Shown here: positions 1 to 32,588 of the stretch, piece by piece | Position numbering within the stretch: the stretch's first letter is position 1 | How the letters are laid out: every line of letters begins with the position of its first letter | Origin: an uncultured Nitriliruptoraceae bacterium | GTDB taxonomy: Bacteria; Actinomycetota; Nitriliruptoria; Nitriliruptorales; Nitriliruptoraceae | Reading direction: 5' to 3' | Assembly: GCA_913060655.1 (NCBI GenBank) | Contig: CAJXTG010000017.1 | Span: forward strand, 1 to 32,588 | DNA: 32,588 nt | The notes under the pieces: model-generated | Told to the model about the DNA's origin: nothing | What the model saw: the letters and a program-made list of their open reading frames with translations, nothing else | The model's database searches: none | Program-made: the position numbers and the translations under genes

Positions 1-329
1 TCGAACTCCTCGCGCCCGATGCGCAGCGGTTCGATCGGCGTGCCACCGTCGAGGTGGTCGCGCACGAGCGCCTCGACGTCCTCGACGGTCACGCCGCCGT
101 ACCAGACGTCGTCGGGGGCGACGTAGACGACGGGGCCGACCATGCACGCCTCGAGGCAGCCGGCCGCGACGATCTTCACGTCGGTCAGCCCCTGCCGCCC
201 CGTCTCCTCCCGCAGCGCCTCGAACACGCCGGCCGCGCCCCGGCCGGCGCACGAGCCGCGCGGGTGCGCCGGGTCGCGCTCGTTCGCGCACACGAACGCC
301 CACCGGCGGGGCATCCCGCTCCTCGCCAT
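1..329 (-). CDS. Thioredoxin-fold 2Fe-2S ferredoxin (3' end outside window)
   Basis: Small soluble electron carrier of the thioredoxin-like [2Fe-2S] ferredoxin family (Azotobacter FeSII / Aquifex Fd4 type). About 109 residues are visible, and no stop is reached before the window edge. The cluster ligands can be read as Cys14 and Cys27 (C-x12-C) and Cys58 and Cys62 (C-x3-C, in GCLEAC). The spacing matches the family, and the segment after the second pair (MVGPVVYV...WYGGV) is also typical. The ATG at 329 is preceded by GGAGG at a 7-10 base distance; an inner ATG at 314 is possible. It is divergent from the gene at 474, and a -10-like TACGGT lies 57 bases upstream. The redox partner cannot be told from this window. 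Confidence 0.85.
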   Translation of the reverse strand, partial: MARSGMPRRWAFVCANERDPAHPRGSCAGRGAAGVFEALREETGRQGLTDVKIVAAGCLEACMVGPVVYVAPDDVWYGGVTVEDVEALVRDHLDGGTPIEPLRIGREEF

Positions 330-385
330 CGGTCCCTCCTCGGTGTGCCGCTTCGGTGTGCGGCGCGCCCGGCCGCACGTGCACG

Positions 386-391
386 ACCGTA
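386..391 (-). promoter_or_regulatory. Putative -10 box (TACGGT) for the ferredoxin gene
   Basis: TANNNT hexamer 57 bases upstream of the ferredoxin ATG, mirrored by a + strand box at 411-416 at about the same distance from the opposite gene. No clear -35 is seen. Confidence 0.4.
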
Positions 392-410
392 GCGGTGCCG
401 CCGGGGTCGC

Positions 411-416
411 TACCGT
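411..416 (+). promoter_or_regulatory. Putative -10 box (TACCGT) for the 474-1696 gene pair
   Basis: TANNNT hexamer 57 bases before the ATG at 474, in the 144-base divergent gap. It resembles the boxes before most other transcription units in this window. Confidence 0.4.
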
Positions 417-473
417 CCCCGCCCCGCACACGGCGCCCGCCCGAGCCCTCGGCCCCCGTCCCCGGAGCGACCC

Positions 474-854
474 ATGTCGACGCCCGACCCTGCGTCCCGC
501 GACCCGCACCGGTCGCGGACCGTCCCCCCCGGCCCGACCGTGCATCCTGCGGGCACGGCCGTCGCCGCGGCGACGCTCGCGCGGGACGTCGCCGCGGACC
601 CGGAGGCGCTCGGCCGGCTGCTCGCCGACGTCGAGCCGCTGCGGCACGACGCGGACGCGGTCGTCGTCACCGACGCCGACGCGGAGGTCGTGCGGTTCCT
701 CGCCGTGCTCGCCGTCCTCGAGGAGCGGGCGCCGATGCCCGCGTTCGACCCCGACGACCCGGACATGAAGTGGTACGCGCCGAAGGGGGTCGAGGCGATC
801 CCCAACCCGCCGACGATCGTCAGCGGCCCGGGTGCTGCGGCGGGTGACGCGTGA
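474..854 (+). CDS. Small protein of unknown function, coupled to the DHPS homologue
   Basis: 126 residues that I do not recognise. The first 25 residues are Pro/Arg/Ser-rich and probably disordered. Residues 28-90 are Ala/Asp-rich and likely helical. The C-terminal third carries a distinctive stretch, DMKWYAPKGVEAIPNPP, followed by a flexible Gly/Ala end. There is no signal peptide, membrane segment or cysteine. The ATG at 474 has GGAG 6-9 bases upstream. The stop overlaps the GTG of the following folP-like gene by four bases (GTGA), so translation of the two is probably coupled. Third-position GC is as high as in its neighbours, which supports a real gene. A partner or accessory of the folP-like enzyme is inference from coupling only. 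Confidence 0.7.
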   Translation: MSTPDPASRDPHRSRTVPPGPTVHPAGTAVAAATLARDVAADPEALGRLLADVEPLRHDADAVVVTDADAEVVRFLAVLAVLEERAPMPAFDPDDPDMKWYAPKGVEAIPNPPTIVSGPGAAAGDA

Positions 855-1696
855 GCGCCCCCGGAACCGTCGAGCTGCCGGCCGCGCGGCACCACTTCTC
901 GCTCGCGCCGGGCCGGCCGGTCGTGATGGGCATCGTCAACACGAACCCCGGCTCGTTCTCCGACACCGTCCACCTCGCCAGCCTCGACGCGCAGCTCGAG
1001 CGGGCGATGACGCTCGTGGGGGAGGGGGCGGGCATCATCGACGTGGGCACCGACTCCGGCGTCGCCTACGGCCCGTCCGTCCCGCTGGACGAGCAGGTCG
1101 CCGCCGCCGTGCCGCTCGTCGAGGCGCTCGTCGCCGAGGACGTGCCCGTCTCCATCGACACGCCGTACGCCGAGGTCGCCCGCGCGACGCTCGAGGCGGG
1201 GGCGTGCATGATCAACGACGTGTCCGGGCTCGCCGACCTCGAGATCGCGCGCCTGTGCGCCGCCCACGACGCCGCACTGGTCATCCTCCACACGCGGGTG
1301 GGGCACAAGCAGGAGGCGTTCCTCCACTTCGACGACGTCGTCGCCGACATCGAGGACCTGTTCGAGGAGCGCACCGCGATGGCCGTCGCCGAGGGCCTCG
1401 ACCGCAGCCGGGTCGTCCTCGACCCGGGGCTCGGCTACTCGAAGCATCCGGCCGACGACGTCGCACTGCTGCGCGCCTACGACACCTTCATCGCCCGCGG
1501 CCTCGCGATCCTCACCGGCGCGTCGCGCAAGCTGTACTCGGGCGTGATCACCGGCGCGCCGCCGACCGACCGGCTGCCGGAGACGCTCGCGACGGTCGCG
1601 GCGGTGCGCCGCGCCCCCGGCTTCGTGCGGGTGCACGACGTCGGTGCGGTGCGCGCCTACGTCGACGCGGCCGTCGCCGCCGACGCGCGCACGTAG
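851..1696 (+). CDS. folP: Dihydropteroate synthase homologue with altered substrate loops
   Basis: 281-residue TIM-barrel protein of the dihydropteroate synthase (DHPS) family; true DHPS joins pterin pyrophosphate to p-aminobenzoate in folate synthesis. Family marks: MGIVN near residue 26, SIDT, INDVSG, DPGLGYSK, GASRK and the terminal RVHDV. However, loop 1 reads TNPGSFSD instead of the usual VTPDSFSDGG, and loop 2 (residues 64-74) reads DVGTDSGVAYG where active DHPS has GGESTRPG. Those loops hold the substrates, so activity is uncertain; mycobacterial FolP2, an inactive paralogue, also departs from the consensus in loop 2. The GTG start overlaps the stop of the preceding gene. The 3' end overlaps the convergent reductase gene by 40 bases. 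Confidence 0.8.
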   Translation: MSAPGTVELPAARHHFSLAPGRPVVMGIVNTNPGSFSDTVHLASLDAQLERAMTLVGEGAGIIDVGTDSGVAYGPSVPLDEQVAAAVPLVEALVAEDVPVSIDTPYAEVARATLEAGACMINDVSGLADLEIARLCAAHDAALVILHTRVGHKQEAFLHFDDVVADIEDLFEERTAMAVAEGLDRSRVVLDPGLGYSKHPADDVALLRAYDTFIARGLAILTGASRKLYSGVITGAPPTDRLPETLATVAAVRRAPGFVRVHDVGAVRAYVDAAVAADART

Positions 1697-2442
1697 CGCA
1701 GCAGCAGCTCGTCGCCGTCGGCGAGCAGCGCCGACACGAGCGTCAGGTCGCGCCGCGCCGCGGGCGTGTCGGTGCGGGTGAGCCGCAGCCCGTCCCCACC
1801 GACGAGTGCGGGGGCGATCGTCACGAACGCCTCGTCGACGAGGCCGGCGTCGAGCAGCGCCCCGTTGAGCCGCGGCCCGCCCTCGCAGGCGATGCGTGGC
1901 AGTCCGAGGGCGGCGAGCCCGTCGACGGCGGCGCGCCAGTCGAGCGTCGCGTCCCCCGCGACGACCCACCGGATCGCCTCCCCGGCGGGGGTGGGGGTCA
2001 GGGCGGCGCGGACGGTCGGCTCGTCGGCCGCGGCGACGATGACGACCGGCGCGCGCGCCGGGTCGGCGACGAGCGGATGGCCGTCACGCAGCGCGCCGGT
2101 GCGCGTCACCATCGCGACCGGCGGGTCCGCCGCCAGCCCCTTCGCGACCCGTCGCTCCTGCCGGTCCGCACCGCCCGGGTACGGCGGGTAGTCCTCGTCG
2201 CGCACCGTGCCGGCGCCGACGAGCATCACGTCGCACGCGTCGCGCACCCGCGCCAGCGCCTGCTTGTCGGCCGGGCCGCCGAGCCCCTCGGACACGGCCC
2301 GCAGCGTCACCGAGCCGTCCAGGCTCGACACCATGCACAGGGCGACCCACGGTCCGTCGCGCGGCTCCGGCCCCCCGAGGACGAGGTCGGGGTAGATCGC
2401 GTCGAGGCCCTCGACGCGCGCGAGGTGCGCGCCGCCGCTCAG
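1657..2442 (-). CDS. RibD-C / DHFR-fold pyrimidine reductase family protein
   Basis: NADPH-dependent reductase of the RibD C-terminal domain family, either a riboflavin-pathway pyrimidine reductase or, like M. tuberculosis Rv2671 of similar length, an enzyme with dihydrofolate reductase activity. Visible marks are MVSSLDGS, DVMLVGAGTVR, CEGGPRLNGALL and FVTIAPALVGG. The first in-frame ATG (2334) would remove the front of the first beta strand (PWVALCMVSSLDG). The open frame continues upstream without ATG, GTG or TTG, and a CTG at 2440-2442 overlaps the TGA of the upstream hydrolase gene (CTGA). I therefore infer a CTG start giving 261 residues; the conservative start is 2334. Likely co-transcribed with the hydrolase gene. 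Confidence 0.75.
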   Translation of the reverse strand: MSGGAHLARVEGLDAIYPDLVLGGPEPRDGPWVALCMVSSLDGSVTLRAVSEGLGGPADKQALARVRDACDVMLVGAGTVRDEDYPPYPGGADRQERRVAKGLAADPPVAMVTRTGALRDGHPLVADPARAPVVIVAAADEPTVRAALTPTPAGEAIRWVVAGDATLDWRAAVDGLAALGLPRIACEGGPRLNGALLDAGLVDEAFVTIAPALVGGDGLRLTRTDTPAARRDLTLVSALLADGDELLLRYVRASAATAAST

Positions 2443-3209
2443 GTGAGGAACTCGAGCATCGCCGAGGCGACCGCGTCCGGGTCCTCCAGCGGCATCCAGT
2501 GGCCGACACCGGGGATGACCTTCACCCGGCTGACGGGGATGGAGCCCTTCAGCTCCTCGGCCATCGCGATCGGCGTGGAGCGGTCGTGGGAGCCGGCGAT
2601 GATGAGCGTCGGCTGGCCGATCTCGTCACGCGGGATGCGCTCGGCGTCCGCCAGCGCCCGGCACGCCTTCGCGTAGTGCTGCGGCTCGTTGCGGAGGAAC
2701 AGCTCACGCAGCAGCCCGACCATGCCCGGACGGGTCGCGTGGCTGCGCGGGCTGACCGCCCCGTCGAGCCACGCGTCGACGAGCACGTCCATCCCGTCGG
2801 CCTCGACCTGGTCGGCCCGGTCGCGGTACGCGTCGGCGACGGCCGGCTCGAAGTAGGAGATGCCGCCGACGAGGACGAGCTCGTCGACGACGTCGGGGGC
2901 GGAGCGGGCCAGCTCCTGGGCGACGAGGGAGCCGAGCGAGTGGCCCACGAGCGTGACGGGCGGCAGCTCGAGGTGGGCGATGAGCCGCCGGACGTCGTCC
3001 GCCCAGCCGGAGATGGAGAACTTGCCGCGGCCCTGGCTGCGCCCGTGGCCGCGCAGGTCGACGGCGACGCAGTGGTGGTGCTGCTGCAGCGCGCCGACGA
3101 CGCCGTGCCAGATGTGGGCGGACCCGCCGAGGCCGTGGAGGAGGACGACCGGAGGGCCCTCGCCGGCGCTCGTGTAGTGGAGGGTGTTGCCGTCGATGTC
3201 CGCGAACAC
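2439..3209 (-). CDS. Alpha/beta-fold hydrolase
   Basis: 256-residue alpha/beta hydrolase, probably a cytoplasmic esterase or lactonase-like enzyme of unknown substrate. Near the N-terminus are the oxyanion motif HGLGGS and the strand VAVDLRGHGRS. The nucleophile elbow is GHSLGS. An acid lies in IIAGSHDRSTP and the catalytic His in GVGHWMPLE near the C-terminus. The GTG at 3209 is chosen because GGAAGG lies 8-13 bases upstream and the fold begins at once (FADIDGNTLHYTSAGEGP). Its stop overlaps the inferred CTG start of the reductase gene by four bases, suggesting a two-gene operon. A TACGCT -10-like box lies about 53 bases upstream. Confidence 0.9.
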   Translation of the reverse strand: MFADIDGNTLHYTSAGEGPPVVLLHGLGGSAHIWHGVVGALQQHHHCVAVDLRGHGRSQGRGKFSISGWADDVRRLIAHLELPPVTLVGHSLGSLVAQELARSAPDVVDELVLVGGISYFEPAVADAYRDRADQVEADGMDVLVDAWLDGAVSPRSHATRPGMVGLLRELFLRNEPQHYAKACRALADAERIPRDEIGQPTLIIAGSHDRSTPIAMAEELKGSIPVSRVKVIPGVGHWMPLEDPDAVASAMLEFLT

Positions 3210-3261
3210 GTCGCGCCTTCCGTCCGGTGGGGGTGCGGGTCCGAACCCGCTTCGACGGCGG

Positions 3262-3267
3262 AGCGTA
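3262..3267 (-). promoter_or_regulatory. Putative -10 box (TACGCT) for the hydrolase operon
   Basis: TANNNT hexamer 53 bases upstream of the hydrolase GTG, in the 150-base divergent gap before the SRPBCC gene. Confidence 0.4.
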
Positions 3268-3359
3268 GCCGTCACCCCCTGCCGTCCCCCGAGCCCGCGG
3301 GGCACCGCCGGGCACCGACGGGCACGTCGGGCGGGGGGACCGGACCGAGGAGCGCTCGC

Positions 3360-3815
3360 ATGCGGCTGGACCTCCACCAGGACACGACCGCCCCGCGGGA
3401 CGTCGTGTGGGACGTGCTCGTCGACTGGGAGCAGCAGCCACGCTGGATGCTCGACGCGAAGGAGGTGCACGTGACCTCCGCGCACCGGGAGGGGCTCGGC
3501 GTCGAGCTGCGCTGCCCGACGAACCTGCTCGGGCTGACCGTGCAGGACACGATGCGGGTCACCGGCTGGGACGCGCCCCGCTACCTCGAGGTCACCCACA
3601 CCGGGCGGATCATCACCGGGACGGGGGCGTTCGAGCTGACGCCGCTCGCCGACGGCGGCACGCGCATCGGCTGGTGGGAGGAGGTCGACCCGCCGCTGGG
3701 CGCCGTCGGTGAGCTCGGTGCCCGCGTCGTCGCGCTGCCGCTCATCCGGCGCATCTTCCGCCGCTCGCTGCGCAACCTGGCCACCCGCGCCGAGGAGGCG
3801 CACCGGGCCCGCTGA
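3360..3815 (+). CDS. SRPBCC (START/polyketide cyclase-like) ligand-binding protein
   Basis: 151 residues with the helix-grip fold pattern of the SRPBCC superfamily. The N-terminal strand MRLDLHQDTTAPRDVVWDVL is followed by DWEQQPRWML (the usual helix after strand 1), central strands ending in YLEVTHTGRIITGTGAFELT, and a long C-terminal helix (residues ~118-148) beginning VGELGARVVALPLIRRIF. Such proteins bind hydrophobic ligands or act as cyclases or dehydratases; the ligand here is unknown. The ATG has GAGGAG 8-13 bases upstream. It stands alone, divergent from the hydrolase operon and convergent with the thioesterase-like gene, with a 20-base gap. Confidence 0.85.
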   Translation: MRLDLHQDTTAPRDVVWDVLVDWEQQPRWMLDAKEVHVTSAHREGLGVELRCPTNLLGLTVQDTMRVTGWDAPRYLEVTHTGRIITGTGAFELTPLADGGTRIGWWEEVDPPLGAVGELGARVVALPLIRRIFRRSLRNLATRAEEAHRAR

Positions 3816-3835
3816 GCGCGGCGCCCCGGACGGGC

Positions 3836-4246
3836 TCAGCCGGCGGCGAGGGCCCCCATCCGGGCGAGCCAGTCGTCACGCAGCACGACCTCCTGCTCGA
3901 ACGAGGCACGGGCGATCACGCCCGCCGCGGTCCGTGCGAGCACCTCGACGGTGACACGGGTCGGCTCGACCATCTGCACGGTCGCCTCGAGCTGCACCTC
4001 GGCGCCGACGGGCACGGGCTCCCGGTGGATGATCTCGAGCCGGCCGGGGACGGCGATCTCACCGTCGTCGAGGTGCGGGGTGAGCAGGTCCCGGGCGAGC
4101 CCGGCGACCGCGTCCCCCAGCGCGAGCGTGCCCAGCGCCGCGGGCAGGCCGGGCGGCAGCTGCGTCGCGCGGCCCGCGTCCGTCATCGACGCGTCGACGA
4201 CGAACGTGCGCGTGCTCGACTCGCCTCGGGCGGGGCCGACGCGCAT
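3836..4246 (-). CDS. FlK-like hotdog thioesterase, catalytic Glu position replaced
   Basis: 136-residue hotdog-fold protein resembling fluoroacetyl-CoA thioesterase FlK. The N-terminus (MRVGPARGESSTRTFVV) and the strand LEIIHREPVPVGAEV followed by further beta strands fit that family. FlK uses Thr42, Glu50 and His76. With the same spacing (8 and 26) this protein has Thr40, Ala48 and His74, so the Glu is missing; a second FlK-like gene at 6419-6817 has all three. It may be a weak acyl-CoA thioesterase, an acyl-CoA-binding protein or a dehydratase-like relative. The ATG at 4246 has GGAGGA upstream. It sits downstream of the cupin gene on the same strand, after a 92-base gap holding its own AT-rich promoter candidate. 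Confidence 0.8.
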   Translation of the reverse strand: MRVGPARGESSTRTFVVDASMTDAGRATQLPPGLPAALGTLALGDAVAGLARDLLTPHLDDGEIAVPGRLEIIHREPVPVGAEVQLEATVQMVEPTRVTVEVLARTAAGVIARASFEQEVVLRDDWLARMGALAAG

Positions 4247-4314
4247 GTCCGTCCTCCGAGCGGTGCCGGACGCCCGGAGGGCCGTGCGGCGGAAGTGATT
4301 TCAACAGGTGAGGA

Positions 4315-4320
4315 AGTCTA
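4315..4320 (-). promoter_or_regulatory. Putative -10 box (TAGACT) in an AT-rich patch
   Basis: TAGACT lies 68 bases upstream of the FlK-like ATG, inside a stretch (about 4291-4325) that is strikingly AT-rich for this sequence and carries two copies of GGAAGT. It may include an operator. Confidence 0.4.
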
Positions 4321-4338
4321 GCAACATGCCGGACGGGG

Positions 4339-4800
4339 TCAGCCGTCGCGTCGGCGCCGCGGCAGGCGCGCGAGCGCACCGCGACGTGCCGAGTCGACCG
4401 CACGGACGGCGACGCCGGCGTGGCTCACCGGCGTCTCGACCGGGGCGACGTCCGGCGGGGAGGACACGGCGAGGACGATCAGTGGGTCGGGTGCGCGGTT
4501 GTCGATGCCGTGGGCGACGTCGGTCGGCACCAGCAGGCTGCCCAGCGGGTCGAGGCCGACCTCACCGTCCTCGGTGACGAACCACGAGCGGCCGGCGAGC
4601 ACGGTGTAGGTGACGTCCCCGGCGCACCGCAGCACGCTCGTCGCCTGCGCCGGCTCGAGGCACCACAGGTCCACCGCGAGCGTGTCGGTGCGCTGCACCC
4701 GGACGCGGACCGCCGCCTCGGCCGTGAACCGCACCCAGTCGCGCAGGTCGACCGGCAGCGAACGGCCGGCGTCGGCGGGCGGGTGCGCGTCAGGGTCCAT
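4339..4800 (-). CDS. Single-domain cupin protein
   Basis: 153-residue protein with one cupin barrel (residues ~45-120), recognisable from WCLEPAQATSVLRC, GDVTYTVLAGRSWFVTEDGEVGLDPLGSLLVPTDVAHGIDN and the following LIVLAVSSPP. Of the usual metal ligands the second-motif His (VAHGIDN) is present. The first motif lacks the standard His-x-His pair (Cys and Asp at about that region), so metal binding is uncertain. The last ~25 residues are Arg-rich. The ATG at 4800 has no Shine-Dalgarno; a TACCCT hexamer ends 6 bases before it, so the transcript is probably leaderless. It is divergent from pepA. Substrate or signal is unknown. Confidence 0.8.
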   Translation of the reverse strand: MDPDAHPPADAGRSLPVDLRDWVRFTAEAAVRVRVQRTDTLAVDLWCLEPAQATSVLRCAGDVTYTVLAGRSWFVTEDGEVGLDPLGSLLVPTDVAHGIDNRAPDPLIVLAVSSPPDVAPVETPVSHAGVAVRAVDSARRGALARLPRRRRDG

Positions 4801-4806
4801 GGCGAC

Positions 4807-4812
4807 AGGGTA
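4807..4812 (-). promoter_or_regulatory. Putative -10 box (TACCCT) of a leaderless cupin transcript
   Basis: The hexamer is separated from the ATG by exactly six bases, placing the transcription start at or next to the initiation codon. No ribosome binding site intervenes. Confidence 0.45.
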
Positions 4813-4826
4813 CGAGGGGCGCCGGT

Positions 4827-4832
4827 TAGCCT
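4827..4832 (+). promoter_or_regulatory. Putative -10 box (TAGCCT) for pepA
   Basis: TAGCCT 67 bases upstream of the pepA GTG, back to back with the cupin promoter candidate. Confidence 0.4.
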
Positions 4833-4899
4833 CGGCGCGCCACCGTCCGTGCGCGCCCGACCGCGCCGGACCCACCGTGCCGACCGTGCGAGGTGCGTC

Positions 4900-6432
4900 G
4901 TGCTCGAGCTCTCCACCATCGACGGGCTGCTGGCCGCCGACGCGACGGCGCTGCTCGTCGTCGCGGCCACCGCCGCGCCCTCCGCCACCGAGGACGGCGC
5001 CGACGGCGCCACCGAGCCCCGGCCGCCGTCGCCGCAGGCCGGCGCCGCCGACGTGCTCGGCACCGCCGGTGCGGCGCTGCTCGCCACCCTCGGCTTCGAC
5101 GCGGCCGCCGGCGCGACCGTCCGGCTCGTCGCCCCCGACGGGCCCGCCGCCGGCCGGCCGATCCTCGTCGTCGGGCTCGGCGACGCCGCCGAGGTGACCC
5201 CGGCGACGCTGCGCCGCGCGGCCGGCGCGGCCGTGCGCGCCGCCGGCGACGCCGCCACCCTCGTCACCGACCTCGCGACGGTGCCCACCGGCGACGCGGA
5301 CCCCGCGGAGGTCCTCACCGCGGTCGCGGAGGGCCTGCTGCTCGCCGACTACCGCTTCGACACGTACCGGACGAAGGCGCGGCCGGCCCGCACCACCGCG
5401 GCGCTGCTCGTCCCGCCCGCCGACGTCGACGCGGACACGACGCTCGACCGGGCGCGCGTCGGTGTCGAGGCGGCCCGCTGGGTGCGCGACCTCGTCAACA
5501 CCGCGCCGCGGGACAAGCGGCCGCCGCTGCTCGCCGACCTCGTCGCCGAGGGCGTCGCCGACGACGACGTGCACGTGCGGGTGCTCGACGAGCACGCCCT
5601 CGCCGACGGCGGCTACGGCGGCATCCTCGGCGTCGGTGGCGGGTCGACGATGAAGCCGCGGCTCGTCGAGCTGCGCTGGCAGCCCGAGGGGGCGCAGCGG
5701 CACGTCGCGCTCGTCGGCAAGGGCATCACGTTCGACACCGGCGGCTACTCGCTGAAGCCGACGTCCGGGCAGGAGACCATGCGCATGGACATGGCCGGCG
5801 CGGCGACCGCCGCCGCCGTCGTGCGCGCCGCCGCACGCCTGCGCCTGCCCGTCGCCGTCAGCGCCGTGCTGTGCCTCGCGGAGAACATGATCTCCGGTGA
5901 CGCGCAGCGCGTCAGCGACGTCATCACCATGCGGGACGGCACGACCGTCGAGGTGATGAACACCGACGCGGAGGGGCGCCTCGTGCTCGGCGACGGGCTC
6001 GCCCACGCCGTCGAGCTCGGCGCCGACACCATCCTCGACGTCGCCACCCTCACCGGCGCGGTCATCGTCGCGCTGGGGGACCGCATCGGCGGGGTGATGG
6101 CGAACGACGACGCGCTCGCCGCGGAGCTGATCGCGACCGGACGCGACGTCGACGAGCCGCTGTGGCAGCTGCCCCTCGCGACGGCCGAGTACGGGTCGCG
6201 CGTCGACGGCGTGTTCGCCGACCTGCGCAACGTCGGCACCCCCAAGGACCCGGGGACGGTGTTCGGCGCGCTGTTCCTCGCCCGGTTCGTGCCCGACCAC
6301 GTCCGCTGGGCGCACCTCGACATCGCCGGGGTCGCGTGGCGGGACGCCGTCGACCCGCTGCACCGCAAGGGTGGGACGGGTGTGCCCACCCGCACGCTCG
6401 TCGCGTGGCTGGAGGGCCTCAGCCGCGACTGA
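4900..6432 (+). CDS. pepA: Leucyl aminopeptidase (M17 family)
   Basis: 510-residue cytosolic metallo-aminopeptidase that removes N-terminal residues during peptide turnover; the family forms hexamers with two metal ions. The N-terminal macro-like domain spans roughly residues 1-170. The catalytic domain carries VGKGITFDTGG (Lys274, Asp279), Lys286, Asp297 in MDMAGAA, and NTDAEGRLVLGD (Asp356, Glu358, Arg360). The spacing equals that of E. coli PepA, so all ligands are present. GTG at 4900 is chosen because AGGTG precedes it and the protein then begins at the N-terminal domain. Its last 14 bases overlap the convergent thioesterase gene. Confidence 0.95.
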   Translation: MLELSTIDGLLAADATALLVVAATAAPSATEDGADGATEPRPPSPQAGAADVLGTAGAALLATLGFDAAAGATVRLVAPDGPAAGRPILVVGLGDAAEVTPATLRRAAGAAVRAAGDAATLVTDLATVPTGDADPAEVLTAVAEGLLLADYRFDTYRTKARPARTTAALLVPPADVDADTTLDRARVGVEAARWVRDLVNTAPRDKRPPLLADLVAEGVADDDVHVRVLDEHALADGGYGGILGVGGGSTMKPRLVELRWQPEGAQRHVALVGKGITFDTGGYSLKPTSGQETMRMDMAGAATAAAVVRAAARLRLPVAVSAVLCLAENMISGDAQRVSDVITMRDGTTVEVMNTDAEGRLVLGDGLAHAVELGADTILDVATLTGAVIVALGDRIGGVMANDDALAAELIATGRDVDEPLWQLPLATAEYGSRVDGVFADLRNVGTPKDPGTVFGALFLARFVPDHVRWAHLDIAGVAWRDAVDPLHRKGGTGVPTRTLVAWLEGLSRD

Positions 6433-6817
6433 GACCGGCGAGGAACCGCTCGCGGTCGACGAGCATCCGCCGGTGCCGCACCCGGGCGACCGTGTCGCCG
6501 TCGTGCTCGACGTTCACCGTGAACTCGAGGCGGCGGCCGTGATGGCCGACGAGCGTCGCGTGCGCGCACACGGTGCTGCCGACCGCGACCGGCTGCAGAT
6601 GCTCGACCTCCGACCAGGTGCCCACGCTCGTCTCCGCGTCGGCGAGGTCGTCGGCGACGGCGTCGCAGCAGGCGGCCTCGGCGAGGGCCAGCAGCGTCGG
6701 CGTGGCGAGCACCTCGACGTCACCGGAGCCGACGGTCGACGCGGTGTGGTCGTCGGCGACGGTCAACGTCCGGTCGTGCTTCAGGCCCGGGTCGCAGCGG
6801 CGCGAGGAGGACGGCAT
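6419..6817 (-). CDS. FlK-like hotdog thioesterase with intact Thr-Glu-His
   Basis: 132-residue hotdog protein of the fluoroacetyl-CoA thioesterase (FlK)-like family, expected to hydrolyse a small acyl-CoA or to bind it. Thr39, Glu47 (LLALAEAA) and His73 (SEVEHLQPVAVG) have exactly the 8- and 26-residue spacing of FlK Thr42/Glu50/His76. GHHGRRLEFTV and the terminal strand HDGDTVARVRHRRMLVD complete the fold. The substrate is unlikely to be fluoroacetate; related actinobacterial proteins are uncharacterised. The ATG at 6817 has AGGACC 8-13 bases before it. Its 3' end overlaps pepA by 14 bases. It is divergent from the membrane protein gene. Confidence 0.85.
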   Translation of the reverse strand: MPSSSRRCDPGLKHDRTLTVADDHTASTVGSGDVEVLATPTLLALAEAACCDAVADDLADAETSVGTWSEVEHLQPVAVGSTVCAHATLVGHHGRRLEFTVNVEHDGDTVARVRHRRMLVDRERFLAGLSRG

Positions 6818-6860
6818 GGTGGCGAGGTCCTGTCCATCGGGGCCGCGGTCCGGTCGGACG

Positions 6861-6870
6861 GTGACGTCAC
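6861..6870. promoter_or_regulatory. Perfect 10-base palindrome, possible operator
   Basis: GTGACGTCAC lies between the FlK-like start (6817) and the divergent -10 boxes near 6903, in the leader of the thioesterase gene. In DNA of this composition such a palindrome can arise by chance. Confidence 0.2.
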
Positions 6871-6901
6871 GAGGCGGTGCGGTCCGTACGGGTGCGGTCG
6901 G

Positions 6902-6907
6902 TAGCGT
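6902..6907 (+). promoter_or_regulatory. Putative -10 box (TAGCGT) for the membrane protein gene
   Basis: Hexamer 94 bases upstream of the ATG at 7002. It overlaps a − strand TACGCT (6903-6908) that would serve the FlK-like gene 85 bases away, giving a bidirectional promoter. Confidence 0.35.
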
Positions 6908-7001
6908 AGCCGTCGCCGAGCGGACCCCACGGTCCGGTGCGGCCGCGGTGCGGCGTCCGCGCCGTGCCGGCCCCCGCGACCCGCGACCCCGGAGACGTCC
7001 C

Positions 7002-7847
7002 ATGGGCAACCCCGCCGCCGTCCTCGCGCTCGTGCTCGCGATGAGCGCGGTCGGTGCCTCGGCGCTCACCTGGACCCGTCCGACGTTCGGCCTGGTCCGC
7101 GCCGGCTACGAGCTGCTCGTCGGCACGATCGTCGCGCTCCTCGGCTGGGGTGCGCACGCCGCGTTCGCCGCACCCGTCGCCGACGTCCTCGCCGCCGACC
7201 CGACGAGCCCCGTCGCCACGACCCGGCCCGCGCTCCTCGCGCTCGTCGGCCTCACCGCCGTCGCGGTCGTGCTGCGGATGCTGCGCGTCACGCCGCTCGT
7301 GCCGCGGCTGCTCGGCGTCGCCGCCACCGTGGCGGGACTGGTCGCGCTGTGGCCGCTGGCGCTGCTGCGTGCCGACGCCGGCGGGGCCGGCGGCGTCGTG
7401 CAGGGCGTCGTCGAGCTGCTGCTCGGCACCGCGCTGCTCGGCTCGATCCTCTTCGGGATGCTCCTCGGCCACTGGTACCTGGTGGAACGGCGGCTCACGA
7501 ACCGGCCGATGGTCGTCGTGTCGTGGATCAACGTGGCGGTGATCGGCGCAGGGCTCGCGTCGGTGCTGCTGTCGTGGCGCAACCCGGCCCCGTGCGCCGG
7601 CCTCGACGGCGCCGCGTTCCAGCAGTGCTCGCTGCTGTTCGCACCGATCCTGCGCATCGGGTCGATGACGGTGGTGCTCGGGCTCGGCGTGCTGTCGCTG
7701 CTCGCCCTCATCGCCGCGTTCAACGTGCGGCTCGCGCGGGAGGGCGGCCGGTCCATCCAGGCGGCGACCGGCATGTTCTACCTGGCCGTCATCCTCGCCC
7801 CGGCCGTCGAGTTCGCCGCGAAGGTGCGCTTCTTCCCGCCCGTCTGA
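7002..7847 (+). CDS. Multi-pass membrane protein of unknown function
   Basis: 281 residues with about eight hydrophobic helices: roughly residues 5-22, 33-53, 74-90, 100-120, 127-155, 165-182, 208-235 and 250-265. The most distinctive motif is GMLLGHWYLVERRLTNRPM, at the end of the fifth helix. The loop near residues 188-206 contains two cysteines (APCAGL...FQQCSLL), which could form a disulfide if it is extracellular. There is no transporter signature I can name. The ATG has CGGAGA about 8 bases upstream. It stands alone between divergent and convergent neighbours, so context gives no function. Confidence 0.8.
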   Translation: MGNPAAVLALVLAMSAVGASALTWTRPTFGLVRAGYELLVGTIVALLGWGAHAAFAAPVADVLAADPTSPVATTRPALLALVGLTAVAVVLRMLRVTPLVPRLLGVAATVAGLVALWPLALLRADAGGAGGVVQGVVELLLGTALLGSILFGMLLGHWYLVERRLTNRPMVVVSWINVAVIGAGLASVLLSWRNPAPCAGLDGAAFQQCSLLFAPILRIGSMTVVLGLGVLSLLALIAAFNVRLAREGGRSIQAATGMFYLAVILAPAVEFAAKVRFFPPV

Positions 7848-7898
7848 GTGCCGGCCCGCCCCTCGGCCCGCCCCTCGGTCGGCCCGGTCGGGCGGTCG

Positions 7899-8531
7899 TC
7901 AGCGCAGGGTGGCCAGCAGCAGCCCGTCGTGCTCGTGCAGCACCGTCGCGTCCAGCCGCGCGTCGTCGGCGACCTGGGCGAGCAGGCGGGCCTGCGCCGC
8001 GCCGTGCTCGCCGCGCCGCAGCACGCCGCGCACGACGAGCAGACCGCCGGGGGCGAGCACACGCAGCACGTCGTCGAGCAGCGTCGCGGTGCGGGCGGGC
8101 GGCCCCTGCACGACGCACATCCCGTAGTGCGCGTCGGCGAGGCGCGGCAGCACCTCGGCCGGGTCGCCGAGGATCGTGCGGACCTGCTCGCCGTGGCCGC
8201 CGACCTCCAGCGCCTCCGCGGCGAGCGCATGGGCCTGCGTGTCCGGCTCGATGACGGTCACCGTCGCGTCGGACGGCAGCGCGGGCAGCACGTGCAGCGC
8301 CCCCACCCCACCGGACGCACCGATCTCGACGACGTCGCAGGCGCCGTCGCGCGGCAGCCGACCCGCGAGCCAGCGCAGCAGCGCGCCCTCCTCGGGGCTG
8401 GCGGGTGGGACGGCGGTGGCGACGGCGGCCGCCGTCGCCCGCGCACGTGCGTCGACCACCACCCGCTCCTCGGCGGCGAACAGGCCGCGGAGCTCCTCAC
8501 GGATGGTGTCGTCGGTCCCGTCCGTGTCCAT
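7899..8531 (-). CDS. SAM-dependent O-methyltransferase
   Basis: 210-residue class I methyltransferase of the catechol/caffeoyl-CoA O-methyltransferase-like family (the M. tuberculosis Rv1220c position). The SAM-binding glycine motif is VVEIGASGGVGALHVLPAL (residues ~68-86), the acidic strand end is VTVIEPD, and LRVLAPGGLLVVRGVL is the strand-5 region. The usual metal-binding Asp strand reads YGMCVVQGPP, with Gln where an Asp is common, so metal dependence is doubtful. The ATG at 8531 has GGAGG 10-14 bases upstream. Like Rv1220c it is divergent from an htrA-containing unit. The substrate is unknown. Confidence 0.88.
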   Translation of the reverse strand: MDTDGTDDTIREELRGLFAAEERVVVDARARATAAAVATAVPPASPEEGALLRWLAGRLPRDGACDVVEIGASGGVGALHVLPALPSDATVTVIEPDTQAHALAAEALEVGGHGEQVRTILGDPAEVLPRLADAHYGMCVVQGPPARTATLLDDVLRVLAPGGLLVVRGVLRRGEHGAAQARLLAQVADDARLDATVLHEHDGLLLATLR

Positions 8532-8827
8532 GCCGCCCCGCCTCCGTCCCGTCCGGGCCCGTCCGGGCCCGTGCAGCCCCGCTCCGACGCCACCGGACCC
8601 CCGCTGCAGGTCCCTGCGGCGGCCCTGCGGCGCCCCGTCGGCCCGGTGAGGGCCGCTGCAGGCACGTGCGGGCCCGTGCGTGCCCGGACACCGTCGCCGG
8701 GGCTGCTCGCCCGGTCCAGGGACGGTAGCCGTCTCGTACCCTCAGGGACGCTCAGGAACACCGGGCACGCTGCCGGGCACGCCGGCGCGGACCGGTGTCG
8801 GGACCGGCAGGGTCGAGGAGGGACGTC
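8532..8827. other. Longest intergenic region, between methyltransferase and htrA
   Basis: 296 bases without a convincing gene. It holds short direct repeats (GTCCGGGCCC twice at about 8549-8568, then GCGGGCCCGTGCGTGCCC near 8669), two promoter-like elements around 8722-8742, and the htrA Shine-Dalgarno. The − strand TACCGT at 8722-8727 would give the methyltransferase a leader of about 185 bases. Confidence 0.5.
8737..8742 (+). promoter_or_regulatory. Putative -10 box (TACCCT) for htrA-tatB-PAP2
   Basis: Hexamer 85 bases before the htrA GTG, next to a − strand TACCGT (8722-8727) that could drive the methyltransferase. Confidence 0.35.
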
Positions 8828-10192
8828 GTGACGCGGGACCGGGACGAGTGGCGCAGACCGTGGGCCGCGGACGACGCCGGCCCGCTGCCCTCCGGCACCG
8901 TCTGGCCGGCCCCGACGGGGACGTCCACCGACCCGACCGCCCCCGGCCGCGCCGACCTCGCCGGGTCCTTCGCCGCGCCGTCCTCCGCGCCGGCCTTCGC
9001 GCCGGCCCCCGGGGCCCGACCGTCCTCGCCGCCCGCGCCGACGACGTCCCCCGCGGCGCCCTCGGCACCGTCCCCCCGGCGTCGTGGCGGCGTCCTCGGC
9101 GCCCTCCTCGGCGGGGTCGCCGGTGCGGTGGCCACGGTGCTCCTGCTCGTCGGGCTCGGCGTGGTCGACCTCGGGGCGACGGCCGACACCGCCGACACCG
9201 CCACCGCGCCGAGCGCGGTCGCGCCGACCCCCGCCCCGCAGCCCGAGCCGCTGCCCGACGACGCGACCCGCACCGGCATCCCCGACGTCGCCGACCGCGT
9301 GCTCCCCAGCGTCGTGCGCATCAACACGAGCGGCTCGAACGGGCTGGGGTCCGGCGGGGCGCTCGGCTCCGGCGTGATCTACCGGGCCGACGGGTACATC
9401 GTGACGAACCACCACGTCATCGACGGTGCCGCCGCGGTCGAGGTGCTGCTGTCCAACGGTGACCGGTACGCCGCCGAGATCGTCGGCAGCGACGAACTCA
9501 ACGACCTGGCGGTGCTGCGCATCGAACGGGAGGGGCTGCCCGCCATCGCGCTGCGACCGGCGGACGAGCCGCTCCGCGTCGGCGAGACCGTCGTCGCCAT
9601 CGGTTCGCCGTTCGGCCTCGACGCGACGGTCACCGCCGGCATCATCAGCGCGCTGAACCGCGACCTGAGCGTCCCCAACAGCGCCGACGTGATCCCCGCG
9701 GTCATCCAGACGGACGCGGCGATCAACCCGGGCAACTCCGGCGGTGCGCTCGTCGACCTGCGCGGCCGGCTCGTCGGCATCAACACGGCGATCGTGTCGC
9801 GCTCCGGCGCGAACGAGGGCGTCGGGTTCGCCGTGCCCGTGCAGCAGGCCGTCGTGTCCGGCGACCAGCTGATCGAGCAGGGGTTCGTGCGCTACCCGCT
9901 GCTCGGCATCACCGGCACCGACATCACCGCGGAGATCGCCGAGGCGTTCGACCTCGACAACCGCCGTGGGGCGGTCGTCGACAGCGTCCAGCCCGGCTCC
10001 GGCGCCGACGAGGGAGGGCTGCGCTCCGGCGACGTCATCGTCGCCGTCGACGGCAACCCGCTCGCGTCGATGTCCGACCTCGTCGCCGAGGTCCGCCGGC
10101 GCGCGCCCGGCGACACGGTCGTGTTCGACGTGCTGCGCGAGGGGGAGCCGCTGCGGATCGAGGCGGTGCTGGGCGAGCGGCCCCGCTCGTGA
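8828..10192 (+). CDS. htrA: HtrA/DegP-family membrane-anchored serine protease
   Basis: 454-residue envelope protease that degrades or processes misfolded exported proteins. Domains: a Pro/Ala/Ser-rich cytoplasmic region (residues 1-85), one membrane helix (~90-117), a trypsin-like domain with His196 (TNHHVI), Asp226 (NDLAVL) and Ser304 (GNSGGAL), and a C-terminal PDZ domain (~355-450) with LRSGDVIVAVDG. The triad is complete. GTG at 8828 is chosen over an upstream GTG at 8795 because GAGGAGGGA sits just before it. It is the first gene of a probable three-gene unit with tatB and a PAP2 phosphatase; in mycobacteria the equivalent htrA lies next to sigE-rseA, absent here. Confidence 0.95.
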   Translation: MTRDRDEWRRPWAADDAGPLPSGTVWPAPTGTSTDPTAPGRADLAGSFAAPSSAPAFAPAPGARPSSPPAPTTSPAAPSAPSPRRRGGVLGALLGGVAGAVATVLLLVGLGVVDLGATADTADTATAPSAVAPTPAPQPEPLPDDATRTGIPDVADRVLPSVVRINTSGSNGLGSGGALGSGVIYRADGYIVTNHHVIDGAAAVEVLLSNGDRYAAEIVGSDELNDLAVLRIEREGLPAIALRPADEPLRVGETVVAIGSPFGLDATVTAGIISALNRDLSVPNSADVIPAVIQTDAAINPGNSGGALVDLRGRLVGINTAIVSRSGANEGVGFAVPVQQAVVSGDQLIEQGFVRYPLLGITGTDITAEIAEAFDLDNRRGAVVDSVQPGSGADEGGLRSGDVIVAVDGNPLASMSDLVAEVRRRAPGDTVVFDVLREGEPLRIEAVLGERPRS

Positions 10193-10222
10193 CCGGTCCG
10201 CGCCCGCGCGGGGGGTGCTGAC

Positions 10223-10654
10223 GTGCCGGGGGCGCAGGAGCTCGTCGTCGTCGTCCTCGTGGCGCTGTTCGTCCTCGGTCCCGAACGGCTCCCGGAGGTC
10301 GCCCGAGGTGCCGGACGGCTGCTGCGGCGCGCCCGGAACTACGGGGTGACCGCGTCGAAGGAGCTGCGCGGCGTCACCGGCATCGGCGACCTCGAGGAGG
10401 AGGTCACCGAGCTGCGCCGCGAGCTCGAGCGGACCCGCAACGACCTGCGACGGGCGATCCGGGAGACGCGCACCGCCGTCGACGCCGTCGCGCCGCAGGT
10501 GGCCGACGAGGTGACCGCGCCGGGTGCAGCCGGCACGTCGGCGGAGGGCGCGCCCGCAGCCGGCACGGCGGACGACACCGCCCCCGACGCGGCCACCGAC
10601 GCCTCCTTCGACGCGGCGCCCGAGGCGGCGCCCGACGCGGACAGGGTCCGGTGA
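10223..10654 (+). CDS. tatB: Sec-independent translocase TatB/TatA-type subunit
   Basis: 143-residue Tat export component. It has a short N-terminal membrane helix (residues ~5-18), the hinge FVLGPERLPEVARG, an amphipathic helix rich in Arg (GAGRLLRRARNYG), then a charged helix (residues ~55-90, coiled-coil-like with repeated Glu/Arg) and an acidic, Ala-rich disordered tail. The Glu in the hinge region (LGPERLP), the long charged second half and the position after htrA (as Rv1224 after Rv1223) favour TatB over TatA. GTG at 10223 lies 30 bases after htrA. The stop overlaps the next gene's GTG (GTGA). Confidence 0.9.
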   Translation: MPGAQELVVVVLVALFVLGPERLPEVARGAGRLLRRARNYGVTASKELRGVTGIGDLEEEVTELRRELERTRNDLRRAIRETRTAVDAVAPQVADEVTAPGAAGTSAEGAPAAGTADDTAPDAATDASFDAAPEAAPDADRVR

Positions 10655-11223
10655 ACGTCCACCCGCTGCTCGCGGCCGGCCTGGTCGCCGCCTCCGCCCG
10701 TGCGGTCGCCGACGGCCGTGCGGACGCGCCGGACCGCCGGCTCCGGGAGCGGCTCACCGCGCTGCGCACGCCCGGACGGGACGCGGTCGTGCGGGTCGGG
10801 ACCGACGTCGGCTCGCTGTACGGCGTCGCGATCGTCGCCGGCGCGTTCGCGGTCGCCGGCCGGCCGCGCGGTGCGGTCCGGGTCGCCGCCGCCGGGGCGA
10901 CGGCGTGGACGGTCGCCCAGGCGGCGAAGCCGCTGCTGCCCCGCGAACGGCCCTACGAGGCCGACGGGGCGGAACGGCTCGTCGTCGAACCGGCCGGCAC
11001 GTCGTGGCCGTCGGGCCACGCGGCGGTCGCCGCTGCCCTGGCGGTCACGCTCGGCGCGGGTCGCACGAGCATGGTCCGTCGTGCGCTCGACGCGACGGCG
11101 CTCGCCGTCGGCGTGTCGCGCGTGTACGCGGGCGTGCACCACCCGTCCGACGTCGTCGCCGGTCTCGGCCTCGGCACGCTCAGCGCACGGCTGCTGCGGC
11201 GTGTGCGCCGCCGCGACGGCTGA
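10651..11223 (+). CDS. PAP2-family membrane phosphatase
   Basis: 190-residue integral membrane protein of the type 2 phosphatidic acid phosphatase family, likely acting on a lipid phosphate such as undecaprenyl pyrophosphate or phosphatidate at the outer face of the membrane. All three motifs are present: KPLLPRERP (K-x6-RP), PSGH with the catalytic His, and SRVYAGVHHPSDVVAG (SR-x5-H-x3-D). It is shorter than many relatives, with about four to five hydrophobic segments. Four-base GTGA overlap with tatB implies coupled translation. Its 3' end is 54 bases from the convergent mrp gene. Confidence 0.9.
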   Translation: MNVHPLLAAGLVAASARAVADGRADAPDRRLRERLTALRTPGRDAVVRVGTDVGSLYGVAIVAGAFAVAGRPRGAVRVAAAGATAWTVAQAAKPLLPRERPYEADGAERLVVEPAGTSWPSGHAAVAAALAVTLGAGRTSMVRRALDATALAVGVSRVYAGVHHPSDVVAGLGLGTLSARLLRRVRRRDG

Positions 11224-11277
11224 CGTCACCGCCGCGCGGGCGACGCCCGGCGCCCCGTGTCCGTCGGCCGGGGCCGG

Positions 11278-12393
11278 TCAGCTGACGCTGAGGGGCAGCG
11301 ACCGGCCGACGACGCTGATGTTGCGCGCGATGAGGCCCTTCGCGATCTCCGTGATCGCCTGCGACGCCGGCGCGTCAGGGTGGGAGAGCACCATCGGCGT
11401 GCCGTCGTCGCCGCCCTCCCGCAGGCGCGGGTCGATCGGCACGCGGCCGAGCAGCTCGGTGCCGAGCGCGTCGGCGAGCTCCTGCCCGCCGCCGGAGCCG
11501 AAGATGTCGTACTCGACGCCGGTGTCGGGCGCGACGAACGTCGCCATGTTCTCGATGACGCCGGTGACGCGCATGCCGGTCTGCTCGGTCGCCTGACCGG
11601 CCCGCAGCGCGACCTTCTGCGCGGCCTGCTGCGGGGTGGTGACGACGAGCATGTCGGCCTGCGGCAGCATCTGCCCGAGGGAGATGGCGATGTCGCCGGT
11701 CCCGGGCGGCAGGTCGCACAGCAGGAAGTCGATGTCCCCCCAGTGCACGTCACCGAGGAACTGCTGCAGCGCCCGGTGCAGCATCGGGCCGCGCCAGATG
11801 ACCGACCGGTCCGGGTCGGTGAAGAAGCCGATGGAGATGACCTTGCAGCCGTGACCCTGCAGCGGCATGACCATGCCGTCGAACGCGACGGGCCGACCCT
11901 CGACGCCGAGCATGCGGGGGATCGAGTAGCCGTAGATGTCGGCGTCGAGCACGCCGACGCTGTAGCCCTGCGCGGCGAGCGACGCGGCGAGGTTCGCCGT
12001 GACCGACGACTTGCCGACGCCGCCCTTGCCGGAGGCGATCGCGATGACCTTCGTGCGCGACTCCGGCCGGCCGAAGGGGATCTCCATCTCGGGGTTGGCG
12101 GCGCCGCGCTCCTCCCGCAGCCGGTTCGACAGCGACTTGCGCTCGTCGTCGGTCATCGAGCCGAACACCAGCTGGACGTCGTCGACGTCGCCGAGCGCCT
12201 TCACCGCCGCCGTCACGTCCTCGGTGATGCGGTCCTTGAGCGGGCAGCCGGGGATCGTCAGCTTGATCTTGACCCCGACGCGGCTGCCCTCGATGGCGAC
12301 GTCCTCGACCATGCCGAGCTCGGTGATCGGCTTGCCGATCTCCGGGTCGTCGACGGTCGCGAGGGCCTCCTCGACCTGCTCCCTGGTGGGCAT
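11278..12393 (-). CDS. mrp: Mrp/ApbC-type iron-sulfur cluster carrier ATPase
   Basis: 371-residue P-loop protein thought to carry Fe-S clusters to apoproteins. The N-terminal MIP18/DUF59 domain (residues ~4-80) contains the conserved Cys in LTIPGCPLKDRI. The ATPase domain has the deviant Walker A SGKGGVGKS (Lys123, Lys128), the DADIYGYSIPRML switch, and LLCDLPPGTGD. The CxxC pair that many Mrp/Nbp35 proteins carry after ENM is absent; the equivalent stretch reads ENMATFVAPDTGVEYDIFG. ATG at 12393 has GGAG upstream, and a TACCCT -10-like box is 37 bases away. Position near htrA/tatB matches mycobacteria (Rv1229c). Confidence 0.95.
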   Translation of the reverse strand: MPTREQVEEALATVDDPEIGKPITELGMVEDVAIEGSRVGVKIKLTIPGCPLKDRITEDVTAAVKALGDVDDVQLVFGSMTDDERKSLSNRLREERGAANPEMEIPFGRPESRTKVIAIASGKGGVGKSSVTANLAASLAAQGYSVGVLDADIYGYSIPRMLGVEGRPVAFDGMVMPLQGHGCKVISIGFFTDPDRSVIWRGPMLHRALQQFLGDVHWGDIDFLLCDLPPGTGDIAISLGQMLPQADMLVVTTPQQAAQKVALRAGQATEQTGMRVTGVIENMATFVAPDTGVEYDIFGSGGGQELADALGTELLGRVPIDPRLREGGDDGTPMVLSHPDAPASQAITEIAKGLIARNISVVGRSLPLSVS

Positions 12394-12430
12394 GCGAGCT
12401 CCGTGTGTTCGCGGACGGTGCGGTGCGGCG

Positions 12431-12436
12431 AGGGTA
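12431..12436 (-). promoter_or_regulatory. Putative -10 box (TACCCT) for mrp
   Basis: Hexamer 37 bases upstream of the mrp ATG, directly after the end of the upstream ATPase gene. Confidence 0.45.
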
Positions 12437-12445
12437 CCGACGTGG

Positions 12446-13801
12446 TCACACGCCCGGTTCGGGCGTGACCCGTCGCGCGTCGGAGGCACGCGCCCGACCG
12501 GCGGCGGCGCGGGTCAGCGCGGCGGTCCGCAGCCGCCGTCCGACCGCGGCCGACAGCGCCGCATGGTGGGCGGCCGGCCCGCGGCCGTCCCGCAGCCGGC
12601 GGCGCAGCGCCGCGTCGGGTGCGAGCAGTTCGGCGACGGCACCGCGGCCGCGCGTGCCCGTCCCGGCGCACGCCGCACAGTCCGCACCGGGCCCGGCGCA
12701 GTCGGGGCAGGGCACGGGCAGCAGCCGCTGCGCGACGACGAGCCGCACCGTGTCGGCCAGCAGCGCCGCCGGCACGCCGAGCTCGTGCAGCCGCACCAGC
12801 GCCGCCGGTGCGTCGAGCGCGTGCAGGGAGGTCAGCACCAGATGGCCGGTCTGCGCGGCCTCGACGGCCAGCCGGGCCGTCGCCGCGTCCCGCACCTCGC
12901 CGACGAGGAGCACGTCGGGGTCGTGACGGAGGAGGTGGCGCAGCCCCGCGGCGAAGTCGAGCCCGCGGTCCGGCGCGACCTGCGTCTGGCTCGCGCCGGC
13001 GACGACCCGCTCGATGGGATCCTCGAGCGTCACGACGTTGCGGGGGCCGTCGACCAGCCGGCCGAGCAGCGCGTGCAGCGTCGTCGTCTTGCCCGACCCG
13101 GTCGGTCCGCACACGACGAGGAGCCCGTCGGCCGTGTCGCACGCGTCGGTCAGCGCCACGACGTCGGCCGCGGCGAGCCCGAGCCGGTCGAGGCGCACCG
13201 TCGTCGGACCGGCCGGCAGCAGCCGCAGCGTCACCCGCTCCCCGTCGCGCACCGGCATCGTCGCGACCCGCACGTCGAGCGTGCCGTCCGGCAGCGGGTG
13301 GGTCAGCCGACCGTCCTGCGGCAGCCGCCGCTCGGCGACGTCCAGCCCGGCACGCACCTTCGTGCGGGCCACGAGCGCGGGGACGGTCGTCGCCGGCACC
13401 GTCGTCACCGGGTGGAGCAGCCCGTCGACACGCTGGCGCACCCGCATGCCCGTCGCCGTCGCCTCGAGGTGCACGTCGCTCGCGTCGACGCCGGCGGCGA
13501 GGTCGAGGACCGCGTCGAGCAGCGCCACCGGGTCGTCACCGAGACGGGGCAGCAGATGCTGCGCGTACGCCGCGAGGAGATGCCGTGCGACGTCCGGATC
13601 CGGTTCGGCGACCACGTCGGCTGCGCCCGCGTGCACCCGCAGCTCGTCCAGCGCCGGGTCGGTGTCGTCACCGGTGCGGCTGCGCACGTGCAGCACCGAT
13701 CCGGCCAGCGCGACGGGCAGCGCGAGGGCGCGGCGGGCGAGCGGTGCGGGGACGGCGTCGAGCAGCGTGCCGGCCGGCCGTGGCGGGGCGGGACTGCGCA
13801 T
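12446..13801 (-). CDS. GspE/PilB-type secretion ATPase, isolated
   Basis: 451-residue hexameric ATPase of the type II secretion/type IV pilus assembly family. Marks are ASDVHLEATATGMRVRQRVDG (start of the N2 domain), Walker A GPTGSGKTTT (Lys238), the Asp box NVVTLEDPIE, Walker B DPDVLLVGEVRD, the His box TGHLVLTSLHALDA, and a compact four-Cys zinc site (CPDC...CAAC). The zinc loop is much shorter than in GspE, and the N1 domain is small. ATG at 13801 has GGAGGA upstream. No pilin, prepilin peptidase, platform protein or PilT is in the window, so its partners lie elsewhere or are lost. Flanked by mrp and a divergent LppM-like gene. Confidence 0.92.
   Translation of the reverse strand: MRSPAPPRPAGTLLDAVPAPLARRALALPVALAGSVLHVRSRTGDDTDPALDELRVHAGAADVVAEPDPDVARHLLAAYAQHLLPRLGDDPVALLDAVLDLAAGVDASDVHLEATATGMRVRQRVDGLLHPVTTVPATTVPALVARTKVRAGLDVAERRLPQDGRLTHPLPDGTLDVRVATMPVRDGERVTLRLLPAGPTTVRLDRLGLAAADVVALTDACDTADGLLVVCGPTGSGKTTTLHALLGRLVDGPRNVVTLEDPIERVVAGASQTQVAPDRGLDFAAGLRHLLRHDPDVLLVGEVRDAATARLAVEAAQTGHLVLTSLHALDAPAALVRLHELGVPAALLADTVRLVVAQRLLPVPCPDCAGPGADCAACAGTGTRGRGAVAELLAPDAALRRRLRDGRGPAAHHAALSAAVGRRLRTAALTRAAAGRARASDARRVTPEPGV
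12449..12467 (-). terminator. Hairpin at the end of the secretion ATPase gene
   Basis: Perfect 8-base stem (CACGCCCG / CGGGCGTG) with a 3-base loop, lying in the last codons before the stop at 12446. No T-run follows, so termination is only a possibility. Confidence 0.3.
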
Positions 13802-13828
13802 CGGACGTCCTCCGTCGGCGGCCGGCCG

Positions 13829-13834
13829 ACCGTA
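13829..13834 (-). promoter_or_regulatory. Putative -10 box (TACGGT) for the GspE/PilB gene
   Basis: Hexamer 27 bases upstream of the ATG at 13801, back to back with TAGCCT on the + strand. Confidence 0.45.
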
Positions 13835-13843
13835 GGCCGGGGC

Positions 13844-13849
13844 TAGCCT
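13844..13849 (+). promoter_or_regulatory. Putative -10 box (TAGCCT) for the LppM-like gene
   Basis: Hexamer 29 bases before the chosen ATG at 13879; part of a compact divergent promoter. Confidence 0.45.
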
Positions 13850-13878
13850 CCGCCGACCCCCCGATGCAGGAGCTGTGG

Positions 13879-14676
13879 ATGCGTGTCCCGCGCCCGCGAC
13901 GGCGCGGTGCCGGCGGGCCCGCCGTGACGCTCGTCGCCGTCGCTCTGCTCACCGCCGGCTGCCGCATCGACGTCACCACGGACGTCGCCGTCGACGCCCG
14001 CGGCGGCGGTGACGTCGCCGTGGCCGTGCGCATCGACGGGGCGACGCTGCGGGCGCTCGACGAGGCCGGGGTCGACCCCGCCCTCGACGTCGCCGCGACG
14101 CTCGGTCCCGACAGCCGGTGGGAGGAGGAGCGCGACGTCGACGCCGACGGCGGGCTGACCCTGACCTACCGGCGTGCCTTCGCCGACGGGGCGGCGGCGA
14201 CGGCGCTGCTCGGCGAGCTGTCCGCCGACGTCGCCCCGCAGGACCCGGCGGTCCGCCTCGACGTGACGGTGACGACGACGTCGACCGGTGCGGTGCGCCT
14301 GGCGGGGACCGGGGCGCTGTCGCCGCCCGCGACGCTGGGGGTCCGCGTCGACGACGTCGTCGTCGGACCGTCGGGGGACGAGCTGGCTGCGCTGACCGAC
14401 GAGGCGGTCACCGCGACGCTGCGCGTGACGGTGCCGGGACCGCTGGTCTCCCACGACGCCGACACGGTCGACGGTCGCACGCTCACCTGGGACCTGCCGG
14501 TGGGGGAGCCGCGGCCGATCCTGCTCGTCGCCGACGCGGTGCCCGTGTGGCGACGTCCGGTGCCGGTGCTCGGCGCGGTGGGCGCGGTCGGCGCCGGTGT
14601 CGTGCTGTGGCGCCGGCGCACGTCCCGCCGGGGCGGGCCCGAGGGGCCCGACGCGGCGGTCAGCCCAGCGGGGTGA
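13879..14676 (+). CDS. LppM-like (DUF3153) lipoprotein with C-terminal membrane helix
   Basis: 265-residue predicted lipoprotein. The signal has a basic start (RVPRPRRRG), a hydrophobic core and the lipobox LTAGC, giving an acylated Cys near residue 28. The body is beta-rich, with LTLTYRRAFADG and repeated Val/Thr strands. A second hydrophobic segment near the end (VPVLGAVGAVGAGVVLW) followed by Arg-rich residues anchors the C-terminus. This two-anchor layout is that of LppM (M. tuberculosis Rv2171), linked to lipid binding and cell-envelope roles. ATG at 13879 is preferred to 13864 because AGGAG precedes it at six bases. It overlaps the convergent gene by 17 bases. Confidence 0.8.
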   Translation: MRVPRPRRRGAGGPAVTLVAVALLTAGCRIDVTTDVAVDARGGGDVAVAVRIDGATLRALDEAGVDPALDVAATLGPDSRWEEERDVDADGGLTLTYRRAFADGAAATALLGELSADVAPQDPAVRLDVTVTTTSTGAVRLAGTGALSPPATLGVRVDDVVVGPSGDELAALTDEAVTATLRVTVPGPLVSHDADTVDGRTLTWDLPVGEPRPILLVADAVPVWRRPVPVLGAVGAVGAGVVLWRRRTSRRGGPEGPDAAVSPAG

Positions 14677-15436
14677 GGTGCACCATCACGCACTCGCGTC
14701 GCCAGCGCTCCAGCGCGTCCTGCCCGTCGAGGAGGTTCAGGCGCGTGCCCATCCCGAGCGTGGCGATGCGCTCGAACTCCTCGTCGTCGGTGACGACCCG
14801 CACGCCGGCCGGCAGCTCGGCGATCGTCGCGGTGACGTCCTTCGACTTGACCACGACCGTCACCTCGTCGTTGTCCTCCAGACCCGGCAGCTCCTGCTCG
14901 CTGCCGCCCTTGATGACGTACAGCGTGCGCCCGTCCTGCACGTACCAGGCGGGCCGCTGGGCGACCGCGCCCTTCGGCTGCGGGATGTTCAACCAGACGA
15001 TCGAGCCCTTCTTCAGCGCCGTCTCGACCGCGTCCATCGTCGCACCGCTCGCGACGAGCGAGCGCGGCGCGTCGACGAACACGGGCACCCGGCCGACGAG
15101 CTGCCCGTCGAGGTAGAGGAGGAGGGTGTGCTCGCCGGCGTCGGTGATCGTCACCGGCGTGTCGACCTCGAGCCGGAACAGGTCCTCGTACATCTCGCCG
15201 CGCAGCTGCACGAGCCGCGGGTCGGACTCCCAGATGACCGTCCCGGACGGGTCGGCGAGCGCGACGACCTCCTCGTACCGCCCGTGCGCCCCCTTGTAGA
15301 CCCGGTTGACACGGAACGGTTCGGTCTGCGCCGGCAGCTCGGCGAGGACCCGCACGGCGGGGTCGGCCCGCCCCGTCTCGTCGAAGTGCGCCGCGTCGAA
15401 CGCGACGGCGGACAGCACCTTCACGGCCTGGACCAC
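14660..15436 (-). CDS. Two-part protein: DUF6941-like beta domain plus possible split barrel
   Basis: 258 residues, not firmly recognised. The first half (residues ~3-125) looks like the DUF6941 type of beta-sandwich: an opening strand KVLSAVAFDAAHFDETG, a middle with GTVIWESDPR, and a closing GEHTLLLYLDGQLVGRVPVFV. The second half has PAWYVQDGRTLYVIKGGSEQ, then VTVVVKSKD, somewhat like an FMN-type split barrel, though I see no flavin signature. It ends with a helix containing RWRRECVMVHL. No signal peptide or membrane segment. The GTG at 15436 has GAGGAGG 9-15 bases before it, and TAGGCT is 23 bases upstream. Both domain names are pattern-based inference. Confidence 0.7.
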   Translation of the reverse strand: MVQAVKVLSAVAFDAAHFDETGRADPAVRVLAELPAQTEPFRVNRVYKGAHGRYEEVVALADPSGTVIWESDPRLVQLRGEMYEDLFRLEVDTPVTITDAGEHTLLLYLDGQLVGRVPVFVDAPRSLVASGATMDAVETALKKGSIVWLNIPQPKGAVAQRPAWYVQDGRTLYVIKGGSEQELPGLEDNDEVTVVVKSKDVTATIAELPAGVRVVTDDEEFERIATLGMGTRLNLLDGQDALERWRRECVMVHLTPLG

Positions 15437-15459
15437 GGCGGACCTCCTCGGGGGCGCCC

Positions 15460-15465
15460 AGCCTA
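15460..15465 (-). promoter_or_regulatory. Putative -10 box (TAGGCT) for the 14660-15436 gene
   Basis: Hexamer 23 bases upstream of the GTG at 15436, a typical distance for a short leader. Confidence 0.45.
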
Positions 15466-15496
15466 GCCGTGCCCCCGTGCGGGCCGGCCGGACGAC

Positions 15497-15502
15497 TACC
15501 GT
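15497..15502 (+). promoter_or_regulatory. Putative -10 box (TACCGT) of a leaderless PHP transcript
   Basis: Six bases separate the hexamer from the ATG at 15509, the same arrangement as before the cupin gene. There is no Shine-Dalgarno. Confidence 0.45.
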
Positions 15503-15508
15503 CGCGGC

Positions 15509-16372
15509 ATGAGCGCCGACGCCGCCTTCGACCTCCACACGCACAGCACCTGCTCCGACGGGCACCACCCTCCGGCCGACGTCGTCGCGATGGCGCACGC
15601 GGCGGGGCTCGCCGGCATGGCGCTCACCGACCACGACACCGGCGCGGGCCTCGCCGAGGCGGCCGCCGCCGGTGAGGCGCTCGGCGTCGAGGTCGTGCCC
15701 GGCATCGAGTTCTCCGCCGAGGACGCCGGCCGGTCCGTGCACGTGCTCGGCTACTGGGCCGACCACACCGAGCCGACCCTCGCCGCCGAGCTCGCCCGGC
15801 TGCGGGACGCCCGCACCGACCGTGCCCGCCGGATGGTGGAGCGCTTCAACACGCTGGGGGTGCCCGTCACGTTCGCGCGCGTCGCCGAGCTCGCCGGCGC
15901 CGCGCCGGTCGGACGGCCGCACGTCGCGCAGGCGGTCGTGGAGACGGGGGCCTGCGCCGACGAGCGGGAGGTGTTCGACCGCTACCTCGCCGACGGCGGC
16001 CCGGCGGACGTGCCCAAGCATGCGGTCGACCCGGTCCGCGCCGTCGAGCTGCTGCGTGGCGCCGGCGCCACGGTCGTGCTCGCCCACCCGGGGCTGTTCG
16101 GCGCCCGCGACGGGGCGACGGAGGTGCCCGTCGCCGTGCTCGACGGGATGGTCGCCGCCGGGCTCGCCGGCGTCGAGGCCCGGCATCCCGCCCACGACGC
16201 CCCGACCGTGGACCGGTGGACGGCGCTCGCGGCCGAGCGGGGGCTGGTCGTCACCGCCGGCTCGGACTTCCACGGCGGGGAACGGGACGGCACCGTCGGT
16301 GCCGCGGTGACCGACCGGGAGGCCGTCGACCGCCTACGCTCGCTCCGTCCGACCGGCGCGCCAGCGCCGTAG
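15509..16372 (+). CDS. PHP-domain phosphoesterase (RNase AM / nucleotide phosphatase-like)
   Basis: 287-residue PHP-family metal-dependent phosphoesterase, similar to RNase AM (YciV) and 3',5'-nucleoside bisphosphate phosphatases. Metal-binding motifs in order: DLHTHSTCSDG (residues 8-18), LTDHDT (~39), PGIEFSAE (~64), GRPHVAQAV, VLAHPG and TAGSDFHGG near the end. All nine-ligand positions appear to be filled. The insertion between motifs (residues ~95-165) is typical of the YciV group. ATG at 15509 has no ribosome binding site, and the -10 candidate lies six bases before it. It precedes the FHA-LuxR gene by 52 bases on the same strand and may read through. Confidence 0.9.
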   Translation: MSADAAFDLHTHSTCSDGHHPPADVVAMAHAAGLAGMALTDHDTGAGLAEAAAAGEALGVEVVPGIEFSAEDAGRSVHVLGYWADHTEPTLAAELARLRDARTDRARRMVERFNTLGVPVTFARVAELAGAAPVGRPHVAQAVVETGACADEREVFDRYLADGGPADVPKHAVDPVRAVELLRGAGATVVLAHPGLFGARDGATEVPVAVLDGMVAAGLAGVEARHPAHDAPTVDRWTALAAERGLVVTAGSDFHGGERDGTVGAAVTDREAVDRLRSLRPTGAPAP

Positions 16373-16424
16373 GAGGTGCACGGGACCCTGCAGGCGCCGA
16401 GGGCGCCGCGGAGGAGGTGACGGG

Positions 16425-17009
16425 ATGGCGGAGCAGCAGAAGGCGCGCAAGGTCGTCCCCGTCCCCACGCTCCACTTCAGCGAGGGGGCCCAGGCGGGTC
16501 GCACCATCCGGCTCGATCACGAGGTCGGGACGGTCGGGCGGCGTGAGGACAACGCCTACGTCATCCAGGACCCGCGGGTGTCCCGGGTCCACGCCGAGGT
16601 CCGACGGGTCGCGTCCGCCGTGCTCGTCACCGACCTCGACTCGTCGGCGGGCACGAGCGTCAACGGTGAGCCGATCACCGGCCCCCGGTCACTGCACCAC
16701 GGCGACCGCGTCGCGTTCGGACCGGTCGTCACCGTCTTCGAGGACCCCGCCGTCGCCGCACAGCACGAGGACGACACGCTCGTGCTGACGATGCCGACCC
16801 CGGAGGAGCTCGAGACGCCGCACCTGTCGAAGCGTCAGCTCGAGGTGCTGCAGGGGATGGCCCAGGGCAAGACGAACAACCAGATCGGCGAGGAGCTCGG
16901 CGTGACCGAGCGCACCGTCAAGGCCTACGCGCAGGAGCTGTTCGACAAGCTCGGCGCACGCAACCGCGCCGGCGCGGTCGCCGAGGCGGCACGGCTCAAG
17001 CTCCTCTGA
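16425..17009 (+). CDS. FHA-LuxR fusion transcriptional regulator
   Basis: 194-residue protein joining a phosphothreonine-binding FHA domain to a LuxR/GerE-type DNA-binding helix-turn-helix. FHA domain, residues ~14-110: GTVGRREDNAYVI, then VSRVHAEVR (Ser/His binding loop) and SSAGTSVNG. A ~15-residue acidic linker follows (EDDTLVLTMPTPEE). HTH, residues ~132-194: LSKRQLEVLQGMAQGKTNNQIGEELGVTERTVKAYAQELFDKLGARNRAGAV. There is no receiver domain. The ATG has GGAGGTGA upstream. The likely mode is DNA binding tuned by Ser/Thr kinase phosphorylation of itself or a partner. No kinase gene is in the window, and the target genes are unknown. Confidence 0.9.
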   Translation: MAEQQKARKVVPVPTLHFSEGAQAGRTIRLDHEVGTVGRREDNAYVIQDPRVSRVHAEVRRVASAVLVTDLDSSAGTSVNGEPITGPRSLHHGDRVAFGPVVTVFEDPAVAAQHEDDTLVLTMPTPEELETPHLSKRQLEVLQGMAQGKTNNQIGEELGVTERTVKAYAQELFDKLGARNRAGAVAEAARLKLL

Positions 17010-17033
17010 CCGTCCCCGTCAGGCCCGTCCCGC

Positions 17034-18902
17034 TCAGGGCAGGTGCTCGACCTTCACGCGCCGTGCGCGCTGCGCCGCGCTCTCACCCGGCTGCCCCTGC
17101 GGCGCCGACGTCGACGTCGACGAGGTGCCGGACGTGGCGCTCTCGGCACCTCCGCGCCGCGCACCAGCGCCGCCACGCTCACCGCCGCCACGCTCACCGC
17201 CGCCTCCGCCGCCTCGGCGGCCGCGGCCACCGCGCCGGCGACGTCCGCCCTGACCGCCCGAGCCCGACGCGCCCTCGGACCCCCGGTCGGAACGCTCCCG
17301 GCCGGGCGCATCACCGCCGGTGTCCTGCGTCGCGGTGGACCCGGACGCCGACGCAGAATCCGAGGCTGGACTGGAGGCCGCGCTCGCGGCTGCAGCACCC
17401 GAGCCGGAGCGGGAACGCTTGCGCGGACGCCGCTGCCGGTCGCCGTCACGAGTCGACCCGCCGTCCGCGTCCTGCTCCTGCTTCCCACGCTGCCCGCCGG
17501 CGTCGCCACCACGTCCACCGCGGCCGCCCTGCTCGCCGCGTCCACCGCGCCCGCCCTCGTCGCGCGGCTGGTCCGAGCCCTTGCCGCGACCACCACGACC
17601 ACCGCGGCCGCCCTGGTCGCCGCGTCCACCGCGGCCGCCCTGGTCGCCGCGTCCACCGCGGCCGCCCTGGTCGCCGCGTCCACCGCGGCCGCGATCGCCG
17701 TCACCGCCCGAGCGGCGACGCGCCACGGACCGGGCCCACGGCACCTCGTCGGGCAGGTCGAACAGTTCGATGAGCTCCGGCGACGTCGAGAACGTCTCAC
17801 GGACCTCGAGGTCGGTGCGGTCGATCGCCCGGCGGATGAGGTTGGCGCGTTCCGCCTCCTGGTGCTCCACGAACGTGACGGCGACCCCCGCACGGCCCGC
17901 ACGGGCGGTGCGCCCGATGCGGTGCAGGTACATCTTCTCGTCCTCGGGGCAGTCGTAGTTCACGACGTGCGAGACGTTCTGCACGTCGAGCCCGCGGGCC
18001 GCGACCTCCGTGGCGACCAGCACGCTCACCTTGCCGTCACGGAAGCGTTCGAGGTTGCGCTCACGGGTCGTCTGCCGCAGGTCGCCGTGGATCGCGATCG
18101 CCTCCGAGCCGAGGTCGGCGAGCTCCTCGACGAGCCGGTCGGCCATGTGCTTCGTGCGGACGAACACGTACACGTTGCCGCGGTCGCGGGACTGCAGCAG
18201 GCGGGCGAGCAGCCGCGGCTTGTCCATGCGGTGCACCAGCATGAAGTGCTGGTCGACCTTCGGGGCGGTCTCACCCTCCGACTGGTCGGCGCGGGTGAAC
18301 GTCGGGCTGATCATGTAGCGGCGGCCCATCCGCACGATCGCGGTCGGCATCGTCGCGCTGAACAGCATCGTGTGCCGCTCCGTCGGGCACGACTCGATGA
18401 GCCGCTCGACGTCGGGGAGGAAGCCCATGTCGAGCATCTCGTCGGCCTCGTCGAGGACGAGCACGCGCACCCGGGACAGGTCGAGCGTCCCACGGTTCAG
18501 ATGGTCGAGCAGCCGGCCGGGCGTGCCGACGACGACGTGCACGCCGCTCTCGAGCGCCTCCGTCTGCTCCTCGTAGGGGGTGCCGCCGTACACGGCGATC
18601 GAGCGGATGCCCAGCGCCGTGCCGATCGTCAGGTCCTCGTGGACCTGCACGCACAGCTCACGGGTGGGGACGATGACGAGCGCCTGCGTCCCGTCGACGT
18701 CGGGGTCGATGCGCTCCAGCAGCGGCAGGCCGAACGCGAGCGTCTTGCCGGTGCCGGTGCGGGCCTGCCCGATGAGGTCGTCGCCCGCGAGGGCCATCGG
18801 GAGGGTCAGTGCCTGGATGGGGAACGGATGGGTGATGCCCTTGGCCTCGAGCGCGTCGCACAGGGCGGCGTCGACGCCGAGGTCCCGGAAGGTCTCGGTC
18901 AC
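17034..18902 (-). CDS. DEAD-box RNA helicase with RG-rich tail
   Basis: 622-residue ATP-dependent RNA helicase (DeaD/RhlE/CshA type) for RNA unwinding in ribosome assembly or mRNA decay. Motifs: Q motif FPIQ, ARTGTGKT (Lys53), PTREL, GG, TPGR, DEAD at residues 151-154, SAT, RGLDVQNV and HRIGRTARAG. From about residue 400 the tail is low complexity: RG/GGRGDQ repeats, then basic and Ala/Ser-rich stretches, then another RGG block, a probable RNA-binding disordered region. Three exact 27-base repeats encode part of it. GTG start at 18902 has a weak GAGAGAA upstream. The nearest well-formed -10 box is about 160 bases away, leaving a long leader. Confidence 0.93.
   Translation of the reverse strand: MTETFRDLGVDAALCDALEAKGITHPFPIQALTLPMALAGDDLIGQARTGTGKTLAFGLPLLERIDPDVDGTQALVIVPTRELCVQVHEDLTIGTALGIRSIAVYGGTPYEEQTEALESGVHVVVGTPGRLLDHLNRGTLDLSRVRVLVLDEADEMLDMGFLPDVERLIESCPTERHTMLFSATMPTAIVRMGRRYMISPTFTRADQSEGETAPKVDQHFMLVHRMDKPRLLARLLQSRDRGNVYVFVRTKHMADRLVEELADLGSEAIAIHGDLRQTTRERNLERFRDGKVSVLVATEVAARGLDVQNVSHVVNYDCPEDEKMYLHRIGRTARAGRAGVAVTFVEHQEAERANLIRRAIDRTDLEVRETFSTSPELIELFDLPDEVPWARSVARRRSGGDGDRGRGGRGDQGGRGGRGDQGGRGGRGDQGGRGGRGGRGKGSDQPRDEGGRGGRGEQGGRGGRGGDAGGQRGKQEQDADGGSTRDGDRQRRPRKRSRSGSGAAAASAASSPASDSASASGSTATQDTGGDAPGRERSDRGSEGASGSGGQGGRRRRGGRGRRGGGGGGERGGGERGGAGARRGGAESATSGTSSTSTSAPQGQPGESAAQRARRVKVEHLP
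17601..17692 (-). repeat. 27-base tandem repeats inside the helicase gene
   Basis: Three perfect 27-base copies start at 17601, 17628 and 17655, with a partial fourth from 17682. A one-mismatch copy lies at 17517-17543. They encode nine-residue GGRGDQ-type units. Identical third positions suggest recent slippage or recombination. Confidence 0.85.
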
Positions 18903-19062
18903 AGGTTCTCTCTACGGTCGGGGCGGCCCGGAGGGTGCGGGTCGACGCGGGGCGTGACCTCGGTGAGCCGCGGACCGCGGCGGTGCGCTCCGACGGGCTT
19001 GGGAGTGGCCGGTGCGGTGCGGGCGGCGCAGGGGCGCCGCGACGTCGGAGACGGTGCCGGAG

Positions 19063-19068
19063 ACGGTA
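19063..19068 (-). promoter_or_regulatory. Putative -10 box (TACCGT) for the helicase gene
   Basis: Hexamer 160 bases upstream of the helicase GTG; it would give a long 5' leader. A less convincing TAGAGA lies only 6 bases from the start (18909-18914). Confidence 0.3.
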
Positions 19069-19084
19069 CCACCCGGGGCTCCAC

Positions 19085-19090
19085 TAGCGT
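19085..19090 (+). promoter_or_regulatory. Putative -10 box (TAGCGT) for the DUF885 gene
   Basis: Hexamer 22 bases before the ATG at 19113. Confidence 0.45.
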
Positions 19091-19112
19091 CGGCCACGGC
19101 GAGAAGGGCGTC

Positions 19113-20936
19113 ATGGAGGCCGTCGCACCGCGGATCGAGGCGCTCACGGAGCGTCTCGTCGACCACGTGCGCGACCACGAGCCGGTGGAGGCGACGCGGC
19201 TGGGGGTCACCGGCCGCGACGGGGACCTGCCCGACCTGTCCCTCCCCGCGCTCGAGGCACGGCAGCGGTCCCTCGCCGACCTCGAGACGGCCGTGCGGCT
19301 GGAGCTCGGCGCACTCACCGGCCCCCGCTCGGGTGGGCGCACCGGCACGGTCCGTGAGCTCGCCGGGGACCTCGACCTGCTGCTCGACGCCGTCCGCTGG
19401 CGGCAGATCGAGCTCGCGGAGCGGCCGGCGCTGGCCCTCGACCCCGGTGTCGCGTTCGGGCTCGCGACCGGCGGGGTGCTCGACCTGCTGCGCGACCTCG
19501 ACCCGGTCGAGGACGTCCCGACCTCCGCACGCGGCGTCGAGCACGCGGCGGTGCGCGCCGAGGAGCGGCGGCGCCGGCTCGGGGACGCGGTGCGCCGCGC
19601 CCGTGCGGTGCCCGCGATGCTCGAGCAGGCCGGCGGACTGCTCACCGGCGTGTCCGCCCCCGCCTACGACCTCGTCGTCGAGCGGCTCCCGGGCGCGGTG
19701 GCGCTGATGCGCGAACGGCTGCCCGCGGCGGTCGCCGCCGCCGGCGGTGACGTCGACGCGGCGCGCGACGCCGGCGAGTACGCGGCGGAGGGGCTCGAGG
19801 CGTTCGCCGCCCTCGTCGACGAGCTCGTCGACGACCGCCGGCTCGACTGGCGCGTCGGCCCGACCCACGTCGAACGCGGCCTGCGGCTCGCGGTCGGCAC
19901 GACCATGCCGGCGCAGGAGCTGGAGGACCGGGCGCGGACCACGCTGACCGAGACGCGTGCGGAGATGGTCGAGCTCGCCGCGGCCGGCTGGCAGCGGCGC
20001 TTCCCCGGCGTCGCCCGACCGGCCGACGACGACGAGCTGCTGCGTCGCGTGCTCGACGACGTCGCCGCGGCCGCGGTCGCGCCGGGCCGGCTGCTCGCCG
20101 AGGCGCGGCGGGCCGTCGACGAGGCGCACGCGTTCGTCGCCGACCTCGACCTCGTCGACCTGCCGCCGGCGGCCGACCTGCGGGTCGAGCCGATGCCCGT
20201 CGAGGAGCGGGGCGTCGCCGTCGCCCTGCTGCGCCGCCCGCCGCCGCTCACCCGCGGCCGTCCGAGCACCTACCTGCTCAGCCCCGTGCCCGACACGTGG
20301 GACGCGGCGCGGGCCCGTTCGTTCCTGCGCGAGTACCACCCGGCGATGCTGCGCTCCCTCGCCGTGCACGAGGCGACGCCGGGCCACTTCGTCCAGCTCG
20401 CCCACGCGGCGCAGCATCCGCGGCCGGTGCGGCGGCTGCTCGGCCGGCCGGTGTTCAGCGAGGGCTGGGCGATGCTGATGGAGGAGGTCATCCTCGAGGT
20501 CGGCTTCGGCACGGACGGCACCTCGGCGGTCGCCCGCGACGACCTGCTGCTGACCCAGCGGAAGATGAAGCTGCGGGCCGCGGCGAACGCGCTGCTCGAC
20601 CTGGGCCTGCACGCCGGGTCGATGACCGACGCGGACGCGATGGGGCTGCTGCGCGACTCGGCGCTGCAGGAACGGGCGGAGGCGGAGGGCAAGCTGCGGC
20701 GGGCGAAGCTCACGTCGGTGCAGCTGTCCTCCTACTACGCGGGGCTGACGGAGCTGAAGGCGCTGCGCCGGGGCGTGCAGGCCCGGGAGGGCGCCGCGTT
20801 CGACCTCGGCACGTTCCTCCGCCGGGTGCTGTCACACGGCACGCCCACCGTCGCGCTCGTCGCCGAGGCGCTCGCCGACGGTGCGCCCGAGCGCCGCCCG
20901 TTCGCCGTCGCCCAGCCGACCGCCGGCGGGTCCTGA
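19113..20936 (+). CDS. DUF885-family zinc metallopeptidase-like protein
   Basis: 607-residue DUF885 protein, related to M32-type carboxypeptidases and largely alpha-helical. The probable zinc site is HEATPGHFVQ (HExxxGH form), with downstream Glu in FSEGWAMLMEEVILE, both in the C-terminal third (residues ~415-460). LLTQRKMKLRAAANALLDLGLHAG and SSYYAGLTEL are also characteristic. There is no signal peptide, so it is probably cytoplasmic. The ATG at 19113 has GAGAAGGG 4-11 bases upstream. It is a single-gene unit, divergent from the helicase and convergent with the SpoU gene. The peptide substrate is unknown. Confidence 0.88.
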   Translation: MEAVAPRIEALTERLVDHVRDHEPVEATRLGVTGRDGDLPDLSLPALEARQRSLADLETAVRLELGALTGPRSGGRTGTVRELAGDLDLLLDAVRWRQIELAERPALALDPGVAFGLATGGVLDLLRDLDPVEDVPTSARGVEHAAVRAEERRRRLGDAVRRARAVPAMLEQAGGLLTGVSAPAYDLVVERLPGAVALMRERLPAAVAAAGGDVDAARDAGEYAAEGLEAFAALVDELVDDRRLDWRVGPTHVERGLRLAVGTTMPAQELEDRARTTLTETRAEMVELAAAGWQRRFPGVARPADDDELLRRVLDDVAAAAVAPGRLLAEARRAVDEAHAFVADLDLVDLPPAADLRVEPMPVEERGVAVALLRRPPPLTRGRPSTYLLSPVPDTWDAARARSFLREYHPAMLRSLAVHEATPGHFVQLAHAAQHPRPVRRLLGRPVFSEGWAMLMEEVILEVGFGTDGTSAVARDDLLLTQRKMKLRAAANALLDLGLHAGSMTDADAMGLLRDSALQERAEAEGKLRRAKLTSVQLSSYYAGLTELKALRRGVQAREGAAFDLGTFLRRVLSHGTPTVALVAEALADGAPERRPFAVAQPTAGGS

Positions 20937-21025
20937 CCCGCACCGACCGCGCGGCCCGCCCAGCGCCAGCCCGGAGCCAGCCCAGCGCCGGGGCAGGGCC
21001 GGGCCGGGGCCGAGGCAGGGCCGGG
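20937..21025. repeat. Degenerate GC repeats in a convergent gap
   Basis: The 89-base gap is built of short direct repeats: CAGCGCC and GCCAGCCC units, then CAGGGCCGGG-like units three times. It could act as a structured 3' end for one or both flanking genes. Confidence 0.5.
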
Positions 21026-21781
21026 TCAGGGCCGGTAGGCCAGCACCGCCGCGGCCGTCGCCAGGTTCAGGCTGGACACGCCGTCCTGCATCGGGATCGC
21101 CACGCGGGCGCTCGCCCGCTCGCGCAGCGCGCCGCTGAGCCCACCCCGCTCCGTGCCGAGCGCGACGGCCGCGTCGACGGGCACGTCGGCGTCCTCGAGG
21201 GGGACACCGTCGGGGTCGAGGGCGACCAGCGGTCGCGTCGAGGCGGCGAGGAGCGTGTCGAGCGCGGCGAGGTCGGGGACGTGGACGACGTCGACGGCGA
21301 AGTGCAGCCCGGCGGCCGCCCGCACCACCCCGGCGCCCCACGGGTCGAGCGTGCCGACGACGACGACGCCGGCGAGCTCCGCGGCGGCCGCGACCCGCAC
21401 GACCGCCCCGGTGTTGCCCGCGTGCCGCGGCTCCTCGAGGACGAGCAGCCGGGCCGGACGGGCCAGCATCGCCGCCACGTCCACGGTCGGTCGGCGCGCC
21501 ACGGCCAGGCAGGGGGAGGGCAGCGCCCGCCCGCCGGTGAGCGCACGCCACACGCCGTCCTCGACGTCGCCGGGGACGACGGGCAGCGTCACGTCGGGGG
21601 CGAGCCGGGCCAGCAGCCGGGCGAGCTCGTCCGCGTCGGGGGTCGCGACGACGTCGACGGTCGCGCCGAAGCGGACCGCGTGCTTCAGCGCGTGCATGCC
21701 CTCGAGCAGGACGAGCGACGGGTCGCGCTGCGCACGGCGCAGCAGCGCGAGGTCGTCGGCGGCGAGCGGCCCGCTCAGCAC
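21026..21781 (-). CDS. SpoU/TrmH-family RNA 2'-O-methyltransferase
   Basis: 251-residue SPOUT methyltransferase that methylates a ribose 2'-OH in rRNA or tRNA. The N-terminal part (residues ~1-95) is a substrate-binding domain with LVLLEGMHALKHAV. The SPOUT domain has motif 1 LVLEEPRHAGNTGAVVRVA, motif 2 ALGTERGGLS and motif 3 IPMQDGVSSLNLATAAAVLAY with the knot. The GTG at 21781 overlaps the end of the upstream membrane-protein gene by seven bases, and a G-rich stretch just before it can serve as ribosome binding site. The exact target nucleotide cannot be predicted. Probably co-transcribed with 21775-22644. Confidence 0.92.
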   Translation of the reverse strand: MLSGPLAADDLALLRRAQRDPSLVLLEGMHALKHAVRFGATVDVVATPDADELARLLARLAPDVTLPVVPGDVEDGVWRALTGGRALPSPCLAVARRPTVDVAAMLARPARLLVLEEPRHAGNTGAVVRVAAAAELAGVVVVGTLDPWGAGVVRAAAGLHFAVDVVHVPDLAALDTLLAASTRPLVALDPDGVPLEDADVPVDAAVALGTERGGLSGALRERASARVAIPMQDGVSSLNLATAAAVLAYRP

Positions 21782-22644
21782 AGCCCCCCGACGAGCGCGA
21801 GGGGGCTGAGGCACGTCGGCCACAGGTGCACGGCGACGGCGAGGGGCACGAGCGGCCACGTCCCACGGGCGCTGAGCGCGAGCGTGCCGATGACGGCGGT
21901 CATGCCGGCGGCGAGCGCGCCGGCCTGCAGCCCCAGGCCGAAGCCGGAGCCGGACACGTGCAGGTAGACGGCGAGGCCTGCGGGCAGCAGCAGCGCGAGC
22001 CGGGGGGCGACCCGCCGGGCGTCGACGAGCCGGTCGGCGGCCAGCACGATCGCGGCGAGCGCGACGGCGTTGACGACGACGCGCACCGGCGACGCCCCGA
22101 GCGGCACGCGCAGCAGTCCGACGACGAGCGCGACGGCGGCGGCACCCATCCCCACGGTGCGCAGCAGCCGGCGCAGCGGCCATTCGGGGGAGCGGGGGAA
22201 CGCCTCGGCACCTCGGCGCACCAGGAACGGGACGAGCACGAGCGTCCCGACGGTGAACGCGGCGATGAGGACCAGCTGCAGCGGGTCGCCGGAGAGGCGG
22301 CCGAGCAGCGCGTCGCCCCATCCGGCGCCGACGGTGCGCATCGCGAGCACGCCGGCGACGACGGCGGGGACGGCGAGCGGCAGGCCGGTGGCCGCGCCCG
22401 CAGCGCCGCCGGGGGCGTCGGGTGCGGAGGTGAAGCCGAGGGCGGTGGCGACCGCCCGCCCGCCGGGTCCGGAGCGGCTGCGGATGAGCAGCAGCGGGAC
22501 GAGGGCGGTCAGCGCGAGGATGCCGCCGGCGCCGATGAGCACCCCGTCGACGCCGCTGCGGCCGAGCAGGCCGCCGACGAGCAGCGGGCCGAACACGAGC
22601 GCGGCGACGGTCAGCGCCAGGTCGCTGCGAGCCTCGTCACCCAT
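21775..22644 (-). CDS. Multi-pass membrane protein of unknown function
   Basis: 289 residues with about nine to ten hydrophobic helices covering nearly the whole length (for example residues ~8-30, 34-54, 89-103, 122-142, 163-180, 187-204, 214-230, 232-256 and 262-285). Arg-rich loops (LIRSRSGPGGR, FLVRRGAEAFPRSPEWPLRRLL, DRLVDARRVAPR) suggest several cytoplasmic turns. No transporter or enzyme motif is recognised. The ATG at 22644 has GAGGTGA upstream, and a TAGCGT box is 28 bases away. It overlaps the SpoU gene by seven bases, implying an operon, but a functional link to RNA methylation is not evident. Confidence 0.8.
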   Translation of the reverse strand: MGDEARSDLALTVAALVFGPLLVGGLLGRSGVDGVLIGAGGILALTALVPLLLIRSRSGPGGRAVATALGFTSAPDAPGGAAGAATGLPLAVPAVVAGVLAMRTVGAGWGDALLGRLSGDPLQLVLIAAFTVGTLVLVPFLVRRGAEAFPRSPEWPLRRLLRTVGMGAAAVALVVGLLRVPLGASPVRVVVNAVALAAIVLAADRLVDARRVAPRLALLLPAGLAVYLHVSGSGFGLGLQAGALAAGMTAVIGTLALSARGTWPLVPLAVAVHLWPTCLSPLALVGGLC

Positions 22645-22672
22645 GCGGTCACCTCGACGGTCGGACCGCGGG

Positions 22673-22678
22673 ACGCTA
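22673..22678 (-). promoter_or_regulatory. Putative -10 box (TAGCGT) for the membrane protein-SpoU operon
   Basis: Hexamer 28 bases upstream of the ATG at 22644, 12 bases from the oppositely directed TAGGCT. Confidence 0.45.
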
Positions 22679-22690
22679 CCCCCGCGTCGG

Positions 22691-22696
22691 TAGGCT
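22691..22696 (+). promoter_or_regulatory. Putative -10 box (TAGGCT) for cinA-mca
   Basis: Hexamer 37 bases before the ATG at 22734; forms a compact divergent promoter with 22673-22678. Confidence 0.45.
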
Positions 22697-22733
22697 CCCG
22701 GCGGCGCGCGCCGGTGCGCCGTGGGCGGAGGCG

Positions 22734-23546
22734 ATGGGGATGCTGGCGGCGTCGATGCTCGCCATCGGTGACGAGCTCCTCGGCGGGTTCGTCACCGACA
22801 CGAACTCGCCGTGGCTCGCGGACCGGCTGCGCGCGCACGGCGTGCCGCTGGAGCGGGTGCAGGTCGTGCCCGACGACCCGGCCGCGATCGCCGAGGCGCT
22901 GCACGCCGAGCTCGCCCGTCCCCGCCCCCGCGTCGTCGTGACCTCCGGCGGGATCGGCTCGACGCCGGACGACATCACCTACGAGGCGGTCGCCGCGGCC
23001 CTCGGGCGTGCGCTGGAGCTGGAACCGTCGCTCGCCGAGCGCATGCACGGCATCGTCGAGCGCACCCGGGAACGCGGCTTCACCGTGTCGGACACGTTCG
23101 TCACCCACGTGCTGCGCATGGCGCGCGTGCCGGCCGGCAGCCGGCTGCTCGCACGCGACGGCGGCTGGACCCCCGCGGTGTGCGTCGACGTCGACGGCGG
23201 TGCGGACGGGGCCGAGGGCGGGGCGACCGTCGTCGTGCTGCCGGGCGTGCCGTCGGAGTTCCGGGCGCTGCTCGCCGACGCGGTCGAGCCGGTGCTGCTC
23301 GCCGGCCGCAACCCGGTGCCGCACGTCGTCGAGATCACCCACCGGTTCCCCGAGAGCCTCCTCAACGACACGTTCGTGACGCTCGCGCGCGACCATCCGG
23401 CCGTCCGGCTCGGCTCCTACCCGGGCTCGCCGATGCTCGTGCGGCTCTCCGGCCCGGAGGCGGACGTCGAGGCGGCCGCGACGCTCGTGCGCACCGCCGT
23501 CGCCGCCCTCGAGGCGGTCGCGCCCGGGCCGGGGCCGCGCACGTGA
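22734..23546 (+). CDS. CinA-like molybdopterin-binding-domain protein (short form)
   Basis: 270-residue protein of the competence/damage-inducible CinA N-terminal (MoCF_biosynth) family. Marks are ASMLAIGDELLGGFVTDTNSPWLADRLR (first strand and helix) and VVVTSGGIGSTPDDITYEAVA (the conserved loop). It ends after the COG1058 portion and lacks the C-terminal nicotinamide-nucleotide amidase domain of full CinA, so it is probably a nucleotide pyrophosphatase-like or cofactor-binding enzyme. The ATG at 22734 has GCGGAGG upstream; a second ATG two codons later is possible. The stop overlaps the GTG of mca by four bases. Confidence 0.88.
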   Translation: MGMLAASMLAIGDELLGGFVTDTNSPWLADRLRAHGVPLERVQVVPDDPAAIAEALHAELARPRPRVVVTSGGIGSTPDDITYEAVAAALGRALELEPSLAERMHGIVERTRERGFTVSDTFVTHVLRMARVPAGSRLLARDGGWTPAVCVDVDGGADGAEGGATVVVLPGVPSEFRALLADAVEPVLLAGRNPVPHVVEITHRFPESLLNDTFVTLARDHPAVRLGSYPGSPMLVRLSGPEADVEAAATLVRTAVAALEAVAPGPGPRT

Positions 23547-24442
23547 GCGGCGGGACGTCGACGGCCGGACCGGCCGGGGACGGGCGGCGCCTGCTGTTCG
23601 TCCACGCCCATCCCGACGACGAGTCGTCGAAGGGTGCGGCGACCGCCGCCCGTTACGTCGACGACGGGGCGCGGGTGACGCTGGTGACCTGCACCGACGG
23701 GGCGGCCGGCGACGTGCTCAACGCGTCCTACGACCCGACGCACCTCGAGGCCGTCGGCATGGCGCAGGTGCGCCGGGAGGAGCTCGCCGCCGCCGTCGCC
23801 GCGATCGGCTTCCACGCCACGTACGACCTCGGCTTCGCCGACTCCGGCTGGCACGAGGACGCCGCGGCGGTGCCCGACGGCACCTTCGCCCGCACCGACC
23901 TCGACGCGGCCGCCGCCGCGCTCGCCGACGTGCTGCGGGCCGAACGCCCCCACGTCGTCGTCACCTACGGCGAGGACGGCGGCTACCCGCACCCCGACCA
24001 CGTCATGACCCATCTCGTGACGGTCCGTGCGGTCGAGCTCGTCGCCGCCGACTGGCAGGTCGCGAAGCTGTACGCGGCGAGCACGTTCCTCCACGAGCGG
24101 GTCGTCGCCCTCCACGAGGCGCTCGTCGCGGCCGGGCGCGAGAGTCCGTTCGCCGACTGGCTCGACGGCGGACGGATGCGGCCGCGCACCCCGCACGCGC
24201 GGATCCGCTGCGCCGACACGTTCGCACGCCGGGATGCGGCACTGCGGGCCCACGCCAGCCAGGTCGACCCCGACGGGCTGTGGTTCGCCGTGCCCCGCGA
24301 CGTCGAGCGGGCCGTCTACCCCTACGAGGCGTACGAGCTGCTGTGGTCGCTCGTCGCGACGGACGTGCCCGAGGACGACCTGTTCGCCGGGCTCGACGTC
24401 GCCGCGTGGGACGCCGCTCAGACGCCGCGGTCGAGCAGGTAG
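23543..24442 (+). CDS. mca: Mycothiol S-conjugate amidase
   Basis: 299-residue zinc amidase of the PIG-L/LmbE family. It cleaves mycothiol S-conjugates to release mercapturic acids for export. FVHAHPDDESSKGAAT holds the zinc ligands His23 and Asp26 and the catalytic Asp25. The Lys30 after DDESS is the Mca-type residue, whereas the sister enzyme MshB has Ser there (DDESLSNG). GGYPHPDHVMTH holds the third ligand. Length and C-terminal region also agree with Mca. It implies that the organism makes mycothiol. GTG overlaps the cinA-like stop (GTGA). The 3' end overlaps the AstE-like gene by 25 bases. Confidence 0.92.
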   Translation: MSGGTSTAGPAGDGRRLLFVHAHPDDESSKGAATAARYVDDGARVTLVTCTDGAAGDVLNASYDPTHLEAVGMAQVRREELAAAVAAIGFHATYDLGFADSGWHEDAAAVPDGTFARTDLDAAAAALADVLRAERPHVVVTYGEDGGYPHPDHVMTHLVTVRAVELVAADWQVAKLYAASTFLHERVVALHEALVAAGRESPFADWLDGGRMRPRTPHARIRCADTFARRDAALRAHASQVDPDGLWFAVPRDVERAVYPYEAYELLWSLVATDVPEDDLFAGLDVAAWDAAQTPRSSR

Positions 24443-25503
24443 GTCAGGCAGTCGGCGCGGGCGGCGGCGACGCTGCCGGTCATCATCAGCGGCGTGGTGG
24501 CGGTGCGCACCCGCACCTGCCCCCGCTCGACCTCCAGCAGCGCGTCGGTCACGTCGACCCCGTCGATGTCGCGCACCCGCAGCGAGCGTTCGTGACCGGG
24601 CCGGACGGTCGCGAGCAGCCAGCCGGCGTCCTGCCCGACCCCGTTGCGCGCCTCGACGTCCGCGGCGACGACGACGTCGGCGGTGAGCCGACCGTCGTCG
24701 GCGTCGACGCCGCCGAACGCGAGCGTGGCCGTCGGGTCGACGATGACCCGCCGCATGCGTCGCAGCACCCGCACGTCGTCGGGGGCGTGCAGCCGTGCCG
24801 GATCGGGGGCGGCGAGGTAGCGGCGCAGCCCGGCGACGGCGAACGCGTGCGCGCCGTCGCTGCCGGCCCGCCCGCACTCGACGGTCACGGCGACGCAGTG
24901 GTCGCGCAGCCCCTCGAGCAGCGTGTGCAGCTGCTGGTCCCAGCGGACGATCAGCGGGGTGAACAGGGCGGCGAGGGCACGGGTGGCGGGGTCGTCGGTC
25001 GCGACGATCGCGTGGAAGGGGTTGTCCCCGGTCGTGTTGTGCAGGTCGACGACGGCGGCGAGGTCGAGGTCGCGGAGCCGGTGCAGCGCCGCCCGCGCGG
25101 CGACGCTGACGGTGTCGTGGCCGCCACCCGGCTCACCGTCGGCGAACCAGGCCCGGTTCATGTCGGCCTGGTGGGGGAGCATCCGGTGCGCGAACCCGGG
25201 CGGTGCGAGCGCCGCCTCGACGTTGCCGAACAGCACGTGCAGGTCGTAGGGGAGCGGCGGGTCGTCACGCAGCACGGTCAGCAGCGCGTCGAGGCCGGTG
25301 CGCTCGTCGCCGTGCTGCAGCACCACGACACCGCGCGGCCGCGCGCCGGCGGTGCCCGCCGAGCCCCCCGCCGAGCCCCCCGCCGAGCCGCCGGTGCCGG
25401 GCACGCGGGCGAGGGTCGGGCCGCCGAGCGCGGCGAGCAGGGTCGGCGCGTCCGACCGGAGGAGCTCCGGCGGCAGCGGGTCGAGGAGGCGCAGGCCGCT
25501 CAC
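24418..25503 (-). CDS. AstE/AspA-like (M14-type) zinc metallohydrolase
   Basis: 361-residue member of the succinylglutamate desuccinylase/aspartoacylase superfamily, which hydrolyses N-acyl amino acids or small amide bonds with one zinc. Zinc ligands: His64 and Glu67 in QHGDERTG and the His in VVDLHNTTGDNP (~170). An Arg/Asn pair in DMNRAWF and an acid in VTVECG (catalytic Glu region) follow. A Gly-Ser-Ala linker (GGSAGGSAGG, residues 38-50) is encoded by a 12-base tandem repeat. The GTG at 25503 overlaps the stop of the upstream GCS2-like gene by four bases, so the pair is translationally coupled. The substrate is unknown; the ligase partner suggests a gamma-glutamyl or related amide. Confidence 0.85.
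   Translation of the reverse strand: MSGLRLLDPLPPELLRSDAPTLLAALGGPTLARVPGTGGSAGGSAGGSAGTAGARPRGVVVLQHGDERTGLDALLTVLRDDPPLPYDLHVLFGNVEAALAPPGFAHRMLPHQADMNRAWFADGEPGGGHDTVSVAARAALHRLRDLDLAAVVDLHNTTGDNPFHAIVATDDPATRALAALFTPLIVRWDQQLHTLLEGLRDHCVAVTVECGRAGSDGAHAFAVAGLRRYLAAPDPARLHAPDDVRVLRRMRRVIVDPTATLAFGGVDADDGRLTADVVVAADVEARNGVGQDAGWLLATVRPGHERSLRVRDIDGVDVTDALLEVERGQVRVRTATTPLMMTGSVAAARADCLTYLLDRGV
25361..25396 (-). repeat. 12-base tandem repeat encoding a Gly/Ser/Ala linker
   Basis: Two exact copies of GAGCCCCCCGCC (25361, 25373) and a third imperfect one. It sits in a poorly conserved loop of the AstE-like gene just before the catalytic core. Confidence 0.7.
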
Positions 25504-26975
25504 GCGGTCCGCGTGCCCGGCCACGGCCAGCGGTGCACCGGTTCGCCGGCGGCCTGCAGGTCGCGGTAGCGCAGCAGCATCCGCTCGAGCGCGGTGGTCC
25601 GGTCGTGGTGGACCTCCTCCTCGGCGAGGGCGGCGAGCTGCCAGGCGGCCCCGTTGCGGCCCTCCGACGCCCGCCCGGCGATCACGTCGAGGGCTGCGCC
25701 CGCCTCGTCGGCGGGGACGCCGGCGGTGGCGAGCCCGTCGGCGGCGACCTCGATGAGCCGGTCGGCGAGCAGCTCGCCCGCCGTGGCGGTCCCGCGCACC
25801 CCCGGCCAGCGCAGCTCGGCGGCGAGCCCGTGCCGGGCGGCGGCGCGGAAGTTCGCGTCGGCGTCGGCGAACGGCAGCCGGTCGGTCAGCGCGTCGACGT
25901 CGGCGGCGAGGCCGGTGACGAGCCCGACGAACAGCGCGACGTCGGCGGCCGCGTCGGCCGCGGTCGGTGGGGCGCTGAGCACGCGGTTCTCGATCCTGAG
26001 CGTCGGACGGCCGGCGTTCGCAGCGTAGACGGGACGGTTCCAGCGCCAGACCGTGCCGTTGTGGCGCAGCAGGGCGGCGAGGTCGCCGACGGACCCGTCG
26101 GCGGCACCGTCGTCGTCGACGAGCGGCTGGCGGAACAGCGTCAGGTTCTCGGCGAACAGGTCGGCGGGATGCTCGATCCACCGTCCGCCGAACCACACGC
26201 GCGGCGGCAGCGCGACGGCCGACGTCGGGTCGCGCTGCGCGGCACTGCGCACGTCGATGAGTTGCTCGAACAGCGGGACGCGCGTCTCGTGCCACAGGGT
26301 GCGGCCGAGCAGCACCGGTGCGTTGGCCGCCACGGCGACCTGCACGGCCGCGACCGCCTGCGCGGCGTTCCATGCGGCGGCGAACCCGTCGGCGGGCAGG
26401 TCGAGGTGGACCTGCAGGCTGGTCGCGGCCGCCTCCAGCAGGATCGTGTCGAGCGTGGCGGTCAGCCGCTCCCCGCCGGCGTCGCGCCCGTCGATGTCGA
26501 GCGCGATCTCCCCGCCGCGCGCCCGCATGATGCTCGCGTCGAGCTGCTGGTAGCGGCCCCGGTCCGACATCGCCGCGGCGGTCACGTCGGCGGGGCCGAG
26601 CGTCGGGAGCGTGCCGACGCTGACCGCACCGATGCCGGCGACGGCGGACGACGCCGCACCGATCGCCCGGCCGATGGCGGTGCGGACCGTCGCGAGCGGG
26701 CCGGCCCCGTCGCCCCCGGTCCGACCGTCGCCGGCGAGCGGCACGGGCGGCAGGTTCAGCTCGACGTTGAAGCGGGCCAGCTCCGTCTGCAGGTCGACGT
26801 CATGCTCGGCGAGGGCGGCGAGCAGCGTGTCGTTGGACCAGGACGGCCGGCCGTGCTCGTCGACGAGGTGCAGCTCCAGCTCGACGCCGAGCAGCCCGTC
26901 GCCGTCGACGAGCCCACCGGCGTCGACGAGGGCCCGCAGGTGGGCGAGCTCGTCGTCGAGGCGCGCCACCACCAC
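25500..26975 (-). CDS. Glutamate-cysteine ligase family (GCS2) protein
   Basis: 491-residue protein of the GCS2 carboxylate-amine ligase family, which uses ATP to join a gamma-carboxylate of glutamate to an amine such as cysteine. Marks: GVELELHLVDE (residues ~30), RFNVELNLPP (ATP/Mg Glu ligands), YQQLDASIMRARGGEIALDI, LQVHLDLPADGFAAAWNAAQ and LRIENRVLSAPPT. The long C-terminal half is typical of ~490-residue actinobacterial members, which are uncharacterised. The start could be any of three successive GTG codons (26975, 26972, 26969). No clean -10 box is seen. It lies upstream of the AstE-like gene (four-base overlap) and divergent from pdxH. In a mycothiol producer its product need not be glutathione. 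Confidence 0.85.
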   Translation of the reverse strand: MVVARLDDELAHLRALVDAGGLVDGDGLLGVELELHLVDEHGRPSWSNDTLLAALAEHDVDLQTELARFNVELNLPPVPLAGDGRTGGDGAGPLATVRTAIGRAIGAASSAVAGIGAVSVGTLPTLGPADVTAAAMSDRGRYQQLDASIMRARGGEIALDIDGRDAGGERLTATLDTILLEAAATSLQVHLDLPADGFAAAWNAAQAVAAVQVAVAANAPVLLGRTLWHETRVPLFEQLIDVRSAAQRDPTSAVALPPRVWFGGRWIEHPADLFAENLTLFRQPLVDDDGAADGSVGDLAALLRHNGTVWRWNRPVYAANAGRPTLRIENRVLSAPPTAADAAADVALFVGLVTGLAADVDALTDRLPFADADANFRAAARHGLAAELRWPGVRGTATAGELLADRLIEVAADGLATAGVPADEAGAALDVIAGRASEGRNGAAWQLAALAEEEVHHDRTTALERMLLRYRDLQAAGEPVHRWPWPGTRTA

Positions 26976-27010
26976 CCCCGTCCCGGTCGCCCTCCCCGGC
27001 GACCGCCCCG

Positions 27011-27016
27011 TAGCCT
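27011..27016 (+). promoter_or_regulatory. Putative -10 box (TAGCCT) for pdxH
   Basis: Hexamer 44 bases before the pdxH GTG, in the 85-base divergent gap. Confidence 0.45.
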
Positions 27017-27060
27017 GCCACGCGACGCCGCACCGCGCACGGTGCGGCCCGGAGGGTGAC

Positions 27061-27705
27061 GTGGACGCGGTGGAGCGGGCACGGCAGGACTACGCGCGCG
27101 GCAGCCTCGACGTCGACGACGTCGCGGCCGACCCGCTGCGCCAGCTCGAGCGGTGGATCGCCGACGCGGTCGCCGAGGACGTCGGCGAGCCGAACGCGAT
27201 GACGCTCGCGACCGTCGACGCCGACGGACGTCCCGACGCCCGCGTCGTGCTGCTGCGCCGCGTCACCGACACGTCGCTCGTGTGGTTCACCGACCGGCGC
27301 TCGACGAAGGGCGCGCAGCTCGCGGCCACCCCGCACGCCGCACTGGTGTTCCACTGGCAGCCGCTCGAGCGGCAGGTGCGGCTGCGTGGACCGGTCGTCG
27401 CCCTCGACGACGCCGCGAGCGACGCCTACTTCGCCTCCCGCCCGCGCGGCAGCCAGCTGTCGGCGTGGGCGAGCCACCAGTCCCAGCCGGTCGCGTCCCG
27501 CGAGGCGTACGAACGGCAGGTCGAGGCGATCGAGGCCCGCTTCGACGGTGTCGAGGACGTGCCCCGCCCGCCGGACTGGGGCGGCTACGCGCTCACCCCC
27601 GTCGAGGTCGAGCTGTGGCAGGGGCGCCGCTCCCGCCGTCACGACCGGCTGCGGTTCCGTGTCGACGGCGCGGGTGGGTGGACGGTCGAACGGCTGCAGC
27701 CGTAG
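27061..27705 (+). CDS. pdxH: Pyridoxamine/pyridoxine 5'-phosphate oxidase
   Basis: 214-residue FMN-dependent oxidase forming pyridoxal 5'-phosphate in the B6 salvage/synthesis route. Family marks: NAMTLATVDADGRPDARVVLLR (FMN site), FTDRRSTKGAQLAATPHAALVFHW, QVRLRGPV, FASRPRGSQLSAWAS, PPDWGGYALTP and the terminal RRHDRLRFR...W.VERLQP. The length and all motifs are normal. GTG at 27061 has GGAGGGTGA just upstream. A PLP-dependent enzyme gene (metZ) lies 2 kb downstream, but this is not evidence of shared regulation. TypA follows after 61 bases with its own -10 candidate. Confidence 0.95.
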   Translation: MDAVERARQDYARGSLDVDDVAADPLRQLERWIADAVAEDVGEPNAMTLATVDADGRPDARVVLLRRVTDTSLVWFTDRRSTKGAQLAATPHAALVFHWQPLERQVRLRGPVVALDDAASDAYFASRPRGSQLSAWASHQSQPVASREAYERQVEAIEARFDGVEDVPRPPDWGGYALTPVEVELWQGRRSRRHDRLRFRVDGAGGWTVERLQP

Positions 27706-27710
27706 CGGCG

Positions 27711-27716
27711 TAGGCT
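27711..27716 (+). promoter_or_regulatory. Putative -10 box (TAGGCT) for typA
   Basis: Hexamer six bases after the pdxH stop and 50 bases before the typA GTG. Confidence 0.45.
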
Positions 27717-27766
27717 GCCGCCCTCAGGCTGCGCGGTCCGCGTCGCCGCTCCCAGGAACGGCCCCC

Positions 27767-29662
27767 GTGACTGCTGCCCCGAACCCGTCCGCCGCGCCCG
27801 TCGCCCGCACCGACCTGCGCAACGTCGCGATCATCGCGCACGTCGACCACGGCAAGACGACGCTCGTCGACGCGATGCTGTGGCAGTCCGGCGCGTTCCG
27901 CGCCAACCAGGACGTCGCCGAACGCGTCATGGACTCCAACGACCTCGAACGTGAGCGCGGCATCACCATCCTCGCGAAGAACACCTCGATCGTCGTGCCG
28001 GACCTGCGTGAGGGGCTCGACGCACCGCCGGTGACCGTCAACGTCGTCGACACGCCCGGCCACGCCGACTTCGGCGGGGAGGTCGAGCGGGCGCTCGCGA
28101 TGGTCGACGGGGCGCTGCTGCTCGTCGACGCCGCCGAGGGACCGCTGCCGCAGACCCGCTTCGTCGTCCGCAAGGCGCTGGAGGCGGGCCTGCCGATCCT
28201 GCTCGTCGTCAACAAGATCGACCGGCCCGACGCGCGCGTGGGCGAGGTCGTCGACGAGGCGATGTCGCTGCTCATCGAGCTCGGCGCCGACGACGCGCAG
28301 ATCGACCTGCCCGTCCTCTACACGAACGCGAAGGACGGGCTCGCCACGCTCGACCCGGACGTCACCGGCGAGGACCTCAAGCCGCTGTTCCGCACGCTGC
28401 TCGACCACGTGCCGCCGCCGACGCACGACCCGGCCCACCCCTTCCAGGCGCTCGTCACCAACCTCGACGCGTCGCCCTACCTCGGCCGGCTCGCGATCTG
28501 CCGCATCCACCACGGCACCGTGCGCCGCGGCGAGCAGGTCGCCTGGTGCCGTGCGGACGGCACGGTCACGCAGGTCAAGCTCGCCGAGCTGTTCCTCACC
28601 CGCGCGCTCGAGCGTGTCCCCGCCGACGACGCCGGCCCCGGTGACCTCATCGCCGTCGCCGGCATCGACGAGGTGACCATCGGGGAGACGCTCGCCGCCG
28701 TCGACGACCCGCGGCCGCTGCCGGCGCTGACCGTCGACGAGCCGTCGCTCGGGATGACGATCGGGGTGAACACGTCGCCGCTCGCCGGCCGGGACGGCAC
28801 GCGCCTCACCGCCCGGCAGATCGAGGACCGGCTGCGCGCCGAGCTCGTCGGCAACGTGTCGCTGCGGGTCCTGCCCACCGACCGTCCCGACACGTGGGAG
28901 GTGCAGGGGCGGGGTGAGCTGCAGCTCGCCGTCCTCGTGGAGACGATGCGCCGCGAGGGGTTCGAGCTGACCGTCGGCAAGCCGCGTGTCGTCACCCGCG
29001 AGGTCGACGGCAGCGTGCACGAGCCGTTCGAGGCGCTGTCGATCGACGTGCCCGACGACTACGTCGGTGTCGTCACCCAGCTGCTCGGGCTGCGCAAGGG
29101 GCGCATGCAGCAGATGGTCGCGCACGGCTCCGGCTGGACCCGCCTCGAGTACCGGGTGCCCGCGCGCGGGCTGATCGGCTTCCGCACCGAGTTCCTCACC
29201 GAGACGCGGGGCACCGGCCAGCTGCACGCCACCTTCGACGGCTACGAGCCGTGGCAGGGGGAGATCCGCACCCGTCCGAACGGCTCGCTCGTCGCCGACC
29301 GGCAGGGCGCGACGACCCAGTTCGCGCTGCTGAACCTGCAGGACCGCGGGCAGCTGTTCGTCGGCCCCGGGGTCGACGTGTACGAGGGCATGATCGTGGG
29401 GGAGAACGCCCGCGCCGAGGACATGGACATCAACCCGGCGAAGGAGAAGAAGCTCTCCAACGTGCGCTCCGCCACCGGCGACGAGCTCGTCCGCCTCGCC
29501 CCGCCGCGCCAGCTGTCCCTCGACCAGGCGCTCGAGTTCATCCGCGAGGACGAGGCCGTGGAGGTCACCCCGGGCGCGGTGCGGCTGCGCAAGGCCGAGC
29601 TGTCGGCGACGGTGCGGGGACGCAGCGCGAAGCGTGCGAAGGGCGGCGCCGCACCGGCCTGA
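27767..29662 (+). CDS. typA: Ribosome-binding GTPase TypA/BipA
   Basis: 631-residue translational GTPase that helps 50S assembly and stress or low-temperature growth. GTP motifs: AHVDHGKTT (G1), RGIT (G2), DTPGHADFGGEVER (G3), NKIDRPDAR (G4). EF-G-like domains follow, then the TypA-specific C-terminal domain with TRPNGSLVADRQGATTQFALL, MIVGENARAEDMDINPAKEKKLSN and VRLRKAELS. The length is normal. GTG at 27767 has AGGAA about 8-12 bases upstream; the next residues (TAAPNPSAAPVARTDLRN) precede the G domain as expected. Confidence 0.96.
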   Translation: MTAAPNPSAAPVARTDLRNVAIIAHVDHGKTTLVDAMLWQSGAFRANQDVAERVMDSNDLERERGITILAKNTSIVVPDLREGLDAPPVTVNVVDTPGHADFGGEVERALAMVDGALLLVDAAEGPLPQTRFVVRKALEAGLPILLVVNKIDRPDARVGEVVDEAMSLLIELGADDAQIDLPVLYTNAKDGLATLDPDVTGEDLKPLFRTLLDHVPPPTHDPAHPFQALVTNLDASPYLGRLAICRIHHGTVRRGEQVAWCRADGTVTQVKLAELFLTRALERVPADDAGPGDLIAVAGIDEVTIGETLAAVDDPRPLPALTVDEPSLGMTIGVNTSPLAGRDGTRLTARQIEDRLRAELVGNVSLRVLPTDRPDTWEVQGRGELQLAVLVETMRREGFELTVGKPRVVTREVDGSVHEPFEALSIDVPDDYVGVVTQLLGLRKGRMQQMVAHGSGWTRLEYRVPARGLIGFRTEFLTETRGTGQLHATFDGYEPWQGEIRTRPNGSLVADRQGATTQFALLNLQDRGQLFVGPGVDVYEGMIVGENARAEDMDINPAKEKKLSNVRSATGDELVRLAPPRQLSLDQALEFIREDEAVEVTPGAVRLRKAELSATVRGRSAKRAKGGAAPA

Positions 29663-29677
29663 CGCTCGCCCGCGCCG

Positions 29678-29683
29678 TAGGCT
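29678..29683 (+). promoter_or_regulatory. Putative -10 box (TAGGCT) for the DUF1737-metZ pair
   Basis: Hexamer 15 bases after the typA stop and 57 bases before the ATG at 29741. Confidence 0.45.
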
Positions 29684-29740
29684 GCGTCCCGCGCCGACAC
29701 CCGCGTCCACCCCTGCAACGACCGTCGAGGGAGCCAGCCC

Positions 29741-29923
29741 ATGGACAGCGAAGCGCCGCTCACCTACCGGCTGCTGACCGGCACCGACGACCGGGCGTTC
29801 TGCGAGAAGGTGTCGGCCGCGCTCGACGACGGCTACGTGCTGCACGGGGAGCCGCAGCTCACGACCCGACCCGACGGCACCGTCGTGTGCGCCCAGGCGG
29901 TCGTGCTCCCACCGGCCCGATGA
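29741..29923 (+). CDS. DUF1737 small protein
   Basis: 60-residue single-domain protein of the DUF1737 family, recognisable from YRLLTGTDDRAFCEKVSAALDDGY and CAQAVVLP. The domain covers almost the whole length, a beta-alpha-beta-beta arrangement. Its function is unknown. The ATG at 29741 has GAGGGAG 8-14 bases upstream. Its TGA overlaps the ATG of metZ (ATGA), so the two are translated together, which suggests a role in methionine/sulfur metabolism or in controlling metZ expression. That link is inferred from gene order only. Confidence 0.85.
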   Translation: MDSEAPLTYRLLTGTDDRAFCEKVSAALDDGYVLHGEPQLTTRPDGTVVCAQAVVLPPAR

Positions 29924-31143
29924 CCCGCCCCCGCGACCCCGCCGCCGAACGTCGCTGGCGCCCCGACACGCAGGCGGTGCGCGGCGGACTGGCCCGCAGC
30001 CCGCTGGGGGAGACGTCGGAGGCGCTGCACCTCACCTCCGGGTTCGTGTACGACTCGGCGCAGGAGGCCGCCGACGCGTTCGCCGGCGAGTCCGACCACC
30101 ACCGCTACACGCGCGCGGGCAACCCGACCCTCGACGTCCTCGAGGAGCGGCTGGCGCTGCTCGAAGGGGCGGAGGCGGCCCGGACGACGGCGAGCGGCAT
30201 GGCCGCCGTGTTCAACGCGCTCGCGTCGCTCGTGCGCACCGGGGATCGCATCGTCGCCTCGCGGGCGCTGTTCGGCTCGTGCCACGAGATCCTCACGACG
30301 ATCCTGCCGCGTTTCGGCGTCACCTGCGACCTCGTCGACGGTCACGACCTCGGACAGTGGGAGGCGGCGCTCGCCACACCTGCGACGGCCGTGTTCCTCG
30401 AGACGCCGTCGAACCCGATGCTCGACCTCGTCGACCTCACCGCCGTCTGCGAGCTCGCCCACGCGGCCGGCGCCCGTGTCGTCGTCGACAACATCGTCGC
30501 GACCCCGGTGCTGCAGCGGCCCCTCGAGCTCGGCGCCGACGTCGTCGTGTACTCCACGACGAAGCACATGGACGGCCACGGCCGGACCCTCGGCGGTGCG
30601 GTGCTGGGCAGCGCCGCCTACGTCGAGGCGGAGCTGAACCCGCTGCTGCAGCACACCGGACCGACGATGAGCCCGTTCACCGCATGGGTGGTGCTCAAGG
30701 GGCTCGAGACGCTGCGGATGCGCGTCGAGCGGATGGCGGCCGCAGCGCTGGAGCTCGCGGCCTGGCTCGAGGGGCAGCCGGGCGTCACGGCCGTGCGCCA
30801 TCCGTGGCTGCCGTCCCACCCGCAGCACGACCTCGCGCGCGCACAGATGTCGGGTGGCGGCACGCTCGTCACGGTCGAGCTCGCCGGCGGGCGTGCCGCG
30901 GCGTTCGCCCTGCTGGATGCGCTGCGGCTCATCGACGTGTCCAACAACCTCGGGGACTCGCGCACCCTCGCGGTCCACCCGGCGACGACGACGCACCTGC
31001 GCATCGGCGCGGAGGAGCGTGCCCGCACCGGCATCAGCGAGGGGGTGGTGCGCCTGTCCGTCGGCCTCGAGGACGTCGACGACCTGCGTGAGGACCTCGC
31101 GGACGCCCTGGCCGCGCCCTCCGGGTCCGGGCACGACGCCTAG
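29920..31143 (+). CDS. metZ: O-succinylhomoserine sulfhydrylase / Cys-Met PLP enzyme
   Basis: 407-residue PLP enzyme of the Cys/Met metabolism family, most like O-succinylhomoserine sulfhydrylase, which makes homocysteine from an activated homoserine and sulfide. Marks: [28 protein letters not shown] (start), [85 protein letters not shown] (PLP Lys in STTKH), and HPATTTH...[15 protein letters not shown]. The wording VDNIVATP rather than VDNTFATP is notable but MetZ-like. The ATG overlaps the DUF1737 stop. Cystathionine gamma-synthase cannot be fully excluded. Confidence 0.93.
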
Positions 31144-31146
31144 GCT
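31141..31146 (+). promoter_or_regulatory. Putative -10 box (TAGGCT) for the sortase-like gene
   Basis: The hexamer shares its TAG with the metZ stop codon and lies 43 bases before the GTG at 31190. Confidence 0.45.
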
Positions 31147-31189
31147 TCCCGCGCCGGTCGGAGTGGACGCGAGGCGAGGAGGTCGGGCG

Positions 31190-32278
31190 GTGGCGCAGCA
31201 GGACGGCCACCCCGGGAGCGGGCCGACGCTGCCGGCCTTCGATGCGGTGCAGGCCCGGCTGGACGCGCTGCTGGAACGCACCGCCGTTCCGCCCCCCGCG
31301 CCCGCCCCTGCGCCGGCACCCGAGCCGGAGCCCGCGCCAGAGCCCGCGCCCGAGCCCGAGCCGGCGCCTGAGCCCGAGCCGGAGCCCGCTCCCGAGCCAG
31401 CGCGGGCACCTGAGCCCGAGCCGGCACCTGAGCCCGAGCCGGTGCCCGCTCCCGAGCCAGCGCCGGCACCTGAGCCCGAGCCCGCACCGGCGCGCGCGCC
31501 ACGGGTCACGCTCCCGCGCCCGAGGTTCCCGACGGTGCGCTTCCCGCGCCTGCCTCGCCCGGAGATCCGGCTCCCGCGCCCGTCACGTCGTCTTGCCGTG
31601 ATCGTCGCGGGGGCGGCCGGGGCCGTCGTCCTCGCCGTCCTCGTCGCCGTCGTGATTGTGCGCAGCGCCGACGCACCCTCCGGTGGCGCGTCGGCGGGCG
31701 ACGGCGCAGGCGGGCCGGAGGCGGTCGCGCCGGCCACGGAGGTGCAGTTCCCGGAGGTCGCAGCGGATGCGGAGCCGGCGGAGCCGCGCATCCGTCCGGT
31801 CGGGGTCCGGAGCACCGAGCTCGCGCTGGAGACATCGGTGGTCGGCGCGATCGATCTGCCGACGTGCGACGGACCGACGGGGACGGAGGGGACCGATCGT
31901 GCGCGCTGGTTCGACCCCGGTGACGGGGCGGCGGGTCGGGCCGTCGCACCCGGCGAGCACGGCGTCGCGGTCATCGTCGGAGCTGCCGCGCTCGCGGACA
32001 CCGACGCCACCACCGACGGTGCGGAAGGCGCCGAATCAGCTGGGCCGATGGCCGGGCTCGGCATGGCGGTGGAGGGCACACTGTTCGAGGTGGCGCGCAT
32101 CGACGGGACGGTGCTGCGCTGGCGGGCGGTCGACGTGGTCCGCCTGCCCGTCGGCACGCCGTTCCCCGAGGCGGTGCTCAGCCCGGCGGCGGAACAGCGG
32201 CTGCTCCTCGTCGCCTGCGGCGCACGGGTCGACGGAGGGACGGCCGACGTCTACGTGCTGGCGCTGCGCGCCCGCTGA
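31190..32278 (+). CDS. Membrane protein with Pro-Glu repeats and degenerate sortase-like domain
   Basis: 362 residues. A short helix ([17 protein letters not shown], 14-30) is followed by a Pro/Glu/Ala repeat region (34-102), a Pro/Arg-rich stretch (103-134) and one membrane helix (~135-158), leaving the C-terminal domain outside the cell. That domain (~188-362) matches class E/F sortases in order: [37 protein letters not shown], a [20 protein letters not shown] strand pair, and LLLVACGA with the Cys343 position. The catalytic His after VIVG is replaced by Ala265, so transpeptidase activity is unlikely. GTG at 31190 has GAGGAGG upstream; a GTG at 31163 is also in frame. Confidence 0.7.
31289..31495 (+). 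repeat. Degenerate Pro-Glu-Pro-Ala coding repeat
   Basis: About 69 codons of PEPAPEP-type units in the sortase-like gene, built on a recurring GAGCCCGAGCC core. The rigid, extended, highly charged region lies on the predicted cytoplasmic side of the membrane helix. Confidence 0.85.
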
Positions 32279-32294
32279 GCAGGCTGCGCGCGCG

Positions 32295-32588
32295 TCAGTC
32301 GCCGGCCTCGAGCTCACCGATGCGGGTGTGCTCCGCGCCGGCCTCGGCGAGGATTCGATCCGCGCCGTTGACCGGCTGCGACACGCGGACGATCGTCTGG
32401 TCGAGGTGGCTGCGCGCGTCCGACAGGGCGTTCACCATCCGGCCCTGCAGCTCGTTCGCCTCCGCGACGATCGTCTGGACCCAGCGGCGCTGCTCCTCGA
32501 TGGTGGTGAGCATCGCGTCGCGACGCTCCTCCGCCTGCTCGAGCAGCTGCTCCCGGTCCCGCATCGTCTGCTCGCGCAGCCGCGCGGC
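32295..32588 (-). CDS. C-terminal part of a coiled-coil protein (5' end outside window)
   Basis: About 97 residues are visible, ending in RIGELEAGD. The frame is open to the window edge (AARLREQT precedes the first ATG at 32564, which has no ribosome binding site), so the gene very probably begins beyond the window. The sequence is almost entirely charged heptad-like helix (REQLLEQAEERRDAMLTTIEEQRR, VAEANELQGRM), as in DivIVA-like, membrane-fusion or cell-division scaffold proteins. No domain can be named. It converges on the sortase-like gene with a 16-base gap. Confidence 0.7.
   Translation of the reverse strand, partial: AARLREQTMRDREQLLEQAEERRDAMLTTIEEQRRWVQTIVAEANELQGRMVNALSDARSHLDQTIVRVSQPVNGADRILAEAGAEHTRIGELEAGD

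Follow-up and report, generated by a model that had tools for sequence, protein, structure and literature searches.

Close to one end of the window, by which we mean the whole 32,588-nucleotide stretch of DNA analysed, lies an open reading frame whose product resembles a sortase that has lost its catalytic histidine. The locus thus raises the question of whether the frame is a gene at all, whether its product is genuinely related to sortases and, if so, what a sortase homologue of this kind might be.

The coding status of the frame was considered first from base composition. Open frames are cheap at 76% GC, which makes the frame on its own weak evidence. However, the in-frame GC content of the three codon positions is 0.86/0.62/0.86 over the whole frame and 0.82/0.57/0.87 over the ectodomain, a ribosome site stands before the start, and homology extends across the whole C-terminal domain. 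Together these indicate that the frame is probably a real gene. A cystathionine-synthase-like gene lies upstream on the same strand, with its stop 46 bases before the start of the sortase-homologue gene. The coordinates of the gene and its features are collected in Table 1.

Table 1. Features of the sortase-homologue gene and its product, in window coordinates
Feature	Position	Strand	Basis
Probable Shine-Dalgarno sequence GAGGAGG, 7 bases before GTG	31176..31182	+	read from sequence
Probable gene for a degenerate class F sortase homologue, 362 aa	31190..32278	+	GTG start, TGA stop; open frame, codon-position GC, class F homology
Pro/Glu/Ala-rich cytoplasmic stretch, residues 34-104	31289..31501	+	composition; tandem periodicity of 12/18/42 bases
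Arg/Pro-rich juxtamembrane segment, residues 108-132	31511..31585	+	sequence composition
Single membrane helix, about residues 135-158	31592..31663	+	hydropathy peak
Extracellular part, residues 184-362, with degenerate sortase domain (profile envelope 196-356)	31739..32275	+	NCBIfam, profile, alignment, AF2, PDB matches
Cys226 (TGC), second cysteine	31865..31867	+	absent from 119/119 homologous domains
Ala265 (GCT), position of the catalytic His	31982..31984	+	profile and multiple alignments
Cys343 (TGC), position of the catalytic Cys; preceded by Ala342, not the usual Thr	32216..32218	+	alignments

The predicted protein begins with a short N-terminus, followed by a Pro/Glu/Ala stretch and an Arg/Pro stretch; a single membrane helix then leads to an extracellular part of ∼200 residues. 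The ∼70-residue PEPA stretch and the charged Pro/Arg stretch that the first-pass annotation had placed before the helix are both present, the former consisting of Pro, Glu and Ala interspersed with occasional Arg and Val residues. The best 19-residue hydropathy window begins at residue 138 (mean 2.95), and the Arg/Pro segment, following the positive-inside rule, places the N-terminus inside the cell. On our preferred reading of all the evidence, which we consider fairly probable, the product is a type II membrane protein. Several matches were rejected: those to Pfam M50 (E = 0.068) and PARP, and the phmmer matches of the Pro-rich tail to PDB entries, were put down to low complexity or chance, and a 52% match to the N-terminus in a congener (genome G003, contig C54) was antisense to a glycosyltransferase-like gene.

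The extracellular domain is a divergent class F sortase homologue, as judged from sequence similarity above chance. The NCBIfam class F sortase model (class_F_sortase, NF033748) matched residues 192-349 with E = 1.4e-6 and 28 bits; its cut-off of 166 bits is strict, since the two intact class F sortases encoded elsewhere in the same genome, at 147 and 125 bits, also score under it. The Pfam sortase model PF04203 gave no match in the 362-residue protein up to E = 10, and when searched against the whole genome it matched the two intact paralogues only. A profile of our own, built from 10 related sortases, scored the protein at 31.1 bits; of 1,819 scored shuffles that preserved its composition, none exceeded 11.5 bits, and the reversed sequence gave -0.8. 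In tblastn searches the best-matching segments, 34-38% identical, belong to intact class F sortases encoded in this genome and in others of the genus. The sortase-derived domain without the histidine, as proposed earlier, is supported by the profile searches, by the survey of 119 domains and by the fold match of modest confidence described below. The WFDPG motif (residues 240-244), VAVIVG followed by Ala265, and LLLVACGA containing Cys343 were all found where they had been described. The proposed mixture of class E and class F patterns held for its class F part, the similarity being to class F; the class E part fell away.

A structure of the ectodomain was predicted with AF2, using an alignment of 20 class F sortase homologues from viral contigs. 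Confidence in the model is modest (pLDDT 64.8, pTM 0.65), and its first strands are unresolved. All of the top 50 PDB matches of the model are sortases (probability 1.00; TM scores by target length ∼0.38-0.59), so the predicted fold does match that of sortases; since the alignment consists of sortases, this match is supportive rather than independent. Folding of the single sequence without an alignment was uninformative (pLDDT 37.4), and no significant match to the model was found in a viral structure library. The eight-stranded sortase barrel may still fold.

The transpeptidase reaction of sortases requires a Cys-His couple. The corresponding positions were compared with those of 119 other sortase domains, most of which came from 61 genomes covered by the class F search. 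Both a HMMER profile of the 119 homologues and a MAFFT alignment with 20 homologues place Ala265 opposite the catalytic histidine, which normally ends the AVIAGH strand, and one local MAFFT run places Asp270 there instead, which is likewise not a histidine. The other domains carry the histidine in 119/119 cases, the cysteine in 119/119 and the threonine before the cysteine in 117/119. The replacement of the histidine by Ala265, suggested from the start, is therefore upheld by the profile alignments. Cys343 is retained in the TLxTC-type strand position and its following Gly is kept, whereas further residues are lost: Val-Asp after the histidine, Lys ahead of the FP motif, and both Tyr and Asn after the cysteine. 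A longer loop rich in Ala, Asp, Thr and Gly replaces the HVD loop. Residues that form the barrel (PG, W, DG and LxL-C) are largely kept while those of the active site are lost. There is no Arg at +4 to +16 of Cys343, an absence that is not diagnostic, since 24 of the 119 homologues, all with the histidine, have none at +7 to +13 either.

A histidine elsewhere might in principle take over, and the idea of an enzyme that still uses its cysteine, with another catalytic base or an altered activity, has in its favour that Cys343 and its Gly sit in the right strand. However, the usual histidine is universal in the 119 homologues, and the sole other histidine of the ectodomain, His257, lies eight residues upstream of Ala265 and precedes the strand (model residues 75-82) that ends at Ala265; from its far end it should not reach the active site. 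The model thus suggests that no nearby histidine fills the site; the first-pass annotation had named such a histidine as grounds against its reading. We regard an active enzyme as very improbable. Equally, the histidine might be hidden by an assembly or sequencing error: the gene is known from one draft assembly, of 82 contigs, and ends 310 bases from the end of its contig. Yet two base changes would be needed to turn GCT into a His codon, no other frame restores the GHVDS motif nearby, so that the loss is not due to a frameshift, and other conserved positions have been lost independently. An error is, to our minds, the most far-fetched of the explanations considered.

With the histidine replaced by alanine and the Thr, the HVD loop, the Lys and the Tyr gone, the protein should not cleave or anchor sorting signals, and transpeptidase activity has probably been lost, to judge from these residues. 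The explanation that we favour, and hold with reasonable though not full confidence, is that the ectodomain is paralogous to the class F sortases of its own lineage but catalytically dead and fast-evolving. A class F sortase gene would have been duplicated or transferred and then released from catalytic constraint, which fits a long branch, a single-species distribution and losses around the active site. The end branch of the protein measures 4.58 changes per column, where the median is 0.21, and its length makes the placement in the tree unreliable. Among 101 relatives and 66 genomes of the class, the gene was found in the source genome only; a scan of GTDB contigs, which reaches close relatives only, likewise found no relative of the gene. 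In two congeners, whose neighbouring genes are 83-84% identical, an AEC-type transporter and a threonine dehydratase occupy the locus instead, and the congeners' threonine dehydratase has no close match in the source genome.

Whatever role remains to such a dead paralogue is likely to be passive: either none, with drift after duplication, or weak binding or tethering at the membrane. With its frame intact and its core pattern surviving, the gene leaves room for the latter. These two fates, decay and retention as a scaffold, are both fates of a dead paralogue and so overlap with the explanation we favour. In the first, a duplicated or transferred sortase gene has lost its function and has simply not yet acquired a stop codon. 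The very long branch, the single-species distribution and the loss of the His, Thr, Lys, Tyr and other conserved residues agree with such early decay, and chance stops are rare at this GC content (1-5 per alternative frame over 363 codons). Simple decay is, however, argued against by 362 intact codons, a ribosome site, coding-type GC at the codon positions and a conserved hydrophobic core pattern, and we treat it as a serious contender that falls somewhat short of an even chance.

In the second, the protein would be a functional pseudosortase, a scaffold or sensor of the envelope whose ligands would be sorting signals, wall precursors or a sortase, and its Pro-rich tail would report to the cytoplasm. 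The intact frame, the ribosome site and the barrel-forming residues, largely kept despite the active-site losses, speak for it, but no orthologue occurs in the other genomes searched, the branch is very long, no partner gene is adjacent, and two sister species have no such gene at the locus. We consider this unlikely. A more specific form, in which a non-catalytic class F domain has been retained as a scaffold at the membrane or a sensor of the envelope and may be locked by a disulfide between Cys226 and Cys343 in place of catalysis, appears more doubtful still, though the two cysteines may pair. The scaffold or sensor role put forward in the first-pass annotation is therefore possible but unsupported: the gene is confined to one species, on an extremely long branch, and an intact sortase carries a similar tail.

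Other features of the locus and its surroundings may be recorded here. The interval 31144-32294 of the window has been remodelled relative to the two sister species (locus L045, 3027-5051, and locus L044, 446-2483). Beyond the gene, on the minus strand, 32295-32588 holds the C-terminal end of a coiled-coil protein that looks DivIVA-like by eye and is cut by the contig end; a 368-residue homologue of it is encoded in genome G002 (L045:5104-6210). For Gram-positive anchors (PF00746), nothing in the genome exceeded the cut-off, and most control genomes gave weak matches too. In the congener G003, a class F sortase lies next to a secreted protein on the minus strand, at about 5371-7000 of locus L046 (G003:C73:5000-14000), between typA and a cystathionine-synthase-like gene, where the window has neither. 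The secreted protein carries a VVHGVPDL motif (DUF4397-like by eye) and a C-terminal membrane anchor, and the two could possibly be a sortase-substrate pair. Class F sortase relatives are also encoded on 23 IMG/VR contigs (L163-L185), with His and Cys intact where fully read.

Pseudoenzymes are known in many families. Among 5.39 million open papers no pseudosortase was found described; the words 'inactive sortase' occurred only in two papers on Lactococcus pili, once in each. Were a function shown for a degenerate sortase it would thus be new, and a sortase domain in which the histidine is replaced and the cysteine kept would be a natural test of the reuse of sortases as binding modules. As found, in one draft genome and without orthologues, it is a small and cautious addition.

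Class F sortases were first described in Propionibacterium acnes and their physiological role is unknown (PMC13251363). The degenerate homologue shares with them the type II topology, the pattern P..., W(F/Y), PG..G, DG, LxLxxCG and the position of the cysteine; in contrast to them, it has neither the His, nor the Thr before the Cys, nor the Lys and Tyr, and it has the extra Cys226. A similar layout is seen in the first of two tandem intact class F sortases in the congener (about 600-3092 of locus L051, G003:C62:18000-23000; also L054), which adjoin a gene that appears Bax-inhibitor-like by eye. That sortase, too, has a Pro/Ala-rich cytoplasmic tail, one helix and a class F ectodomain, so the Pro-rich tail is not special to the degenerate homologue. 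It differs in its complete AGHVDS and LITCGG motifs, in its genomic place and in a much longer tail, which is rich in Ala, Thr and Arg and in Pro and contains a masked stretch. Both tandem sortases rank among the best tblastn matches (E = 1.5e-4 for the first and 1.2e-6 for its neighbour). A C-terminal sortase domain behind a long N-terminal region is also found in the class E SrtE of Actinoplanes missouriensis (AMIS_500; 792 residues, sortase domain 575-775) (PMC13251363), although SrtE is an active class E enzyme. Given this layout and the congener's tail, a long region before the sortase domain is not unusual. Finally, A. missouriensis showed no phenotypic change when its four class F sortases were all deleted (PMC13251363), so that class F sortases can be dispensable even when intact.
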